A stretch of 64,000 nt of DNA from Muribaculaceae bacterium (GTDB lineage Bacteria; Bacteroidota; Bacteroidia; Bacteroidales; Muribaculaceae). Of the stretch, positions 1-64,000 are shown one piece after another. How positions within the stretch are numbered: position 1 is the stretch's first letter; every line of letters begins with the position of its first letter. Where the stretch lies: NCBI GenBank assembly GCA_017557625.1, contig JAFYYG010000047.1, positions 1 through 64,000 of the forward strand, read 5' to 3'. Both the position numbers and the translations under genes were made by a program. The notes under the pieces were generated by a model. The model did no database searches. It had not been told where the DNA came from and worked only from the letters and a program-made list of their open reading frames with translations.

Positions 1-2
1 AC

Positions 3-34
3 AGTCCTCATCATGCCAAGCATCGATGAGGACT
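3..34. repeat. REP-like hairpin beside the RAYT gene
   Basis: AGTCCTCATC at 3-12 and GATGAGGACT at 25-34 are exact reverse complements. Inside them ATGC (13-16) pairs with GCAT (20-23) around a CAA loop, leaving one unpaired C at 24, so a 14-bp stem is possible. It lies just past the 3' end of the RAYT gene, where REP substrates of these enzymes are often found. It could instead be a terminator for that gene; the bases beyond it are outside the window. Confidence 0.5.
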
Positions 35-69
35 ATTGTTTCTATCCGCATTGTTAATTGTCTAAATAT

Positions 70-98
70 TACGAGACTCAGTCTCGCTCAGTCTCGTA
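70..98. repeat. REP-like palindrome overlapping the RAYT stop codon
   Basis: TACGAGAC (70-77) is matched by GTCTCG at 81-86 and again by GTCTCGTA at 91-98, giving two alternative hairpins. The stop codon (78-80, minus strand) and the last codons of the transposase are built from this repeat. The same palindrome recurs upstream of the gene at 1115-1133, and a variant is found at 45699-45716. Confidence 0.6.
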
Positions 99-1082
99 CA
101 ACACTATATCCTCCGCAATCCTGTTCAGTGCCATACATTGCTCACGAGTGATAGCACGACGTTGATTGTGATGCTCCCAGGGTGCCACCAGCAGCAACCG
201 TCCTTCAGCGCAAGCATCAAACTGGCGCCCACTCGGTTTCTGCTTTGGCGCAAAGCCATTCTCTAAAAGAATAATTAGAGGAAAGCCAGCATCAAACACC
301 CGTCTCATCACCACCTTCTCACCACGACTGATGCAAGGAGACACAAGCACTGCACCATCCTTTGCCTTTGACAGAAACTGATCGCAAGTTTCTTCTATCT
401 CCTTGTCTGTCATACTTCGAGAACACTTAACAGCAACCTTAAATGGGTAATCAAGCAAAAAATGATTTCCCATAACAGAAACTTGATTAGCGCCAACAGT
501 GATTCCATGACGAACATTAAACAACTCCTTGTGGTGACGTTTCACCCATGAGCGGCGCGGATTGTCGCGCAGGTAGTTCACCCAAGTTTCCAGCTGGCCT
601 TTTCCATAGAGAATGCGGTCGTTATGGCCTTGCTCCCAAAGGGCTATTTTCTGAGACTCCGCCTCAGAGCACTCCAACTGTGACCGAAACGATGCTGTGC
701 ACTTAGCCTTGAAACGAGCAATCACATGACCTAAATGACGTGAGAGCTGTTCGGAAACAAATATAATGCCATGCACATGCTCAGGCATCAACTGAAACCC
801 CAGAGTCTTCACTTCAGGATTTTCTATCATTATGTTAGACCTGTTTTCTATAACCTTCATTCCCAGTTCACTGGGCTCCACCCATGGGTAAGGATGCTCC
901 GCATCTGCATCGCGCAAAGTGCCAAACAATGGCTTTCTACCATTCACACACAGCGTTATTAAATAAACGCAACGAGCATTATAATCATGGTCTTCTTTAC
1001 GACGCTTCATTGACGGCACAACCTCCAATTCATTATGTCTAGCCACCCAGCTTTTGCGTTTCTTTATCGTTTCTTCCTCCAT
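78..1082 (-). CDS. RAYT-type Y1 transposase with extra C-terminal Rossmann-like domain
   Basis: Predicted HUH/Y1 single-strand DNA transposase of the REP-associated (RAYT) group. The first ~190 of 334 residues carry the paired-histidine motif HVH (102-104) and a candidate nucleophile Y170 in the context WVNYLRDNPRRS, the usual 'Y..xNPxR' arrangement. Ordinary RAYTs are about 150-220 aa. Here residues ~200-334 add a second domain with patterns such as SPCISRGE, ENGF, PSGR and CAEGRLLLVAPW, which remind me of the DprA/SLOG Rossmann family; that is a pattern call, not a search result. ACGAGAC/GTCTCGT palindromes bracket the gene, as expected for a RAYT with its REP substrates. A truncated relative of its N-terminus lies at 9496-9786. 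Confidence 0.75.
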   Translation of the reverse strand: MEEETIKKRKSWVARHNELEVVPSMKRRKEDHDYNARCVYLITLCVNGRKPLFGTLRDADAEHPYPWVEPSELGMKVIENRSNIMIENPEVKTLGFQLMPEHVHGIIFVSEQLSRHLGHVIARFKAKCTASFRSQLECSEAESQKIALWEQGHNDRILYGKGQLETWVNYLRDNPRRSWVKRHHKELFNVRHGITVGANQVSVMGNHFLLDYPFKVAVKCSRSMTDKEIEETCDQFLSKAKDGAVLVSPCISRGEKVVMRRVFDAGFPLIILLENGFAPKQKPSGRQFDACAEGRLLLVAPWEHHNQRRAITREQCMALNRIAEDIVLYETERD

Positions 1083-1114
1083 ATTATAGCTATTATCTAT
1101 TTTCGTCTGTGTAC

Positions 1115-1133
1115 TACGAGACGCAGTCTCGTA
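1115..1133. repeat. REP-like palindrome upstream of the RAYT gene
   Basis: TACGAGAC (1115-1122), a GCA loop, then GTCTCGTA (1126-1133): a perfect 8-bp stem. It sits 33 nt before the transposase start codon and repeats the palindrome at the gene's 3' end, so the gene is bracketed by matching elements. Confidence 0.6.
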
Positions 1134-1140
1134 AAAATCC

Positions 1141-3222
1141 TCATTTCTTCTTCCTGCGAGGTTTCTTTTGTTGTCTTTTTAACTGCTGAGCAATTTCTTG
1201 GTGCTCGTCGGCTAGGTCGTCAAGTCCTATTTTCTCGTAAATATCAGCCAGTTTCAAGTGTGGCTCAACGGCGGTGCGTGAGGCTTTTGTGACGCGTTTG
1301 AGGGCTTTTATTGCAGCTGGCAGGTCTTTCTGTTTTTCATATATTGCCGCCACTGCAATGAGTGCGTCATAGCAGTTTTTGTTCTTGGCGAGAATCTTCT
1401 CGAGTTGGCCTAAAGCCTGGTCGGTCTCCCCTATCGCGTCAAGCAGCCGAGCCTTGCCGAGCAAAGCCGGCACATAGCCGTCGCTAAGTTTCAAAGCTTT
1501 GTTATAGTTGGCGATAGCCGACTTGATGGCAATCTCGTCAAGGTGCTGTTTAGCGTTGCCATAAGGGACCTCATCCTCCTGCGCCAACGTGCCGAGTCCC
1601 ATCGACTGGTCGCCCATAGCAGTGAATTCCCCCGCCAGCTCAAGCAGTTGCTTGTTCTGCGCGTCGATAACGTCTTCCAAATTCTTGATTTTCCTTTTTA
1701 ATTTATTGAATTTATTAAACTTATACTTAATGAACCGTTTTGCCAACGGGTCGCTAATCACGTTATGAATCTCCATCGCCTGGGCGAAGCAGTCAACAGC
1801 GCGGGCGAAGTCATCGTTGTCGAAGGCGATAGATGCCATCGTGTACAGTCCGTTAGCCTTCTCAACAAGGATAGCATCGTTGATGGCCGTCTGGTTGTTG
1901 AACTGGCGGCTGAAGTCAACGATAGCGGTATTGACAATGATATCACGCTGCGACAGGGGTTTGAGCAGCGTGATGCCCTCAAGCGAGGTGCAGCGTGAAA
2001 GCGCCACGTAAGTCTGGCCGCTTGAAAAAGCGCCACCTGCGAAGTCAATCACGATATTGTTGAACGTGAGACCCTGGCTCTTATGTACGGTGAGTGCCCA
2101 TGCCGGTTTGATAGGATACTGCCTGAACGTGCCCACCACGTTCTCAATCACTTTCTTTTCTTTCTCGTCGTAGGAATACTGCACATTTTCCCATACTTCC
2201 TGGTCCAGAACATACCCATCGCCGTTCTCGAGTTCCACCTCGATGCCAGTCTCATCCACCCTCGAAACTATTCCCAGCGTGCCATTGACCCAGCGGTTTT
2301 CCTTGTCGTTGCGGATGAAGATGACCTGAGCTCCTTTTTTAATTACAAGCTCTTTGTTGGTGGGCAGGTCGTTGTCGGGGAAAACATCGGTGACCTCACC
2401 CACGAACACATATTCGGGCGTGTCAAGAGCCTCCATGTGGGCATCGTTGATAGAATCTACCGTGTCGCGGCGAGTGGCTAGGGTCATCACGAGGCCATTG
2501 TCGGGTTCCTTATAGTCAAGATTGCAACGACTGTTGAGCAGTTGCAGGTCGCTGTTGCTGGCATGGCTCACGCGCACGCGGTCGAGCATCGCGATGAAAT
2601 TGCTGTCAGTTTGACGGTAAATCTTGCGCAGCTCAATGGGAATAAGTCCCAAACTGTTGAATACCCTCGCGTTGAAGAAGAAAAACTGATTGTAGTATCG
2701 CCTTAGAATATCGCGCATGTCGCGGGTAATCACCGGCTCAAGCTGGAAGATGTCACCAACAAAGAGCAGCTGCTTGCCACCAAACGGCTCACGCATATTG
2801 CTTGAATAGATGCGAAGCACTTTATCGATAAAGTCAATAATGTCGCAGCGAACCATCGAAATCTCGTCAATGATGATAAGCTGCAGTTTTTTTATCAGTT
2901 TCACTTTCTGCGCCGAGTAGCGCAAAGTCTTGCGGATGCGGCGAGGTGAGAAATCAGGGTCATCAGGAAGCAATGGTTTGAACGGAATCTTAAAAAACGA
3001 GTGCAACGTCTGACCGCCCACATTCACAGCAGCAATGCCTGTAGGTGCCAGCACCACGTGTTCCTTGCTTGTATTAGCACAAATATACTTGAGAAATGTA
3101 CTTTTTCCAGTGCCAGCCTTTCCTGTAAGGAAGACCGAGCGCCGAGTATTGCGTATCAGATTCCAAGCATTTTGGAACTCCACGTTGTCGAGGTCTATAT
3201 TTTCAAGATTTACGGTACTCAT
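1141..3222 (-). CDS. PIF1/RecD2-like superfamily 1 helicase with C-terminal TPR domain
   Basis: Cytoplasmic ATP-dependent DNA helicase of the PIF1-like group. Visible motifs: Walker A GKAGTGKS at 34-41, Walker B LIIIDEISMV with DE at 119-120, motif III LLFVGDIFQLEPV around 152-164, and the UvrD/RecD C-terminal motif WALTVHKSQG near residue 385. A basic coiled-coil-like linker follows at roughly 500-540. Residues ~560-680 form tetratricopeptide-like helices (ALLGKARLLDAIGETDQALGQ and similar), ending in a Lys/Arg-rich tail. PIF1-like helicases usually stop after the C-terminal RecA fold, so the TPR half is an added protein-interaction module. A CAAAGATA box at 3245-3252 is a plausible minus-strand -7 promoter element. 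Confidence 0.85.
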   Translation of the reverse strand: MSTVNLENIDLDNVEFQNAWNLIRNTRRSVFLTGKAGTGKSTFLKYICANTSKEHVVLAPTGIAAVNVGGQTLHSFFKIPFKPLLPDDPDFSPRRIRKTLRYSAQKVKLIKKLQLIIIDEISMVRCDIIDFIDKVLRIYSSNMREPFGGKQLLFVGDIFQLEPVITRDMRDILRRYYNQFFFFNARVFNSLGLIPIELRKIYRQTDSNFIAMLDRVRVSHASNSDLQLLNSRCNLDYKEPDNGLVMTLATRRDTVDSINDAHMEALDTPEYVFVGEVTDVFPDNDLPTNKELVIKKGAQVIFIRNDKENRWVNGTLGIVSRVDETGIEVELENGDGYVLDQEVWENVQYSYDEKEKKVIENVVGTFRQYPIKPAWALTVHKSQGLTFNNIVIDFAGGAFSSGQTYVALSRCTSLEGITLLKPLSQRDIIVNTAIVDFSRQFNNQTAINDAILVEKANGLYTMASIAFDNDDFARAVDCFAQAMEIHNVISDPLAKRFIKYKFNKFNKLKRKIKNLEDVIDAQNKQLLELAGEFTAMGDQSMGLGTLAQEDEVPYGNAKQHLDEIAIKSAIANYNKALKLSDGYVPALLGKARLLDAIGETDQALGQLEKILAKNKNCYDALIAVAAIYEKQKDLPAAIKALKRVTKASRTAVEPHLKLADIYEKIGLDDLADEHQEIAQQLKRQQKKPRRKKK

Positions 3223-3272
3223 AAGGGGGACATAAAAAAGTTTTCAAAGATAGTGAAAAAGGTTCAAAACGG

Positions 3273-3309
3273 CACTAAAAAAGGAGGCATTTTATTAACA
3301 ATGCCTCCT
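3273..3309 (-). terminator. Rho-independent terminator of the OmpP1/FadL gene
   Basis: AGGAGGCATT (3282-3291) and AATGCCTCCT (3300-3309) form a 10-bp stem with an 8-nt loop. Read on the minus strand it is followed by a run of six T. It lies 36 nt past the stop codon of the gene ending at 3346. Confidence 0.8.
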
Positions 3310-3345
3310 AATTTCACTATTAATTTACGCTCAATGGCGCGATAA

Positions 3346-4929
3346 TCAGAATCTGAAACCTAAAGTCAACGAAACCTTATTGTTGTTGTCCTTAACTTCC
3401 TCACCAACCTCACCAGGATAGGCATGATACTGACTTGTGCGATTGTGGTGTACGTAGGCAGCGTCAAGATAGAACTTCTTGTAGCGATATCCTAGACCAC
3501 AGGTAATATACTGATTGCTCTTGTCATACTGATACATGTAGTTGCTCGAAACCACGTCAACATTTTCATTTGCCACACCTTTCACCTCATCCTTGACAGG
3601 TGATGTCTGGTAAGCATAGCCAGCGCGAAGGCTCACATTTGGTGTCACGCGATACTCGGCACCTACACGCAGCGTGTGAGTAGCCTGGAGTTGGTCTTTA
3701 ATCTTGTACTCAGTGTCGGCATAGTTGTATCCGCCCTCATCGCCACAGCGAATAGTGTTGGCTCCCACATACTCATAATCTAAGCTGATTAGGCCCTTGC
3801 TTGTTGGCACTACCGCGAGGCTGCCCATAAACTTCCATGGGGTCTTTATAGTATAGCGGTATTCGTCGTAATATCCCTCCACGCCAGTCTCATAGTAACC
3901 AGAGTACATGTCGGGGTCTAAATCGGCTTTCAGGTCAAAACCACTCTGTACCTTATAGAGGTCCTTCATGTCATAGTAGGTGGGAGTATGGAAAGCGGCA
4001 CCAATGCGAAGTTGGTTGATAGGCTTTACGATCACACCAAACTTGAAATTGTAACCGGTACCGCGGGTTTCCTGGAATGACTGGAAGTCAAAACCAGCAT
4101 AACCCCTAGTAGTGCTGCCATTATCATAACGATAGTCATAAATCTCGGCGTTGTCAAGGTCTTCACCATAATATTGGTAACTGTCAAAATGCAGGTCGGT
4201 GATACCAAAGTTCAATCCCCAGAACACTGTGTTCTTGAAGTTACCACCCAAGGTGATGTTATACTCGTCGGTATGTCCTTTCTCGTCAACGTAGAAATTG
4301 GCAGTGCCTGAAGTATAATAATCAGTAAGATTAGCGAGGCCTTTAAACGAGCCATCCACATTGTTGTTAAGCAGATAAGACTGATAAGCGAGAATACCCA
4401 ACCACGGAGCGTTACATTCATAGAAGATATTACCATCATACTGATCAGCTGAAAGGTCCTGGCCTATCCAGTTGCCAGCATTGAGGTTATCGGCAATCTT
4501 GTTAGTGATAGAGTGACCTGTGTTATATCCACCCTGATAACGACGCTGATAAGAGTTGATGCGGTTGAACGAGAATCCCCAATTGAAATACTTGAAAAAA
4601 TCGTTGTCAATCTTCATCGAACCAACATAGCCCACATTGTTGAACCAGAACTTAGTGTCGCTCAACTTCTCACTGGCAGTCTTTGTAGAAAGGAAATTGA
4701 GGTTCATAGTTGCCGAAATGTCGCTACTGCGGTAAACGCCAATACCACCAGGATTCTGCGAAATAGCCGACACGTCGCCACCAAGAGCACCGAAAGCTCC
4801 TGCCATTGACATATAACGGGAAGTTCCGCTCAACTCTGTCTCCGACATCTTCAAAACGTCAAAAGTAGCTTGAGCATTTGCCATGAGCGCTGCGCCACCA
4901 AGCAATAATGCTATATATATTTTCTTCAT
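3346..4929 (-). CDS. OmpP1/FadL-family outer-membrane protein
   Basis: Predicted outer-membrane beta-barrel of the OmpP1/FadL/TodX hydrophobic-compound transport family, 527 aa. It has a Sec signal peptide (MKKIYIALLLGGAALMANAQ), then the N-terminal signature of the Bacteroidales branch (ARYxSMAGAFGALGGD-type, here MSMAGAFGALGGDVSAISQN, with the NPGG motif following). The rest is Tyr/Asn/Gly-rich with alternating beta strands, and it ends in an aromatic residue (LTLGFRF), the usual C-terminal signal for BAM-dependent insertion. Substrate is not predictable. A Trp/Gly-rich secreted protein gene lies upstream on the same strand, 56 nt away, so the two may be co-transcribed. Confidence 0.85.
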   Translation of the reverse strand: MKKIYIALLLGGAALMANAQATFDVLKMSETELSGTSRYMSMAGAFGALGGDVSAISQNPGGIGVYRSSDISATMNLNFLSTKTASEKLSDTKFWFNNVGYVGSMKIDNDFFKYFNWGFSFNRINSYQRRYQGGYNTGHSITNKIADNLNAGNWIGQDLSADQYDGNIFYECNAPWLGILAYQSYLLNNNVDGSFKGLANLTDYYTSGTANFYVDEKGHTDEYNITLGGNFKNTVFWGLNFGITDLHFDSYQYYGEDLDNAEIYDYRYDNGSTTRGYAGFDFQSFQETRGTGYNFKFGVIVKPINQLRIGAAFHTPTYYDMKDLYKVQSGFDLKADLDPDMYSGYYETGVEGYYDEYRYTIKTPWKFMGSLAVVPTSKGLISLDYEYVGANTIRCGDEGGYNYADTEYKIKDQLQATHTLRVGAEYRVTPNVSLRAGYAYQTSPVKDEVKGVANENVDVVSSNYMYQYDKSNQYITCGLGYRYKKFYLDAAYVHHNRTSQYHAYPGEVGEEVKDNNNKVSLTLGFRF

Positions 4930-4985
4930 TTTTTAAATCAATTTCGTGTTCGTGTTATAATTATTATGCTCTCTAACAGCTGATA

Positions 4986-6194
4986 TTATCGACGACCGCC
5001 GTGTCCGCCGCCACCGCCGTGGCTGCCACCGCCGCCACCGTGACTTCCGCCACCGCCACCGCCGTGACTTCCACCCGAGTAACCGCCGCTGCTGCGACCG
5101 CCACCACCCGAGTATCCACCACTACTACGGCTGCCTCCTGAGTAGCCGCCACTGCTTCTTGACGAGCCACCACTTGATGGAGTGTAGCTGCGACCACTGC
5201 TGCCCGATGGGGTGTAGCTGCGTCCGCCACCGTGTCCGCCAGTAGATGGAGTGTAACTGCGTCCGCTTGTAGAGCCACCGCTATAACCTCCTGATGAGCG
5301 TCCTCCGCCTGCTGTACCACCGTTATAAGAGCGATTTCCTGGCTGCATAGTGCTGCCATGTCCATTGGCATATCCACCGTTTGGTCGAGTACTGTTAATG
5401 TTGCCGTGGTTCATTCCCGAGCGACCGTTAGATATTCCACCGTTGCGTCCAGGAGCGCCGGCATAACCACTGTTGCCACGGTTGCCATGATAGTTCATAC
5501 CAGGACGATGGCCGTTATAGCCGCTATTGTAGTGATGACCGTTATGTCCATACCAGTGCGAGTCATAACTCCAATAGGGTCTGCCCCAATGGTTACCGCC
5601 CCAGTAGCCACCCCAGTAGCCACCCCATGGGCGTCCCCAATAAGACCATGGATGATAACGATAACCGCCATACCAACCCCAGTCATACCAGCTGCTGTAG
5701 TACCATGGACTGTGCCAGCCCCATGACCAACTGTACCAAGGGTCATAATAGCGATATCCCCAACCCCAGTATGGTCCCCAACTCCAGTCGGAGCCGATAA
5801 CCAAATTCACTGATGGAGTATTGTCAAAGTAATACTCGATAAGGTCGGGATCGTTGCTTCTGATCACGATATCTGGGTTATGGAAACGCTCAATGCGACG
5901 GGTGTTGGCAAACTCCTCGTCATCAAGATAAACAGTATCGTTCTCGTCATAATACTCAATGCGACGGTTATACTCGTCAACATCGCGACCATTGATCACA
6001 CCATTAAGAGGAGTCACTTGGGTTGAAAGCTCCCCATAATAGCCCGAAGACGGCGGCATCTGCTTGGTGACAACTTTGACTGTCTTAGTCTCCTTGCTGT
6101 CATCATAGTAGATATCGTCCTCATAATCCTGTGCCATAGCGCAGCCGCAGCCCACCAGCAAGGCACCCATTAGAGACAATAATTTGTAATTCAT
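4986..6194 (-). CDS. Secreted low-complexity Trp/Tyr/Gly/Ser/His-rich protein
   Basis: Function unknown, 402 aa. A Sec signal peptide ends near MAQ (residue 22). Residues ~25-130 are an ordinary acidic region with Tyr-rich stretches. Residues ~133-215 are dominated by Trp, Tyr and Gly (repeats such as WGWGYRYY, YWGGYWGG), followed by a His/Asn/Gly segment. From ~270 to the end come degenerate tandem repeats: GRSYTPS three times, RSSGGYSGG four times, then SHGGGGG units and a GRR end. No catalytic motif is visible. The composition suggests a surface coat, adhesive or assembly protein, but that is inference. A CAAAACTA box at 6292-6299 (minus strand TAGTTTTG) is a candidate -7 element. Confidence 0.7.
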   Translation of the reverse strand: MNYKLLSLMGALLVGCGCAMAQDYEDDIYYDDSKETKTVKVVTKQMPPSSGYYGELSTQVTPLNGVINGRDVDEYNRRIEYYDENDTVYLDDEEFANTRRIERFHNPDIVIRSNDPDLIEYYFDNTPSVNLVIGSDWSWGPYWGWGYRYYDPWYSWSWGWHSPWYYSSWYDWGWYGGYRYHPWSYWGRPWGGYWGGYWGGNHWGRPYWSYDSHWYGHNGHHYNSGYNGHRPGMNYHGNRGNSGYAGAPGRNGGISNGRSGMNHGNINSTRPNGGYANGHGSTMQPGNRSYNGGTAGGGRSSGGYSGGSTSGRSYTPSTGGHGGGRSYTPSGSSGRSYTPSSGGSSRSSGGYSGGSRSSGGYSGGGGRSSGGYSGGSHGGGGGGSHGGGGGSHGGGGGHGGRR

Positions 6195-6581
6195 AATGTT
6201 TTATGTTTTAAAATATTAATATTCAACGATATTATACTTCTTGTTAGACTATAAAAAACACTAAAAGTTTAATTCTTACTTAGTTAATCTGCAAAACTAC
6301 TAAAAGTTTTTCAAATTAGAAACAAAATTAGTGCAAACCGAGAGAAATACAAAAAGAAATCGAAGTTTTTTTATTTTTATTTCCGAGGTGCAGCCTAATT
6401 TATCCAAAATTCATGCCTAAATGCAGAAAAACACTGAAAATTGGCATTTTCACAATCTACTTTCATCCGCTAAACACAGGCGCAGGCAAAATACTGCATC
6501 AAACCCTGTAAGATTAACACTCTTTAACAGGCCTTCCACTCCTTTTTTTCTTAATTTTGCATCAAACTTTTAACTGGTAAA
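6195..6581. other. Divergent A+T-rich intergenic region
   Basis: Non-coding stretch between two divergent genes. It holds the candidate minus-strand -7 box at 6292-6299 for the Trp/Gly-rich protein. TAATTTTG at 6552-6559 fits a plus-strand -7 box for the cvfB-like gene; if so, that gene has a leader of about 185 nt containing the palindromic element at 6582-6736. I see no RNA gene or open frame in the rest. Confidence 0.5.
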
Positions 6582-6736
6582 TATTCAGCGATGTCATCAT
6601 TATCAAACAAAGAGAACAAAACCAGACAAAAAACAACAAGAAATATTTTTTCGAAAAAAAAATTTTTGTTGAATTTGTTTCTTTTTGTTGAGTTTGTTTG
6701 ATAATAATGCGAATAAAAAACAAAATCACTGAATAG
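6582..6736. repeat. CAA/TTG palindromic element, copy A
   Basis: A 155-bp A+T-rich inverted repeat. The left arm starts TATTCAGCGATGTCATCAT, then TATCAAACAAA, and is rich in CAA. The right arm ends TTTGTTTGATAATAATGCG ... ATCACTGAATAG and is rich in TTG. Both arms are recognisably the same sequences as at 32310-32464 (155 bp, opposite orientation), 34655-34753 and 58395-58604. It lies in the probable 5' leader of the gene at 6753. Confidence 0.75.
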
Positions 6737-6752
6737 TTTTCAACTTCACACT

Positions 6753-7580
6753 ATGAAAATTGGAGAATACAACAAGTTGATGATAAATCGCTTTGTCGAT
6801 TTTGGGGCTTATCTTATTGATGACGAAGACAATGAGGTGCTATTGCCTAAGCGCTATCTAACTGGCGAAGAAGAACTTGACGACGAGATAGAGGTCTTCA
6901 TTTATAACGACTCCGAGAACCGCCCAGTGGCGACCACCGAGCAGCCTTTTGCCACCGTGGGGCAGTTCTGCCTTTTGCGGGTGAAAGCTGTAAACGCAAT
7001 CGGCGCTTTCCTCGACTGGGGACTGACAGCGAAAGACCTGCTGGTACCGTTCCGTGAGCAAAGAGTAAGGATGCAGGCAGGACGCAGCTACATCGTCTAT
7101 GTCTATCTCGACCCCAGCAGCCAACGCATCGTGGCGAGCGCAAAACTCGACAAGTTCTTGAGCGACACCCTACCCGACTATTACCACCGCCAGAAAGTTG
7201 ACGTGCTCATCACGCAGCAGCAAGAGATTGGATACCGGGTTATCATCAACGGTAAGCACTGGGGCATGATCTACAACAACGAACTATATCAACAAGTGAA
7301 CATTGGCGAGCACCACACGGGTTTTGTCAAACAAGTGCGCGATGACGGCAAAATTGATGTGACTCTGGCCAAAATAGAAAAGATGCGCATCGACGATGTC
7401 GCCGACGACATACTCCGCTACCTGCAAGTACACGGCGGCACGATGACCCTCAACGACAAGTCCTCGCCCGAAGACATCCTCCGCACCTTCAACTGCAGCA
7501 AAAAAGACTTCAAAAAAGCCTTAGGACTGCTATACAGGCAACACAAAGTGATGTTGGGAGAGGTTGTTTCTATCATCTAG
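6753..7580 (+). CDS. cvfB: CvfB/YitL-family S1-like RNA-binding protein
   Basis: Predicted cytoplasmic RNA-binding regulator of the CvfB family, 275 aa. The N-terminus (NKLMINRFVDFGAYLI) is the degenerate first S1-like domain. A second S1 domain runs over ~65-105 (FCLLRVKAVNAIGAFLDWG) and a third around 185-215 (GEHHTGFVKQVRDDGKIDVT). Residues ~220-275 form the winged-helix domain typical of the family (ILRYLQVHGGTMTLNDKSSP). Length and domain order match CvfB/YitL. The gene stands alone with a long A+T-rich upstream region that contains a copy of the CAA/TTG palindromic element. Confidence 0.85.
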   Translation: MKIGEYNKLMINRFVDFGAYLIDDEDNEVLLPKRYLTGEEELDDEIEVFIYNDSENRPVATTEQPFATVGQFCLLRVKAVNAIGAFLDWGLTAKDLLVPFREQRVRMQAGRSYIVYVYLDPSSQRIVASAKLDKFLSDTLPDYYHRQKVDVLITQQQEIGYRVIINGKHWGMIYNNELYQQVNIGEHHTGFVKQVRDDGKIDVTLAKIEKMRIDDVADDILRYLQVHGGTMTLNDKSSPEDILRTFNCSKKDFKKALGLLYRQHKVMLGEVVSII

Positions 7581-7646
7581 ATCTGATTGTCGAACGCTTT
7601 ACATGCTCTACGTAGTTCAGGAGCATCTCGCATAAAATGCAATTCA

Positions 7647-8108
7647 TCACCATTTGAGCGCTTGTGAGATGTTTTTCACGAGTATTTCAAGGTAAATCTT
7701 GTCGGTTTCGTCAAAGGTGTTGAGGTCTTTACTGTCGATGTCGAGAACGGCGACAACGTCTCCTTCCTTGTTGTGCATGGGTACTACTATCTCGCTGCGT
7801 GAGAGACTGCTGCAAGCTATGTGACCAGGGAATTGTTCAACGTCGGGGACTATAACAGTCTCGTTGAGCTCCCATGCAGTGCCACACACTCCTCGTCCAC
7901 GCTTGATGCGGTAGCATGCCACCGGCCCCTGAAACGGTCCGAGTTCAAGTTGTTCGCCGTTGACGGTGTAAAACCCAGTCCACCACCAACCCATGGACTC
8001 GTGCAGCGCTGCTGTAACATTTGCCATCACGCTCACAGCATTGGTCTCGCCCTCAATTATAGCCACCACCTGCGGCAGCAGTTCTTTGTATTTCTCTTGC
8101 TTTGTCAT
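7647..8108 (-). CDS. Free methionine-(R)-sulfoxide reductase, GAF domain
   Basis: Predicted fRMsr, which reduces free L-methionine-(R)-sulfoxide in the cytoplasm using thioredoxin. The 153-aa protein is one GAF domain. The three conserved cysteines of the family are present: C65 (GPVACYRI), C75 (GRGVCGTAW) and C99 (GHIACSSLS), along with the WTGFY substrate-pocket segment at 43-47 and ExxVPM near 106-111. The minus-strand -7-like box CAAAATTA lies at 8126-8133. It is transcribed divergently from the T9SS plug-type gene. Confidence 0.9.
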   Translation of the reverse strand: MTKQEKYKELLPQVVAIIEGETNAVSVMANVTAALHESMGWWWTGFYTVNGEQLELGPFQGPVACYRIKRGRGVCGTAWELNETVIVPDVEQFPGHIACSSLSRSEIVVPMHNKEGDVVAVLDIDSKDLNTFDETDKIYLEILVKNISQALKW

Positions 8109-8154
8109 ATTAATGGATTTTTCTGCAAAATTATATAATAAGTTGAATATTTCG

Positions 8155-8183
8155 TTGTTTTAAACCAAAAATGTGTATCTTTG
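8155..8183 (+). promoter_or_regulatory. Bacteroidota-type promoter of the T9SS plug gene
   Basis: TTG at 8155-8157 and TATCTTTG at 8176-8183, 18 nt apart, fit the -33/-7 pattern TTTG-N19-TAnnTTTG. The start codon is 26 nt downstream. Confidence 0.65.
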
Positions 8184-8208
8184 TCAAAATTTGAAACCGA
8201 TAGCAATT

Positions 8209-9471
8209 ATGAAGAAAGTTTTTTCTATTATATTTATGTGCGTCGCTGCCGTGGCTAATATTGTGGCCGACGACACACAAGTGCATATTTTTGATCCCAA
8301 TGTGAAATCGCTCAAAATCGCACCTATCAGCAATATGTATTTCCCACCAATCTATGTGCTTGGGAGTGACGATGTGCTGAATGTGAACTTCGACTATCTC
8401 GACCTCGATGCCCAGTATCTTCGCTATAGTGTCACACACTGTAATGCTAACTGGCAGCCGTCAATGCTGGTGGAGAGCGAGTACATAGACGGCTTCAACC
8501 AGGCAGATATAGACGACTTTAAGCCAAGTGAAGCGACTTTTGTACATTATTTTAACTACGATTTCTGCATCCCCAACAATGACTTCATCATCACTAAGAG
8601 CGGCAACTATGTGCTGAAAGTCTATCGCCAAGACGACCCCGACGATGTTCTGTTCCAGACGCGGTTCTCGGTGTGCGAGAACACAATGGGTGTTTATGCC
8701 GAGGTGCTTACCAACACCGACGTGGATTACAACGCCCATAACCAGCAGGTAAATTTTGTGGTTACCACCAAAGGTGGCGAGCGCATTAGCGATCCATATA
8801 ACGAACTTGCGGCGATTGTTTCCCAAAACTCACGTCCCGACAATGAGGTAATGGTGACTAAACCCTTGATGGTAAGCGGCAACAAGGTGACATTTGAGCA
8901 TAATCGCGACCTGATTTTCCCTGCCGGTAACGAGTACCGCCGCATCGAAATGGTGAACATCAACTCAATGAATATGGGAGTGGAGAAAATCCAGTATTTC
9001 GAGCCTTACTATCACGCCACGCTCTATCGTAATGAGCCGCGTGTTGATGGACAGTATCTTTACGACAAGACGCAGCATGGGCACTTCACAATCAGGACTT
9101 CGGGAGCATATGACTCTATGGTTGAGAGCGATTACATAGTCACTCATTTCGCGCTCTACACAGGCGAACGACTTGAAGGCGGCAACCTTTTTGTGCAGGG
9201 AGAGTTCACGCTTGGCATGCCACCCGAGCAGTGCCTCATGCGCTACGACCCGAATTACGGCAGTTACAACTGCGACATCCTGCTCAAGCAGGGTGCCTAC
9301 AACTACCAGTACTTGTGGGTGCCAAACGGCAGCGTAGTAGGTCAGACCGCTATGATAGAAGGTGACAAATACCAGACCAGTAACGAATATCTAATCAAAG
9401 TATATGACCGCCCCTTCGGGGAGCGCTATGACCACTTTGTGGGCTTTGGAATCATTTACTCGGGACGGTGA
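8209..9471 (+). CDS. DUF5103 / type IX secretion system plug-type protein
   Basis: Exported protein of the DUF5103 family, annotated in related genomes as a T9SS plug-domain protein. I chose the ATG at 8209 rather than the in-frame GTG at 8173, because it starts a clean signal peptide (MKKVFSIIFMCVAAVANIVA) and the GTG lies inside the promoter. The 420-aa mature protein has the family's N-terminal pattern (VKSLKIAPISNMYFPPI, LGSDDVLNVNFDYLD) and C-terminal pattern (DRPFGERYDHFVGFG). The gene implies a type IX secretion system elsewhere in the genome, which agrees with the T9SS-like tails encoded at 23-28 kb. Confidence 0.8.
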   Translation: MKKVFSIIFMCVAAVANIVADDTQVHIFDPNVKSLKIAPISNMYFPPIYVLGSDDVLNVNFDYLDLDAQYLRYSVTHCNANWQPSMLVESEYIDGFNQADIDDFKPSEATFVHYFNYDFCIPNNDFIITKSGNYVLKVYRQDDPDDVLFQTRFSVCENTMGVYAEVLTNTDVDYNAHNQQVNFVVTTKGGERISDPYNELAAIVSQNSRPDNEVMVTKPLMVSGNKVTFEHNRDLIFPAGNEYRRIEMVNINSMNMGVEKIQYFEPYYHATLYRNEPRVDGQYLYDKTQHGHFTIRTSGAYDSMVESDYIVTHFALYTGERLEGGNLFVQGEFTLGMPPEQCLMRYDPNYGSYNCDILLKQGAYNYQYLWVPNGSVVGQTAMIEGDKYQTSNEYLIKVYDRPFGERYDHFVGFGIIYSGR

Positions 9472-9495
9472 TTTTCTCGCCGACAATGCCGGCGA

Positions 9496-9786
9496 TTACT
9501 TCGACATCACTTTCTCTCTTTTGCTATGAGGCTTGCTATTTCGTTTAGCAGGCTGCAAATCTCTTTCCTTACCAAGTGGTGTGATATTTACCCAAGGGAT
9601 GGTGTGATTTATATCTTTATCGCACAACGAACCCAGTAACGGTTGCCGTCCTTCCACAACGAGTGTTATCATGTATATGCACCTTGAGGTATAGTCATGA
9701 TGCTCGTTGCGGCGCTTCATGGAATATCGTGGCCTAAGCTCAGGATGTGAGTTTAACCATTCTATTAGATGTGGAGTTAATGCCAT
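9496..9786 (-). pseudogene. Truncated RAYT transposase remnant
   Basis: The 96-residue frame matches the N-terminus of the RAYT at 78-1082 in order and spacing: SMKRRNEHHDYTSRCIYMIT here against SMKRRKEDHDYNARCVYLIT there, then GRQPLLGSL against GRKPLFGTL, and PWVNITPLG against PWVEPSELG. It stops before the HVH motif and the catalytic tyrosine. The last ~20 residues (QPAKRNSKPHSKREKVMSK) have no counterpart, so the catalytic part has been lost. It is wedged between the plug gene (24 nt) and the antiporter gene (9 nt) and is presumably inactive. Confidence 0.75.
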
Positions 9787-9795
9787 TGCTGTTCT

Positions 9796-10770
9796 TTATC
9801 TCATCAACAGATATACAGTATAGCCAATATATATTAAGATAAAGATGATGCCTTCAATGCGGTCGAATTTTTTCTTGCCGAATGTGAAGATTGTAACGAA
9901 AACGCAGATGGCGGCGAAGAGTGCCATAAGGTAGTCAACAATGTTGATAGTCGTTAATGTGTAAGGATGGATTGTTGACGAAACTCCCAATATCATCAGC
10001 AGGTTGAATACATTGGAGCCGATGACGTTGCCTAACGCCAACTGTGGATTCTTCTTGCAAGCTGCGATAATGGCGGTTATGAGTTCGGGCAGTGAAGTGC
10101 CTATTGCCACAATGGTGATTGAGATTACCGCCTCGCTCATGCCCCAAGCGGCGGCGAGATTCTTGGCGGAATCAAGGAACATGTTTCCACCCCACAGCAA
10201 GGCACCAAGCGATGCCGCGGCAATCGCCCACAGCAACAACACGTTCTTCCCTGTTAAGCTTGATGTGGCTTCCTCGTCGGCCTCGGCAAGAGCTTTGGTT
10301 GGATCTTTTCCTTTTTTTAGTATCACAAATGCCATATATATAACGAAAACTAACAGCAGGAAAATACCGTCAAGTCTCGACATTGTGTTTTCGCTGATAC
10401 CAGGTATGAGGCTGTCGTTGGCAAGGAGCAACACCAATATTGCCACCACAATTCCAAATGGAATGTCGCGTCGCCGCTGCATCTTGTCGATGGCAAATGG
10501 TAATATCGTCGCCGTCACGCCAAGAATGAGAAACACATTGGCGATGTTGGACCCCAGCACATTACCCATAGCTATGTCGCCATGCCCAGTGAGAGCACTC
10601 TGGATAGAGACGAAGAGTTCTGGTGCCGATGTGCCGATTCCCACTATGGTTAGTCCGATGATAAAATTGGAAATTTTGGCGCGCTGGGCGATAGCCACAG
10701 AAGAGTCAACGAGATAGTTGGCGCCAAGCAACAGCAGTCCAAGTCCTAAAAAGAAAAATAGGTAATCCAC
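9796..10770 (-). CDS. Calcium/sodium antiporter, CaCA family (YrbG-like)
   Basis: Inner-membrane cation exchanger of 324 aa with about ten hydrophobic segments. Both internal alpha repeats of the CaCA superfamily are present with their ion-binding motifs: GLTIVGIGTSAPELFVS in the first half and ITIVAIGTSLPELITA in the second, each followed by a GNVxGSN motif (GNVLGSNIANV and GNVIGSNVFNL). The start is GTG (10768-10770), since no ATG precedes the conserved N-terminal helix. It lies downstream of fabD on the same strand but behind a strong terminator, so it is probably transcribed separately. Confidence 0.88.
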   Translation of the reverse strand: MDYLFFFLGLGLLLLGANYLVDSSVAIAQRAKISNFIIGLTIVGIGTSAPELFVSIQSALTGHGDIAMGNVLGSNIANVFLILGVTATILPFAIDKMQRRRDIPFGIVVAILVLLLANDSLIPGISENTMSRLDGIFLLLVFVIYMAFVILKKGKDPTKALAEADEEATSSLTGKNVLLLWAIAAASLGALLWGGNMFLDSAKNLAAAWGMSEAVISITIVAIGTSLPELITAIIAACKKNPQLALGNVIGSNVFNLLMILGVSSTIHPYTLTTINIVDYLMALFAAICVFVTIFTFGKKKFDRIEGIIFILIYIGYTVYLLMR

Positions 10771-10786
10771 AATATCTTTTTAAAAT

Positions 10787-10824
10787 TTTAAAAAGCATTG
10801 CCCAAAACTGCCAGGGCAATGCTT
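10787..10824 (-). terminator. Rho-independent terminator of fabD
   Basis: AAGCATTGCCC (10793-10803) and GGGCAATGCTT (10814-10824) form a perfect 11-bp stem with a 10-nt loop. On the minus strand a T-rich run follows. It lies 20 nt past the fabD stop. Confidence 0.85.
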
Positions 10825-10843
10825 AGAGTGTTTGTTTAATATT

Positions 10844-11722
10844 TTATTGCATTCCGCTCACTACAACGTTTTTGCATGTGCGGCCAACGAGACCTTGAAG
10901 CACCTTGCCGGGGCCAAGTTCTACTGCCTCGGTCATGCCGTCGGCTGCCATGTTGGCCACGATGTGGCTCCAGCGCACGGGGGCGGTGAGTTGCTTAATG
11001 AGGTTCTCCTTGATTTCCTCGGGGTCGGTGTGGGGCTTAGCGTCAACATCTTGATAGATTGGGCAGATAGGTTCGCTGAAATTGGCCTCGTAGATTGCCT
11101 TTGCCAACTCCTCTCGTGCAGGCTCCATCAGTGGCGAATGGAACGCACCACCCACCTTCAATGGCAACGCTCGGCGAGCGCCAGCCTCTTTGAACTTGGC
11201 GCATGCCTCGTTGATTGCCTCAAACGAGCCGCTGATTACCACTTGACCTGGGCTATTGTAGTTGGCGGGCACACACACGCCATTGATGCTGGCGCAGATT
11301 TCCTCCACCTTGTCATCATCCATGCCTATAATGGCTGCCATAGTCGAAGGTGTTGCTTCGCAAGCCTTCTGCATAGCAAGGGCGCGTGTCTCCACGAGTT
11401 TCAGTCCCTGCTCAAAAGGCAGTACGCCAGCGGCAACCAGTGCCGAGAACTCACCGAGTGAATGGCCAGCCACCATGTCGGGCTTAAATTCGTCACCGAG
11501 AGTTTTGGCAAGTATCACGCTGTGAAGGAATACAGCGGGTTGAGTAACTTTAGTCTGTTTCAGGTCGTCCTCAGTGCCTTCAAACATCAGGTCGGTGATG
11601 CGGAAACCGAGCACTTCATTGGCTTTCTCAAACATTTCACGGGCCTCGGCGTTGTTGTCATACAGGTCTTTGCCCATACCCACAAACTGCGCTCCTTGAC
11701 CGGGAAAAACAAATGCTTTCAT
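10844..11722 (-). CDS. fabD: Malonyl-CoA:ACP transacylase
   Basis: Transfers malonyl groups from CoA to acyl carrier protein for type II fatty-acid synthesis in the cytoplasm. The 292-aa protein begins with FVFPGQGAQFVGMG, carries the nucleophile elbow GHSLGE with S88, the conserved arginine in ETRALAM (R113) and the catalytic histidine in GAFHSPLM (H195). Length and motif spacing match FabD. The gene is transcribed alone: a promoter box lies at 11778-11808 and the terminator follows at 10787-10824. Confidence 0.95.
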   Translation of the reverse strand: MKAFVFPGQGAQFVGMGKDLYDNNAEAREMFEKANEVLGFRITDLMFEGTEDDLKQTKVTQPAVFLHSVILAKTLGDEFKPDMVAGHSLGEFSALVAAGVLPFEQGLKLVETRALAMQKACEATPSTMAAIIGMDDDKVEEICASINGVCVPANYNSPGQVVISGSFEAINEACAKFKEAGARRALPLKVGGAFHSPLMEPAREELAKAIYEANFSEPICPIYQDVDAKPHTDPEEIKENLIKQLTAPVRWSHIVANMAADGMTEAVELGPGKVLQGLVGRTCKNVVVSGMQ

Positions 11723-11777
11723 ACTTAAACTTGTTATTTTAATTGTTGAAAAATTTCTTTAATCTCAAAATCGCCCG

Positions 11778-11808
11778 CAAAAGTAGTCATTTTTTCTATT
11801 ACGGCAAA
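11778..11808 (-). promoter_or_regulatory. Promoter of fabD
   Basis: On the minus strand TTTG (complement of 11805-11808) and TACTTTTG (complement of 11778-11785) are 19 nt apart, matching the Bacteroidota -33/-7 form. The start codon is about 55 nt downstream. Confidence 0.6.
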
Positions 11809-11829
11809 TTCTAGATATGTAAAATAACA

Positions 11830-13362
11830 TTATACCCCCATAATTGCTTTAACAATTATCAAGACAACGGGAATAGTAATGCAGAACACACCTATGAGGT
11901 CGATGATAACACCAGACTTAATCATCTTGGTGATAGGAACATAGCCTGAAGCATATACAATGGCATTTGGTGGCGTTGAAACAGGCATCATGAACCCTAG
12001 AGATGAAGCAAGAGCAATGCCCACAGCAACAGGGATGGGACTAAAACCCAACGACAGAGCCGTACCAATGGATATTGTGCCAATTAAGTTGACAGCAGCA
12101 GTATGGGAAGTGAACTCGGCAAGCAATAGTCCTGCGACACAGAACACCGCAATGAAGAGGAATTCCGAAGGATTGCCACCCATCGCCGTCTTGATGCCAT
12201 TGCCTATCCAGTCTGAAAGGCCAGTAGTATACATCAGGCTTCCCATCGCCAATCCGCCGCCAAAGAGTATGAGAGTACCCCAGTCAATGCCTGTCCTGCC
12301 TTCTTTCCAACTCAATGTCATCTTATTCTTTTTGAGATCAACCGGCAGGAAGAAGAGCAGCAGTCCACCTACAAGAGCAGCGATGCACTCAGGGAAATGA
12401 CTGTCATAGAATTTCATGATTTCGGAGTGAGGACCGTGAATCAGGGTAAGAACGCTAGGGGCTACCCACAGCACTACTGCTACGCCAAAGGCAATAAGCG
12501 TGTTTACCTGCGCGCGTGTCCACTTGCCCAAGCCGTCAACATGAGAGCGGATGAACTCCCTTGCGCCCTTGATATGCTTTACGTCCGACGGGAACATGCG
12601 CCATAGCACAAAGTAGGCAACAGCGAAATATAGAACCATCGCCACAAAGCCCCATATCATCCACTGGAAGAAAGAGATGGATGGAGCGTCGGGAGCTAAT
12701 TGGTCAAGAAAACCTATCATCATTATATTTGGCGGTGTGCCTATTGGCGTGAGTACACCGCCTATCGAGCAAGCATAGGCAGTCATGAGCATTAATCCAG
12801 TGGAATACTTGTACTTGCCCAAGTCGATGGTTTTGCCGTTTGCGGCCATCATATCCCGGATAGCCTCAAGCAATCCTAATGCTATAGGAAACATCATCGC
12901 TGCAGTTGCTGTGTTGCTTATCCACCCCGAGCATATCATGCAAGCCAATCCAATGGCTAGAAAGATGCGTCGAGGGGAGTCGCCCACCCATTTCATTGAC
13001 AGGATGCCATAGGCGATGCGTTTATCCAAGCCGTTGACCATCATTCCCTTGGCAAGCAAGAATCCACCCATAAACAAGAAAATCATGGGGTTGGCAAAGT
13101 TGGCAAACGCCTTGTCAACTTCTGCCACACCAAGAATCACGCACAACGTGGGACCAAGCAGTGATGTGACGGGAATGGGCACGGGTTCGGTAATCCACCA
13201 TATAGCAACCAGCGACATGATAGCAAGCAGGTGATGAGCAGGTCCCGAAAGCGCTTCAATGGGAAGGAACCAAAGAAATATCGCAACTATAGGTCCCAAA
13301 ACTGCGCCAATGGCTCGGCGCTTGGCGTCAAAAGTATTGCTGTTATTTGCCATAGAGTTCAT
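11830..13362 (-). CDS. SLC13 / DASS-family sodium:anion symporter
   Basis: Inner-membrane Na+-coupled transporter of the divalent anion:sodium symporter family, 510 aa with about a dozen hydrophobic helices. Typical motifs: PVTSLLGP early, GWISNTATAAMMFPIALGL with the SNT motif in the first half, PIGTPPNIMM after it, and FTSHTAAVNLIG plus PVSTPPNAIVYASGYV in the second half (the paired SNT/SHT and TPPN motifs that bind Na+ and substrate). Dicarboxylates are the most likely substrates, but sulfate cannot be excluded. Two start codons are possible (13362 or 13353). A CAAAAATA box at 13373-13380 may be its -7 promoter element. Confidence 0.88.
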   Translation of the reverse strand: MNSMANNSNTFDAKRRAIGAVLGPIVAIFLWFLPIEALSGPAHHLLAIMSLVAIWWITEPVPIPVTSLLGPTLCVILGVAEVDKAFANFANPMIFLFMGGFLLAKGMMVNGLDKRIAYGILSMKWVGDSPRRIFLAIGLACMICSGWISNTATAAMMFPIALGLLEAIRDMMAANGKTIDLGKYKYSTGLMLMTAYACSIGGVLTPIGTPPNIMMIGFLDQLAPDAPSISFFQWMIWGFVAMVLYFAVAYFVLWRMFPSDVKHIKGAREFIRSHVDGLGKWTRAQVNTLIAFGVAVVLWVAPSVLTLIHGPHSEIMKFYDSHFPECIAALVGGLLLFFLPVDLKKNKMTLSWKEGRTGIDWGTLILFGGGLAMGSLMYTTGLSDWIGNGIKTAMGGNPSEFLFIAVFCVAGLLLAEFTSHTAAVNLIGTISIGTALSLGFSPIPVAVGIALASSLGFMMPVSTPPNAIVYASGYVPITKMIKSGVIIDLIGVFCITIPVVLIIVKAIMGV

Positions 13363-13463
13363 ATTTTAAGCACAAAAATACAACTTTTTTGCATTACACA
13401 GTGTGTTTTTCTATAATTAATTGCTAAAAATATTGTCATTAAGTTACAAACTTTCCAAATAGC

Positions 13464-13494
13464 TTTGTAATCTCATCTTTTCTGCTTAATTTTG
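13464..13494 (+). promoter_or_regulatory. Promoter of tatA-tatC
   Basis: TTTG at 13464-13467 and TAATTTTG at 13487-13494, separated by 19 nt, match the Bacteroidota promoter form. The tatA start is 27 nt downstream. Confidence 0.65.
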
Positions 13495-13521
13495 CAAGTT
13501 ATAACCAAAAACTTTAAAAAT

Positions 13522-13767
13522 ATGTTGAATTCAATTACGTTATTACTGGGCGGTTTGCAGACTGGCGAAATCATATTGATTGTGGTTGTCATTCTCTTGC
13601 TCTTTGGTGGAAAAAAAATTCCTGAGCTAATGAAAGGCATTGGCAAGGGCGTGCGCAGTTTCAAGGAAGGCGTGAACGAGGTGAAAGACGAAGTGGAAAA
13701 GCCTATCAATGAGGCTGCCAGCACCGAAGAAAAGAAAGACACTGGAACCAAGTCGAACGGCAAATAA
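13522..13767 (+). CDS. tatA: Sec-independent translocase subunit TatA/E
   Basis: Pore-forming component of the twin-arginine translocase that exports folded proteins across the inner membrane. The ATG at 13522 is preferred: an upstream in-frame start at 13492 would overlap the promoter. The 81-aa product has a short N-terminal membrane helix ([15 protein letters not shown]), the [10 protein letters not shown] hinge motif and an amphipathic helix ([16 protein letters not shown]), then a charged tail. It is followed 12 nt later by tatC. No tatB-like gene is adjacent, which is normal for this phylum. Confidence 0.93.
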
Positions 13768-13779
13768 CGTTACTTCCTG

Positions 13780-14577
13780 ATGGAAGAGGAGGGCAAAGAA
13801 CAGTTGCAGGAGATGTCGTTTTGGGACCACCTCAACGTATTGAGGGGTGTCCTGATAAAGATAGCCGTGGTGTTAGTGGCAATGGCTATTATCTTCTTTG
13901 CGCTCATGCCGAGCATCTTCGACAATGTGATACTTGCTCCGTGCCGCGGCAATTTTGTGCTCTATCGATTGTTTGAAAAAGTTACCGCAGGTATTCCTGG
14001 CTTGCCGCAGTTCAGCACCGATGGGTTTCATGTTGAGCTCATCAATATACAGTTGGCATCGCAGTTCTTTATTCACATGAGCACATCGTTTTGGCTGGCT
14101 TTGGTATTCTCCTTCCCCATTGTGATTTACCTGTTGTGGACTTTTGTGGCTCCGGCTCTCTACGAGCATGAGAAACGTGGTATAAAGCGCGCTTTCGCTT
14201 TCGGCAACCTGATGTTTTTTCTAGGAGTGGCAGTGGGCTATTTTGTAGTGTTCCCAGTGACGTTGCGTTTCCTTGCTGACTACCATGTGAGCGCGATGGT
14301 TCCCAACCAGATTTCGCTCGACAGCTATATGGACACCTTCCTGATGCTTATCTTCATTATGGGCATCATCTTTGAACTGCCGCTGCTTGCGTGGCTGCTA
14401 GGGAAAATCGGGGTGTTGAAGCGCAGCTTCTTCAAGAAATATCGCCGTCATGCCATTGTGGTCCTGCTCATCCTCGCTGCGTTTATCACTCCCACTGGCG
14501 ACCCATTCACGCTGACCATTGTGTTCTTGCCCATTTATTTATTATATGAGATGAGTGCCTGGCTAGTTAAAAAATAA
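13780..14577 (+). CDS. tatC: Sec-independent translocase subunit TatC
   Basis: Receptor subunit of the twin-arginine translocase, 265 aa with six predicted membrane helices. The conserved cytoplasmic N-terminal motif MSFWDHLNVLRGVLIKI is present, as are FVAPALYEHEKR and the F-G motif (FFLGVAVGYFVVFPVTLRFL) around 145-165. The C-terminus has FITPTGDPFTL as expected. It forms an operon with tatA. Confidence 0.95.
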   Translation: MEEEGKEQLQEMSFWDHLNVLRGVLIKIAVVLVAMAIIFFALMPSIFDNVILAPCRGNFVLYRLFEKVTAGIPGLPQFSTDGFHVELINIQLASQFFIHMSTSFWLALVFSFPIVIYLLWTFVAPALYEHEKRGIKRAFAFGNLMFFLGVAVGYFVVFPVTLRFLADYHVSAMVPNQISLDSYMDTFLMLIFIMGIIFELPLLAWLLGKIGVLKRSFFKKYRRHAIVVLLILAAFITPTGDPFTLTIVFLPIYLLYEMSAWLVKK

Positions 14578-14610
14578 TGCCATCCACAATGCACAATCGG
14601 ATGAAGCTGT

Positions 14611-14663
14611 CCTCGTCCCTACAAAACTCAAAACTGACAACAGATAACTGACAATTAGATAAT
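14611..14663 (+). repeat. REP half-site plus seven-base repeats before the NSS transporter start
   Basis: CCTCGTCCCTAC at 14611-14622 resembles one arm of the palindrome at 45699-45720 (CTCGTCCCTAC) and is probably a decayed copy. From 14622 the sequence falls into 7-nt units: CAAAACT, CAAAACT, GACAACA, GATAACT, GACAATT, AGATAAT, and then the ATG at 14664. Confidence 0.45.
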
Positions 14664-16013
14664 ATGAAAGAGAAAAGAACAGGTTTTGCGACTCGATTGG
14701 GTGCTATAGCAGCCACTGTGGGCAGTGCAGTGGGGTTGGGTAATATCTGGCGTTTCCCTTATCAGGCTGGAGAGAATGGCGGCGGAGCATATATCTTAGT
14801 ATATTTGATTTGTGTCGTTCTGCTTGGCATCCCCATTATGATGTCGGAGTTTATAATAGGCCGTTCCACCCATAAGAGCATGAAGGGCGCAATTCAGGAA
14901 CTCACTCCTGGTTCGCCGTTTAAAATTTTCTCCTACGTTGGCGTGCTTGGCGCGTTGCTTATTTGCGGCTACTACAGCGTAGTGTGCGGATGGGTGATTG
15001 AATATCTATGGAACTCAGCAGATGGCACTCTGTTAGGGCATACGCCTGAGCAGTATAGTGATATGTTTGAATCTTTAGTTGGAACACCACAGCGGTGTGT
15101 GCTATGGACTTTATTATTCCTGTTTCTCAACTTCCTCGTTTTGAGTCGTGGCATCCAGAAAGGCGTGGAGCGCATGGCAAATATCATGATGCCGTTGCTT
15201 TTTATCCTGCTAATCGTGTTTTGTATAAACTCGCTCATGTTGACAGGGTCGATGAAGGGTATGGATTTTCTGTTTAACCCAAAGTTTGAGGAGTTGGGTT
15301 GGAAAGGTGTAGTTGATGCTATGGGCCAGGCGTTCATGTCATTGTCGCTCGGTGTAACTTGTCTTATCACTTACTCCTCTTATTTTAAGGATGATAGTCG
15401 CTTGATGAAAGATGCCGTTACTATCTCGGCTCTCGACACGCTTGTTGCTATACTTGCTGGAATAGTGATCTTCCCTGCCGTATTCTCGTTTGGCTTGGAA
15501 CCAAATGCTGGTCCCAAGTTGATTTTTGAGATATTGCCTACAATCTTCCAACAAATGCCTGGCGGTATGGTTTGGTCGATTCTGTTCTTTGTTCTGTTGT
15601 TTTTTGCTTCTATCACATCGACCATCTCATTAAGCGAGATTCCTATCACATTCATGGTTGATGAGTACAAGATTTCACGTGGCAAAGCTTTGATAATAAC
15701 CGCTGTGTTTATGACAATTGTTGCTGTGCTCAGTGCTTTGTCGTTCAGTACTCTTAGCGGTGTAAAACTCTTTGAAAAGAACATCTTCGATTTCCTTGAT
15801 TATGTGGGACCAAACATCTTCATGCTGCTTGGCGGATTGGTTACAGCCATCTATGTAGGATGGTTCCTTAAGAAAGAGGTAATTCATAACCAACTTACCA
15901 ATGGCGGCAAGTACCGTTCTGGTTTTGTTCAGCCTTATATCATCTTCTGCCTACGTTTCATTGCTCCAATTGCTATAATAATCATCTTTTTATACTATAC
16001 AGGTGTATTCTGA
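14664..16013 (+). CDS. Neurotransmitter:sodium symporter-family (NSS/SNF) transporter
   Basis: Inner-membrane Na+-dependent symporter with the LeuT fold, probably for amino acids, 449 aa. Helix 1 carries the family signature GSAVGLGNIWRFPYQAGENG, followed by GIPIMMSEFIIGR. Helix 6 (FMSLSLGVTCLITYSSYF) and helix 8 (LFFASITSTISLSEI) are also recognisable. It has about eleven hydrophobic segments, like the shorter bacterial NSS members. Its start codon directly follows a run of seven-base repeats. The folP start lies 1 nt after its stop codon, so the two genes may be co-transcribed. Confidence 0.9.
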   Translation: MKEKRTGFATRLGAIAATVGSAVGLGNIWRFPYQAGENGGGAYILVYLICVVLLGIPIMMSEFIIGRSTHKSMKGAIQELTPGSPFKIFSYVGVLGALLICGYYSVVCGWVIEYLWNSADGTLLGHTPEQYSDMFESLVGTPQRCVLWTLLFLFLNFLVLSRGIQKGVERMANIMMPLLFILLIVFCINSLMLTGSMKGMDFLFNPKFEELGWKGVVDAMGQAFMSLSLGVTCLITYSSYFKDDSRLMKDAVTISALDTLVAILAGIVIFPAVFSFGLEPNAGPKLIFEILPTIFQQMPGGMVWSILFFVLLFFASITSTISLSEIPITFMVDEYKISRGKALIITAVFMTIVAVLSALSFSTLSGVKLFEKNIFDFLDYVGPNIFMLLGGLVTAIYVGWFLKKEVIHNQLTNGGKYRSGFVQPYIIFCLRFIAPIAIIIIFLYYTGVF

Positions 16014-16014
16014 C

Positions 16015-16887
16015 ATGAATAATTGTGACTTTAAGAAATCTAGCCTTAACCTGCGTGGGCGATTGGTGGAGATAGACCGTCCGTGGGTGATGGGTATCAT
16101 CAATGCCACTCCCGACTCTTTCTTTGCCGATAGTCGTGTTATGGACAGCGAAGACATTTCAGAGCGTGCAAAATCAATGATGCGGGAAGGCGCTGACATA
16201 CTTGATATTGGTGCTTGCTCCACACGTCCGGGTGCTGAGGTTGCCACTGCTGAAGAGGAGATAAGGCGGCTTGATGTGGCGGTGAAAGCCGTGCGTGACG
16301 CTGTGGGCGATGATATGATTCTCTCTGTTGATACTTATCGAGCCGATGTGGCTCGCCATTGTGTAGAACATTTGGGAGTAGATATTATCAACGACATTTC
16401 AGGTGGAGACCTTGACATGGAGATGCATAATACAGTTGCTAAGCTGCAAGTGCCATATATCGTAATGCATACCCGCGGCACACCAGCCACTATGCAGCAG
16501 CTCACTGACTACGACGGTGATGTGGCAGCTGTAGTCCTTGAGGAGTTGGCACGCAAAATCGACACTTTGCACCAGATGGGCATCAACGATGTTATTGCCG
16601 ACCCAGGCTTCGGCTTTGCCAAGACTGTGGAACAGAACTTTCGCTTGCTCTCGTGCCTTGAGGCGTTTCATGCTCTTGAGGTGCCATTGCTAGTGGGTGT
16701 TTCTCGCAAGTCTATGATTCAGAAAGTGCTTAAATGCACTGCTAATGATGCCCTTAACGGCACTACCGTGGTCAATACTATCGCCATGATGAAAGGGGCT
16801 CACATATTGCGTGTCCACGACGTGAAAGCCGCAGTAGAAGCAAGAAGACTGGTTGCCTTCACAATGGATAAGGCAAGGAATAGCTAA
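16015..16887 (+). CDS. folP: Dihydropteroate synthase
   Basis: Condenses p-aminobenzoate with dihydropterin pyrophosphate in folate synthesis (the sulfonamide target). The 290-aa TIM barrel has both family signatures: VMGIINATPDSFFADSR near the N-terminus and GADILDIGACSTRPGA around 60-75. Also visible are the DTYRADVARH and NDISGG pterin-site motifs, and GVSRKSMI with FTMDKARNS at the C-terminal end. The ATG at 16015 is preferred over an in-frame GTG at 16003, which would overlap the upstream gene. The order folP-cdaA is common in Bacteroidota. Confidence 0.95.
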   Translation: MNNCDFKKSSLNLRGRLVEIDRPWVMGIINATPDSFFADSRVMDSEDISERAKSMMREGADILDIGACSTRPGAEVATAEEEIRRLDVAVKAVRDAVGDDMILSVDTYRADVARHCVEHLGVDIINDISGGDLDMEMHNTVAKLQVPYIVMHTRGTPATMQQLTDYDGDVAAVVLEELARKIDTLHQMGINDVIADPGFGFAKTVEQNFRLLSCLEAFHALEVPLLVGVSRKSMIQKVLKCTANDALNGTTVVNTIAMMKGAHILRVHDVKAAVEARRLVAFTMDKARNS

Positions 16888-16888
16888 G

Positions 16889-16923
16889 AACTAACATCTC
16901 AAAACTGAAAACTAACAACTTAT
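16889..16923 (+). repeat. Seven-base repeats before the cdaA start
   Basis: Five 7-nt units run without a gap from just after the folP stop to the cdaA start: AACTAAC, ATCTCAA, AACTGAA, AACTAAC, AACTTAT, then ATG at 16924. Four of the five begin AACT. Confidence 0.5.
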
Positions 16924-17688
16924 ATGATTTCTTTTGGCATAAAAGATTTGATAGACATACTGCTTGTTGCGGTTTTGCTATATTACATCTACCGCTCTAT
17001 GAAAGAGAGTGGAGCGTTGAACATCTTTGTCGGCGTTTTTGCATTTATCATAGTGTGGGTTGTGGTCGATAAGATTCTCGACATGAAATTGCTGGGAACT
17101 ATTATGGACCGCATCATCGACAGCGGTATTTTCATCCTGATTATTATCTTCCAGGATCAAATAAAACGGTTTCTTACTGAACTCGGTTCTAAACGAGGAT
17201 GGAAATCTATATCAAAATTGTGGCATAATGGTAACCCTAATGGTGCTCGTAAGAAGTGGGTAATGCCCATTGTCTATGCTTGCATGAGTCTCTCAAAGTC
17301 GAAAACGGGTGCACTGATTGTAATCAAGCAGAATTTCTCGCTTGAGGATTATGTGCATTCTGGCGATATCATCAATGCAGAGGTCAACAATCGTTTGCTT
17401 GAGAACATATTTTTCAAGAACAGTCCCTTGCACGATGGCGCAGTGATTATCGACGATGGCAAAATCAAAGCTGCTGGCTGCATCCTTCCAGTGTCACACG
17501 ACACCAGTCTGCCCAAATATTTGGGCTTGCGTCATCGTTCAGCTCTTGGCATTTCTCAGGCCACCGATGCCATCGCCATTGTGGTGAGCGAGGAGACTGG
17601 AAACATCTCTTATGCCCATCGTGGCGAGATGCATCTCAAACTCTCTAGTACCGACTTGGATCGCGCTCTATCTAATTTGATTGAATAA
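16924..17688 (+). CDS. cdaA: Diadenylate cyclase (c-di-AMP synthase)
   Basis: Membrane-anchored cyclase that makes cyclic di-AMP from two ATP. The 254-aa protein has three N-terminal hydrophobic helices (~10-85) followed by a DisA_N domain. Its active-site motifs are present: SPLHDGAVIIDDGKI with the DGA motif near 180, and LGLRHRSALGISQATDA with RHR near 205, plus VVSEETG. Length and layout match CdaA rather than DisA or CdaS. It sits between folP and a DUF3109 gene (3-nt gap), most likely as one transcript. Confidence 0.95.
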   Translation: MISFGIKDLIDILLVAVLLYYIYRSMKESGALNIFVGVFAFIIVWVVVDKILDMKLLGTIMDRIIDSGIFILIIIFQDQIKRFLTELGSKRGWKSISKLWHNGNPNGARKKWVMPIVYACMSLSKSKTGALIVIKQNFSLEDYVHSGDIINAEVNNRLLENIFFKNSPLHDGAVIIDDGKIKAAGCILPVSHDTSLPKYLGLRHRSALGISQATDAIAIVVSEETGNISYAHRGEMHLKLSSTDLDRALSNLIE

Positions 17689-17691
17689 GAG

Positions 17692-18279
17692 ATGTTTCTG
17701 ATTAACGAAAATACTCTTGTCACGCTTGATGTTGTGGAGCGGTTCTTCTGCTGCGACATCGATACCTGTTTGGGGCAGTGCTGCATTGATGGAGATGCTG
17801 GAGCGCCACTCACTGCCGAGGAAGAGCAAGAGATCAAGAAAATATTGCCTGAGATTTGGGACGACCTGTTGCCACGGGCACAGCGGGAGATTGAGCAGAA
17901 CGGCATTTCCTATCACGACCGAGAGGGCGAACTTGTCACCCAGATACTTGACGACAGTAACTGCGTGTTTTCGTGCTACGCTCCAGGCGGCAAGTGTATC
18001 TGCGCCATCGAGAAAGCCTATCGCGAGGGACGCATTGGCTTTATGAAGCCCATCTCGTGCGCACTCTACCCGTTGCGCCTCAAGACTTTGAGCAATGGCA
18101 GCGTGGCAGTCAACTACCACCGCTGGAAAATCTGCAAGAGCGCCGAAGTCCTGGGACGGAGCAAGAAAATACGTGTCTATCAGTTCCTTAAAGAGCCTTT
18201 GATTAGACGTTTTGGTCAGGCTTGGTACGAAGAACTCGTGGCAAATTGCGAGTTGTATATAAAACAATACCTCTCTTAA
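17692..18279 (+). CDS. DUF3109-family cysteine-rich protein
   Basis: Protein of unknown function, 195 aa, of the DUF3109 family found in many Bacteroidota. Cysteines cluster near the N-terminus (FCCDIDTCLGQCCIDGD) and in the middle (NCVFSCYAPGGKCICAIE), with another conserved one in PISCALYPLR; the pattern is like that of YkgJ-type metal-binding proteins, so it may chelate zinc or iron (inference). No signal peptide. It follows cdaA by 3 nt. Confidence 0.8.
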   Translation: MFLINENTLVTLDVVERFFCCDIDTCLGQCCIDGDAGAPLTAEEEQEIKKILPEIWDDLLPRAQREIEQNGISYHDREGELVTQILDDSNCVFSCYAPGGKCICAIEKAYREGRIGFMKPISCALYPLRLKTLSNGSVAVNYHRWKICKSAEVLGRSKKIRVYQFLKEPLIRRFGQAWYEELVANCELYIKQYLS

Positions 18280-18306
18280 TGCACAATGCAAAAAATGTCA
18301 AGTCTA

Positions 18307-18366
18307 GAATGTTCGATTACTCGAATGTTCGATTACTCGACTACTCGAGAACTCAAAAGTCGAGAC
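18307..18366. repeat. Eight-base tandem repeat region
   Basis: Two exact 16-bp copies of GAATGTTCGATTACTC (18307-18322 and 18323-18338) sit within a longer run of 8-nt units from 18311: GTTCGATT, ACTCGAAT, GTTCGATT, ACTCGACT, ACTCGAGA, ACTCAAAA, GTCGAGAC. It lies between the convergent DUF3109 and trpS genes. Confidence 0.7.
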
Positions 18367-18380
18367 TTGAGATTTAAATC

Positions 18381-19469
18381 TTATTTCGCTTTGAAATATT
18401 CTGACTGCTGTTGAATCAGTTCTTTGTCGTCAAAATAGTTAATCTTCATTGCGTTGCGCACCTCGCCCATAGTTTGGGATGCGGTCTCGCGGGCCTTCTC
18501 AGTGCCTTTTCTCAGGATGTTGTAAATCTCAGGGATGTCCTGCTCCAGTTCATGACGGCGCTGGCGTATAGGATCAAGCATTTCGTTGAGGATGCTGTTG
18601 AGTAATTTCTTGCACTTCATGTCTCCCAAACCACCACGGCGGTAGTGGTCTTTCATCTCGTCAAGATTCTGATAGTCGGGAAGATATTTCGCAAAATGTT
18701 CGTCGCAAGAGAATGCGTCAAGATAGGTGAACACAGCATTGCCCTCCACAGTGCCTGGGTCGCTCACGTTTAAGTGGTTGGGGTCGGTGAACATGGAACG
18801 CACCTTCTGCCAAACGGTGTCGGCATCATCGCTAAGGTAGATGCAGTTGCCCAGACTCTTACTCATCTTCTCCTTGCCGTCGGTGCCAGGCAGGCGGCGT
18901 GCAGTCTCGTTCTCTGGGAGCATGATATCGGGTTCAACGAGTACTTCGCCGTAAGTGCTGTTGAAGCGACGCACGAGTTCGCGTGTAATCTCAAGCATTG
19001 GCTTTTGGTCTTCGCCGGCGGGCACGATGTCGGCCTTGAAGAGGGTGATGTCGGCAGCTTGGCTCACGGGATAGCAAAAGAATCCGAGAGGAATGTTTGC
19101 CTCAAAGTTGCGCATTTTAATTTCGGTCTTCACCGTTGGATTGCGCTCTACACGGCTCACGGTGATGAGGTTCATCAGATAGGTAGTGAGCTCGGCGAGT
19201 TCGGGGATATGGCTTTGAATGAAAATGATGCATTTCTCGGGGTCAAGCCCTGCCGAGAGGTAATCGAGCGCCACCTCTATGATGTTTTGGCGTATCTTCT
19301 CGGGGTTGTCGGCATTGTCAGTAAGTGCCTGGACATCGGCCATAAAGACAAACATTTTCTCATAATCACCTGCGTTTTGCAGCTCCACGCGTCGGCGCAG
19401 CGAGCCCACATAATGCCCCAGGTGGAGCTTTCCAGTAGGACGGTCGCCAGTAAGAATAACTTTTTTCAT
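18381..19469 (-). CDS. trpS: Tryptophanyl-tRNA synthetase
   Basis: Class Ic aminoacyl-tRNA synthetase that charges tRNA-Trp. The 362-aa protein has the HIGH-type motif in PTGKLHLGHYVGSL at 11-24 and the KMSKS motif in GKEKMSKSLGNC near 198-209. The tryptophan-binding segment AADITLFKADIVPAGEDQ is also present. It has its own promoter at 19510-19540 and a convergent neighbour downstream. Confidence 0.95.
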   Translation of the reverse strand: MKKVILTGDRPTGKLHLGHYVGSLRRRVELQNAGDYEKMFVFMADVQALTDNADNPEKIRQNIIEVALDYLSAGLDPEKCIIFIQSHIPELAELTTYLMNLITVSRVERNPTVKTEIKMRNFEANIPLGFFCYPVSQAADITLFKADIVPAGEDQKPMLEITRELVRRFNSTYGEVLVEPDIMLPENETARRLPGTDGKEKMSKSLGNCIYLSDDADTVWQKVRSMFTDPNHLNVSDPGTVEGNAVFTYLDAFSCDEHFAKYLPDYQNLDEMKDHYRRGGLGDMKCKKLLNSILNEMLDPIRQRRHELEQDIPEIYNILRKGTEKARETASQTMGEVRNAMKINYFDDKELIQQQSEYFKAK

Positions 19470-19509
19470 AATTATACTTGTGTTTATATGTTTTTCAAAA
19501 ATTAAGCTG

Positions 19510-19540
19510 CAAAATTACACTTTTTTGTCAGAAAACACAA
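19510..19540 (-). promoter_or_regulatory. Promoter of trpS
   Basis: On the minus strand TTG (complement of 19538-19540) and TAATTTTG (complement of 19510-19517) are 20 nt apart, the Bacteroidota pattern. The start codon is about 40 nt downstream. Confidence 0.55.
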
Positions 19541-19572
19541 TATAATGATTTAAAAACTTGCTTCTTTATGTC

Positions 19573-22500
19573 TTAATTGCCTGTCAAAGTGAAAATCTCG
19601 TTGAGTTCTTTGTTGCTGAGTTTTCCTATCCAGTTCTCACCGGTGGATACTGTCATGTTCGCGAGTTCTTTTTTGTTTTGAATCATCTCGTCTATGCGTT
19701 CCTCAAAAGTTCCTTTTGTGATAAAGCGGTGGACAATCACATTGCTATGCTGCCCTATGCGGTAGGCGCGGTCGGTGGCTTGTGCCTCGACTGCGGGGTT
19801 CCACCAAAGGTCATAATGTATCACATGGGTGGCTGCGGTGAGGTTTAGGCCTGTACCGGCAGCTTTTAGTGAAAGGATTAGCACTCGGTCGGCTCGGTTG
19901 TTTTGGAATCGGTCCACAATTTCATTGCGTTGCTTGATGGAGCATCCTCCGTGGTAGAATAGTGGATTTGTGTCAAGTTGTTCTTCTATGAATTGTTTGA
20001 GCAACTGTCCCATCTCCTTGAATTGTGTGAAAATCAACACTTTCTCACCACTATCCACTATTGATTTCACCAAATCAAGAAGCATAATGGTTTTACCAGA
20101 GATGTTCGGGTCGAAGTTGCCATCTTTGACGAACTGTGTGGGGTGGTTGCAGATTTGCTTGAGGGCGAGAATCATCTGTAACACAAGTCCTTGACGCTTA
20201 AAAATCTGTGTATTGTCCGTGTCATCGATTTGCGTGATAGCATCCATAGCGTTTCTTAAAGTTTCCTCATAGAGGGTGGCTTGCTGTGGAGTGAGCTGCA
20301 CCAAGTCGTTTTGCTCAATTTTGTCGGGTAGGTCGTTGATAATACTTTTGTCGGTCTTCAGGCGTCGCAGGGTGAATGGTGCTGTAACCTTGCGGAACAG
20401 TTCTGCCACGCTTAAATCTCCGTTTTTCTGAATTGGGTTGGCAAATTGCTCCGCAAAACATTTCTCATTACCTAAATATCCTTTGTTGACGAAGTCCATA
20501 ATTGACCAGAACTCATTGAGGCGGTTTTCCACCGGTGTACCACTCATTGCGATGTGCACTCCCGCCTTAACAGCTTTCACCGCTTTGCTTTGGTGGGTGC
20601 TTGAGTTTTTGATATTTTGCGCCTCGTCGATGACCATCATCGCCCATTTGTGTTTCTTTATGTCATCAACATCGCTTCGCATTACTCCGTAGCTGGTAAG
20701 TAGCACGTCGTGATCAAAGTGTGCGAGGTCTCGTGTCGCACCATGATAAACGTGTGCTGAGAGAGAAGGCGCAAACTTCTCAAACTCCGCCATCCAGTTG
20801 GAGAGCAGTCCTGTTGGCACCACAATCAGCACGCGTTCTTTCTCGAGTTCCCCTTCGTTTTTAAGCTTCAGAATCAGTGTTATTACCTGTAACGTCTTGC
20901 CAAGACCCATATCATCGGCTATAATGGATCCAAAGCCGAGTGCCATATTGTGATACATCCACGAGAAACCGCGCTCCTGATAAGGCCTTAATGTGGCGTG
21001 CAGGTCTGTGGGCAGAGCAATCGCTGGCATATTGGTGAGTTGGTTTATCAACTGCCTCACTTCGTCGGTAATGGTGATGGGCACAGAATTGAGAGTGCCG
21101 CTTAGCGATGCCTGAAGCATCTGTGCCGGTGTAAGCTGTCTTTTTGCCTCAAAGGACTTGCGCAAACGCTCTATGTCTTCTTGGCTGACATATATATACT
21201 TACCTTTGAACTTAATGAGTCCTCTTGCGTTTTTCATCATGTAAAAGAATTCCTCGGGGCTTACCATATTGTCGCCAATCGCTACTTGCCAGCTGAAGTT
21301 GAGGAGTTTGTCAAGTCGCAAAAACGAATTTCCTCTATCAGTAGTCTTGGTGCTGAGTTTTATCGATGGCATCGGTCGAGCAAGTTCCATCAATGCTTTC
21401 GGCAGCACTACTCTCATCCCCAGCATCTGCAGAGTTGGTATGGCATCAATCAATATAGTAGTGAAGTTGTTGAGTCCGAAGTGCATTGGTATGCGTCCCA
21501 AGTTGTCGATATATTTCTCAAGTTCGGGAATCAAATTCACCAGCGCCGCCAATTTTTGGAAGATGTGATATTGCTTCTTGGCGAGTGCGGGAATGGTGTT
21601 GATTGTTTCGAGATCTACCAGCTGGGTGACGTTGTCTTCGTTGCTTGATATTTTAACTCTCATTTCAAACCCATTATTCACCTCGTCAACAACAAAAGTA
21701 GGCACCAGTTCATCGGCACTTATCAGGAAACGGTCGAGCCACGACTTTATAGCACCTGTAGTCTCATTTTGTCCCACTTTATTGAATGCTGGAAGAATAT
21801 GATCGAAAAACAGTTGGAACACTTCTTCATGTAGCAGGTCTTTGCGGTTTGCTTCTTGAACCATCTCGGTCATCATAATGGTTACGAGCCACTTTGCCGG
21901 GTCTTTGATGATAGAGCAGGATTTGGAGAACTGTGCGGTCAATAAGTTGTGTGGCATGATTTCCTCTAAAGATGAAATTACCTTTCTTACCTTAGCGTCA
22001 AGAAGGGCTGGAGCCCAAACTATATTGTAGTGGTCTTTATTCCCTTTATATAGCAGAGGAATAGTGGCTCCATTGGCAAGCAAATGTATGGCACACATCA
22101 TGGCTTGCTTGAGCGGGGCGATGCATGGTTGGTAGTCATCGATGAAATCCATTTTTATCACATCGAGAGGTTCAAAGAGCATTGATATCTTGAACAGATT
22201 GGTCGTTTTTTGCTTGTTGTTGATATCGCTAATCACAATTGCTGGCATCAAGTTTTTGTCAATCATAATTTTGATGTCGGTATAGTGTCCAATCTTGATG
22301 TCGCTGGCATGGATTATCATTTCTTTGTTTTTCCCTTTCAGAACGTTTCGGCAGGTCTTGCCAGTGTGTCTGATGGCCTTCTCATATATGGCTCTGAAAT
22401 CTCCGTGTTGATAGAATGGAGGTTCTGGACTTAGCAGTCTAACCAGTGAGGTGCCAATGTCGGTGAGGTGTGAAAAATCGACAATTCTGTTGGCCGGTGC

Positions 22501-23130
22501 TTGGTTTTTAGTTATCTTATTCTCTTTCTTTGATTTAGTATTTGTTTCTTTTTCTTTGTTTATCTCAACAAGCTTAAAACAGTCGGGTACGTCCATCATT
22601 TGTTTCTGTTCAATAGTGATGCCTCGCTTAGAGAGTTCAGTGAGCAAGTCCACACCATGCATCTCAAACACCATAAACGGGTTGTTGTCAATCTCGTGGC
22701 TAACCATATAGATTACCGACGCCAAATGCTTGCAAGGCACTGCCCAGTCAGGGCAAGAGCAGTGCATTCCCAAGTCACGCCACTTGCGCGGGAAAATGTT
22801 TAGTCCTATTTTCTGAGCTATGCTCATGACGGTTGGCGACAACTCCCGATTGAGGAGCATCGACATCACAGTGGGGTGTTTCAGCAGTTCATCGACGAGT
22901 TGGTTTATCTCATTTTTTGTGAACTTTTGGATTTCAACAACTACTCTATAGGGTCTGATGAGTCGCCCCTGCACTTTTGCGCTGATTATGTTTCTATCAA
23001 CCTTTATGTCTTTCACCATGCCGTTTAGTGCATAGCTCTTACCTCGTGGCAATCGGTTGGAGTAGTCGATTTGGTCAAGTGCTCTTAACCATTCATTTCC
23101 CCACCATGTCTGTCCAAATTTGCGTGCCAT
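19573..23130 (-). CDS. SNF2-family ATPase with N-terminal SWIM zinc finger
   Basis: Large cytoplasmic DNA/RNA-remodelling ATPase, 1185 aa. The SWIM zinc finger is at C124xC126-x6-C133xH135 (CSCPDWAVPCKH). The two RecA lobes of the SNF2 helicase core fill the last ~450 residues, with motif I ADDMGLGKTLQ, motif II DEAQ (VIDEAQNIKN), motif III SGTPVENRL and the C-terminal motifs VLILSLKAAGTGLNLT and QATDRAYRIGQ. The region between (~200-700) is the long bacterial SNF2 N-terminal extension. Such proteins remodel nucleoprotein complexes; some act in antiphage defence, but the neighbours here do not suggest that. CAAAGATA at 23175-23182 is a candidate minus-strand -7 box. Confidence 0.9.
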   Translation of the reverse strand: MARKFGQTWWGNEWLRALDQIDYSNRLPRGKSYALNGMVKDIKVDRNIISAKVQGRLIRPYRVVVEIQKFTKNEINQLVDELLKHPTVMSMLLNRELSPTVMSIAQKIGLNIFPRKWRDLGMHCSCPDWAVPCKHLASVIYMVSHEIDNNPFMVFEMHGVDLLTELSKRGITIEQKQMMDVPDCFKLVEINKEKETNTKSKKENKITKNQAPANRIVDFSHLTDIGTSLVRLLSPEPPFYQHGDFRAIYEKAIRHTGKTCRNVLKGKNKEMIIHASDIKIGHYTDIKIMIDKNLMPAIVISDINNKQKTTNLFKISMLFEPLDVIKMDFIDDYQPCIAPLKQAMMCAIHLLANGATIPLLYKGNKDHYNIVWAPALLDAKVRKVISSLEEIMPHNLLTAQFSKSCSIIKDPAKWLVTIMMTEMVQEANRKDLLHEEVFQLFFDHILPAFNKVGQNETTGAIKSWLDRFLISADELVPTFVVDEVNNGFEMRVKISSNEDNVTQLVDLETINTIPALAKKQYHIFQKLAALVNLIPELEKYIDNLGRIPMHFGLNNFTTILIDAIPTLQMLGMRVVLPKALMELARPMPSIKLSTKTTDRGNSFLRLDKLLNFSWQVAIGDNMVSPEEFFYMMKNARGLIKFKGKYIYVSQEDIERLRKSFEAKRQLTPAQMLQASLSGTLNSVPITITDEVRQLINQLTNMPAIALPTDLHATLRPYQERGFSWMYHNMALGFGSIIADDMGLGKTLQVITLILKLKNEGELEKERVLIVVPTGLLSNWMAEFEKFAPSLSAHVYHGATRDLAHFDHDVLLTSYGVMRSDVDDIKKHKWAMMVIDEAQNIKNSSTHQSKAVKAVKAGVHIAMSGTPVENRLNEFWSIMDFVNKGYLGNEKCFAEQFANPIQKNGDLSVAELFRKVTAPFTLRRLKTDKSIINDLPDKIEQNDLVQLTPQQATLYEETLRNAMDAITQIDDTDNTQIFKRQGLVLQMILALKQICNHPTQFVKDGNFDPNISGKTIMLLDLVKSIVDSGEKVLIFTQFKEMGQLLKQFIEEQLDTNPLFYHGGCSIKQRNEIVDRFQNNRADRVLILSLKAAGTGLNLTAATHVIHYDLWWNPAVEAQATDRAYRIGQHSNVIVHRFITKGTFEERIDEMIQNKKELANMTVSTGENWIGKLSNKELNEIFTLTGN

Positions 23131-23242
23131 GATTCAATAGTTGTATATGGATGACAATTTCGATAATTAGTTTTCAAAGATACATAAAATATCAAAATGA
23201 AAAGGAGTTTCTAAGAAGAATTAGCGAAAAAATCGGATTTTA

Positions 23243-23274
23243 TTTGCTCATTTTGGGGATTATTGCTAAATTTG
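23243..23274 (+). promoter_or_regulatory. Promoter of the secreted-protein cluster
   Basis: TTTG at 23243-23246 and TAAATTTG at 23267-23274 with a 20-nt spacer fit the Bacteroidota consensus. The first gene starts 59 nt downstream, giving a short A+T-rich leader. Confidence 0.6.
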
Positions 23275-23333
23275 CTCGTTTTTCAAAAAAGGATAAAACA
23301 TATTTATTATAAACTTTTTAAAACAGAATTGAT

Positions 23334-24134
23334 ATGAAGAGATTAATTACACTTTTTGGAATGCTCTCACTGCTTTTGATAGGGGCCAACAAAGTAATGG
23401 CGCAGCGCGCTTCGTTTAATACTGAGTTCCTCCAAGAGGACTACCGTGGTGGTGAGGTTGTAAGAACCAACACTGTCAATGTTGTTTGGAATGACGCAAC
23501 TGGCGTGTTGACCATTAACAATTTCTATTCCAACGACTTGGTTAACGACCAAGTTGTGGACCTCGTATTACCCGCTTACGCGACCGAATCATCAAGTCCT
23601 ACCACTCTTACTTGGGAGAGCGACACTAAGGCTAATTTCACCTGGCGCGCCAGTTATATGGGCCAGAGCGATATTCTTGCCAATCTGCCCTTCTCTTATA
23701 GCTCTTTCCGCAACTATAAGAACGCGGTGGTAAGCCGCTTCCAGCATGTGGGAAATCCCGTGAGGATTTATGACCCCGACGCCAACACTATCGACCCCAC
23801 CAGCTATTATGCATATTATGGCGGTCAAGACTGCCACGGCACCATCGACCTGGAGGCTGGAACTATCGACATCACCGACCCTTGGGGATGTGTAGTGGGC
23901 AATAACACCTGGAACACCATGAGTGCTACTGTTGTTGTGGAATATTTTGAGAGTTCTCACATGACTCGCACTAGCACAGGTATCACCTCTGTTGACACCG
24001 ATGCTCAGGTTGTTAACACCCGTTACTACAACACCTTGGGCGTTGAGAGCGCACAGCCTTTCAATGGCGTAAACATCATCGTTAAGGAGCTAAGCAACGG
24101 ACAGAAGACAACTACCAAACAAATATTTAAATAA
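23334..24134 (+). CDS. Secreted protein with T9SS-like C-terminal tail, paralogue of the next gene
   Basis: Not a family I can name; 266 aa. Signal peptide to about residue 24 (KVMAQ). Residues ~30-195 form a beta-rich domain that is shared with the N-terminus of the next protein: both have DYRGGEVVRTN, then VxVVWD/N, INNFY or FNNFY, SDTKAxFTWR, GxDCHGTIDLE and DPWGCVV. The last ~60 residues (RYYNTLGVESAQPFNGVNII, ending KQIFK) look like a T9SS-type C-terminal sorting domain that would direct it to the cell surface. A terminator-like hairpin follows, so it may be expressed at a higher level than the downstream genes. Confidence 0.7.
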   Translation: MKRLITLFGMLSLLLIGANKVMAQRASFNTEFLQEDYRGGEVVRTNTVNVVWNDATGVLTINNFYSNDLVNDQVVDLVLPAYATESSSPTTLTWESDTKANFTWRASYMGQSDILANLPFSYSSFRNYKNAVVSRFQHVGNPVRIYDPDANTIDPTSYYAYYGGQDCHGTIDLEAGTIDITDPWGCVVGNNTWNTMSATVVVEYFESSHMTRTSTGITSVDTDAQVVNTRYYNTLGVESAQPFNGVNIIVKELSNGQKTTTKQIFK

Positions 24135-24143
24135 TATTTAGTG

Positions 24144-24214
24144 ATGGCATGAAGAGGGTGTATCAAATTTCGCAATTCCGCATTTTGGCACACCCTCTTA
24201 ATAATGCCATTTTG
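24144..24214 (+). terminator. Terminator or attenuator between the two paralogous genes
   Basis: AAGAGGGTGT (24152-24161) pairs with ACACCCTCTT (24190-24199), and the outer ATGGCAT (24144-24150) pairs with ATGCCAT (24204-24210), followed by TTTTG. The large nested hairpin lies 9 nt after the first gene and 22 nt before the second. Confidence 0.7.
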
Positions 24215-24231
24215 TAATTAGTAATTTGATA

Positions 24232-26118
24232 ATGAAAAAAATCATTTTTATTTTATTTGCTGCTATGTTATTGGCGGCAAGTAATAGCGTAAATGCTCAG
24301 CCCGAGTCGTTCACTCAGGTTTATCTTCAAAAAGACTACCGCGGCGGTGAGGTTGTGAGAACAAATAAAGTCACCGTTGTTTGGGATGCTGCCACAGAAC
24401 AATTAACGTTCAATAATTTCTATTGGAATACCGATGTGGTAAACTCTGCCTCGGCTGTTGTCAATCTGCCGATTAACTATGGTGCAAGTGCCACCAGTCT
24501 TACATGGGAAAGTGACACCAAAGCTTCTTTCACTTGGCGTGTGGCTTATTTAGGAAAGACCACCAAATTTGGTTATACAGGTTATCAACATACATTGGTT
24601 GCTCACATGAAGTATTATCAACAAGGTGTTACTACTATTTATAATGAAAGAGTTTATTACACCTACGATGGCGGTGCCGATTGTCATGGCACTATTGATT
24701 TGGAAAAAGGTGAAATAACTCTTGATGATCCTTGGGGGTGTGTTGTGGCTCAAGGAACATATTGGTATACTCCTTCAAGTTCGCGTGTTGTTGAGTATTT
24801 CGAACATTCAGTGTTCACAGCTACTAACCTCGTTGACATCGTTAATGACGGAGAACCAGGTGAGAAATACACTGTTCACGACGACCTTGTGGGCATTGCC
24901 ACTGTTGACGGTGTGTTAAGTGCTCCAATGGGGGTGAGCAAAAATCAAAACACATTTGAGATTGATAAGGGTAAATATAAACTTGACTTGGACTTGAGTG
25001 CTAACACCCTCACCGTGTCGCAGAGTGCCGATGCTGTTACAGGATATGTCAATAACGGCAATTATCCCACTTACTATGTTTTGGGAGAAGCGAACGGTAA
25101 TAGCTGGAATCCTACCGTAGGTCAGCCCATGGAGACTACCGATGGCGTTCATTACAGTGCTGTGGTGAATTTCTTAGGTGGCAGCAACAATAAGAACTAT
25201 TTCAGCATAGTAAGTGCTTTGGCACAAAATAACGACCAAGGTGGATGGGATTATGTTAACTCTAACCGTTACGGACCTTCAAGCAATGATTATCCAGTTG
25301 CAATGGGCGATGTGCTCTTTGCTAAGGATATGGGCAAGTATAGGAACCCATCTGTGCTGCGTGATGGCCAGGACGACTTTATGGGACGTGTGGCTGCTGA
25401 ATATGCTGGCGACATGAGTTTCCACCCCGCCAGCAGTTATGACCAGAGCAACTGGGTAATGCTCACTGGCGTGACCAATGCCAACAACTATGTGGGCAAG
25501 ATTATCAAGGGGCGGAGCATTACCGGCACGCTCGTTGACAAAGTTAACCCAACTATCGCTGTGACTTCCAACCCCGCTGCTGGCGAGTCAAGCTCTTACA
25601 CTCCCAACCTCTACATCATGCCGAGCTTCAACGAGGCGTATTATGCTCCCGAGAGCAATTTCTTCTTTGTCGCTCCCAAGGTTCAGGAGTATGCCTATAT
25701 AACATGGGCTTGCTACAACGATGCCGACGGCAAGTTCTATGTGCCCAACGATGGCAACGACAACAATTTGAGTGGCGGCATCGCTGTGAATTGGGATTAC
25801 CTCCCCAACGGCACACCTCAAGATGGTTATGTCTATGAGTTTGATGCCATTCTGCGCAAAGTGCCTGCCGCCAGCAAGGAGGGTGCTCAAAGCACACCAA
25901 ATACTGATGTTTCTTCTGCCGACTATCTCGTTTATCCTTTGCGTCTCTATGATGTACCCACCGCCATAAAGACCGTTGAGACTACAGGCAAGGTAGTTGA
26001 CATGAAGTACTACAACTTGATGGGCGTGGAGAGTGCAACACCATTCAACGGCATGAACATTGTTGTAAAGGTTCTCGACAATGGTTCCCGCATCACAACT
26101 AAGAAACTATTCAAATAA
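24232..26118 (+). CDS. Multidomain secreted protein: shared N-domain, SusE/F-like module, T9SS-like tail
   Basis: Exported protein of 628 aa, function unknown. The ATG at 24232 is preferred over 24226 because it begins the signal peptide (MKKIIFILFAAMLLAAS). Residues ~25-205 repeat the unnamed beta domain of the previous protein (DYRGGEVVRTNKVTVVWD). Residues ~270-400 resemble the carbohydrate-binding modules of SusE/SusF (YYVLGEANGNSWNPTVGQPM, then WDYVNSNRYGPSS). The C-terminus (MKYYNLMGVESATPFNGMNI, ending TKKLFK) is a T9SS-like sorting tail almost identical in pattern to its neighbour's. Starch- or glycan-binding at the cell surface is a reasonable inference. Confidence 0.65.
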   Translation: MKKIIFILFAAMLLAASNSVNAQPESFTQVYLQKDYRGGEVVRTNKVTVVWDAATEQLTFNNFYWNTDVVNSASAVVNLPINYGASATSLTWESDTKASFTWRVAYLGKTTKFGYTGYQHTLVAHMKYYQQGVTTIYNERVYYTYDGGADCHGTIDLEKGEITLDDPWGCVVAQGTYWYTPSSSRVVEYFEHSVFTATNLVDIVNDGEPGEKYTVHDDLVGIATVDGVLSAPMGVSKNQNTFEIDKGKYKLDLDLSANTLTVSQSADAVTGYVNNGNYPTYYVLGEANGNSWNPTVGQPMETTDGVHYSAVVNFLGGSNNKNYFSIVSALAQNNDQGGWDYVNSNRYGPSSNDYPVAMGDVLFAKDMGKYRNPSVLRDGQDDFMGRVAAEYAGDMSFHPASSYDQSNWVMLTGVTNANNYVGKIIKGRSITGTLVDKVNPTIAVTSNPAAGESSSYTPNLYIMPSFNEAYYAPESNFFFVAPKVQEYAYITWACYNDADGKFYVPNDGNDNNLSGGIAVNWDYLPNGTPQDGYVYEFDAILRKVPAASKEGAQSTPNTDVSSADYLVYPLRLYDVPTAIKTVETTGKVVDMKYYNLMGVESATPFNGMNIVVKVLDNGSRITTKKLFK

Positions 26119-26140
26119 CCAAATTAAATAAATCATAACA

Positions 26141-27859
26141 ATGAAGAAGCATCTTTTTCTAATCTTACTGCTTGCGCTGGCAACGACCAATGTATCGCGT
26201 GCCGCTTCGGCGTTCACAGCCGAGAAGCTGGCAAGCATCAACATCGAGATGGACCGCGACATCCAGACAGGTGGTAACATTGGTTGCAACCGAGTGTCAA
26301 TGGCCTATACGGGCGGAACAAGCCGTGTGACGGTGTCTAACTATTTCGCTCAGGGTAGCGACCTCACTTTCAGTGTGAACTGGGGTGGCAACACCATCAC
26401 ATTTCTGCCGCAGTGTGTTTACACCTATCAGTATCAAAGCTATACTTGCTACCTCTATGTGGTAGCACAGTCGGTTGTGAACAATAGCGATGTGAACACC
26501 GTTCTTAATACCAGTCTTTCGGGACGAGTTAACTCCAGCGGTTTCACTATCTCAACTACATGGAACTTGGCACTGATTTATTATGATCCCGATAGTGACA
26601 GTTATGTGAACGCTGGTGCGATGTACGACAACGGCATGTTCACCCAGTTCATAGCAAGCAACGCCACTATGACCTACGACGAGGTTGATTTCGACAGCGA
26701 TGACCACGTTTATAACACTGGCGAGGTGGCCTCGTTCCCCGTTTACCTCTATTATTATAATAATAAGGTGACGATTTACAACTTCCTCGACTACGGCTTT
26801 ATTCCTGAATATACCCCTGGCGAAGGCAAGAACAGCTGGCTGAATCCGAACCAAGAGCTTGCTCAATATAAGGATAACCAGACAGGTGTTACTTATCATT
26901 TCTGCCTTTACAATTGGGGACCTAACGCCGATGGCTTTGCCGATGTTTATACCAATCAGTATGCACAAGCCGAGGTTACCTCTGAGACTGTGTTTGACAT
27001 GGGTAATATCACCCTTGCCGACATGGTTCGCGACGGCATGGGATTCATTGGCGGCAATGCTAAGATTGTGCTCGAGAGCGGCACACTGCCATATGAGGAG
27101 CCTGTAATTCCCGGCGACGTGAATGCTGACAAGAAGGTGAACGTCACCGACGTGATGTGCGTGGCCAACTATATTGTGGGCATAACTCCCGAGGTTTTTG
27201 TTGAGGAGGCTGCCGATGTGAACGCCAGCGGCTCAATCAACATCACCGACCTTATCGCTATCGCCAATATCGCTGTGGGCAACACTTCAGCACCAGCCCT
27301 GAATGCACCTAAGGCGGCTACCAACGACGTGCTGAGCATTGGCGACTATGACGCGGCAACAGGCACTATTGCTATAACTCTTGACAACGCAACAGCCTAC
27401 GCCGGCTTCCAGATGGATGTGACTTTGCCACAAGGTCTCACCTTAGAGAACGCGGAACTCACAGGCCGTGCCGCTTCACACACCTTGATGACTGGTGTCA
27501 ACCCCGACGGCTCTATTCGTCTGCTCGGTTTCTCGCTCAACAACAACGAGATAGCTGCTGGCAGCGACGCAATTATCACTCTCAAGGTTAAGGCCACATC
27601 AGCACTCGACGCTAACGATGGCATAACTATCAGCGACATCTTCTTCACTCAGCAAAATGAGGTGGAGAGCGTGTTGCCAAATGTGACCACCAATGCAGTT
27701 GTCACAGCCATTTCTGAGATTGGAACTGACGGCGAGGGCGTTAACGTCTATGATATGTGCGGCGTGCTCGTACGTCAAGGCGTGAATCCAGTAGAGGCAA
27801 CTCAAGGTCTGCCAACTGGTGTTTATGTAATCAACGGCAAGAAGGTGCTTGTAAAATAA
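26141..27859 (+). CDS. Surface protein with dockerin-like, cohesin-like and T9SS-tail domains
   Basis: Exported 572-aa protein. Signal peptide to about residue 22. Residues ~22-320 are a beta-rich region of unknown type. Residues ~325-382 are a two-loop dockerin-like domain (GDVNADKKVNVTDVMCVANY and DVNASGSINITDLIAIANIA), with the first loop less acidic than classic calcium loops. Residues ~395-525 form one cohesin-like domain (GFQMDVTLPQGLTLENAEL, GSDAIITLKVKA). The end (YDMCGVLVRQG, LPTGVYVINGKKVLVK) is a clear T9SS type-A-like sorting tail. The next gene, 20 nt away, encodes six cohesin-like repeats plus a dockerin, so this may be the anchoring partner (inference). Confidence 0.7.
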   Translation: MKKHLFLILLLALATTNVSRAASAFTAEKLASINIEMDRDIQTGGNIGCNRVSMAYTGGTSRVTVSNYFAQGSDLTFSVNWGGNTITFLPQCVYTYQYQSYTCYLYVVAQSVVNNSDVNTVLNTSLSGRVNSSGFTISTTWNLALIYYDPDSDSYVNAGAMYDNGMFTQFIASNATMTYDEVDFDSDDHVYNTGEVASFPVYLYYYNNKVTIYNFLDYGFIPEYTPGEGKNSWLNPNQELAQYKDNQTGVTYHFCLYNWGPNADGFADVYTNQYAQAEVTSETVFDMGNITLADMVRDGMGFIGGNAKIVLESGTLPYEEPVIPGDVNADKKVNVTDVMCVANYIVGITPEVFVEEAADVNASGSINITDLIAIANIAVGNTSAPALNAPKAATNDVLSIGDYDAATGTIAITLDNATAYAGFQMDVTLPQGLTLENAELTGRAASHTLMTGVNPDGSIRLLGFSLNNNEIAAGSDAIITLKVKATSALDANDGITISDIFFTQQNEVESVLPNVTTNAVVTAISEIGTDGEGVNVYDMCGVLVRQGVNPVEATQGLPTGVYVINGKKVLVK

Positions 27860-27879
27860 TCGAAACACCTTAGTTAGAT

Positions 27880-30624
27880 ATGAAAAAGTTATTTCATATT
27901 TTAATACTATTGTTGGTGGCTGGGGCATTCCAAGCTCATGCGGCTAATGAGTTGCGTATCGACGATTTTTCGGTACAGGCTGGCGACACAATCACTGTGC
28001 CCGTTCTGCTCGATAATCCCGATACCGACTTTGCCGCATTCCAGTTTGACCTCTACATGCCTTCGGGACTTAGCGTCGCCGAGGGAGGATTCAGGCTGGG
28101 TGAGCGTGCCTCGAGTTCGCACCAACTGATGACAAATGTCAACGGCGACCACATCACGGTAATGGCATTCAGCTTCCCAGCCACCAATTTCACTGGACAG
28201 AGCGGAGCAGTGCTGACCATTGACATAGTGGCTGCCAGCGACTTTGAAGGTCAGGCGGTTATCAACGTGAATAATATCGCGCTCACCACTGCCGATGCTC
28301 ATGAACACAGCCACCCCGACTTGGCAGTGACTGTCACGGCGCAGGGGTTCATAGTACTGGGCAACGAATTCTACATGAATGATTTTGAGATTGCCCCGGG
28401 CACCACCATGACAGTGCCTATTGTTCTCGATAACTATGCGAGTGCTATAGCAGGTTTCCAGTTCGACATGTATCTGCCTGAGGGTATCACCACAACCTCC
28501 AGCTCGTTCACCCTTAGCGACCGCAAGTGCGAAACTCACCAATTAGTTGCTAACAAGAACGGCGACCACTGGAGCGTGGTGGCATTTGGTTTCCCTACCA
28601 CCGATTTCAGTGGCGACAGTGGCGATATTATGTATATCGACTTCACGGCAAGCAAGTCGTTTGTAGATAGTGCGTTAATTGAGTTCCGCAACGTGATGCT
28701 CTCAACGAGCGATGCTCACGAGAGTCCTGTTGAGGACTTTGATGTGACAGTTACTGCCAATGGCGTGTATGTCCCCAGCGACTATCTGACAATTGAAGAC
28801 TTCGCCATCAAGCCTGGCAAGACTAAGATAATGCCAGTGCTGCTTGAGAATGAAGTGACACGGTTCTGCACAATTAGTTTTGAGATGACTGTTCCACAGG
28901 GATTGAGTGTTGACGAGGATGCATTCTCTCTTACCGACCGTGCAGTAGATCATGAACTGAATATCATTGCTCTTGGTGAAAATAGCTATAAGGTAGTAGT
29001 CAGAGGCCGCTATGGTCACTACTTCACTGGCACTTCGGGTGCTGTCCTCAACATTGAGGTTGCTGCCGACCGCACCTTCGAGGGGCAGGCGGTCATCAAT
29101 ATGAGCAATGTGCGTCTCATTGAGCCAAACAGCGATTACACAACTATCGATGACTTTGACGTTACCGTGACTGCCGACGGTGTGTATGTACCTGAGAATC
29201 TCTTCTATATCAACGATTTTGAGATTACTCCAGGTCAAACCGTGCAAATGCCGGTGATTATGGACAACGAGGCGACTCCTGTTGCCGCCTTCCAGCTCTC
29301 GTTGGAGATGCCCGAAGGTCTCACAGCCCATGGCGTTACTCTTAGCGACCGCAAGAGTGAGACTCACCAGGTGGTTACTAATGCGAATGGTAACACCATT
29401 TCGATTGCCGCGTTCAGCTTCCCGCCAACCAATTTCACCGGCAACTCGGGCGAGGTGATGTATATCAGCGTTACTGCCAGTCGCGATTTCGAGGGTTCTG
29501 CCACAATCCACGTGAGTGATGTGGTGCTTACCAGTGCCGATGAGGTGGAGACACTTATTGAAGACTTCGATGTTAATGTCACCGCCAACGGCGTTTATGT
29601 ACCAAGCGACAATCTCACTATCAGCGACTTCGCCATCGCTCCAGGACGCTCTACTCAAGTGCCTGTGGTGCTCACCAACGAGACTGTTGTGGTCAATGCC
29701 GTGGAGTTTGACCTTGAGGTTCCTCAGGAGCTAACTGTGGCTAACCAGGTAAGACTTGGCGAGCGCGCTAACGGCCATCAGGTGACCATTGCCCAGCAAG
29801 GTGATGTGCTGCACGTTGCTGAGTTCTGCACTCCCCCTACCGCCTTCGTTGGAGACGATGGCAATATCATGTATCTTAAAGTGAATGCCGCAAGGGAGTT
29901 TGCGGGCTCTACTGTCATTAACGTCAAGAACGTGGTGCTCAAGACCGATGGAGAAGACATCTATATTGACGACTTTGTTGTAGTTGTCACCGCGAGTGGT
30001 CCATACGTGCCAGTTGACACCCTCTATATTGATGACTTCAGCATTGAGCCAGGCAAGACGTTAAGCGTGCCAGTGGTGATGGACAATGAAATCACAAGCA
30101 TCTCAGCTGTGCAGTTTGACCTAACTATGCCACAGGAACTCTCCATTCCGAGAGCCGACAATGGCGACTACAGTATGGCACTCACCGACCGCATGAGCGA
30201 CAACCACTACCTCATTGCCAATCCCAAGAACAATGGCGATATTCGCGTTGTGGCAATCAGCTTCCCGCCAACAGATTTCACTGGTGACAGTGGCCCAATC
30301 ATGAACATCGATATGGAGGCTGATGAGAATTTCACTGGAACCACACAATTCACAGTGAAGAATGTAGTGATGACTACCGCCGACGCACAGACCGAGATCA
30401 GCATTCCCGACTTTGTCGTGGTGGTGACTGCAATCAAAGGCAGCGACCACATATTTGGCGACGTGAACTGCGACGGCTATGTGACCACCACCGACATTAC
30501 CGCACTCTACAACTATATGCTCAACGGTGACGAGACCTATCTTGCCACCAGCGATGTTAACGGCGACGGTTCAATAACCAGCGCCGACGTGACAGCAGTT
30601 TACAATATCCTTTTGGGCAATTAG
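27880..30624 (+). CDS. Scaffold-like protein: six tandem cohesin-like repeats and C-terminal dockerin-like domain
   Basis: Exported 914-aa protein with a signal peptide (MKKLFHILILLLVAGAFQA). Six repeats of about 139 residues begin near 24, 163, 301, 440, 577 and 713. Each opens with a strand of type 'xxINDFxIxPGxT', then VPVxLDNxxxxxAxFQFDLxxP and SGxxxxIxxxA, ending NVxLxxxDA ... DFDVTVTAxGVYVP; this is the order of strands and the PG-T and FQFDL features of cohesin domains. Repeat 3 is the most divergent. The last ~56 residues are a dockerin-like domain with two calcium-type loops (GDVNCDGYVTTTDITALYNY and DVNGDGSITSADVTAVYNIL). There is no T9SS tail. Cohesins and a dockerin in one chain is the layout of scaffoldins; partners and function are inference. 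Confidence 0.75.
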   Translation: MKKLFHILILLLVAGAFQAHAANELRIDDFSVQAGDTITVPVLLDNPDTDFAAFQFDLYMPSGLSVAEGGFRLGERASSSHQLMTNVNGDHITVMAFSFPATNFTGQSGAVLTIDIVAASDFEGQAVINVNNIALTTADAHEHSHPDLAVTVTAQGFIVLGNEFYMNDFEIAPGTTMTVPIVLDNYASAIAGFQFDMYLPEGITTTSSSFTLSDRKCETHQLVANKNGDHWSVVAFGFPTTDFSGDSGDIMYIDFTASKSFVDSALIEFRNVMLSTSDAHESPVEDFDVTVTANGVYVPSDYLTIEDFAIKPGKTKIMPVLLENEVTRFCTISFEMTVPQGLSVDEDAFSLTDRAVDHELNIIALGENSYKVVVRGRYGHYFTGTSGAVLNIEVAADRTFEGQAVINMSNVRLIEPNSDYTTIDDFDVTVTADGVYVPENLFYINDFEITPGQTVQMPVIMDNEATPVAAFQLSLEMPEGLTAHGVTLSDRKSETHQVVTNANGNTISIAAFSFPPTNFTGNSGEVMYISVTASRDFEGSATIHVSDVVLTSADEVETLIEDFDVNVTANGVYVPSDNLTISDFAIAPGRSTQVPVVLTNETVVVNAVEFDLEVPQELTVANQVRLGERANGHQVTIAQQGDVLHVAEFCTPPTAFVGDDGNIMYLKVNAAREFAGSTVINVKNVVLKTDGEDIYIDDFVVVVTASGPYVPVDTLYIDDFSIEPGKTLSVPVVMDNEITSISAVQFDLTMPQELSIPRADNGDYSMALTDRMSDNHYLIANPKNNGDIRVVAISFPPTDFTGDSGPIMNIDMEADENFTGTTQFTVKNVVMTTADAQTEISIPDFVVVVTAIKGSDHIFGDVNCDGYVTTTDITALYNYMLNGDETYLATSDVNGDGSITSADVTAVYNILLGN

Positions 30625-30633
30625 TTTAACCAA

Positions 30634-30718
30634 AATCGGTCATTAAGATCTATGTCAGAACAGAATTTGTTTTGAGCGGCTTGTAAAGCAATTGGCGAAG
30701 ACAGCCCAATGACCGATT
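30634..30718. other. Widely spaced 11-bp inverted repeat in the 3' region
   Basis: AATCGGTCATT (30634-30644) and AATGACCGATT (30708-30718) are exact reverse complements, separated by 63 nt with no open frame. The structure lies just past the scaffold gene and before the shared terminator, so it may be a structured 3' UTR or small RNA. I cannot assign a family. Confidence 0.45.
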
Positions 30719-30754
30719 TAGGTTTAATGCATAACGCATTAATTCATCATGTTA

Positions 30755-30790
30755 AAATCATCCCCAGCACCACAATGCCGGGGATGATTT
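30755..30790. terminator. Bidirectional terminator between convergent genes
   Basis: AAATCATCCCC (30755-30765) and GGGGATGATTT (30780-30790) form a perfect 11-bp stem with a 14-nt loop. It ends 23 nt before the stop codon of the convergent oxidoreductase gene, so it can serve both strands. Confidence 0.8.
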
Positions 30791-30813
30791 AATTTATAGT
30801 CAATCCATTATAT

Positions 30814-32271
30814 TTACTCGCCAAGCAGTTGCTTTGCCATGTTTTGGGCGGCGCGGCGGCCGTCGCCCATGGCGAGGATAACTGTGGCGCCGCCACGCAC
30901 GATGTCGCCACCGGCATAGAGGTCACCGATATTGCTCTGCATGGTCTCTTCGTTGACCACGATGGTGTTGCGGCGGCTCACGTCAAGTCCCTCAATGGAG
31001 CGAGGCACGAGCTGGTTGGGCGACACACCCACAGCCACGATCACTATGTCAACAGGAATCTCCTCGATAGCGCCCTCAACAGGCACTGGAGAGCGGCGTC
31101 CGCTGGCGTCGGGCTTGCCGAGTTCCATGCGCTGGATGCGCATAGCTTTGATGTGTCCCTTCTCGTCGCCAATGTACTCGATGGGGTTGTGCAGAGTCAT
31201 AAACTCCACACCCTCTTCCTTGGCATGACCAACCTCCTCACGGCGTGCCGGCATCTCCTCCTCACTGCGGCGATAAACAAGTATCACACGCTTAGCACCC
31301 ATACGCAGAGCGGTACGGGTAGAGTCCATAGCGGTGTTGCCGCCACCAATCACTGCGATTGTCTCTCCCTGCATCACAGGTGTGTCACCGCCACGGCCGG
31401 CGCTCATAAGGTTGATGCGAGTAAGATACTCGTTGCTCGACATCACGCCGATGAGGTTCTCGCCAGGGATATCCATAAAGCGTGGGAAGCCGGCGCCTGA
31501 ACCTACAAATACACCCTTGAAACCCTGCTCATGGAGGTCGTCGTAGGTGATAGTCTTGCCCACGAGCACGTCTTTCTCAAACTTCACACCCATCTTGCGC
31601 AGGCCCTCAATCTCGTAATCGACAATTGAGTTGGGCAAACGGAACTCGGGGATACCATACTTAAGCACGCCACCAATCTCATGCAATGCCTCAAACACGG
31701 TAACGTCAAAGCCTTGTTTTGCCATATCACCAGCAAACGACAATCCTGAAGGCCCACTGCCTATGACGGCAACCTTGATGCCATTGGCGGGCTTCATGGG
31801 TGGAACTTCCTGCTCTGTGTTGTTGCGCTGCCAGTCGGCGGCAAAACGCTCCAAGTAACCTATGGCCACTGCAGGCTGTTTCATCTTCAAGCGGATGCAC
31901 TTGCTCTCGCATTGCTTCTCCTGAGGACACACGCGTCCGCACACTGCGGGCAGCGAACTGGTCTCTTTGAGAGTAGCAGCAGCTTGGGCAAACTCGCCAC
32001 GCTCGATGTTCTTAATGAATTTAGGAATGTTGATGCCAACAGGGCAACCGGTGACGCACTGTGGATTGGGGCAGTCGAGGCAACGGGTGGCCTCAAGCAC
32101 CGCCTGCTCGGCATTGATGCCTTGATTCACCTCCTCGTTGCAAGTGATGCGGTAGGCAGGGTCAAGCTGCGGCATCTCAACGCGTGCTATATTGTTTCTC
32201 TCTTTTGCAGTCTTTGACTTGCGCAGTTCCTCGCGCCAAGCCTCGTTGCGAGATTCGTTATAGTTTTCCAT
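30814..32271 (-). CDS. NfnB / GltD-like NADPH-dependent flavin oxidoreductase subunit
   Basis: Flavoprotein of 485 aa related to the small subunit of glutamate synthase and to NfnB, which in the NfnAB complex links NADPH to NADH and ferredoxin. The N-terminus has two cysteine groups for [4Fe-4S] clusters (CLDCPNPQCVTGCPVG near 63-78 and CGRVCPQEKQCESKC near 110-125). Two Rossmann motifs follow: GSGPSGLSFAG for FAD and GGGNTAMDS for the pyridine nucleotide. The C-terminal GDLYAGGDIVRGGATVILAM closes the FAD site. The partner gene for the NfnA-like subunit is upstream, but a 155-bp palindromic element separates the two. Glutamate synthase small subunit is the alternative reading; no large subunit is nearby. 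Confidence 0.85.
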   Translation of the reverse strand: MENYNESRNEAWREELRKSKTAKERNNIARVEMPQLDPAYRITCNEEVNQGINAEQAVLEATRCLDCPNPQCVTGCPVGINIPKFIKNIERGEFAQAAATLKETSSLPAVCGRVCPQEKQCESKCIRLKMKQPAVAIGYLERFAADWQRNNTEQEVPPMKPANGIKVAVIGSGPSGLSFAGDMAKQGFDVTVFEALHEIGGVLKYGIPEFRLPNSIVDYEIEGLRKMGVKFEKDVLVGKTITYDDLHEQGFKGVFVGSGAGFPRFMDIPGENLIGVMSSNEYLTRINLMSAGRGGDTPVMQGETIAVIGGGNTAMDSTRTALRMGAKRVILVYRRSEEEMPARREEVGHAKEEGVEFMTLHNPIEYIGDEKGHIKAMRIQRMELGKPDASGRRSPVPVEGAIEEIPVDIVIVAVGVSPNQLVPRSIEGLDVSRRNTIVVNEETMQSNIGDLYAGGDIVRGGATVILAMGDGRRAAQNMAKQLLGE

Positions 32272-32309
32272 TTCTTTTTTTATTTTTCAACTTGTGTTCT
32301 TGTTTGTAA

Positions 32310-32464
32310 CTGTTCCGCGATTTTGTTTTTATCCGCGTTATCATCAAACAAGCTCAACAAAGAAGTACAAATACAACAAAAATTATTAAGCTAATTATTT
32401 ATTTTCTTGTTGTTTTTGTCAAGTTTTGTTGTTTTTGTTTGATAAAAGTAACATCGCTGAATAG
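32310..32464. repeat. CAA/TTG palindromic element, copy B
   Basis: 155 bp, the same length as copy A but in the opposite orientation. The left arm (CTGTTCCGCGATTTTG ... TTATCATCAAACAAGCTC) matches the TTG arm of copy A read on the other strand, and the right arm ends TTTGATAAAAGTAACATCGC then TGAATAG. It fills most of the 222-nt gap between the two NfnAB-type genes, which are usually adjacent. Confidence 0.75.
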
Positions 32465-32493
32465 ATATTCTTGTCTTCTTGTTTTCTTGAAAA

Positions 32494-33270
32494 TCACATT
32501 TTCAAGCGCATTAACAACTCGTCGAAGTCAATCTCATGAGCATCGAACTCAGGACCCTCAACACACACAAAGCGGGTCTTACCACCAACGGTGACACGGC
32601 AAGCGCCGCACATTCCTGTGCCGTCAACCATGATGGCGTTGAGCGATGCCTCGGTAGGCACTTCATATTTCTTGGTGAGCAGCGACACAAATTTCATCAT
32701 AATAGCTGGACCTATGGTTACCACTCTGTCAACCTTCTCACGCTTGATAACCTCCTCAACGCCAGCGGTAACAAGCCCCTTGTTGCCGTAGCTGCCGTCG
32801 TCGGTCATAATGATTACGTCGTCGCTCGATGCGCGAACCTCATCCTCAAGAATAATCAAGTCCTTGGTGCGGCCAGCCAGCACGCTCACTACGCGGTTGC
32901 CAGCTTCTTTCATTGCACGGATGATGGGTAGCAATGGTGCCACACCCACACCGCCACCACAGCACAGCACAGTGCCGTAGTTCTCGATGCGAGTAGCCTG
33001 TCCTAAAGGTCCTACCACATCGGTAAGGAACTCGCCTGGCTCAAGAGCGCAGATTTTGCGGGTTGAGTCGCCCACGGCTTGAATCACCAGTGTGATAGTA
33101 CCCGCTGCTGGGTCGCTGTCGGCGATTGTCAATGGAATTCTCTCTCCCTTCTCACCACAGCGCACAATCACGAAGTGACCAGCACGTCGGACTTTAGCAA
33201 TAAGGGGAGCTTCAACAACGAGCTTTGTAACATTCTCGCTGAAACGTTGTTTGCTTACAATCTTATTCAT
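32494..33270 (-). CDS. NfnA / dihydroorotate dehydrogenase electron-transfer-like FAD/NAD-binding subunit
   Basis: Predicted NfnA-type subunit (also annotated as sulfide dehydrogenase beta subunit), 258 aa. It has an N-terminal FAD-binding barrel, a Rossmann NAD-binding region beginning VLCCGGGVGVAPLLPI, and a C-terminal [2Fe-2S] site in DGTGMCGACRVTVGGKTRF followed by VCVEGPEFDAHEIDF. That aspartate-plus-three-cysteine site is characteristic of NfnA and of PyrK-like subunits. With the downstream NfnB-like gene it would form an electron-bifurcating transhydrogenase. The box CAAAGGTA at 33311-33318 is a candidate minus-strand -7 element. Confidence 0.85.
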   Translation of the reverse strand: MNKIVSKQRFSENVTKLVVEAPLIAKVRRAGHFVIVRCGEKGERIPLTIADSDPAAGTITLVIQAVGDSTRKICALEPGEFLTDVVGPLGQATRIENYGTVLCCGGGVGVAPLLPIIRAMKEAGNRVVSVLAGRTKDLIILEDEVRASSDDVIIMTDDGSYGNKGLVTAGVEEVIKREKVDRVVTIGPAIMMKFVSLLTKKYEVPTEASLNAIMVDGTGMCGACRVTVGGKTRFVCVEGPEFDAHEIDFDELLMRLKM

Positions 33271-33495
33271 TGTTTATAGTTAATGTGAATTAGTTTTTTA
33301 TTTGAACGTGCAAAGGTATAGAGAATTTCTGAAATTGCACTCCTATAATTAATAAACTTTTCAACAAGAAGCGTTTCACGTTGAAATTTGGAGTACGGTT
33401 CATAAATATTAATGTAGAATTAGGTCAAGCTTCACTGATCGCGTGTTTTGACGGATTCAAATGATAGTAAGACAAAGTAGGACAGATGGAAACTA

Positions 33496-34569
33496 TCATA
33501 TGTCTGTGAGGTACCAGTTATAAAGCGCGTTGACTCCGTTTTCTATCTCCATGGTGTGGCGCCAGCCGAGGGTGTGAAGTTTTGATACATCGGTGAGTTT
33601 GCGCAAAGTGCCATCAGGCTTAGTGCTGTCCCATTCAATGGTGCCGTTGTAACAAACCGTAGCCTTCACCAGCTCGGCCAACTGCTTGATAGTGATTTCC
33701 TTGCCACTACCTATGTTGATGTGGCAGTTGCGAACCTCGGGATTGGTGCCGCGCACGTCGTCGAAGTCAATGTGCTCAAGGCAATATACGCTGGCATCTG
33801 CCATATCCTCGCTCCACAGAAACTCGCGTATGGGTGCACCAGTGCCCCACAGCAGCAGTCGCTGGTTGCTGATGCCATAGCGGTTAAGCAACGCCACGAT
33901 TTCCTTTTGTGATGCCTTGCCGTCGATGCCTTCCACTGGGCGACGGTCAAGGTCGGCACGCAGTGCTTCCCAGTTGCCCTCGTTGAGCATCTTGGCGAGG
34001 TGCATCTTGCGAATCATCGCCGGCATCACATGGCTCGTCTCAAGGTTGAAATTGTCGTTGGGGCCATATAGGTTTGTGGGCATCACAGCGATATAGTTAG
34101 TGCCATATTGCAAGTTGAAGCTCTCGCACATCTTCAAGCCAGCAATCTTTGCGATGGCGTATGGCTCATTGGTATATTCCAGTGGAGCAGTGAGCAAAGC
34201 AGTCTCAGGAATGGGTTGAGGAGCCTCACGGGGATAAATGCAGGTACTGCCTAAGAAGAGCAGTTTCTTCACTCCATGCCGCCAGCTCTCCCCTATCACA
34301 TTCTGCTGAATCTGCAAGTTCTGAAAAATGAAGTCGGCACGGTATTTCAGGTTCGCCATAATACCTCCCACATGAGCGGCGGCTAGCACCACATACTCAG
34401 GCTGCTCCTCATCAAAGAACTGACGCACCGCCATAGCATCCATTAGGTCTAGTTCCTTGTGAGTACGACCAATTAAATTAGTATATCCTTTTTTCTCAAG
34501 GCTTTTCCAAATCGCCGACCCCACCAGTCCACGATGTCCGGCAACGTATATTTTAGAGTTTCTCTCCAT
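33496..34569 (-). CDS. fcl: GDP-L-fucose synthase
   Basis: Converts GDP-4-keto-6-deoxy-mannose to GDP-L-fucose (epimerase/reductase), a cytoplasmic step in surface glycan synthesis. The 357-aa short-chain dehydrogenase-fold protein has the NADP-binding motif VAGHRGLVGSAIW at 9-21, the catalytic YxxxK in EPYAIAKIAGLKM, and LYGPNDNFN. The length includes an insertion near 190-215 typical of the longer Bacteroidota form. Gmd, the preceding enzyme, is encoded just upstream on the same strand, separated by copy C of the palindromic element. Confidence 0.93.
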   Translation of the reverse strand: MERNSKIYVAGHRGLVGSAIWKSLEKKGYTNLIGRTHKELDLMDAMAVRQFFDEEQPEYVVLAAAHVGGIMANLKYRADFIFQNLQIQQNVIGESWRHGVKKLLFLGSTCIYPREAPQPIPETALLTAPLEYTNEPYAIAKIAGLKMCESFNLQYGTNYIAVMPTNLYGPNDNFNLETSHVMPAMIRKMHLAKMLNEGNWEALRADLDRRPVEGIDGKASQKEIVALLNRYGISNQRLLLWGTGAPIREFLWSEDMADASVYCLEHIDFDDVRGTNPEVRNCHINIGSGKEITIKQLAELVKATVCYNGTIEWDSTKPDGTLRKLTDVSKLHTLGWRHTMEIENGVNALYNWYLTDI

Positions 34570-34654
34570 TATTCAGTTGACAAGTAAATAGTAGAGTAGT
34601 AAAGTAGTTGACAATTTAACGAGTTGACAAGCAAAAAGATTGTGCTCTATGAAT

Positions 34655-34753
34655 TTTTATCAAACAAAGTCAACAAAGATGTACAAATTAAACAAATTAT
34701 TTCTTGTTTTTCTTGTCTGGTTTTGTTGTTTTTGTTTGATATCGATAACATCG
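34655..34753. repeat. CAA/TTG palindromic element, copy C (shortened)
   Basis: The core of the element is clear: TTTTATCAAACAAAG followed by CAACAAAGATGTACAAATT on the left, and TCTTGTCTGGTTTTGTTGTT then TTTGTTTGATATCGATAACATCG on the right. The outermost CTATTCAG/CTGAATAG ends seen in copies A and B have decayed. It lies between fcl and gmd. Confidence 0.7.
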
Positions 34754-34766
34754 AATTGTGCATTAA

Positions 34767-35846
34767 TCAAAGGTGATATACCTTGCGGATGTGTTGCAAG
34801 TCATGCTCCACCATCAACTTCACAAGTTCGTCGAAAGTGGTCTTGCGGGGATTCCAGCCAAGTTGTGTCTTTGCCTTAGTGGGGTCGCCAAGCAGCTGGT
34901 CAACCTCGGCGGGACGGAAGTATTTCTTATCTACTTCAACAATCACCTTGCCAGTAGCCTTGTCTACACCTTTCTCGTCAAGCCCCTCGCCCTGCCACTC
35001 AAGCTCTACCCCGGCATAGTGGAATGCCAAAGTGCAGAACTCGCGCACCGAGTGGTACTCGCCTGTAGCAATCACAAAGTCATCGGGCTCGGGTTGCTGA
35101 AGGATGAGCCACATACACTCCACATAGTCGCGGGCATAGCCCCAGTCGCGCTTGGCGTTAAGGTTGCCCAGATATAGCTTATCCTGAAGACCATTAACGA
35201 TGCGCGCTGCGGCAAACGTAATTTTGCGAGTCACGAAATTCTCGCCTCGACGCTCGCTCTCATGGTTGAATAAGATGCCGTTGGCGGTGTACATGCCGTA
35301 GCTCTCGCGGTAGTTCTTCATTATCCAATAACTGTAGAGCTTCGCCACAGCGTAGGGACTGCGGGGGTAAAATGGAGTGGTCTCACTCTGAGGCACTTCC
35401 TGAACCTTGCCATAGAGTTCGCTCGTGCTCGCCTGGTAAATCTTTGTCACCTTCTCGCGATGAGTGATGCGCACCGCCTCAAGTAGCCGCAGAGTGCCTA
35501 CGGCATCGGCTTCGGCAGTGTATTCAGGCACGTCAAACGACACCTTCACATGGCTCTGTGCAGCGAGATTGTAAATCTCGTCGGGCTTGATGGTCTCGAT
35601 TAGGCGGATAAGCGAACTCGAGTCGGTCATATCGCCGTAATGCAGGTTTATTAGTCGCTGCTGACGCATATCACGCACCCACTCGTCAAGATACAGGTGC
35701 TCGATGCGCCCAGTGTTGAAAGAACTGCTGCGACGGATGATGCCATGAACCTCATATCCCTTCTCAAGCAACAACTCCGCCAAATAACTGCCATCCTGAC
35801 CAGTTATGCCAGTTATTAACGCTACCTTTTGATTATTCTCGTTCAT
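34767..35846 (-). CDS. gmd: GDP-mannose 4,6-dehydratase
   Basis: First step from GDP-mannose towards GDP-L-fucose. The 359-aa extended short-chain dehydrogenase has [16 protein letters not shown] for NADP binding near the N-terminus, the catalytic STSELYGKV segment and YxxxK motif ([12 protein letters not shown]), and the [11 protein letters not shown] segment characteristic of Gmd. Its promoter is at 35874-35903, separate from upxY. fcl follows on the same strand behind a palindromic element. Together with upxY this is a small capsule or glycan-type gene set. Confidence 0.95.
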
Positions 35847-35873
35847 TTTATCCTTGTTTTTTGTTTTAATCTA

Positions 35874-35903
35874 CAAAGATACACACATTTTTTGAAATGT
35901 CAA
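35874..35903 (-). promoter_or_regulatory. Promoter of gmd
   Basis: On the minus strand TTG (complement of 35901-35903) and TATCTTTG (complement of 35874-35881) are 19 nt apart. The gmd start codon is about 28 nt downstream. Confidence 0.6.
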
Positions 35904-35918
35904 CAACTAATGTTTCTA

Positions 35919-36500
35919 TTATTTCTCCTTCGGGAGCTTCTTGAGCAGCGACGGATGGATTGACGTAGTGGCGACGGCTACTAGGCCTTTCACGCTCACC
36001 ACCACACGACTGTCGCCTTTCACGCGCTGCAGCACGCCCTCGGCACCCTCGAAGGGGCCGCCCAAGATACGCACCCTATCACCGCGGGTGAATTGCCCTG
36101 GCTTAGGGGTGATATACTCCAGTTGCTCCTCGTAGGTTCCCGCAACGGCTATAAAATTATTCATCTCCCGCTCAGGCACAACCACCGGCTTCTTGGTTGC
36201 TGGATTCATTATGTAACGTATGGGAAGTTTAGTAGTAGCCTTATACTCTTTCATCAGCGATGGCTCGATGTGGAAAAAGATAAGGTTATGGATAGAAGGC
36301 ACCAATTTCTTCACCCTTCTGCCACGTCTAGTCCCCATCACATATTTCATAGGAACGAAATTCTCTATCCCGCGCAAATCGAGGTCGTTCTTGACTTTCA
36401 TCTCACGGTTGAAAGTGACGCGTATGGCATACCAAACCTTCGACTCTTGCTCCTGGTCCACACTTGTTTTAGAATCTTTAATTATCTGTTGTCGCTCCAT
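35919..36500 (-). CDS. UpxY-family NusG-like transcription antiterminator
   Basis: Specialised NusG paralogue, 193 aa, of the UpxY type that in Bacteroides lets RNA polymerase read through long capsular polysaccharide operons. The N-terminal NGN domain has WYAIRVTFNREMKVKNDLD and FVPMKYV; the C-terminal KOW domain has RGDRVRILGGPFEGAEGVLQ. An in-frame basic loop (GTRRGRRVKKLVPS) lies between. It is upstream of gmd and fcl, as in capsule loci, but no glycosyltransferases follow in this window, so its target is uncertain. Confidence 0.85.
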   Translation of the reverse strand: MERQQIIKDSKTSVDQEQESKVWYAIRVTFNREMKVKNDLDLRGIENFVPMKYVMGTRRGRRVKKLVPSIHNLIFFHIEPSLMKEYKATTKLPIRYIMNPATKKPVVVPEREMNNFIAVAGTYEEQLEYITPKPGQFTRGDRVRILGGPFEGAEGVLQRVKGDSRVVVSVKGLVAVATTSIHPSLLKKLPKEK

Positions 36501-36519
36501 GTGATAATCGATTATTCTG

Positions 36520-36550
36520 CAAAAATAAAATTAGATTTTCGATTTGCAAA
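36520..36550 (-). promoter_or_regulatory. Promoter of the upxY-like gene
   Basis: On the minus strand TTTG (complement of 36547-36550) and TATTTTTG (complement of 36520-36527) are 19 nt apart, 20 nt before the start codon. Confidence 0.55.
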
Positions 36551-36655
36551 ATTTTCACGCAAAAATAAAGACCGTTTTTATAAATTGACATGAAACCATG
36601 TTTATTTTTCAAAATAAATCATTAATTTTGCACATATTTTAAAACGAATAATATT

Positions 36656-37990
36656 ATGGCAACAAGAATGAACTGGGAGCGACTTATTTGTGATACCAGG
36701 CTTGGGTTGGAGCATTATAAGGACAGTAAAGCAGGCGTGCGCAGTGACTTTGAGCGCGACTATGACCGCCTAATTTTCTCATCACCGTTTAGACGACTGC
36801 AGAACAAGACACAGGTATTCCCTCTTCCAGGCAGCATATTCGTTCACAACCGATTGACACATAGTCTTGAGGTATCGTGCGTAGGGCGCTCGCTTGCCAA
36901 CGAGATCGCCATCCGACTGCATGAGCGACACCTCCACGAGCCATGGCGCGACAAGCTATGGAACATGGGCGAAATTGTGGCTGCGGCATGCTTGGCTCAC
37001 GACTTGGGCAACCCACCTTTCGGGCACTCGGGAGAGAAGACCATAGGCGAGTTTTTCAGCAACGGCAACGGTAAGGTGTTCCAAGAACGCCTCACTCCAC
37101 AGCAGTGGAGCGACCTGACCAACTTTGAGGGTAACGCCAACTCGTTCCGCACCCTCGTCCACCAGTTCAAGGGCCGCCGACCTGGCGGTTTCGCCATGAC
37201 CTACTCCACTCTAGCCTCAATCGTTAAATATCCATATTCCTCAAGTCACGCGGGCAAGAAAGGCAAGTTCGGTTTCTTTACCACCGAGAAAGATATCTTC
37301 GAGAAAATCGCTAACGAGTTAGGGATTATCAAGCTCGCAGACGAGAAATATTGCCGCCATCCGCTTGTGTATATGGTGGAGGCCGCCGACGACATTTGCT
37401 ATCAGGTTATGGACATCGAGGACGGCCACAAACTGAAACTCCTCACCACCGAGGAAACCATAGACCTGCTCACAGGGTTCTTCGGCGAGGAACGCAAGGC
37501 TCACATGCATGAGGTGATGCAAAATGTTGCCGACCCCAACGAGAAAATTGTGTACCTTCGTTCCTGTGTGGTGGGGCTTCTCGTACAGGAATGCGCAAAG
37601 ACCTTTGTCGAACACGAGGACGAGATAATGGAGGGACGGTTCAACGGCTCTCTCATTGATAACATCTCACCATTGCCCAAGCGCGGTTACGAGCATTGCA
37701 GCGAAGTGGCTTTCAAGAAACTTTATCGTGCTGGCTACGTCGTTGACGTGGACTTGGCAGGTATAAGAATCATCAACCTGCTGCTCGACAAGCTCACTCA
37801 AGCCGTGTTGCACCCTGAGAGCAACTACTCTCAGCTTCTGCTCAACAAGTTTCCGCAACAGTATGATGTTCGCGCAACTACTCTCTTCGAGAAGCTACAA
37901 GGCGTGCTTGACCACATCAGCGCAATGACCGACGTTTATGCCCTGAACCTCTACCGCCAGCTCGACGGCATCAGCCTGCCGACGGTTTAA
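36656..37990 (+). CDS. dgt: Deoxyguanosinetriphosphate triphosphohydrolase (dGTPase)
   Basis: HD-domain enzyme that cleaves dGTP to deoxyguanosine and triphosphate, controlling dNTP pools. The 444-aa protein has the N-terminal FRRLQNKTQVFPL motif, then metal ligands H69 (NRLTHSLEV) and H115-D116 (CLAHDLGNPPFGHSGE), and AADDICYQVMDIEDG further on (D in the YxxxDxED segment). Length fits the longer bacterial dGTPase group. A TAATTTTG box at 36623-36630 is a plausible -7 promoter element. Confidence 0.92.
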   Translation: MATRMNWERLICDTRLGLEHYKDSKAGVRSDFERDYDRLIFSSPFRRLQNKTQVFPLPGSIFVHNRLTHSLEVSCVGRSLANEIAIRLHERHLHEPWRDKLWNMGEIVAAACLAHDLGNPPFGHSGEKTIGEFFSNGNGKVFQERLTPQQWSDLTNFEGNANSFRTLVHQFKGRRPGGFAMTYSTLASIVKYPYSSSHAGKKGKFGFFTTEKDIFEKIANELGIIKLADEKYCRHPLVYMVEAADDICYQVMDIEDGHKLKLLTTEETIDLLTGFFGEERKAHMHEVMQNVADPNEKIVYLRSCVVGLLVQECAKTFVEHEDEIMEGRFNGSLIDNISPLPKRGYEHCSEVAFKKLYRAGYVVDVDLAGIRIINLLLDKLTQAVLHPESNYSQLLLNKFPQQYDVRATTLFEKLQGVLDHISAMTDVYALNLYRQLDGISLPTV

Positions 37991-38217
37991 TGCAGAATGA
38001 ATAATGCAGAATGCACCCGCACTCTACACTCAACAAAATTATATCTTTTTTGCATTTTTTTAGACAAGAATATAAGTCTTTTTGGTGTATTTTCATTAAA
38101 TTTGTCAAATTATTTTCATCTAAAATCTATCAATCGTGATAGTTTTTTCACACGAATCCACTGATTAACAATCAATTAAAAATCATATTATTAACTTTTT
38201 CAAAAAATTAAAGAACT

Positions 38218-41200
38218 ATGAGCATGAACATTACTCGTTTATCATGGTTGCGTGGCCTAATGGCTGCTCTTGCGATTTTTCTCGCATATAACGCAGCACA
38301 CGCTCTCAAGTTTGAGGAGCTGGGCTACAACTGGAGCACTTCAGGCACCAATGCAACCTTAGTGAAGTACACTATCAGCTCTCATCAGGAGAATGGTGTT
38401 ACTATCAAGGACTCGCTCTTCTACACTGGCGATGAGAACAACATCGTCAACATTCCAGAGACTTTTGACCACGATGGCATCACCTACACCGTTGTTGCTA
38501 TTGATGCCAACGCATTCGTCAACTGCCGCGACATCAAGGAGATTCACCTCCCCGCCACTTGCGTGAGCTATGGCAACAACTGCTTCCGCGGCTGTACAAG
38601 TCTTACTAACTACCCTGTTACCGAAACGGCAACAAAGATGGGTAGCGGTACAGTTTGGGAGTGCCCCAATGTAACTGAGGCATTCATCCCTGGCGGTGTG
38701 ACAAGCACATTGATTTCCAACCAATTTGCCAATAGCGGTATTCGCAAACTCACTATCATGGCAAGCGGCACACCTCTCAAGTTCAACAGGAACGCATTTG
38801 GTGCCACTACTGCCGACCTCCCACCACTTGACACCCTCATTATTCTCCGTCAAATGAACACTGGAGACTATGTGAGCAACCTACAACCATTCCACAACTA
38901 TCCTACTATCAAGCAACTTGTTTTGGGTGACAGTATAACTGATATCGCACAAAGCTGTTTTATGGGATGTTCCGGTATTGAAGAGATTATATTTAAAGAC
39001 GGCAACGTAATTGCCACTATTGGTTCCGACGCTTTCCAGGGTTGCAACCACCTCAAGACCATTGAGCTGCCAGCAACCATCACTTCGGTGCCTATGAACC
39101 TGTTCCTTGGCTGCTCACGACTTGAGTCGGTGAGCTTCCTCGGCGACATCACTTCTATTCAGCAGAGCGCATTCAACGGTTGTGCAGCGCTGCACAGCTT
39201 CACCTTCCCAACCACTCTTAAGACCATTGGAGCTTCGGCATTCTACAATAGCGGTCTAACTGGCGTGATTGAGATTCCAGAGGGTGTCACCTCTATTGGT
39301 GCTACAGCATTTGCTGGTTCTAACGCCATCACTGGCATCAAGCTGCCATCAACCATCGCAACAATCGGCAATGCCGCCTTCGGTCCTATCGAGAGCCTTG
39401 CCAGCATTGAACTTGGTGCTGGTAACAGTGCTTTCACTCTCAATAATGGTGTATTGACCAATGCCGCTGGAACTCGTCTGCTCGTGACTGCTCATGAGGG
39501 AAATATTGGCACTATCCTCAACAACCCCACTATCGAGACAATCGACAACTATGGTATGGCATTCTCGCCATATACCGACCTTGACCTCCCAGCTCTCAAC
39601 GAGATTGGCAACTACGGCTTCTACCGCGCTGCCATCAAGGAGTTTACCTACAAGGCTGGCATGACAGTTAATCCTAACGCATTCCTCGAGAGCGACCTTG
39701 AGATTCTCAACACCGAGGAAGGTGCTCGCGAGATTCCTCAGAACCTGTGTGCCAACTGTACTAAGCTTCACACTGTGAACATCTCAAGCACCGTAACCAA
39801 TATCTTCCAAGATGCTTTTGCCGGATGTACAGCCCTTGAGCACATGGAGCTGGGCTCTCACATCAACTACATGGAGAAAGGTGCCGTGCCTTCTACTATC
39901 CAGAGCCTGCGAGTGCTCAACGTCACTCCTCCAGTGCTTGGTGCTGGCGTCTTTGAACCCACCCAGAGCAATGTGCTGTGTGAAGTTGCCGCAACTGCTG
40001 TTGGCGACTACGAGGCTGCTCCACAATGGCAATACCTCAACATCCAGGGCGACCCATCAATCACAGGCGAGGGCACATCCCTTGGCTGTCCAAGTGGTCT
40101 CTACTTCGCAACCAAGGACTGCCGTCTCATGTATCGCGACAACGAAGGCAACATCATTGACACTGAGTTCAACACAGGTGAACATGCTTTCAACATCCAG
40201 AGCTACAAGAACCGCATCTACGTAGCAAGCGCTGGTCACTACTTCCAGTATCAAGGTGCCGACGCTCAAGCCAGCGGCGGTGACGGCGAGCTCTTCTACG
40301 TGAACAACACCGACGGAATGTGGTATCGTGTTACTGTACTCAACAACGTAGGATACAAGGCATTTGAGGATCCATTCTCGATGTATATCTCGGCTATCGA
40401 CAACAAGATTTACATCGCCGACCGCAACGTTGGCATCCACGAGATGAGCGCCGATACCGTAGGCCTCTATGGTACTCAGCCCTTCTTCATGCAGAACAAC
40501 TGGCTGCCTTACTACAACGACAAGATTACTTATGGTGCCATTGGTGCAGGCATGACAATGCGCGCTACCGACGTGATTGCTGCCGACGGTACTACACGCA
40601 ACAACGTTTACTGGGTTGCCAAGAAGTTCAACGGACAAGGTATCTTCCGCTTCGACAAGAGCATGCTCTACAGCGACGGCACAGGTGCAGACCACCCCGA
40701 CAAGCAGTTGCCAGTTTACCTGAACAACGTGCAAATGACATCATTCTACCTTGATGAGGAGAACGGCTACCTCTACTTCTTCGTGCAGAAAGACAATGTT
40801 GGTGGATCTGTACCAGGTCTCTACCGCATTTCTCTCGCTACTCTCAATGCTAAACAAGAAATGGCTACAGTAGCTGAAGATGCAGTTCTTATCGACAACT
40901 CTCCTATCCTGCTCGAAGGCTCTGGCGACGAGATTACCGGCATCACCCAAATCACTGGCGACGGAGAGAACATCTATTGGGCTTACATCTCATGTGGTGA
41001 AGGAACAGCGGTTCCTGACATGGTGGCTTATGACGCTGCTAACCCATTGCACCAGACTGGTATCAAGATGATCAGCGCTAAACCTGAGAACGCAACGGTA
41101 GTACCTCCTATCACTTACGCTGTTGAAGGCATCGCCGCCTATGGTGTTACCACTGCCAAGTTTGAGGCACCTGTAGTAGTTATTCGTGGCGACGTTAACG

Positions 41201-41358
41201 GTGATGGCGAGGTTACTGCTGCCGACGTAACATTGCTCTACAACATTATGCTGAGCGATGATTGGGACGGCGCAGTTTATCCTGATCAGAATGGTGATGG
41301 CGAGGTTACCTCTGCCGATGTAACTGCTGTTTACAATGTCCTTCTTGGAATTAATTAA
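38218..41358 (+). CDS. BspA-like leucine-rich repeat surface protein with C-terminal dockerin-like domain
   Basis: Exported 1046-aa protein. An N-terminal signal peptide ends near AAHA (residue ~29). Residues ~75-590 hold BspA/LRR_5-type repeats (e.g. CTSLTNYP, EIHLPATCVSYGNNCFRGC, GASAFYNSGLTGVIEIPEGV), which in other Bacteroidales mediate adhesion. Residues ~610-960 have propeller-like strands (AFNIQSYKNRIYVASAGHYF, IYIADRNVGIHEM). The last ~57 residues are a dockerin-like pair of loops (GDVNGDGEVTAADVTLLYNI and DQNGDGEVTSADVTAVYNVL). A -7 box TAAATTTG at 38097-38104 predicts a leader of about 110 nt. A strong terminator follows. Confidence 0.8.
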   Translation: MSMNITRLSWLRGLMAALAIFLAYNAAHALKFEELGYNWSTSGTNATLVKYTISSHQENGVTIKDSLFYTGDENNIVNIPETFDHDGITYTVVAIDANAFVNCRDIKEIHLPATCVSYGNNCFRGCTSLTNYPVTETATKMGSGTVWECPNVTEAFIPGGVTSTLISNQFANSGIRKLTIMASGTPLKFNRNAFGATTADLPPLDTLIILRQMNTGDYVSNLQPFHNYPTIKQLVLGDSITDIAQSCFMGCSGIEEIIFKDGNVIATIGSDAFQGCNHLKTIELPATITSVPMNLFLGCSRLESVSFLGDITSIQQSAFNGCAALHSFTFPTTLKTIGASAFYNSGLTGVIEIPEGVTSIGATAFAGSNAITGIKLPSTIATIGNAAFGPIESLASIELGAGNSAFTLNNGVLTNAAGTRLLVTAHEGNIGTILNNPTIETIDNYGMAFSPYTDLDLPALNEIGNYGFYRAAIKEFTYKAGMTVNPNAFLESDLEILNTEEGAREIPQNLCANCTKLHTVNISSTVTNIFQDAFAGCTALEHMELGSHINYMEKGAVPSTIQSLRVLNVTPPVLGAGVFEPTQSNVLCEVAATAVGDYEAAPQWQYLNIQGDPSITGEGTSLGCPSGLYFATKDCRLMYRDNEGNIIDTEFNTGEHAFNIQSYKNRIYVASAGHYFQYQGADAQASGGDGELFYVNNTDGMWYRVTVLNNVGYKAFEDPFSMYISAIDNKIYIADRNVGIHEMSADTVGLYGTQPFFMQNNWLPYYNDKITYGAIGAGMTMRATDVIAADGTTRNNVYWVAKKFNGQGIFRFDKSMLYSDGTGADHPDKQLPVYLNNVQMTSFYLDEENGYLYFFVQKDNVGGSVPGLYRISLATLNAKQEMATVAEDAVLIDNSPILLEGSGDEITGITQITGDGENIYWAYISCGEGTAVPDMVAYDAANPLHQTGIKMISAKPENATVVPPITYAVEGIAAYGVTTAKFEAPVVVIRGDVNGDGEVTAADVTLLYNIMLSDDWDGAVYPDQNGDGEVTSADVTAVYNVLLGIN

Positions 41359-41372
41359 TCTCCTAATAATTA

Positions 41373-41415
41373 AAAAGTGTGCCAACCTGAAGTGGGGATG
41401 GCACACTTTTTTTTG
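41373..41415 (+). terminator. Rho-independent terminator of the LRR-dockerin gene
   Basis: AAAAGTGTGCCA (41373-41384) and TGGCACACTTTT (41399-41410) form a perfect 12-bp stem with a 14-nt loop, followed by further T residues. Confidence 0.9.
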
Positions 41416-41646
41416 CTGTATTACAGACTGATTTTTATCCATTCAGAAACGTTTTACTTATGAAAACCCGTGCGACAAAAGGATGCTTCGATGACCAACA
41501 CCGAGATCACTGTTGTATAATATATTTCTCAGTACCTAATCTAACTAAAGACTAAAGAGAGATTTTTTCAACAAGACCATTCTTTTTGTGTGAACTTTTC
41601 TTTTTTTTGCTTACCTTTGTGCCCAAAACATTATTATCTATAAAAC

Positions 41647-43860
41647 ATGAAAAAATTATCTTTATTTCTGATGGCATTTCTTACCGCCATCTTGGCGAGC
41701 GCAGAGCCCGCCAACCCCACACCCATCAACGTGACGCAGCCCGATGGCTCCACGCTACAGCTCATTTTGGTGGGTGACGAGTTCTATCACTTCAACACTA
41801 CTATCGATGGATACACCATCGTCAACATTAATGGCACATGGGAATATGCCACCAAAGACGGCGAGAGATTGGTGTCGTCGGGAGTGATGGCGCATAACCC
41901 CGCCTCGCGCGACACCAAGGAGATGCAACTGGTGGCCTCACTCGATAAGCGACTTGTTGACAAGGCTGCGACTACCCAAGCACGCGAGAATCGCGCTACT
42001 CGCGACAAGAAGAACCAACAAAACCGCGATAATAGAGAGCCAGTAGTTGACTACAGCGCCTTCCGTGGTCTTATTGTCCTTATCAATTTCAACGATAGGC
42101 AGTTCTTGATGGACAACCCAAACGATTTCTACAACCAGCTGTGCAATACCGAGAACTACACAGGATTCTACCATAATGGACGTTTCCAGAGATGCACTGG
42201 CAGTGTGCGAGACTATTACTACGACAACTCAATGGGACAATTCGACCCGAATTTTGATATCGCAGGTCCTGTAAACCTTAACTACTCCTGCTATGAAGGC
42301 AACGACAAAGCGAGAGAGATTTTCAAGGCAGCCCTGGATTCCATTGACGACCAAGTGGATTTCTCGCTCTATGATGCCGACAACGACGGCGAAATCGACA
42401 TGGTGTTCTTCTTAGTGGCGGGATATGCCTCAAGCTACAGCGGAAACAACAGCGGCTACCTGTGGCCACACATGAGTTACCTGATTGACTGGTGGTCGGG
42501 GTGGCCTCCACAACCATATATTTATGACGGCAAAAGAATGGGAACCTACGCCTCCTCGTGCGAGATTTATGGTTGGGAATCTCAACATTCCACTATGCCT
42601 AACGCTATCGGCACCATCTGTCATGAGTTCGGACACGTGCTGGGACTCCCTGACCTTTACGACACCGACTACAGTGACAGCGGTGGCGAGAGCAACCATC
42701 CCGGCGATTGGGACGTGATGGCTGGAGGAAGTTACTCTAACTACGGACGCACACCAGTGGGCTACAGCCTGTGGGAACGTATGGAATTAGGTTTTACTGA
42801 CACACCTGAAGAACTCATATTAGGCGAAAAGACTCTCTCGGCATTGAACGAGAGCAACACGGGCTATATGATGCAGTCGCCCAGCGAATTTGAGTTTTTC
42901 CTCTTTGAGAATCGACAGCCCAACAAGTGGGATGCCGCTCTGCCAGGACATGGATTGGTGATTACACGTGTCGATTACAGTAACGAAGAAGTGTGGTGGA
43001 GCAACGAAGTGAACTGCAATCCCTCACACAACTATTACGAGCTCATTCGCTCTTCAGGTGCTGGCTCTGGAGAGGTTCCCTTCCCAGGCTCGAGAAATGT
43101 GACACTTATCAACTCATCCACCTACCCAGCACTCGTAACTTGGGCTGAAGAGCCTTGTCAGTTCGGATTGAATAATATCAGCGAGGACAACAGCATAATC
43201 ACCTTTAATGTTGTCAATGATGTTCCGCCATTAAATATTGTCGAAGACTTTGAGCTAATGCAAACGGGACTTCCCGCTAATGCCACCAATGTGCAAGGCA
43301 ACTTCGCCACCTGGAACTTCCCAAAAGCCGATGTGGTGGATTATAACGGTCAGCACGCCGCTTCGCTGCAAATGCCCGGAGGCATCGCAATGAACAGCGA
43401 CATCGATGTGCAGGCCATCAAAATTTCTCTTAACGCCGTCAACACATCAACCACAGCATCAAAGATCCAGCTCTACTATTCTACCGATGAGGGAGCGACA
43501 TGGACCTCTATAGGCACCGAGTCGGTGAAAGCTAATTCTGATGAGGCCATATCCTGGCGCCTCAATCTTTCCAAACAACCCATGCGATTTAAAATAAATC
43601 GCACTTCGGGTGCCAAGAATGTGAATCTCATAATCGACAACATAACCATACATTATATTGGCAAAGATAATATTCCTGGCGACGTGAACGGGGATGGCGT
43701 GGTGACAGCAGCCGACGTGACAGCACTCTACGACTTCCTCCTCAACGGAGACATCACGCACCTGATCAACGGCGACCAAAATGGTGACCAAAATATCACC
43801 GCCAGCGACGTGACAGCAGTTTATGACGTTTTGCTAGGAATAAATGAAGGCATTCAATAA
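41647..43860 (+). CDS. M6-family metallopeptidase with C-terminal dockerin-like domain
   Basis: Exported zinc peptidase of the M6 (immune inhibitor A-like) family, 737 aa. Signal peptide MKKLSLFLMAFLTAILASA. The pro-region has the family pattern QPDGSTLQLILVGDEFYHF at ~30-50. The zinc motif is HEFGHVLGLPDLYD with H326, E327 and H330, preceded by calcium-type loops (DADNDGEIDMVFF). A beta-sandwich domain follows at ~540-675 (VEDFELMQTGLPANATN). The last ~60 residues are dockerin-like (GDVNGDGVVTAADVTALYDF and DQNGDQNITASDVTAVYDVL). Candidate -7 box TACCTTTG at 41612-41619. No T9SS tail; the dockerin takes its place. Confidence 0.88.
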   Translation: MKKLSLFLMAFLTAILASAEPANPTPINVTQPDGSTLQLILVGDEFYHFNTTIDGYTIVNINGTWEYATKDGERLVSSGVMAHNPASRDTKEMQLVASLDKRLVDKAATTQARENRATRDKKNQQNRDNREPVVDYSAFRGLIVLINFNDRQFLMDNPNDFYNQLCNTENYTGFYHNGRFQRCTGSVRDYYYDNSMGQFDPNFDIAGPVNLNYSCYEGNDKAREIFKAALDSIDDQVDFSLYDADNDGEIDMVFFLVAGYASSYSGNNSGYLWPHMSYLIDWWSGWPPQPYIYDGKRMGTYASSCEIYGWESQHSTMPNAIGTICHEFGHVLGLPDLYDTDYSDSGGESNHPGDWDVMAGGSYSNYGRTPVGYSLWERMELGFTDTPEELILGEKTLSALNESNTGYMMQSPSEFEFFLFENRQPNKWDAALPGHGLVITRVDYSNEEVWWSNEVNCNPSHNYYELIRSSGAGSGEVPFPGSRNVTLINSSTYPALVTWAEEPCQFGLNNISEDNSIITFNVVNDVPPLNIVEDFELMQTGLPANATNVQGNFATWNFPKADVVDYNGQHAASLQMPGGIAMNSDIDVQAIKISLNAVNTSTTASKIQLYYSTDEGATWTSIGTESVKANSDEAISWRLNLSKQPMRFKINRTSGAKNVNLIIDNITIHYIGKDNIPGDVNGDGVVTAADVTALYDFLLNGDITHLINGDQNGDQNITASDVTAVYDVLLGINEGIQ

Positions 43861-43888
43861 TCATTGCATAATGATGTATATTACAAAA

Positions 43889-43916
43889 ACAAGCGCCGTT
43901 GAGCGCTTGTTTTTTG
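43889..43916. terminator. Terminator between convergent genes
   Basis: ACAAGCGC (43889-43896) and GCGCTTGT (43903-43910) form an 8-bp stem with a 6-nt loop followed by six T. It serves the M6 peptidase gene and possibly the convergent propeller gene, where an AAAAA run precedes it. Confidence 0.85.
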
Positions 43917-43970
43917 TATAATATTAAATTGTTCATCATACTTTATCCCAATAATAAATTGTGCATTGAA

Positions 43971-45551
43971 TTATTCCAGGTGGAAACGGTATATTCCGCC
44001 GTCACGGCCACCAACTACCAGAGTGTTGCCTATCACTACTGGTGAGGACTCAAAGTTGCTTGAGAGGACTTCATCAAAAAGCAGGTCGCCAGTCTTCCCG
44101 TTGAACAGATAGAGATGCCCGCTGGAGTTACCGATGACAACAAACAGTTCATTATTCTCGTTATAGAACCCCACAGGAGACGACCAGGCGTAGAAGTTGA
44201 GCGTCTTGCGGTAAAGGAGTTTGCCTGTATTCTTGTCGAAGGCGAGGAACTCAGAAGTGCTCTTACCATCGAGCTGGTTGAACGAGGCAAAAATCATATC
44301 TTTGCAGTTGCCGTCACCAATCAGGGGAGTGCAGTACAGACCGCCATCAAAGTGCTTGTCGCCCTGCATGCTGCGTCGGCTCGGACATGACCATTCCCAC
44401 ACTTTCGAGCCGTTCAATCCGTTGAGTTTCACAAAATGCGTCTGAGCATTAGCGCCTGACTGCTGATCAACTTCACAACCACAGTAGAGATAAGGCACTC
44501 CGTTCTCCACTTCTAGCACTATTGAGCCGTCGATGTCATCGTGATTGTCGTAGTGCCACACAGGCTTCATGGTGTTGAGGTTGATGCACAAGATATCGCC
44601 ATGGTTATCGCCCACAAAGCCATAGTTCTTATATACTGCCATGCTCGACTCTATGCCAGCACCGCCGTCACCCTTGACGACATATCGCAATGCACTGTGC
44701 ATCTTGAGCTGACCATTACCCAAGCGTACATATTTATAGATTGTGCCATTCTCACCTGGCCAGAACAAGAACTGCCCCGCAACGATTGGCGACGAGTCGT
44801 AGGCGCCCCAACTGCGCTTGGCCTTGGGGTCACGTCCCCAGGTATAAGCAATCTGGTGAGTGTTCAGGTCAATTCCAAGATGTCCGAATGGCTGGTTGTC
44901 GGGGATGCCGTGCCCCACATAGAGGCTGCCGTTCAATGCTGGGTCGAGCGACACCGAGCCTTTTATGGGATTTCCAACATCCAATGGGCTACGGCTTTGC
45001 TTGCCAGTGGCATAGTCAAGGAAATAGACCTCGCCGCACAGCGAGCCAACTATTATCTCCTCGTTGCTTAAGTTGGCGGTTATCTCAGGCGAAGTTTTTT
45101 TGAAATTCTCCACTTGAGCGTCGCTCCATTTGATATAGACCGGTTCTCCGGTCCATCCCGAGCCACCGCCCCATTTGCCCTTGACAGCGGTGTGTGCCAC
45201 CCAGTCACGCACAATCTTGCTTGGTGTGCCCTTCACCGTGCCGCTGTATCGGCGCGCGTCACGCTTTGGACCGCCACGGAAGGTGAGAATACCATCCACA
45301 CCCTCATAGGGGTCGGCCAGGCTGTTGAGAGTGCCGCTTGTGGCAGTGTCGAGCACTTCCACGTTATATGTGAGGTCTTCCACGCTCTGAAATGCTGTGT
45401 CGGGTAGCATCACATTATCGACTTCAGCTTGTTTTATGCTGTCAGAATCTTTTACTGCGCTACTTGTTGTTATGCCTTTACAGGCGGGGAATGTAGCGGT
45501 TATCAGCATCAATGCCACGACCGCCAGTCCAGACCTTTTTTTTCTTGTCAT
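43971..45551 (-). CDS. PQQ-type beta-propeller lipoprotein
   Basis: Exported protein of 526 aa. I chose the ATG at 45551 because it begins a lipoprotein-type signal peptide (RSGLAVVALMLITATFPACKG, lipobox cysteine near 24). Residues ~110-526 contain propeller blades of the PQQ-binding-like type (GEVYFLDYATGKQSRSPLDV, GDILCINLNTMKPVWHYDN, LYLFNGKTGDLLFDEVL, VGGRDGGIYRF). Such proteins can be scaffolds, as in BamB, or enzymes; no catalytic residue is evident, so the role is open. CAAAGATA at 45579-45586 is a good minus-strand -7 promoter box. Confidence 0.75.
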   Translation of the reverse strand: MTRKKRSGLAVVALMLITATFPACKGITTSSAVKDSDSIKQAEVDNVMLPDTAFQSVEDLTYNVEVLDTATSGTLNSLADPYEGVDGILTFRGGPKRDARRYSGTVKGTPSKIVRDWVAHTAVKGKWGGGSGWTGEPVYIKWSDAQVENFKKTSPEITANLSNEEIIVGSLCGEVYFLDYATGKQSRSPLDVGNPIKGSVSLDPALNGSLYVGHGIPDNQPFGHLGIDLNTHQIAYTWGRDPKAKRSWGAYDSSPIVAGQFLFWPGENGTIYKYVRLGNGQLKMHSALRYVVKGDGGAGIESSMAVYKNYGFVGDNHGDILCINLNTMKPVWHYDNHDDIDGSIVLEVENGVPYLYCGCEVDQQSGANAQTHFVKLNGLNGSKVWEWSCPSRRSMQGDKHFDGGLYCTPLIGDGNCKDMIFASFNQLDGKSTSEFLAFDKNTGKLLYRKTLNFYAWSSPVGFYNENNELFVVIGNSSGHLYLFNGKTGDLLFDEVLSSNFESSPVVIGNTLVVGGRDGGIYRFHLE

Positions 45552-45698
45552 TACAATTTGTTTTATTGATTTTAGCTGCAAAGATAGATGTAAAAAACCT
45601 AATAACGACCATTTTTTTACTTTTTCTTTAAAAAACTGGTGATAAATTGATCTTTATCGCAAATTTATTACTACTTTTACAACTTTAATTATCTTGCA

Positions 45699-45720
45699 GA
45701 CGAGACAGGTCTCGTCCCTA
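45699..45720. repeat. REP-like palindrome near the glycosidase gene
   Basis: GACGAGAC (45699-45706), AG, GTCTCGTC (45709-45716) form a perfect 8-bp stem, followed by CCTA. It shares the ACGAGAC/GTCTCGT core with the palindromes bracketing the RAYT gene more than 44 kb away. Confidence 0.6.
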
Positions 45721-45749
45721 CAATGTCGAATCTTTCAATCATCATCACA

Positions 45750-48176
45750 ATGAAAAAGATATTACTTACCCTCGCATTGCTGACGTGCTGCACTTGCACA
45801 ATTACTGCCGGTATCAACATTGGTGGCACTGTCTATAGCGCCGACACTATCATGCACCGACAAGTGGGACCGGGAATATACAACACTATCATCCGCATCC
45901 CCGACTATCCGCTAAATGTCTATCTGCTCGAGGCCGACATGACCAACCCCTACAACCGAGTGGAGACGACCATAGGCTACAACACTCTGGGACGCACAGA
46001 ATTGCTCACCAACGCCTACCACCGCAACCGCACCGCTACCCGTCGTCCCATCGCGGCGTGCAATGCCAACTTCTGGTGCGTGACAGGTAATGGTTCGCCC
46101 ACGATGGACTTCGAACTTGGCGACCCCTTTGGCGCTGTAGTGCGCAACGATAGCGTGTATCTCAACACCGAGACCAACGTCGACGCCTGGAACGGCGGCC
46201 CCAGCCGTACTGGTGCTTGCGCCATAAGTCAAGACAAAACGCTCTACTTCGGGCACTTCAACTGCGGAGGAACACTCTCCTCGCCAAAACTCGCTACCGC
46301 AGCACCATTGAACACGGTGAACCGCCGCAACCTGCCTCACACCGCAGTGCTATGGACTCCCGCTTTCAGCCGCACACGTGAATTTGAAACCAATTGGATT
46401 GACTACAACGAGACTGGCGTTGCCGATGCCGACAACTTCTACCTCACCTTTAATGAAGGTAGCCGCTGGCTCGTGAACCAGGATATGCAATTCACCATCG
46501 CCAAGATCGTGAGAAACGCCGACCGTCAGAAGCTTGGCGACTATGATGCCTGCATTACCGCCACGGGCTTGATGAAAGACTACCTCGCCGCTCTTGCCGA
46601 GGGCGACGTGATCACCATCAACCATGGATGGACCTACAACGAGGAGACACAATTCGCGCCATTTATCGAGAATATGGTTGAGGGCAATGCTCCCGTGATG
46701 CATAACGGCGAACTCACTGGCCGCAACAACGACGAGAACTACAACTCGATGGTGTATAGCCGCACAGCCTACGGCTGCGACGCCACCGGCAAGAAACTCT
46801 ATATGATTGTCATCGACAAATCCACGAGCAAACTCTACGGCACAAGCGCTGGCTGCTCAACCACTGTGATGTGCCAAATTCTAAAAGACCTGTTCCCCGA
46901 TGTTTGCGAGGTAGTGAACATGGATGCAGGCGGCTCGGCCGAGATGATGGTTGACGGACGCATCATCAACACCACCACCGAGAGCAACCCACGCGCCGTG
47001 GCGTGCGGATGGATGCTCGAAACCGAGGCTCCCGAGGACAACGAGATAGCGTCCATACAGTTCTACGACTTCCGCGCCGACCTGCCCATATACTCCTCTT
47101 ATACCCCTCGCATTGTGGGATTTAACCAATATGGCGAAGTAGTGAACGACAATGTCACTGGCTTCACGCTCGAGTGCGATGAAATTCTCGGTTACACCGA
47201 GGGTTCTACTTTGGTTCTCGGCGGCAATGTCACTATAGCCAACCTCACCGCAACCTACAACGGTATGACAGCCACCGCTCCCGTCAAAACCCTCGCCGCG
47301 CAGCCATCAATCACCATGAAGCCTATGATTCTTGTTGACAACCGCGAGTTCCCTATTGAGGTGAGCGCGACAATCCTCGACAAGACGTTCTACTACGACG
47401 GCACAAAATTGGGGTGGGAAGTTGAGGACCCGAGCATCGCAACTATCGTTGACGGCAAGGTTAGAGGCCTCAAAAACGGCATTACCACATTCAACTGCAT
47501 CATCGGCGACTTTGTTGACACCGACAGCATCACTGTGGAAATCAGCGACCGGGAATATATCGAGCAAACATGGGACGGATGGACCTTTAAAGGCGCTGGC
47601 GCCAAGGACTTCGAGCTTGACGAGAATGGAAACCTCTCGTTCTCCTACAGCAGCAACCGTGCCCCCTACATCCAAATGTCAAAAGACATCACCTTCTACA
47701 GCCTCCCCGACAGCATATCGCTCACTTTCACCAGCACACTGCCTATGCAATACATCCAGATTGACGTGCGGAACACCGTTTTCAACAAACTCAACTACTT
47801 GGAATTTGGCAGGGACACAGGCTTTGAGGCAAACACAGAATACACCCTCAATTTCGACCTTGACGAATTGGGTGGCATCGACAACCTGCTAACCTATCCC
47901 CTGACTCTGCACACCATCAAGTTCACTCCCGTGAAGAGCAATTTTGGCGACCACGTCATCCATCTCAAGTCACTAAAAGCCCACTACCCCATCACCTCGG
48001 CTTTGCCGGGTGACGTGAACGGTGATGGAAACGTGACAGCAGCTGACGTGACAGCACTCTACGACTTCATGCTCAACAACGACACCACAAATCTTATCAA
48101 CGGCGACCAAAACGGAGATGGAGACATAACCGCCAGCGACATCACCGAGGTATATAACATTCTATTAGGAGATTAA
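45750..48176 (+). CDS. Phosphodiester glycosidase-family protein with C-terminal dockerin-like domain
   Basis: Exported enzyme candidate, 808 aa. The ATG at 45750 is preferred over 45723 because the signal peptide begins there (MKKILLTLALLTCCTCTITA). Residues ~20-430 match the phosphodiester glycosidase (NAGPA/DUF2233) fold, with AACNANFWCVTGNGSPTMDF, AYGCDATGKKLYMIVIDKST and the hallmark NMDAGGSAEMMVDG near 390-403; these enzymes remove phosphodiester-linked sugars such as uncovering of mannose-6-phosphate. An Ig-like BIG2-type segment follows (WEVEDPSIATIVDGKVRG). The C-terminus has a dockerin-like domain (GDVNGDGNVTAADVTALYDF and DQNGDGDITASDITEVYNIL). Confidence 0.8.
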   Translation: MKKILLTLALLTCCTCTITAGINIGGTVYSADTIMHRQVGPGIYNTIIRIPDYPLNVYLLEADMTNPYNRVETTIGYNTLGRTELLTNAYHRNRTATRRPIAACNANFWCVTGNGSPTMDFELGDPFGAVVRNDSVYLNTETNVDAWNGGPSRTGACAISQDKTLYFGHFNCGGTLSSPKLATAAPLNTVNRRNLPHTAVLWTPAFSRTREFETNWIDYNETGVADADNFYLTFNEGSRWLVNQDMQFTIAKIVRNADRQKLGDYDACITATGLMKDYLAALAEGDVITINHGWTYNEETQFAPFIENMVEGNAPVMHNGELTGRNNDENYNSMVYSRTAYGCDATGKKLYMIVIDKSTSKLYGTSAGCSTTVMCQILKDLFPDVCEVVNMDAGGSAEMMVDGRIINTTTESNPRAVACGWMLETEAPEDNEIASIQFYDFRADLPIYSSYTPRIVGFNQYGEVVNDNVTGFTLECDEILGYTEGSTLVLGGNVTIANLTATYNGMTATAPVKTLAAQPSITMKPMILVDNREFPIEVSATILDKTFYYDGTKLGWEVEDPSIATIVDGKVRGLKNGITTFNCIIGDFVDTDSITVEISDREYIEQTWDGWTFKGAGAKDFELDENGNLSFSYSSNRAPYIQMSKDITFYSLPDSISLTFTSTLPMQYIQIDVRNTVFNKLNYLEFGRDTGFEANTEYTLNFDLDELGGIDNLLTYPLTLHTIKFTPVKSNFGDHVIHLKSLKAHYPITSALPGDVNGDGNVTAADVTALYDFMLNNDTTNLINGDQNGDGDITASDITEVYNILLGD

Positions 48177-48239
48177 AGTATTTTATGACGAAATAACTTG
48201 CTATATTGGCAAAAAAATTGATAACAAATGAAATAGTAT

Positions 48240-48854
48240 ATGAACAACCGATTTAAAATATTGATATTAATAGTGTTGGCCGTTATAGCGGTTATCACTT
48301 ATATACATCCTGTTTTCCCTCGAGAACAGTTCCTGCAACAGGCAGGCACCATCTTATTGGCCGCACTTCTTCTCGCTGATTTGCATAAGCGATGGTTCAG
48401 TAATTTGGCCTTTCTTGGCATCGCACTATTCACAGTGCTTCACCTGATTGGCGCCCGATACATTTATTCCTATGTACCTTATCAGCAGTGGCTGCAAGGT
48501 ATGGGCGATTGGGAATGGTTGAATTCAACCCGCAACCACTACGACCGTTTTGTGCATCTATGTTTCGGAATATTCTTGTTCCCTGCCATGGTGGAATTCT
48601 CACGTCGCAGAGTCACGTCACGCCAGGTAATGGCGGTGCTGGTGGCATGGCTGATGATACAGACTGGCAGTTTGATTTATGAGCTGTTTGAATGGGGCCT
48701 TACATTAGTCTTGTCACCCGAAGATGCCGAAGGCTATAACGGTCAACAAGGAGATATGTTCGACGCTCAAAAAGACATGGCTCTTGCCATGTTGGGATCA
48801 ACCTTTGTAGCCTTCATCTATCTATTTGGCTCTTTTAAACAAAAGCCCCAATAA
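48240..48854 (+). CDS. DUF2238 / YjdF-like inner-membrane protein
   Basis: Integral membrane protein of 204 aa with five or six hydrophobic segments. It has the family's charged intramembrane motifs: NHYDRFVHLCFGIFLFPAMV around 98-117, LIYELFEW around 145-153 and YNGQQGDMFDAQKDMALAM around 165-184. Function is unknown. It stands between the dockerin-glycosidase gene and the accessory lipoprotein stretch. Confidence 0.8.
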   Translation: MNNRFKILILIVLAVIAVITYIHPVFPREQFLQQAGTILLAALLLADLHKRWFSNLAFLGIALFTVLHLIGARYIYSYVPYQQWLQGMGDWEWLNSTRNHYDRFVHLCFGIFLFPAMVEFSRRRVTSRQVMAVLVAWLMIQTGSLIYELFEWGLTLVLSPEDAEGYNGQQGDMFDAQKDMALAMLGSTFVAFIYLFGSFKQKPQ

Positions 48855-48871
48855 TCGCACTCTCACAGCAA

Positions 48872-48905
48872 CCCCATCGTTCCACAACTTAAAGAAGAAA
48901 AAATG
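48872..48905 (+). promoter_or_regulatory. Repeated leader, copy 1
   Basis: ATCGTTCCACAACTTAAAG then AAGAAAAAATG, with the ATG being the start codon at 48903. Near-identical copies precede the genes at 49420, 49938, 51244, 53833 and 54338; decayed copies lie at 52013-52048, 53027-53061 and 55131-55163. Confidence 0.75.
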
Positions 48906-49340
48906 AAAAAGATTATACACATAAGCTTGTTAGTTGTTATTTTGGTATCACTTTGTGCTTGTGGCTCACAAAAGACGTTTTTGAACAACAGTAAACAAGG
49001 TGAAGAATTGTTTTTTCTATACAACGAAAGCTCTCTTGTAAAGGTTAAACTTAACACTAAAGATAATACATTTAAATATACATACGGAGCTTTGGATGTA
49101 CATTTCTATGCAGTAGGTCATTGGAAAATAAAAAAAAATATACTAGTCCTTGGTTGTGATATAAAGCCATCATTTGAAAGATGGGCAGAAGGCTGGCTTT
49201 ATGAAGACAAACTGTTATTCGAAATTAAGGATAATACGCTTGTTTATAAGCAACATATTTATCCACATGGCATCTCAGATTTTCCTGAAGATATTATACT
49301 TAAACCTATCACTAAGGATGAATATGATAGCCTACCTTAA
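48903..49340 (+). CDS. Small lipoprotein of unknown function
   Basis: 145 aa with a lipoprotein signal peptide (ISLLVVILVSLCACGSQ; lipobox cysteine at about 20). The mature part is Lys- and aromatic-rich with beta-type alternation; no motif is recognised. It is the first of several A+T-rich small surface-protein genes that share the same 5' leader. Confidence 0.55.
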   Translation: MKKIIHISLLVVILVSLCACGSQKTFLNNSKQGEELFFLYNESSLVKVKLNTKDNTFKYTYGALDVHFYAVGHWKIKKNILVLGCDIKPSFERWAEGWLYEDKLLFEIKDNTLVYKQHIYPHGISDFPEDIILKPITKDEYDSLP

Positions 49341-49363
49341 TAACATATATCAATTATTTCCAC

Positions 49364-49422
49364 TATATTTGCCACATTGAAAAGACACACACATCCTTCC
49401 ACAACTTAAAGAAGAAAAAATG
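49364..49422 (+). promoter_or_regulatory. Promoter-like box plus repeated leader, copy 2
   Basis: TATATTTG at 49364-49371 fits the -7 consensus and is followed by CCACATTGAAAAGA and the leader TCCTTCCACAACTTAAAG, AAGAAAAAATG ending at the start codon 49420. The same order of promoter, ACATTGAAA and leader is seen at 55091-55163, which suggests the repeated unit includes the promoter. Confidence 0.65.
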
Positions 49423-49908
49423 AAAACGACAGTTTATTGCATAATAATTTCTTTATTACTGGTTGGTGTATCTTCTTGTTCAACGATAAACATAAATAAT
49501 CTTGAGAATAAACTTATTAAAGAAGATTCCAATCGCATTGTATTTAGTATTACAACCACATATCTACCATCAAAGACCGTATGGTATTATACTAATGATT
49601 CAATCATAATTTATAAAAAGAATAAGAAAAACACTATCAAATGCTCATACAGACTGGATGATTCACCATATCATGAACAGACATGTAAAAGTTTAGATCT
49701 TGAGAAAGTTGAAAAAGATATCGATAATAATCATGGCTTTACACTTGATGGCGATATGTTAACTGTAACACAAGTGTCTGGAGCTGATGTTGTTCAAAAA
49801 ACTTTTTATATAGATGTTTCTAAATTCGTTAAGGTTTCCTTTGAGACTGATTTTTTGAATATGATAAAAAAAGACATCACAAGATTTACTCTTTGGCCAG
49901 TTTTATAG
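49420..49908 (+). CDS. Small lipoprotein of unknown function
   Basis: 162 aa, lipoprotein signal peptide (IIISLLLVGVSSCST, lipobox cysteine at about 20). The mature protein is rich in Lys, Asn, Ile and Thr, with A+T-rich codons, and no family is recognised. Not obviously homologous to its neighbours despite sharing their leader sequence. Confidence 0.55.
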   Translation: MKTTVYCIIISLLLVGVSSCSTININNLENKLIKEDSNRIVFSITTTYLPSKTVWYYTNDSIIIYKKNKKNTIKCSYRLDDSPYHEQTCKSLDLEKVEKDIDNNHGFTLDGDMLTVTQVSGADVVQKTFYIDVSKFVKVSFETDFLNMIKKDITRFTLWPVL

Positions 49909-49940
49909 TCATCCTTCCACAACTTAAAAAAGAAAAAATG
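49909..49940 (+). promoter_or_regulatory. Repeated leader, copy 3
   Basis: TCATCCTTCCACAACTTAAA then AAAGAAAAAATG, ending at the start codon 49938. It begins immediately after the upstream stop codon, so no promoter part is present here. Confidence 0.7.
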
Positions 49941-51203
49941 AGAAAGATAATTCCACATATTTTGGCTTTATTGCTGCTGATGATTTGGAGTAGCAGCTTC
50001 ATTGTGATGGCTCAGTCGGCAAGTCTGGGTGCTTCATCGCCCAAGACGATTACAGGCGTGGTGGTATCGGCTTTTGATAAGGAACCACTTAAAGGCGTTT
50101 ACGTTCGTCTTAAAGGTACCAATATAGGTGTAGCGACTGATATAGATGGGCATTTTAACATAGAGGCGCAACTGGGAGACACTTTATCTGTGAAAGTCTT
50201 AGACTGCGATGAAATAGAGGTGGCAGTTGATGCTCAGCAGTTAAGAATATCTTTATACAACTTCGTGTCTGGTTGCTGTTATGGCGAGAATCTGCCACAA
50301 GGGGTGTTTGGCACTGTTTGTAATGAAGACGAGAAGGCCCTGCAAGGTGCAACAGTCACGGCACTGCCATCGGGCAATTGCGATATCACCAACTCCATAG
50401 GTTATTTCAATATCACTAAGATTGAGGATGGCGACAAATCGCTTAGAATTGAGCATCCAGCTTACAAAACTATTCAAGGACGCATTAATGGCAACTGCTA
50501 CGAGATTTGGCTTGAGAGAAACATTGTGACAGGCGTGGTGCTTAGTGCCGAAGATGGAGAGCCGGTTATCGGAGCGCATATTTGTGCTAAAGGCACAAAA
50601 AACGGCACTGCCTCTGATTTTGATGGCAAGTTCAGCATTTGCGTTACCGATGGCACTGTTCTCACTGTGTCATACCCTGGACTTAAGCCACAAGAAATTG
50701 TTGCCGACAGCCGCCAACCAATGAAAGTAGTTCTTGAAAATGATGAGAATGATCCATTTACTGGATTAATCTGTTGTCCGCAACCAATCTCAGTGATACG
50801 AATGGATTCCCTTGATTTTGTGCTGCCTGAGAGTGAGTTCCTACTTGCACAGCAGCATATTGACATTTTAAAAGGTGACTATTATAAACTAAAAAATATA
50901 GAAATTTGCAGAGCAAAATATCTCCTTGCCAGCAAGATTGATAAGCGAAAGAATAATATCTCTATCTATGGGACTCCTGCTATGGCCCTTAGCGGTTATG
51001 CTAGGCAATATATTGGGTTCAAACACAATGGGCATCGTTTGATATTTATTAATCTAACAGACAAAAACATCTGGTCAGACGGTTTTGACGATCTTGATAA
51101 ACATTTGAAGACTTTGATAATCCGTGACGCGCCGCAACTTAATGTACGTGCCATTATTGATTTAGACACCGAAGGTTTCGTCTTCTTCTCACTAGGATAT
51201 TAA
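49938..51203 (+). CDS. Surface protein with three carboxypeptidase-regulatory-like (SusC plug-type) domains
   Basis: Exported 421-aa protein starting at the leader ATG (49938). Signal peptide to about MAQ (residue ~27). Three beta-sandwich domains of the CarboxypepD_reg type follow: ~36-98 (ITGVVVSAFDKEPLKGVYVR, GVATDIDGHFNI), ~118-175 (GVFGTVCNEDEKALQGATVT) and ~195-255 (VTGVVLSAEDGEPVIGAHIC, GTASDFDGKFSICV). This is the domain that precedes the plug in SusC-type TonB receptors, but no barrel follows. The C-terminal ~150 residues are unassigned. A surface-binding or signalling role is inference. Confidence 0.7.
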   Translation: MRKIIPHILALLLLMIWSSSFIVMAQSASLGASSPKTITGVVVSAFDKEPLKGVYVRLKGTNIGVATDIDGHFNIEAQLGDTLSVKVLDCDEIEVAVDAQQLRISLYNFVSGCCYGENLPQGVFGTVCNEDEKALQGATVTALPSGNCDITNSIGYFNITKIEDGDKSLRIEHPAYKTIQGRINGNCYEIWLERNIVTGVVLSAEDGEPVIGAHICAKGTKNGTASDFDGKFSICVTDGTVLTVSYPGLKPQEIVADSRQPMKVVLENDENDPFTGLICCPQPISVIRMDSLDFVLPESEFLLAQQHIDILKGDYYKLKNIEICRAKYLLASKIDKRKNNISIYGTPAMALSGYARQYIGFKHNGHRLIFINLTDKNIWSDGFDDLDKHLKTLIIRDAPQLNVRAIIDLDTEGFVFFSLGY

Positions 51204-51220
51204 AAAAATGATTGCAATAT

Positions 51221-51246
51221 AACATCAACTTAAACAAGAAAAAATG
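51221..51246 (+). promoter_or_regulatory. Repeated leader, copy 4
   Basis: AACATCAACTTAAACAAG then AAAAAATG, ending at the start codon 51244. It is shorter at its 5' end than copies 1 to 3 and has the AAACAAG variant also seen at 53801-53835. Confidence 0.65.
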
Positions 51247-51846
51247 AAAAAGAAATCAACATATTGGATATTGACGCTTTGTCTGTGTTTTACGTTTTGC
51301 TCATGTGATGGAAAGATTCAGGTCAAATCAGAACAGTCCTCAACAAGTGAAATGAACACTCCAGATTCAACAAACAATATGGTCTCTTTAAAAGACTTAG
51401 ATCTGGATAGCATAATTATTGACTGTGACGTGGTGATGTGGGCACATTATTATAAGTTTATAATAAATGACTCAAATGCAATTCTGCAAGGAGGTCGTGA
51501 TTTTGGCAAGAATAACTGGGAACAGCCTGTGGAATTGTCAAACAAAGACAGAAATTCAATAATCAATTATCTTGATGAGTTCTATGTTAGTAAAACTCAC
51601 AACATCATTGCAAAGAAATACAAAACTGGAGAATATGTTGAAGGAGACTTCACTCAAATAACTATTACTATATTCAGAAAGGACGGTTCAAAAGACAAGC
51701 ATAAAATAGACACACACTCAACTCAGAATGGATATTCGATAGAGTTCTCTAAAGAGTGTGATGATTTTCTTGACCTTCTCCATGTTTTAGCAGGTAGATA
51801 TAGTTATCCAGAACGACCTCATTTATATCGCCGCTCTGCCGAGTAA
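51244..51846 (+). CDS. Small lipoprotein of unknown function
   Basis: 200 aa with a lipoprotein signal peptide (ILTLCLCFTFCSCDGK, lipobox cysteine near 21). The mature protein has an acidic Ser/Thr linker, then a region with WEQPVELSNKDRNSIINYLD and a C-terminal DFLDLLHVLAGRYSYPERPH. No family is recognised. It shares the region's leader and A+T-rich codon use. Confidence 0.55.
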   Translation: MKKKSTYWILTLCLCFTFCSCDGKIQVKSEQSSTSEMNTPDSTNNMVSLKDLDLDSIIIDCDVVMWAHYYKFIINDSNAILQGGRDFGKNNWEQPVELSNKDRNSIINYLDEFYVSKTHNIIAKKYKTGEYVEGDFTQITITIFRKDGSKDKHKIDTHSTQNGYSIEFSKECDDFLDLLHVLAGRYSYPERPHLYRRSAE

Positions 51847-51893
51847 GGAAAATATATGTTGGACCTTTTGATTGTGACAGTTATTTGAAACTA

Positions 51894-51955
51894 ATTCCGC
51901 GCAAGCCGGCTTTGCGACGAACTCAGTTCGCAACTTTTTGAAAAAAGAAACGTTT
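51894..51955. repeat. Intergenic hairpin repeat, copy 1
   Basis: ATTCCGCGCAAGCCGGCTTT, then GCGACGAACTCAGTTCGCAA and CTTTTTGAAAAAAGAAACG. It contains three small palindromes (GCCGGC; CGAAC-TCA-GTTCG; CTTTTTGAAAAAAG). A nearly identical copy is at 55170-55232. Both sit directly upstream of a promoter (51970 and 55239). It may act as a terminator for the preceding unit. Confidence 0.65.
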
Positions 51956-51969
51956 TTCACATTATCTTT

Positions 51970-52048
51970 TTTGTTTCTCAAAAATTACCACTAAATTTGT
52001 GGCATTAAAGAGCAACGCCATCATTTAACAATTTAAACAAGAAAAATG
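51970..52048 (+). promoter_or_regulatory. Promoter plus orphaned leader before the AbiEii-type pair
   Basis: TTTG (51970-51973) and TAAATTTG (51992-51999), 18 nt apart, form a good promoter. It is followed by a decayed leader (CGCCATCATTTAACAATTTA, AACAAGAAAAATG) whose ATG at 52046 is followed after one codon by TGA. No lipoprotein gene remains behind it; the next gene starts at 52129 with its own TATTTTTG box at 52103-52110. Confidence 0.6.
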
Positions 52049-52128
52049 AATTGAACTATTGTTATTTGTGGAAAAATCTTTCTGTTTTAAAGATTTATTT
52101 TGTATTTTTGCAAAATAAAAAATAGGAA

Positions 52129-52389
52129 ATGTCTCGAGAACAAATCATATATAAGCATAGTGCTCTATTCTGGTACACACCTGATGAGCAGAAGCAAGAC
52201 ATAAGTGATGCACTACTTGTGGAGCGTATTCTTAACGATGGCACGCTAGATGATTGCCGAGAGCTTGTGGAAACTCTTGGCGGAAAGCGTGTGGCAGAGG
52301 TGTTCTTTGCTGCAACTGGAAGGCAAAAAGCCAACTATTATCCTGAAATCTACCACTTCTTTTCATTGATTCTGCAAAAATATGCATAG
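52129..52389 (+). CDS. Small protein paired with AbiEii-type nucleotidyltransferase (candidate antitoxin)
   Basis: 86 aa, mostly helical, no signal peptide. It starts MSREQIIYKHSALFWYTPDE and contains VERILNDGTLDDCRELVETL and the end of a helical domain (YYPEIYHFFSLILQ). Similar small proteins (I believe DUF6922-like) sit before AbiEii/AbiGii-type genes in Bacteroidales. It overlaps the next gene by 8 nt, so translation is coupled. An antitoxin role follows from the position, not from sequence. Confidence 0.6.
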   Translation: MSREQIIYKHSALFWYTPDEQKQDISDALLVERILNDGTLDDCRELVETLGGKRVAEVFFAATGRQKANYYPEIYHFFSLILQKYA

Positions 52390-53005
52390 CGAAATTTTCA
52401 ACAATCGGCAGAGAGAGTTGTTACCGCTAATGTCGGAGTTTCAACGTGAGTACTATCTTGTTGGTGGCACGGCTATCGCTCTATATCTCGGGCATAGGCG
52501 CTCTATTGATTTTGATTTGTTCAAGTATTCCAACATTTACCATAAGCGAAATCTTGACAAAATCTCAAAATCTTCATTCGAATATGTCGTCACTCGTAGA
52601 GTTGCAGAACAGATGAACCTTATAGTGAATGACGTCAAAGTTACATTCTTTCAATATCCTTTTGAGATAGAACCTACAACCAAGTTTGAGAAAGTATTTC
52701 GTATGCCTTCTTTAATACAACTTGCTGCAATGAAAGCTTATGCACTTGGGCGACGTTCCAAATGGAAAGATTATGTTGATCTTTTTTTCCTTCTTTCTGA
52801 ACATTTCACTATATCTGATATTTCAGCGGAGGCTTCTTCAATATATGGTGACCTTTTCTCTGAAAAGTTGTTCCGCTCTCAGTTGTGCTATTTTGACGAC
52901 ATCGACTATAGCGAGGCCGTCGACTATCTAATCCCTAATCCACCTACTCAGGAAGAAATAAAATCTGGCCTCACTGAAATGGCAATAAAAGGAGTGAACA
53001 TTTAA
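52382..53005 (+). CDS. AbiEii/AbiGii-type nucleotidyltransferase (candidate toxin)
   Basis: 207-aa protein of the nucleotidyltransferase superfamily used as toxin in type IV abortive-infection systems such as AbiE. The signature runs YYLVGGTAIALYLGHR and SIDFDLF, with the GGT motif at 28-30 and the catalytic aspartates D43 and D45. The conserved second half (LIQLAAMKAYALGRRSKWKD, YVDLFFLL) matches the family. It is translationally coupled to the 86-aa upstream gene. Canonical AbiE uses a larger AbiEi antitoxin with a winged helix, which is absent here. Confidence 0.8.
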   Translation: MHSEIFNNRQRELLPLMSEFQREYYLVGGTAIALYLGHRRSIDFDLFKYSNIYHKRNLDKISKSSFEYVVTRRVAEQMNLIVNDVKVTFFQYPFEIEPTTKFEKVFRMPSLIQLAAMKAYALGRRSKWKDYVDLFFLLSEHFTISDISAEASSIYGDLFSEKLFRSQLCYFDDIDYSEAVDYLIPNPPTQEEIKSGLTEMAIKGVNI

Positions 53006-53026
53006 AAATTCTGAAGCCCAACAAAG

Positions 53027-53061
53027 CCCCCATTGCTTAATAACTTCAACAAGAAAAAATG
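53027..53061 (+). promoter_or_regulatory. Orphaned leader before the HigB-HigA pair
   Basis: CCATTGCTTAATAACTTCAA then CAAGAAAAAATG; the ATG at 53059 opens a frame of only nine codons. It lies between the AbiEii gene and the promoter of the HigB remnant, with no lipoprotein gene behind it. Confidence 0.55.
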
Positions 53062-53069
53062 AAAAATAA

Positions 53070-53101
53070 TTTGCATATTGTTTACTAATTAGTTAACTTT
53101 G
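53070..53101 (+). promoter_or_regulatory. Promoter of the HigB-HigA pair
   Basis: TTTG at 53070-53073 and TAACTTTG at 53094-53101 are 20 nt apart; the higB start is 17 nt downstream. Confidence 0.6.
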
Positions 53102-53118
53102 CAGAAAATTTTAATCCA

Positions 53119-53475
53119 ATGGCTGAACGTAACTATAAGAGACATATAGTGGTTTACAAGAACTACTTCATTGACTTTAAGAAGACTCTAGCGCAGCAAA
53201 CTCTAAAGAAAATATACCAGATTTTCTTGTATATAATGACTTTAGACACGATTCCTGCAACTTATTTAAAGTCAATAAAGAGTGTGGCTGGGCTATATGA
53301 GATTCGTGTTGAGGAAAGCGGGAACATTTATCGCATCTTCTGTTGCTTCGACGAATGAAACCTTGTGGTTCTGTTTAATGCGTTTCAAAAGAAAACGCAA
53401 AAGACACCAGCCAACGAGATAGAAAAAGCGAAACGTATAATGAACGAATATTTTGAAAACAAAAGGAGGAAATAA
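53119..53475 (+). pseudogene. RelE/HigB-type toxin gene interrupted by an in-frame TGA
   Basis: The frame from 53119 encodes a HigB-like toxin (YKRHIVVYKNYFIDFKKTLA, LYEIRVEESGNIYRIFCCFD) but meets TGA at 53356-53358. The same frame continues after it as NLVVLFNAFQKKTQKTPANE, then EKAKRIMNEYF, to TAA at 53473-53475. That is the normal C-terminus of the family, in which the residue at the stop is usually Gly (DEGxLVVLxNxFQKKTQKTP). A single GGA-to-TGA change explains it. The truncated product lacks the final active-site strands, so the toxin is probably dead, while the antitoxin downstream is intact. Confidence 0.85.
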
Positions 53476-53476
53476 T

Positions 53477-53785
53477 ATGATAAAAGAAGAATTGAAAAAC
53501 AGCAACTTGACTGCAATTGAGGATTTGATTGAAGAAGATTTCGGAGCTATTGACACCCCTTCAAGAGTTGAGTTTGAGGCCGACTGCGATGCCTTTATTC
53601 TTGGCGAGCGACTTAGGGAGGAAAGACGCAAAGCCGGACTTACCCAAGAACAGCTTGCCCAGAGAATAGGAACAAAGAAAAGCTATATCTCTCGAGTGGA
53701 AAATGGCCATGCCGACATCCAACTCTCAACCCTGTTCAAGATTTTCCAGGGATTGGGCCGCAGAGTGAGCCTTAGAGTACTATAA
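53477..53785 (+). CDS. HigA-type antitoxin, XRE-family helix-turn-helix
   Basis: 102-aa DNA-binding antitoxin that should neutralise the HigB-type toxin and repress its own promoter. The ATG at 53477 is preceded by AAAGGAGG (53463-53470), one of the few strong Shine-Dalgarno sequences here, and it lies 1 nt after the toxin frame's end. An acidic N-terminal segment is followed by the helix-turn-helix (ERLREERRKAGLTQEQLAQR, GTKKSYISRVENG) around 45-80. The toxin gene upstream is interrupted. Confidence 0.85.
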   Translation: MIKEELKNSNLTAIEDLIEEDFGAIDTPSRVEFEADCDAFILGERLREERRKAGLTQEQLAQRIGTKKSYISRVENGHADIQLSTLFKIFQGLGRRVSLRVL

Positions 53786-53800
53786 TAGCCCTCTTTGGCA

Positions 53801-53835
53801 TCCCCATCGTTCCACAACTTAAACAAGAAAAAATG
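53801..53835 (+). promoter_or_regulatory. Repeated leader, copy 5
   Basis: CCCCATCGTTCCACAACTTA then AACAAGAAAAAATG, ending at the start codon 53833. It is identical to copy 1 over the first 24 nt. Confidence 0.7.
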
Positions 53836-54285
53836 AAAAAGAACCTCATATTAATTATTTGTAGTCTTGTCATTTCACATTTGATTCTGTTGTGTGGATG
53901 TTCTTCATCTAAAATGATTGAAAAGGATGAGAATACCTTGACATATAAGGTGATGAAAATTACCCCTCATAAACAATTCTATGAGATAGATTTAAAACAA
54001 GGTAACAATTTGTATAAATTGTTGAGTAAACGGACTGGTTTCGTTGGAAACAACTATATCAAGACTGGTCAGAAATATTCTTTAAGATTAAAATCTCTAC
54101 CATTTTATTCTAAACGCCCATCATATATAATTATAGCTAACGACTCAGTTCCTATTATAGCTAATGCTGGCATATATAATGGAATTATTTATACTGAATA
54201 TTGCAATGAAACACTTGAAACATCATATCCAGTTACAGGGTTTTATGAAGCAGACAAGTTAGATGGATTATATCTTAAAGAATAA
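53833..54285 (+). CDS. Small lipoprotein of unknown function
   Basis: 150 aa, lipoprotein signal peptide (SHLILLCGCSSSK, lipobox cysteine near 22-24). The mature protein is beta-rich (TYKVMKITPHKQFYEIDLKQ, YSLRLKSLPFYSKRPSYIII). No family is recognised. It overlaps the open frame of the next gene but that gene's leader ATG lies 52 nt past the stop. Confidence 0.55.
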   Translation: MKKNLILIICSLVISHLILLCGCSSSKMIEKDENTLTYKVMKITPHKQFYEIDLKQGNNLYKLLSKRTGFVGNNYIKTGQKYSLRLKSLPFYSKRPSYIIIANDSVPIIANAGIYNGIIYTEYCNETLETSYPVTGFYEADKLDGLYLKE

Positions 54286-54306
54286 GGCTAATAAAAACGA
54301 GGGACT

Positions 54307-54340
54307 CACATATTTTCAACATTTTAAACTAGAAAAAATG
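54307..54340 (+). promoter_or_regulatory. Repeated leader, copy 6 (diverged)
   Basis: CACATATTTTCAACATTTTA then AACTAGAAAAAATG, ending at the start codon 54338. The 3' half matches the other leaders; the 5' half has drifted. Confidence 0.55.
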
Positions 54341-55051
54341 AAAAAGACAGTTTTATATATCCTTTTCCTATTCATTGCGCTCAATGGATTTAGCGACTCA
54401 ATCGCCGCAATTCACTCAATCGCATTCGACTCTATCGATAAAGGAAATATCGAGAATGATATTAATTCCAACTCAACTGATACCTTAAAAATCTCTATGA
54501 TACTAGATGGAGACATTGAGACTGGGGGAATAAAGGTCCCTTTTAAATATGAATACAATGGTCCCATTGCTGGGGTTATTGACAATGGTTCTCGATTTTT
54601 AGTTGTTGACGGATACCCTTTAATTAATGAACGTTTTGCGCCTGATGTTGATTTAAAATCTACTGAAAGTATTTACAATGAAATACAAAGGTTATCTCCG
54701 CTTATAAAATCTCAAGTGATTGACACAGTTCAAGTCCTTGATGAGCCACAAATTATTGTGTCCAAAGTTATAGAGGTTGTGACCAAGAAAGAATGTGGTG
54801 TCAACACCTTTCTTTTAAATGATAAGCTCACAACAAGAAAAGAAAAAATAGCACTGGGATATTTAGCTTATCTTTCCTCGGCATTTATCTCAGGTGGATT
54901 CCATTCTCCCAGCAACATTGAGAAAATAGAGAAACAATGGAAGATAAGAGATATCAGGTCGATAAGAATTTATCCCGAGGGAAAAGAAGTGCTTGATAAA
55001 AACCAAAACCGGCACACAATCTATGTAGAGATTAGAACTAGACAGAACTAA
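54338..55051 (+). CDS. Exported protein of unknown function with plug-like C-terminus
   Basis: 237 aa. The ATG at 54338 (after the leader) is preferred over an in-frame start at 54263, because it begins the signal peptide (KKTVLYILFLFIALNGFSD). The mature protein has an acidic Ser/Thr/Asn segment and a beta-rich middle. The C-terminal RDIRSIRIYPEGKEVLDKNQ and IYVEIRTRQN loosely resemble the 'xDIxSIxVLKDxxAxxxYGxxGxxGVIxI' end of TonB-receptor plug domains. That similarity is weak and no barrel is present. Confidence 0.5.
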   Translation: MKKTVLYILFLFIALNGFSDSIAAIHSIAFDSIDKGNIENDINSNSTDTLKISMILDGDIETGGIKVPFKYEYNGPIAGVIDNGSRFLVVDGYPLINERFAPDVDLKSTESIYNEIQRLSPLIKSQVIDTVQVLDEPQIIVSKVIEVVTKKECGVNTFLLNDKLTTRKEKIALGYLAYLSSAFISGGFHSPSNIEKIEKQWKIRDIRSIRIYPEGKEVLDKNQNRHTIYVEIRTRQN

Positions 55052-55090
55052 CTAATCTCTCTTCCCACTTCCTTTTCCCTTGATTTTTGA

Positions 55091-55163
55091 TTCTCAATTA
55101 TTTCCAATATTTACCACATTGAAAAGAAACGCCATCGTTCCACAACTTAAAGAAGAAAAATTG
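55091..55163 (+). promoter_or_regulatory. Decayed promoter plus orphaned leader
   Basis: TTCTCAATTATTTCCAATAT then TTACCACATTGAAAAGAAACG, followed by CCATCGTTCCACAACTTAAA and GAAGAAAAATTG. The -7 box is damaged (TTTACC where other copies have TTTGCC) and the start codon has become TTG, which is followed by six codons and TAA. The unit looks like a leftover of a lipoprotein gene whose body is gone. Confidence 0.6.
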
Positions 55164-55169
55164 AAAATC

Positions 55170-55232
55170 ATTCCGGCGTAAGCCGGCTTTTCGACGAACC
55201 CAGTTCGCAACTTTTTGAAAAAAGAAACGTTT
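55170..55232. repeat. Intergenic hairpin repeat, copy 2
   Basis: Same sequence as 51894-51955 with only a few differences: ATTCCGGCGTAAGCCGGCTT, CGACGAACCCAGTTCGCAAC, TTTTTGAAAAAAGAAACG. It separates the orphaned leader from the sodB promoter. Confidence 0.65.
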
Positions 55233-55238
55233 CTCCCT

Positions 55239-55268
55239 TTTGATTCTCAATTATTTCCACTAAATTTG
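55239..55268 (+). promoter_or_regulatory. Promoter of sodB
   Basis: TTTG at 55239-55242 and TAAATTTG at 55261-55268, 18 nt apart. The context CTCAATTATTTCCACTAAAT resembles the promoter parts of the lipoprotein leader units, so sodB may have acquired such a promoter. Confidence 0.65.
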
Positions 55269-55285
55269 CGACATTGAAACGACTA

Positions 55286-55327
55286 AACTATTAACTAATA
55301 ACTATAAACTATGAACTATCAACTAAT
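55286..55327 (+). repeat. Seven-base tandem repeat running through the sodB start codon
   Basis: Six 7-nt units without a gap: AACTATT, AACTAAT, AACTATA, AACTATG, AACTATC, AACTAAT. The ATG of the fourth unit is the sodB start codon (55311-55313), so residues 2-6 (NYQLI) are encoded by repeat units. Confidence 0.8.
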
Positions 55328-55895
55328 TAATCTCCCGTTTGGCGCTAGCGAGCTGGAACCAGTGGTCAGCGCCGAGACCATTGCTTTGCATCACGGCAAG
55401 CACTTGGCGACCTACGTTAACAACCTCAACAACCTGCTGCCGGGCAGCGGAATGGAGGATAAACCCCTTGAAGAAATTGTGGTAAATGCCACAGGCGGCA
55501 TTTTCAACAACGCCGGACAGATTCTCAACCACAACCTCTACTTTGAGCAACTGCAGGCACCAAGCGATGACAACCGCCCTGTGGGCGCGCTTGCAAAGGC
55601 AATCGACGAGCAGTTTGGCTCATTTGAGGCGTTCAAAGAGAATTTCACTGCAGCAGCAGTAACCCTCTTCGGCTCAGGCTGGGCATGGCTGGCGAGCGAC
55701 GAGAACGGCACTCTGCACATCCTGCAAATGCCTAATGCCGACAACCCCGTCACCAAAGGCCTGAAGCCGCTTATGACCTTCGACGTGTGGGAACACGCTT
55801 ACTACGTGGACTACCGCAACCGCCGCCCCGACCACATCTCTGCTATGTGGAAAATACTAAACTGGAAAGTCATCAACTCACGTTTTTCAAAATAA
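55311..55895 (+). CDS. sodB: Superoxide dismutase, Fe/Mn family
   Basis: Converts superoxide to hydrogen peroxide and oxygen in the cytoplasm. The 194-aa protein has the metal ligands H27 (ALHHGKHLATYV), H74 (ILNHNLYF), D158 and H162 (TFDVWEHAYYVDYRN). Typical Fe/Mn features are present (FGSGWAWLA). Bacteroidales enzymes of this type are often cambialistic, so the metal is not certain. Its start codon lies in a seven-base repeat tract. Confidence 0.95.
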   Translation: MNYQLINLPFGASELEPVVSAETIALHHGKHLATYVNNLNNLLPGSGMEDKPLEEIVVNATGGIFNNAGQILNHNLYFEQLQAPSDDNRPVGALAKAIDEQFGSFEAFKENFTAAAVTLFGSGWAWLASDENGTLHILQMPNADNPVTKGLKPLMTFDVWEHAYYVDYRNRRPDHISAMWKILNWKVINSRFSK

Positions 55896-55906
55896 AAACT
55901 TATAGC

Positions 55907-57172
55907 ATGATACAAATAAAAAGAAACATCCTGCTGACAACAAAGCTATTGCTAATCGCCATACTTGTGGCAAGTTGCGCTACATCAACCAAGACCAGCA
56001 AAGATAAAGACAAGGACAAGAAAAAGAATTATCCTTCATATCTGCACGAGATACAAGGCCTAGTGATAGAAGAGCATGAGGCCGACTGGTATCGTGAGCA
56101 ATATGAGGGCTGGCTGGAGCAGGCAGAGAAGAACCCCAAAGACGAATATGCATGGAGGAACTGCTTCCGTGCAAAAGACTATGAAATTCGTTATTCTAAC
56201 AACTATAACTATAATTATGCTAATTCAGTTAAAAGAGGACTTTTGGAAAAAATGGGAAAAAGTATCCCTGACACTTACACATATTACATTTGTGCATCGC
56301 AAGTTTTTCAGAATGATCAGCAAGGTGGCATTACATACGCCCATAAAGCTTATGAATTAATACCGAAAAACAAATCTTTATTCGATTATGATCATTGGTT
56401 TTACTTTCTCAAAACATACGGAGACAAAAATGATTTTTCTAATTTTGCAAAAGATTATTACGACAGTGGCTTATACTCTGAGGAATTGCTGCAGTTCAAC
56501 CTTAACGAATTAAACTGCATGGAAAATGATGGGATCTTTGTGGGTGAAGGAGATGCATCTGTAGGCCCCAAATGGCTTTTACAAGAAGGAAAGGGAATAC
56601 ACCGCGACAAGTTAGTGATATGCTACAGCTACATGGCTATTCCCGAATACTGCCAGTCTATTTATAAAGAACTAGGTATAGGTGATGCTCCAGTTCTGCC
56701 AGAGCCCAAAGGTTACGAAGATTATGAGAGAAACAGACAATATCTTATCAACGATATAGTTGTAAAATCAGGAAGAAAGCTTTATTTTTCGAAATATAAC
56801 CCAGATTACTGCTACACATTTTGGAATAATAGAGGTTCGCTCTATGACATTGGCTTGATATACCAAGATTCTCCTGACGGACCAATTGACATATACAAAG
56901 AACAGGAACGATTCTTCAACAGTACCGACTTCAGCTACCTTGACAAGCCACTAAAAAAAGATGCGTGGGCAGCTGACTGCAGATCATCGTCATATATGCC
57001 ATCATGTTTCTGGCAGCTTATGCTTAAATATAAAGAAGATGGCGACACAGCCAATTACCAAAAGATTCATAAAATGATGGAAAAGGCTGTAAACAGAATT
57101 CCTGACAAGAAAATAAGAGAAATGGGCCAAAAATATCTAGACTTTAATGATCATCCCTATGCCAGTCAATAA
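55907..57172 (+). CDS. Lipoprotein of unknown function, possibly TPR-like
   Basis: 421 aa. The ATG at 55907 is chosen because it begins a lipoprotein signal peptide (LLLIAILVASCATST, lipobox cysteine near 24); a longer in-frame start would overlap sodB. A Lys/Asp linker (KDKDKDKKK) follows. The mature part is helical with TPR-like spacing (WLEQAEKNPKDEYAWRNCFR, YAHKAYELIPKNKSLFDYDH) and has no catalytic motif that I recognise. Its codon use is A+T-rich like the lipoproteins upstream, but it lacks their leader. Confidence 0.6.
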   Translation: MIQIKRNILLTTKLLLIAILVASCATSTKTSKDKDKDKKKNYPSYLHEIQGLVIEEHEADWYREQYEGWLEQAEKNPKDEYAWRNCFRAKDYEIRYSNNYNYNYANSVKRGLLEKMGKSIPDTYTYYICASQVFQNDQQGGITYAHKAYELIPKNKSLFDYDHWFYFLKTYGDKNDFSNFAKDYYDSGLYSEELLQFNLNELNCMENDGIFVGEGDASVGPKWLLQEGKGIHRDKLVICYSYMAIPEYCQSIYKELGIGDAPVLPEPKGYEDYERNRQYLINDIVVKSGRKLYFSKYNPDYCYTFWNNRGSLYDIGLIYQDSPDGPIDIYKEQERFFNSTDFSYLDKPLKKDAWAADCRSSSYMPSCFWQLMLKYKEDGDTANYQKIHKMMEKAVNRIPDKKIREMGQKYLDFNDHPYASQ

Positions 57173-57260
57173 AGAGACTATTCTGAAAAATGTCCGAACA
57201 GATCATGGCTCAGTTGAAAATCCTCAACTGGGATGTGATTGGTTGTCGATTTAAGCAGTA

Positions 57261-57300
57261 AAAATAAGGCTCAGCCGTAAATGGTTGAGCCTCATTTTTT
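57261..57300. terminator. Terminator between convergent genes
   Basis: AGGCTCA (57267-57273) pairs with TGAGCCT (57286-57292) and the stem extends inward with CC/GG; an A-run precedes and seven T follow, so it can act on both strands. Confidence 0.85.
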
Positions 57301-57311
57301 TAAGACTAGGT

Positions 57312-57599
57312 TCACTTCACTTCCAGGTAGTCACGCAGGGCGGTGACATATTCCTCAAAAGCCTGCTTGCCCTCATCGGTGACGCTGCATAACGTGAGCG
57401 GCTTCTTGCCCTGGAATTTCTTCTCGACGGTGATATATCCTGCCGCCACCAGTTTGTCGAGCTGTACGCTGAGGTTACCGGCTGTTGCCTGTGTCTGCTC
57501 CTTGATATAGACGAAGCTCGCCTCCTCGCAGTTCATCAGAATTGACATGATCGCTAGCCGCAGTTGTGAGTGCAGCAGCGGGTTAAGTTCCTTTAGCAT
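57312..57599 (-). CDS. Winged-helix transcriptional regulator (MarR/ArsR-like)
   Basis: 95-aa DNA-binding protein with a single winged-helix domain: LHSQLRLAIMSILMNCEEAS, YIKEQTQATAGNLSVQLDKL (recognition helix), VAAGYITVEKKFQGKKPLTL (wing) and a C-terminal dimer helix. This is the small 'transcriptional regulator' type common beside membrane-protein genes in Bacteroidota. It overlaps the upstream membrane-protein gene by 7 nt and probably controls that operon. Confidence 0.85.
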   Translation of the reverse strand: MLKELNPLLHSQLRLAIMSILMNCEEASFVYIKEQTQATAGNLSVQLDKLVAAGYITVEKKFQGKKPLTLCSVTDEGKQAFEEYVTALRDYLEVK

Positions 57600-58228
57600 T
57601 GCTTCTTGGCTTTAGCGTTCAACACATGACCTGGGATAATCATCGTGAAGACGAAACACAGGATAAACAGCGGAATAATCCACCACACCTTCAGTGGAGT
57701 GTCACTCAACACACAGCCCAGCACAAAGGTTCCTGCCAATAAGCTGAAGGCTCCGCCCACTACCATCGACTTCTCTTGAAGGATAAAGCCCTGCATACTT
57801 GAGCCAAAACCAGCCAGCAAAAAGGCGAAAATCAGCATCATAACCCAAATGTCCTTGCCGAAGAACTGGAAACCTATCGACATTAAAGTTCCCAACGCAA
57901 ACATCCAACCGATAGTTCCCCACAGGTTGCTTGAAATGCGGTCCACGTAAGTGAACGGCTCCTTCTCGATGCGGTCCTTATCCTTGCGATTGATGACAAA
58001 CATGCCGATGCCGCCTACTATCCAAATTAGGAACCATAGCCAGTTGCAGGCAGGATTGCCATCCGTGAGCAGCAACGACACGCCTACCAACAGGCCAACG
58101 ATAGCACTTGTGTAGCCCCACCAAAGCAACAAGTTGCCCTGACCAACATGGAGCTGACGCTTGGTCTTGTTAATCATTCTTGCGATTAACTCCAAACTCT
58201 CTTGACTGTTTAATCTCTTCTCTTCCAT
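57593..58228 (-). CDS. Membrane protein of unknown function, operon partner of the regulator
   Basis: 211 aa from the ATG at 58228 (a longer start at 58294 would overlap the promoter). A soluble N-terminal segment (QESLELIARMINKTKRQLHV) leads into six hydrophobic helices (LLWWGYTSAIVGLLVGVSLL, WLWFLIWIVGGIGMFVI and others). Similar proteins are paired with small winged-helix regulators in Bacteroidota and resemble putative permeases, but no substrate can be named. The 7-nt overlap with the regulator gene indicates translational coupling. Confidence 0.7.
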   Translation of the reverse strand: MEEKRLNSQESLELIARMINKTKRQLHVGQGNLLLWWGYTSAIVGLLVGVSLLLTDGNPACNWLWFLIWIVGGIGMFVINRKDKDRIEKEPFTYVDRISSNLWGTIGWMFALGTLMSIGFQFFGKDIWVMMLIFAFLLAGFGSSMQGFILQEKSMVVGGAFSLLAGTFVLGCVLSDTPLKVWWIIPLFILCFVFTMIIPGHVLNAKAKKQC

Positions 58229-58291
58229 AATTTCCTTACATAACAATGAATGGTTAATAAAAAAAGTTTGTTTAGATTTATAAATCCATTG

Positions 58292-58323
58292 CAAAGATAA
58301 AGTAGTTTATTTTATAAACCAAA
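58292..58323 (-). promoter_or_regulatory. Promoter of the membrane protein-regulator operon
   Basis: On the minus strand TTTG (complement of 58320-58323) and TATCTTTG (complement of 58292-58299) are 20 nt apart, about 64 nt before the start codon. Confidence 0.65.
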
Positions 58324-58394
58324 TATTTTTGCAACTTTTTTCAAAAAACTACTATTATTGGTAGTATTTTTTGAATTTTGATGGAAAAAGAGAG

Positions 58395-58604
58395 CTATTC
58401 AAATGCATAACACCTATCAAACAAAAATGCGATTAAGCAAGTCAAAGCTGAGCTTGCTCAATGCCTTGCGAGCGTGAGCATTTTATCTAAAAACAACAAA
58501 AACTAACAAAACCAACAATTATTTATGAATACAATTAAATTGTTGAACTTGTTCTTCTTTGTTGAGTTTGTTTGACTTTACTACGAAAAACGTGATTGCT
58601 GAAC
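58395..58604. repeat. CAA/TTG palindromic element, copy D (with insertion)
   Basis: The left arm CTATTCAAATGCATAACACC then TATCAAACAAAAATG is interrupted by about 58 bp (58429-58488) that includes its own small inverted repeat AGCAAG/CTTGCT, and then resumes AAACAACAAAAACTAACAAA. The right arm ends GTTGAGTTTGTTTGAC ... CGTGATTGCTGAAC. The element lies between the membrane-protein operon and the TfoX-like gene. Confidence 0.7.
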
Positions 58605-58626
58605 TATTTCAGAGTAAGTTGGGAAA

Positions 58627-58950
58627 TCATCTCTTCCTTTTCTTTACTTTGGGCATGGGCAATTCTTTGCAAGTTGCTTTCACGAGTTGCGAGAGGTAGT
58701 CGTGGTCATCTACCTCGGCGATATAGAAATAGTCCTTCGCGCCGTCGTATGGCGGGCGCATGTCAACGGTGCGCAACAATGCCCGCCCTGCTTCTGTAGG
58801 CTTCAGATAAAAGCGGTCATCGCAAATCAGTCCGAAAATCTTGCCGTCACAATAGATGCCGTAGTCGCCAAACATCTTTTTGGTGGCAATCTCCCCAGCC
58901 CCACTGCACTGGTCGGCGATATACTGCACAAAATCGCTACTACTTGCCAT
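58627..58950 (-). CDS. TfoX/Sxy N-terminal-domain protein
   Basis: 107 aa, the N-terminal TfoX/Sxy domain alone: FVQYIADQCSGAG, KKMFGDYGIYCDGKIFGLIC, DDRFYLKPTEAGRALL, and a C-terminal DYFYIAEVDDHDYLSQLVKA with a basic tail. In gammaproteobacteria TfoX activates competence with CRP; in Bacteroidota such single-domain proteins have no known role. It is 2 nt from the FMN-reductase gene upstream and presumably in its operon. Confidence 0.85.
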   Translation of the reverse strand: MASSSDFVQYIADQCSGAGEIATKKMFGDYGIYCDGKIFGLICDDRFYLKPTEAGRALLRTVDMRPPYDGAKDYFYIAEVDDHDYLSQLVKATCKELPMPKVKKRKR

Positions 58951-58952
58951 GA

Positions 58953-59489
58953 CTATCCAAGAAGCGCATCGGCCTGAGCCTTGAGTTGTGACTTCTGCTC
59001 ATCGGTGAGTTCAAGCACATCGGTACCCCATGCCTCGGCAGGAACAGCGATGCCCGTTTGCTCAGCCACAACATCGGCTTTGATGAAAGTGAGCAGTTCG
59101 GTGAGTGTTGCGCGGCAATTAGCAGTCGCCATCTTACCCCCTGCCCCACTGACGGCCACGCGTTTGCTGTTAATGCAAGTTGGCGTGCCATAATCCATAG
59201 GGATGACAGGGCGCGATAGCCAGTCCAGCAGATTCTTCACGTGACCGGGATAACTGAAGTTGTATTCCGGGGTGAAAATCCACAACGCGTCGGCATCAGC
59301 AACCGCCTTACGCACTCGCGCCACTGCTGTGGGCTCAGGCTGCTCTATATCCTGATTGATAAGCGGCAGGTCGCTATAGTCAAGTTCCACAACTTCGGCG
59401 CGGTCACCGATTATTCTCTTGGCCTCTTCAGCCAGTTGGCGGTTGAAAGACTTCGCTCTCAACGAACCGATAATAAATAATATCTTCAT
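58953..59489 (-). CDS. NAD(P)H-dependent FMN reductase-like flavoprotein
   Basis: 178-aa flavodoxin-fold reductase. The ATG at 59489 is preferred, since MKILFIIGSLRAKSFNRQLA is the conserved start of the family (phosphate-binding loop GSLRAxSxNR). Further motifs are FTPEYNFSYPGHVKNLLDWL around 80-100, which contacts FMN, and the GAGG loop (VAVSGAGGKMA). The promoter box CAAAGTTA at 59516-59523 (minus-strand TAACTTTG) is close upstream. It is followed after 2 nt by the TfoX-like gene. Confidence 0.9.
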   Translation of the reverse strand: MKILFIIGSLRAKSFNRQLAEEAKRIIGDRAEVVELDYSDLPLINQDIEQPEPTAVARVRKAVADADALWIFTPEYNFSYPGHVKNLLDWLSRPVIPMDYGTPTCINSKRVAVSGAGGKMATANCRATLTELLTFIKADVVAEQTGIAVPAEAWGTDVLELTDEQKSQLKAQADALLG

Positions 59490-59561
59490 AACTTTAATGT
59501 AATTAGCTAATGCCACAAAGTTAGTGTTTTTCTTTGAAATGAACCTCTTTTGCGTGTGATT

Positions 59562-59593
59562 TTTGCATCATATTATTATTTTGAATAACTTTG
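59562..59593 (+). promoter_or_regulatory. Promoter of the 139-aa lipoprotein gene
   Basis: TTTG at 59562-59565 and TAACTTTG at 59586-59593 are 20 nt apart; the start codon is 37 nt downstream. Confidence 0.7.
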
Positions 59594-59630
59594 CAAAAAA
59601 TAATCATTCACACATTAATTTAATATTAGT

Positions 59631-60050
59631 ATGAAACATCTATCTGCAATTATTATGTTAGCGCTTTTAGTTATTATGGCGCTAAACTCGTGCGACAGCT
59701 CAGTTCTCGACACCGACAAGTATCACCGCAATGCAAAAGATGCTGTCGAAGCACTGTTCCAAGAACTGACTAATGGCGACATAAAGCTCCTGAAAGAGGC
59801 GGTTAAATTCAAAGAAAGCGACAAATTCACCGATCAGCAAAAAAATGAGTTTTTCAAACAGCTCAAGGCAAAAGACTTCAAAGTAAAAGCCAAGAAAGTC
59901 AAAGTTAAGGATGGATTTACCGAGGTGGTTTGCGACTTCACCTACAGCGACGGTACCACCAAAGAAAAGAAGTTCAAACTTTATAAGGAGGATGACATCT
60001 GGAAGACGGAAATAGGCTTTAGTGAAATGAAAGAAGTCATAAACATGTAA
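59631..60050 (+). CDS. Small lipoprotein, DUF4878-like
   Basis: 139 aa with a lipoprotein signal peptide (LALLVIMALNSCDSS, lipobox cysteine near 21). The mature domain has a helical start (AKDAVEALFQELTNGDIKLL) and a beta sheet ending YKEDDIWKTEIGF, the layout of DUF4878/SnoaL-like cystatin-fold lipoproteins. The family call is moderate. It is transcribed alone, with its own promoter and terminator. Confidence 0.65.
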   Translation: MKHLSAIIMLALLVIMALNSCDSSVLDTDKYHRNAKDAVEALFQELTNGDIKLLKEAVKFKESDKFTDQQKNEFFKQLKAKDFKVKAKKVKVKDGFTEVVCDFTYSDGTTKEKKFKLYKEDDIWKTEIGFSEMKEVINM

Positions 60051-60072
60051 CCATTATTATATCAACATTATG

Positions 60073-60116
60073 CAGTGCCGTTGCAATCGACCATGATTGC
60101 AATGGCACTGACATTT
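60073..60116 (+). terminator. Rho-independent terminator
   Basis: A 16-bp stem: CAGTGCCGTTGCAATC (60073-60088) and GATTGCAATGGCACTG (60095-60110), with one G-U pair in RNA and a 6-nt loop, followed by ACATTTTG. Confidence 0.85.
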
Positions 60117-60174
60117 TGTCACACAAACATAACTAAATTTCTGAAATTCTGTCAGTTATCTCAATACAAAACCA

Positions 60175-60191
60175 TTGGCATCACCTTTGCA
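60175..60191 (+). promoter_or_regulatory. Candidate sigma-54-type promoter of clpB
   Basis: TTGGCA (60175-60180) and TTTGCA (60186-60191) place GG and GC exactly 10 nt apart, the spacing of -24/-12 promoters (TGGCAC-N5-TTGCA). The clpB start codon is 29 nt further on. No good TAnnTTTG box is present in this gap. Alternatively CACCTTTG may be a poor -7 box. Confidence 0.5.
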
Positions 60192-60220
60192 TATTGAAGG
60201 GCAGAAAGGAGAAATACGAT

Positions 60221-62809
60221 ATGAATTTAAACAACTTTACTATCAAATCTCAAGAGACTCTGCAACGGGCTATCACACTCGCACGCAGCAACGGAAACCA
60301 GGCTCTCGAGCCCGTGCATCTGCTAAAAGCGGTGATGACTGAGGGTGAGAGCGTGGTGAAGTTTATCTTGCAGAAGCTTGACATCGCACCATCGATGATT
60401 GAGCGACCATTGGAAAACGAACTCGCCCGTCTGCCTAAGGTGAACGGCGGAGAACCCTACCTGAGCAACGATAGCGGGAAAGTTCTTGACAAAGCCAACG
60501 ACATAGCGCAAAAAAACGGCGACCAGTACATCACCATCGAGGCGCTTTTCATGGCTCTGCATGAGGTGCAGTCACCTGCATCCACCATCCTGAAAGACGC
60601 AGGCATCACCAAAAAGGAACTGCAAGCCACCATCGATGAGCTGCGCAAAGGCAAGAAAGCCACCAGCCAAGAGTCGGAGGAGCAATACAACGCCCTAGGC
60701 AAGTATGCTGTAAACCTTAACGAGCGTGCTCGACAAGGCAAACTCGACCCCGTTATCGGCCGAGACGATGAGATACGCCGTGTGCTGCAAATTCTGAGCC
60801 GACGCACCAAAAACAACCCAATCCTCATTGGCGAGCCAGGAACCGGCAAGACCGCCATTGTCGAAGGACTCGCACAGCGCATCGTGCGCGGCGACGTGCC
60901 CGAGAACTTGAAGCAGAAGCAAGTGTTCTCGCTCGACATGGGCGCACTTATCGCTGGCGCTAAGTATCAAGGAGAGTTTGAGGAGCGACTGAAAGCGGTC
61001 ATCAACGAAATCACCCAAGCGCAAGGCGAGATCATCCTCTTCATCGACGAGATTCACACCCTTGTAGGTGCCGGCAAAAGCAGTGGCGCTATGGATGCCG
61101 CCAACATCCTTAAACCAGCCCTTGCGCGTGGCGACCTGCGCAGCATTGGTGCCACAACCCTTGATGAGTATCAGAAGTACTTCGAGAAAGACAAGGCGCT
61201 TGAGCGTCGTTTCCAGATTGTAATGGTTGACGAGCCCGATGAGGAGAGCGCGATCGCCATCCTGCGCGGACTGAAGGAGCGCTATGAGAACCATCACAAG
61301 GTGCGTATCAAGGACGACGCCATCATCGCCGCCGTGCAGCTGAGTCAGCGTTACATCAGCGACCGTTTCTTGCCCGACAAGGCCATTGACCTTGTGGATG
61401 AGGCAGCAGCCAAACTGCGAATCGAGATGGACAGCGTGCCTGAGGAACTCGACGAGGTTACCCGCAAAATCTCGCAACTCGAGATTGAGCGCGCAGCTAT
61501 CAAGCGCGACGGTGACGAGCAGCGCATCGCACAAGTTGACCAGCAGCTAGCCAACCTGCGTGACCGTGAACACGACTACAAAGCCAAATGGCAAAGTGAA
61601 AAGGAGCTTATCAACAAGATTCAGCAGAACAAAATCGACATTGAGCAGCTCAACTTCGATGCCGAGCGTGCCGAGCGCAACGGTGACTATGCCCGCGTGG
61701 CAGAAATCCGCTACTCGCTTATCAAGCAGAAGCAGGACGAGAATGTCGAGTTACAAGAAAAGTTGCGCTCCATGCAAGGCGACACTGCACTTATAAAAGA
61801 GGAGGTAGATAGCGACGACATCGCCGAGATAGTATCGCGATGGACAGGCATCCCCGTGACCAAGATGCTGCAGAGCGAGGGCGAGAAACTGCTGCACCTC
61901 GAGGACGAACTGCACAAGCGAGTAATCGGCCAGGATGAGGCAATAACCGCCATCAGCGATGCCGTGCGCCGCAGCCGTGCCGGCCTTAACGACCCTCGCC
62001 GACCCATCGGTTCGTTCATCTTCCTCGGAACCACTGGTGTGGGCAAGACAGAGTTGGCAAAAGCACTCGCCGACTACCTCTTCAACGACGAGAATATGAT
62101 GACGCGCATCGACATGAGCGAGTATCAAGAGAAGTTCTCGGTAACCAGGCTCATTGGTTCGCCTCCAGGATATGTGGGCTATGACGAAGGCGGACAACTC
62201 ACCGAGGCAGTGCGACGCAAGCCCTACAGCGTAGTACTCTTCGACGAGATAGAGAAAGCTCACCCCGATGTGTTCAACGTGCTGCTACAAGTACTTGATG
62301 ACGGACGGCTCACCGATAACAAGGGACGCACCGTCAACTTCAAGAACACCATCATCATTATGACGAGCAACTTGGGCTCGAGCCTCATCCGTGAGCGTTT
62401 TGAAAGCCTCAACGCCGAGAACCGCGACAGAGTGGTGGAACAAACCCGCAACGACGTACTCACAATGCTCAAGCAGACCATCCGCCCTGAGTTCCTCAAC
62501 CGTATCGACGAGACGATAATGTTCACGCCTCTCGATGAGCAGCAGATTGCGCAAATCGTTGAATTGCAACTCCGCAGCGTCAAGAAGATGCTGCACACAA
62601 GCGGCATAGAGCTGGATTATACAAGCAACGCTGTAGCACTGCTCGCACAGGCGGGCTACGACCCGGAGTTTGGCGCACGCCCCGTGAAGCGAGCCATCCA
62701 GAACCTCGTTCTCAACCAGCTCTCACGCGACATCATCGCCCACCACATTGACCGCGACAAGCCAATCATCATCGATGCTGCCGAAGGCAATATCACCTTC
62801 CGCAACTAA
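60221..62809 (+). CDS. clpB: ATP-dependent disaggregase chaperone ClpB
   Basis: Hsp100 chaperone that works with DnaK to rescue aggregated proteins. The ATG at 60221 is chosen; AGAAAGGAG at 60203-60211 is a good ribosome-binding site. In the 862-aa protein the Clp N-domain fills ~1-145, the first AAA+ domain has GEPGTGKTAI near 200 and IDEIHTLVGAG, the coiled-coil middle domain spans ~400-520 (ELDEVTRKISQLEIERAAIK), and the second AAA+ domain has GTTGVGKTELAKAL near 605 and LFDEIEKAHPDVFNVLLQVL. The order and length are those of ClpB rather than ClpA or ClpC. Confidence 0.96.
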   Translation: MNLNNFTIKSQETLQRAITLARSNGNQALEPVHLLKAVMTEGESVVKFILQKLDIAPSMIERPLENELARLPKVNGGEPYLSNDSGKVLDKANDIAQKNGDQYITIEALFMALHEVQSPASTILKDAGITKKELQATIDELRKGKKATSQESEEQYNALGKYAVNLNERARQGKLDPVIGRDDEIRRVLQILSRRTKNNPILIGEPGTGKTAIVEGLAQRIVRGDVPENLKQKQVFSLDMGALIAGAKYQGEFEERLKAVINEITQAQGEIILFIDEIHTLVGAGKSSGAMDAANILKPALARGDLRSIGATTLDEYQKYFEKDKALERRFQIVMVDEPDEESAIAILRGLKERYENHHKVRIKDDAIIAAVQLSQRYISDRFLPDKAIDLVDEAAAKLRIEMDSVPEELDEVTRKISQLEIERAAIKRDGDEQRIAQVDQQLANLRDREHDYKAKWQSEKELINKIQQNKIDIEQLNFDAERAERNGDYARVAEIRYSLIKQKQDENVELQEKLRSMQGDTALIKEEVDSDDIAEIVSRWTGIPVTKMLQSEGEKLLHLEDELHKRVIGQDEAITAISDAVRRSRAGLNDPRRPIGSFIFLGTTGVGKTELAKALADYLFNDENMMTRIDMSEYQEKFSVTRLIGSPPGYVGYDEGGQLTEAVRRKPYSVVLFDEIEKAHPDVFNVLLQVLDDGRLTDNKGRTVNFKNTIIIMTSNLGSSLIRERFESLNAENRDRVVEQTRNDVLTMLKQTIRPEFLNRIDETIMFTPLDEQQIAQIVELQLRSVKKMLHTSGIELDYTSNAVALLAQAGYDPEFGARPVKRAIQNLVLNQLSRDIIAHHIDRDKPIIIDAAEGNITFRN

Positions 62810-62829
62810 AAGCTTTATCCATAACACAC

Positions 62830-62863
62830 AATGCGCCCGAGCAGCAAATTGCCCGGGCGCATT
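62830..62863. terminator. Terminator between clpB and the convergent dockerin gene
   Basis: AATGCGCCCG (62830-62839) and CGGGCGCATT (62854-62863) form a perfect 10-bp G+C-rich stem with a 14-nt loop. T-runs on either side are weak. Confidence 0.75.
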
Positions 62864-62887
62864 CATTCTATGTGATAAGCTTACACC

Positions 62888-64000
62888 TTAGTCACTACCC
62901 AACAAGATATTATAAACCATAGTCACGTCAGCGCTTGTAATGCTGCCATCGCCATTGACGTCGCAGGTTGAAAAATACATCATGTCACCATTCAAAAGGT
63001 AGTTATAGATTGCTGTCACATCGGCACTAGTAACATTGCCGTCGCCATTGACATCACCCGACACTTGTGGATTTACAGTTGATGGGAAGGTAACTGTAAG
63101 AACGCCATTTTCAATAGTGAGAGTGTACTCATTCTCCTCGGCGAGAACCAAGTTGCCGCCGTCAACCAGGGCAACTGAAGGATTCTCCTCGGTAAGTGTT
63201 ACACCACCACCCAGCCAGTTGCCGTTCTCGTCTTTAATCTTGAACTCGCCACCAAAGGTCTGAGTCAAAGTGAAAACTTCGTTATTCTCCTCAAATGGAA
63301 CCATTGTCAACTCATTCCACTCGTTGAACTCGCCAATCAGGTAGTAAGCCTTGTCGGGGATAATCTCCTCGGTCAAGGTAATGTTGAGAGTGCAGCTGGT
63401 CTCAGTAACGTTGCTGATGGTGAGAGTAACGTTGCCACTGACGGGGAAATGCATGTTGGCTGTGCCAAAAGAAGTAGAAATCTCATTGTCGCCTACGGCA
63501 AGATTGCTCGCACCCATCACACCGCTATCAAACAACCCCCAGTTGGCGGTGAAATCATCGTTAATACCAATGCTTGAGAGCTTGAAATCGCTAGCAGTAG
63601 CACCTTCAAACTCCAGAGTGTAGGTACCGTCTCCGTTGTTGGAGAAAATCTGATTGCCAGCTGGTGGCATATTCCATCCGCCAAAGGCTGCACCAGTTAT
63701 AGCAAACCTGCGCTGAGCAGGATTAAAGACTGGCTCCTCGGTGAGGACAATCTTCGCCTGGTCAGTGTTGTAATTGTACTGGATAATGTAGGAACCTGAA
63801 GCAGTCAATGTCCAAGCACCCATTGCAACAGTCTCCTCCCAGTCACCTGTAGGAGCCGAGCCATCGCCATTAGCAGGGCCACGTTGTGAGCCCCAATCCT
63901 CAGTGTCACGGAAGAATGCGAAAGATGAACCAGCGGTCAAATCTCCAGACCATGAGTAGATGCTATCGCCGTCAAAAGCCATCTCAACGTTGCCAGTGGT
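62888..64000 (-). CDS. SusE/F-like glycan-binding protein with C-terminal dockerin-like domain (5' end outside the window)
   Basis: The frame is open to the window edge (TTGNVE precedes the first ATG at 63982), so this is the C-terminal part of a longer protein. At least two modules of the SusE/SusF carbohydrate-binding type are visible: RRFAITGAAFGGWNMPPAGN with DGTYTLEFEGATASDFKLS, and KAYYLIGEFNEWNELTMVPF with GGEFKIKDENGNWLGGGVTL. The C-terminus is a dockerin-like domain (GDVNGDGNVTSADVTAIYNY and DVNGDGSITSADVTMVYNIL), close in sequence to the other dockerin tails in the window. Surface glycan binding is inferred from the modules. Confidence 0.75.
   Translation of the reverse strand, partial: TTGNVEMAFDGDSIYSWSGDLTAGSSFAFFRDTEDWGSQRGPANGDGSAPTGDWEETVAMGAWTLTASGSYIIQYNYNTDQAKIVLTEEPVFNPAQRRFAITGAAFGGWNMPPAGNQIFSNNGDGTYTLEFEGATASDFKLSSIGINDDFTANWGLFDSGVMGASNLAVGDNEISTSFGTANMHFPVSGNVTLTISNVTETSCTLNITLTEEIIPDKAYYLIGEFNEWNELTMVPFEENNEVFTLTQTFGGEFKIKDENGNWLGGGVTLTEENPSVALVDGGNLVLAEENEYTLTIENGVLTVTFPSTVNPQVSGDVNGDGNVTSADVTAIYNYLLNGDMMYFSTCDVNGDGSITSADVTMVYNILLGSD

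Follow-up and report, generated by a model that had tools for sequence, protein, structure and literature searches.

Cellulosome-like assemblies are known mainly from Gram-positive bacteria; that of Clostridium (Acetivibrio) thermocellum combines the scaffoldin CipA with anchoring proteins bound to the S-layer. A contig of a Muribaculaceae bacterium raises the question of whether a member of the Bacteroidota uses a comparable arrangement. A preliminary description of its first 64,000 nt (hereafter the window) had read two neighboring genes as a primary scaffoldin (P0001) and its surface anchor (P0002), with type IX secretion (T9SS) in place of the S-layer anchor. The two open reading frames lie exactly where that description placed them, on the same strand and 20 nt apart (Table 1). 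We consider it probable that they encode scaffold and surface anchor of a cohesin-dockerin display system, used by a gut Muribaculaceae genus in ruminants.

Residues 23–852 of P0001 consist of six tandem repeats of 136–140 aa each, with repeats 2 to 6 sharing 45, 38, 47, 40 and 46% identity with repeat 1. The Pfam Cohesin profile (PF00963) matches the whole protein with 57.3 bits (E 2.6e-15, cut-off 24.1); of the single repeats only the first exceeds the cut-off, repeats 6 and 2 remain below it (22.3 and 15.5 bits) and the other three have no reported score. In the predicted model the repeats adopt the fold of solved cohesins, and they are thus cohesins by profile and by fold, as had been proposed. 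The proposed two-loop dockerin at the end of the protein was found as well (Dockerin_1, residues 860–912, 47.6 bits, cut-off 22.9; two calcium-loop motifs by a relaxed rule). Pfam gave no carbohydrate-binding module on P0001 at E up to 1. Orthologues in three relatives are 71–83% identical, and in a FastTree tree the repeats of the four species appear to cluster by position. Repeats 3 and 5 are unlike the other four and distinct in all four species compared; they may differ in binding preference.

For P0002, described beforehand as one similar repeat, a dockerin and a T9SS-like tail, the picture was more mixed. The dockerin is clear (residues 324–375, 40.5 bits, cut-off 22.9), with two calcium-loop motifs 33 residues apart by the relaxed rule. 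The repeat is 29% identical to P0001 repeat 1 and shows a cohesin fold in its predicted model, but Pfam Cohesin gave no match at E up to 1, and we therefore refer to it as a cohesin-fold domain. The tail stays below the TIGR04183 cut-off in both searches and is for this reason named "T9SS-like". The orthologues in three relatives are 76–91% identical.

Pfam generally misses cohesins of this kind: with E-values up to 0.01 allowed, it picks up only 13 of a cohesin set of 92. The two modelled ones, in P0001 and P0002, both show the cohesin fold, with non-cellulosomal cohesin folds (2jh2, 2vo8, 2xdh) among the best structure matches. Comparison of cohesin profiles with PDB chain sequences gave no clear cohesin match: the best PDB cohesin was 2jh2 for the cohesin part of profile A6 (E 0.057) and 5n5p_A for profile A2 (E 0.33, ranked under unrelated proteins), and profile A5 matched none. 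We therefore rested the identification on the fold. The profile E-values, the predicted models and the conserved orthologues exclude chance as the origin of the domains in the pair. As in the cohesins of Clostridium perfringens glycosidases and of Archaeoglobus fulgidus represented by these three structures, the fold occurs here outside cellulosomes; by their entry titles those are single glycosidase modules or a non-cellulosomal cohesin, whereas here we find a multi-cohesin scaffold with an anchor.

Two related secreted proteins, P0004 and P0003, are encoded directly 5' of the pair and may be additional components of its system. Neither has a match in Pfam or NCBIfam; the N-terminal region of P0003 is 45% identical to P0004 and its tail 58% identical to the P0004 tail. 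The order P0004-P0003-P0002-P0001 is kept in three relatives, where P0004 is 71–72% identical at the same place.

Table 1. Features of the window around the scaffold-anchor gene pair and putative cargo genes (positions in the 64,000-nt window).
Feature	Position	Strand	Evidence and remarks
P0004	23334..24134	+	266 aa secreted protein; T9SS-like tail (by eye); first of conserved four-gene group
P0003	24226..26118	+	630 aa; ATG present at 24232; T9SS-like tail (by eye)
P0002, putative surface anchor	26141..27859	+	572 aa; signal peptide (by eye), N-terminal part, dockerin, one cohesin-fold domain, T9SS-like tail
P0002 internal dockerin	27104..27283	+	PF00404, E 3.2e-10; two loops; class test
P0002 cohesin-fold domain	27305..27715	+	residues 389-525; fold of model
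P0002 T9SS-like C-terminal tail	27677..27856	+	TIGR04183, 22.5 bits (genome search) and 17.1 bits (protein scan), cut-off 23
P0001, six-cohesin scaffold protein with C-terminal dockerin	27880..30624	+	914 aa; Pfam, repeats, model, orthologues
P0001 cohesin repeat 1	27946..28362	+	PF00963, 28.9 bits singly
P0001 cohesin repeat 2	28363..28779	+	repeat comparison
P0001 cohesin repeat 3 (divergent)	28780..29196	+	repeat comparison
P0001 cohesin repeat 4	29197..29607	+	repeat comparison
P0001 cohesin repeat 5 (divergent)	29608..30015	+	repeat comparison
P0001 cohesin repeat 6	30016..30435	+	
P0001 C-terminal dockerin	30445..30621	+	PF00404, E 1.9e-12; loop spacing 31; by sequence, class of the genome's cargo dockerins
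Putative cargo, BspA-type leucine-rich-repeat protein, C-terminal dockerin	38218..41358	+	
Putative cargo, M6-type peptidase, C-terminal dockerin	41647..43860	+	
Putative cargo, phosphodiester glycosidase (NAGPA) domain protein, C-terminal dockerin	45723..48176	+	
Putative cargo, C-terminal dockerin	62888..63982	-	364 aa; no further domain above cut-off

The pairing of a scaffold gene with an anchor gene is conserved. A single scan across genome contigs found 79 loci, in metagenome-assembled genomes titled Muribaculaceae, Prevotellaceae, Bacteroidales and similar; many titles name ruminant gut sites, and the RUG bins are rumen genomes. The pair count used the 66 loci that hold an ORF starting with a cohesin by our own profiles (67 ORFs), the other 13 having no ORF that follows this rule. 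62 of these 67 scaffold-type ORFs have a cohesin-matching gene upstream on the same strand within 400 nt, at a median distance of 19.5 nt; 58 of the 62 upstream genes carry a dockerin (own profile), and many have, by eye, a T9SS-like C-terminus. In a selection of 42 upstream anchor genes that were scanned, the front part contains LRR_5 (31), Big_2 (22) and Peptidase_C10 (2). The downstream gene has one cohesin in 50, two in 16 and three in one of the 67 cases, and six in the clade of the window. Six-cohesin orthologues of P0001 are present in G010, G011 and G030, and arrays of six cohesins in frames of 919 aa in G119 and G192. Our own model finds a dockerin in 51 of the 67 scaffold-type ORFs; its absence from the other 16, five of which are cut at the locus end, is a point against display. 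The window's genome (G000) carries a second pair on contig C72 (L146:7317-11465). There the anchor is a C10 protease with an I69 inhibitor domain, Big_2, dockerin, cohesin and T9SS-like tail, so that anchors can be enzymes, and the directly adjoining downstream gene encodes a cohesin-Big_2-dockerin protein.

Candidate cargo is plentiful in G000 (3.05 Mb in 76 contigs, 88.5% complete, 1.7% contaminated), with 133 dockerin matches and 127 dockerin ORFs, or 126 after removal of L134:3-1106, a cut copy of the last gene in Table 1. The dockerin is C-terminal in 91 of these, N-terminal behind a signal peptide in 21 and internal in 14. Two loops were found in 112 of 119 full-length dockerins by the relaxed rule and in 104 by a strict rule; of the 112, 103 space their loops 31 residues apart, as P0001 does and P0002 does not. 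A home-made rule finds a signal peptide on all except two of the 114 N-termini that are intact. Another home-made rule flagged a lipobox in five of the 114, one duplicate among them; each of these five resembles a normal signal peptide whose hydrophobic stretch contains a cysteine, and lipoprotein anchoring of the cargo was therefore dismissed. The dockerins were likewise not put down to Bacillota sequences contaminating the bin, given their spread over many contigs and their presence in all same-genus relatives that were searched. Three adjoining C-terminal-dockerin proteins at L117:3284-7850 (contig C38) have a decayed first calcium loop. Among the 21 proteins with the dockerin right after the signal peptide (e.g. 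L143:569-2914 and L143:4160-5839), several end in a common GLRLA-type C-terminus, perhaps an FGE-sulfatase-like domain.

A Pfam scan of 124 of the dockerin proteins (P0001 and P0002 left out), with 25 of 56 and 25 of 58 families listed, gave LRR_8 (29), LRR_5 (28), CotH (9), FGE-sulfatase (7), CBM26 (7), Peptidase_C10 (6), alpha-amylase (at least 4) and a few other glycosidase families; cellulases are absent among the families listed. The commonest recognizable cargo among these families are leucine-rich-repeat proteins and proteases, with some starch-active proteins. This bears on the idea that the pair belongs to a canonical plant cell-wall cellulosome acquired from Bacillota. Such an origin would suit a scaffold-plus-anchor architecture in relatives that come from the gut, many of them from ruminants, but leucine-rich repeats lead the cargo domains listed, followed by CotH, FGE-sulfatase, CBM26 and Peptidase_C10, the scaffold has no recognizable carbohydrate-binding module, and the cohesins are far from clostridial ones in sequence; we regard it as highly improbable. 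A point against display itself is that the genome has 12 cohesin matches for about 126 dockerin proteins, so that most of the cargo cannot be bound at once.

In the clostridial scheme the scaffold's dockerin differs in type from the dockerins of the enzymes. For a class test, one profile per genome was built from the cargo dockerins of seven genomes (the best-scoring listed, 5–14 per genome, and the first 40 for G000); G036, with two cargo dockerins only, received none. Ten of ten scaffold dockerins scored best in the cargo class of their own genome (YN-type or LI-type) and seven of the eight with an exact profile of their own genome scored best with it, a match that is confounded with phylogeny. 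The nine anchor dockerins that served as control all scored best with the profile of G025, regardless of genome. Judged by sequence, the scaffold dockerin falls in the same class as the cargo dockerins of its genome, and the anchor dockerin forms a separate class independent of it. Such a result speaks for a receptor common to scaffold and cargo and against a hierarchy with two specificities like that of clostridial cellulosomes. The pairing of a scaffold with a surface anchor, as first put forward, is partly supported: the fold, the conserved gene pair, the many dockerin proteins and SprA (see below) are on its side; by sequence, a scaffold dockerin of separate type is not seen.

Because the scaffold dockerin falls with the cargo dockerins, either would be expected to fit the anchor cohesin, and the scaffold might also bind itself. 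P0001 could then polymerise, each molecule inserting its dockerin into a cohesin of its neighbor, while cargo occupies the cohesins left over and P0002 ends or starts the fiber. The single class of scaffold and cargo dockerins would allow this, as would the six cohesins and such a dockerin in P0001 and all three orthologues compared; the divergence of repeats 3 and 5, by which the cohesins may differ in binding, speaks against it, and we hold polymerisation to be doubtful. Somewhat less likely still is that the anchor dockerin folds in cis onto the neighboring cohesin, which would then be occupied and take no other protein. The dockerin-cohesin-tail order does recur in anchor genes and the anchor dockerins do seem to be a class apart from the cargo, but many anchors have an extra cohesin before that dockerin.

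Returning to the anchor as a docking site on the surface, we looked at type IX secretion. The translocon protein SprA is present in G000 (TIGR04189, 2716.4 bits, cut-off 200), and the T9SS tail model matches at 20 places, 14 over cut-off, including the two anchors on contig C36. For type IX secretion as substitute for the S-layer anchor, the presence of SprA is favorable and the sub-threshold tail of P0002 is not. C10 proteases allow tails and dockerins to be compared within one enzyme family. Of the 30 loci returned, two belong to the genus and 28 to other genera; five of the 28 are truncated at the 3' end and were left out. None of the 23 complete proteases from other genera of the family has a dockerin by our own profile; TIGR04183 matches 15 of their tails, and all 23 look T9SS-like by eye. 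For the genus itself, our own profile and Pfam both place a C-terminal dockerin in 10 of 11, and the eleventh ends in a half-dockerin by eye; these rows are L314 and ten from the best-scoring listed matches, with G000 treated apart. Fisher's exact test for the exchange of tails gives 8e-8, on rows that are not independent and for a difference confounded with phylogeny. G000 itself has ten C10 matches in nine frames, six of them ending in a dockerin; of the other three, one combines an internal dockerin with a T9SS-like tail, one has nothing beyond the protease domain and one is truncated by the contig end. These own-genome tails weaken the tail exchange a little. Together with SprA and the T9SS tail matches, the mixed C10 ends indicate that tails and dockerins are both in use in G000.

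A further-reaching reading is that in this genus the type IX tail has largely given way to the dockerin as address tag, the dockerin being the export ticket too: cargo would bind cohesins in the periplasm and travel with the tailed anchor through the type IX pore. A handful of tailed cohesin proteins would in this way export and display a whole non-covalently tagged secretome. We regard this as an unlikely, speculative extension. The scaffold and the cargo with a terminal dockerin show no T9SS tail and no convincing lipobox, which counts against display.

In an order-level set of 61 genomes (G000, 36 of the same genus and 24 of other families), the 37 genomes of the genus all contain cohesins of this kind, as do G039 and G057. 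Each of the 37 has at least 29 dockerins and G039 has 38, these counts being lower bounds in the relatives, where only the first 87 or 40 candidates were scored; the remaining 23 genomes have 0 to 2. Dockerin expansion is thus accompanied by cohesins in each of the 36 same-genus relatives as well as in G039. Points against display are G057, with three cohesin matches and one dockerin, and G013, with 41 dockerins and only a weak cohesin match (4.2e-6 / 5.1e-5). In a family set of 149 genomes, cohesins at E up to 1e-6 were present in all 10 listed same-genus genomes (G000 included) and in 24 of the 139 others; dockerins at E up to 1e-5 number at least 39 in the former, and 1–6 in 30 genomes and 30 in G061 among the latter. 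In the 24 genomes outside the genus, cohesin matches are accompanied by few dockerins or none, again a point against display. The clearest exception is G061, whose 30 dockerins are accompanied by no cohesin detectable by two profiles and whose C10 protease ends in a T9SS-like tail; either this genome (85% complete) is incomplete in that respect or its dockerins have another partner. In G039, which belongs to another family of the order, L167 and L168 encode three proteins with T9SS-like ends, one of 1239 aa with 5 cohesin matches, one of 2466 aa with 8 and one of 3771 aa with 7; scaffold and anchor may here be one molecule.

G061, the family genomes with cohesin matches and few or no dockerins, the few cohesins against many dockerins in G000 and the cohesin folds outside cellulosomes among the structure matches (2xdh, 2jh2) would agree with the repeats being spacer or adhesive domains of a surface fiber, and with the dockerins of G000 binding glycans, each other or a so far unrecognized receptor. 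Against this stand the scaffold dockerins that track the cargo class of their own genome, the co-occurrence in the genus and in G039, and the repeated presence of cohesin and dockerin in the same gene pair. We find it improbable.

We therefore favor display, for which the domains, folds, gene pair, class match, SprA and C10 tail exchange are the observed evidence. P0002 would reach the outside through type IX secretion, stay attached to the outer surface by its tail and offer one cohesin. P0001 would leave the cell without a tail of its own, and its cargo-class dockerin would sit in the P0002 cohesin or in similar anchors encoded elsewhere in the genome. Its six cohesins could hold up to six further dockerin proteins by binding that we infer to need calcium, and the scaffold would act as a multiplier of surface docking sites for about 120 exported proteins that carry the dockerin as a putative plug, mostly at the extreme C-terminus. 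Type IX sorting would stand in for the S-layer or sortase anchor of Gram-positive systems.

We describe the system as cellulosome-like in its proposed working; we do not file it as a cellulosome in the strict sense, as Pfam finds no carbohydrate-binding module in P0001. One genome does combine a multi-cohesin scaffoldin with dockerin proteins (six cohesins; about 126 proteins), and no two-tier (type I / type II) arrangement was seen, the scaffold dockerin matching the cargo class in all ten sequence comparisons. Compared with the C. thermocellum cellulosome, the host is Gram-negative, a type IX-like tail takes the place of S-layer repeats, the scaffold dockerin appears to be of the cargo class, no carbohydrate-binding module was found on the scaffold by Pfam, and the commonest recognizable cargo among the families listed are not cellulases. 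The hosts of the Ruminococcus bromii amylosome and R. albus-type systems are Bacillota and are not known to have a type IX system. As described in the accessible parts of PMC6118326, those systems likewise have many dockerins and few cohesins, and their cohesins are thought to serve surface attachment, as proposed here. The R. bromii amylosome also resembles the present system in view of some alpha-amylase and CBM26 cargo, and differs from it, as do the R. albus-type systems, in that we find a six-cohesin scaffold and a recurrent two-gene module.

Earlier surveys have touched on such proteins. In its accessible text, PMC7260996 reports rumen Bacteroidetes MAGs with a few dockerins and no recognizable cohesin, calls the role unclear and considers, alternatively, cohesins too distant for recognition; PMC7480376, in its accessible sections, calls the role of dockerins in rumen Bacteroidetes PULs undefined. 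Excerpts of PMC5830445 describe one Prevotellaceae bin (RUG606) with a two-cohesin protein, and those of PMC6071333 a Bacteroidetes camel bin (136) with tandem cohesins and five dockerins. These four may be glimpses of the same or similar systems; their accessible parts describe no anchor-scaffold module, class match or type IX link. Elsewhere, again going by accessible excerpts, cohesins and dockerins are absent from the Bacteroidetes genome of PMC5831590; PMC10266427 places dockerins in Alistipes, Bacteroides and Bacteroidales single-cell genomes and a cohesin only in Christensenellales; PMC9177762 has cohesins only in Firmicutes_A; and PMC11557425 places marginal scaffoldin-bearing genomes in Bacillota and one PVC member, naming no Bacteroidota. 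The words Bacteroidetes and Bacteroidota do not occur in the text of the review PMC12484212. In the accessible portion of the open-licence literature we found no description of a type IX-anchored cohesin scaffold.

Distant cohesins of the kind that one rumen survey suggested are now found: they are mostly missed by Pfam, and the two that were modelled have the cohesin fold. If binding holds, the genus would possess a cellulosome-like display in Gram-negative Bacteroidota, anchored by type IX-like tails and serving leucine-rich-repeat proteins and proteases, among others. About 120 proteins of a single genome would then have a defined partner, and the genus would be a new source of cohesin-dockerin pairs.
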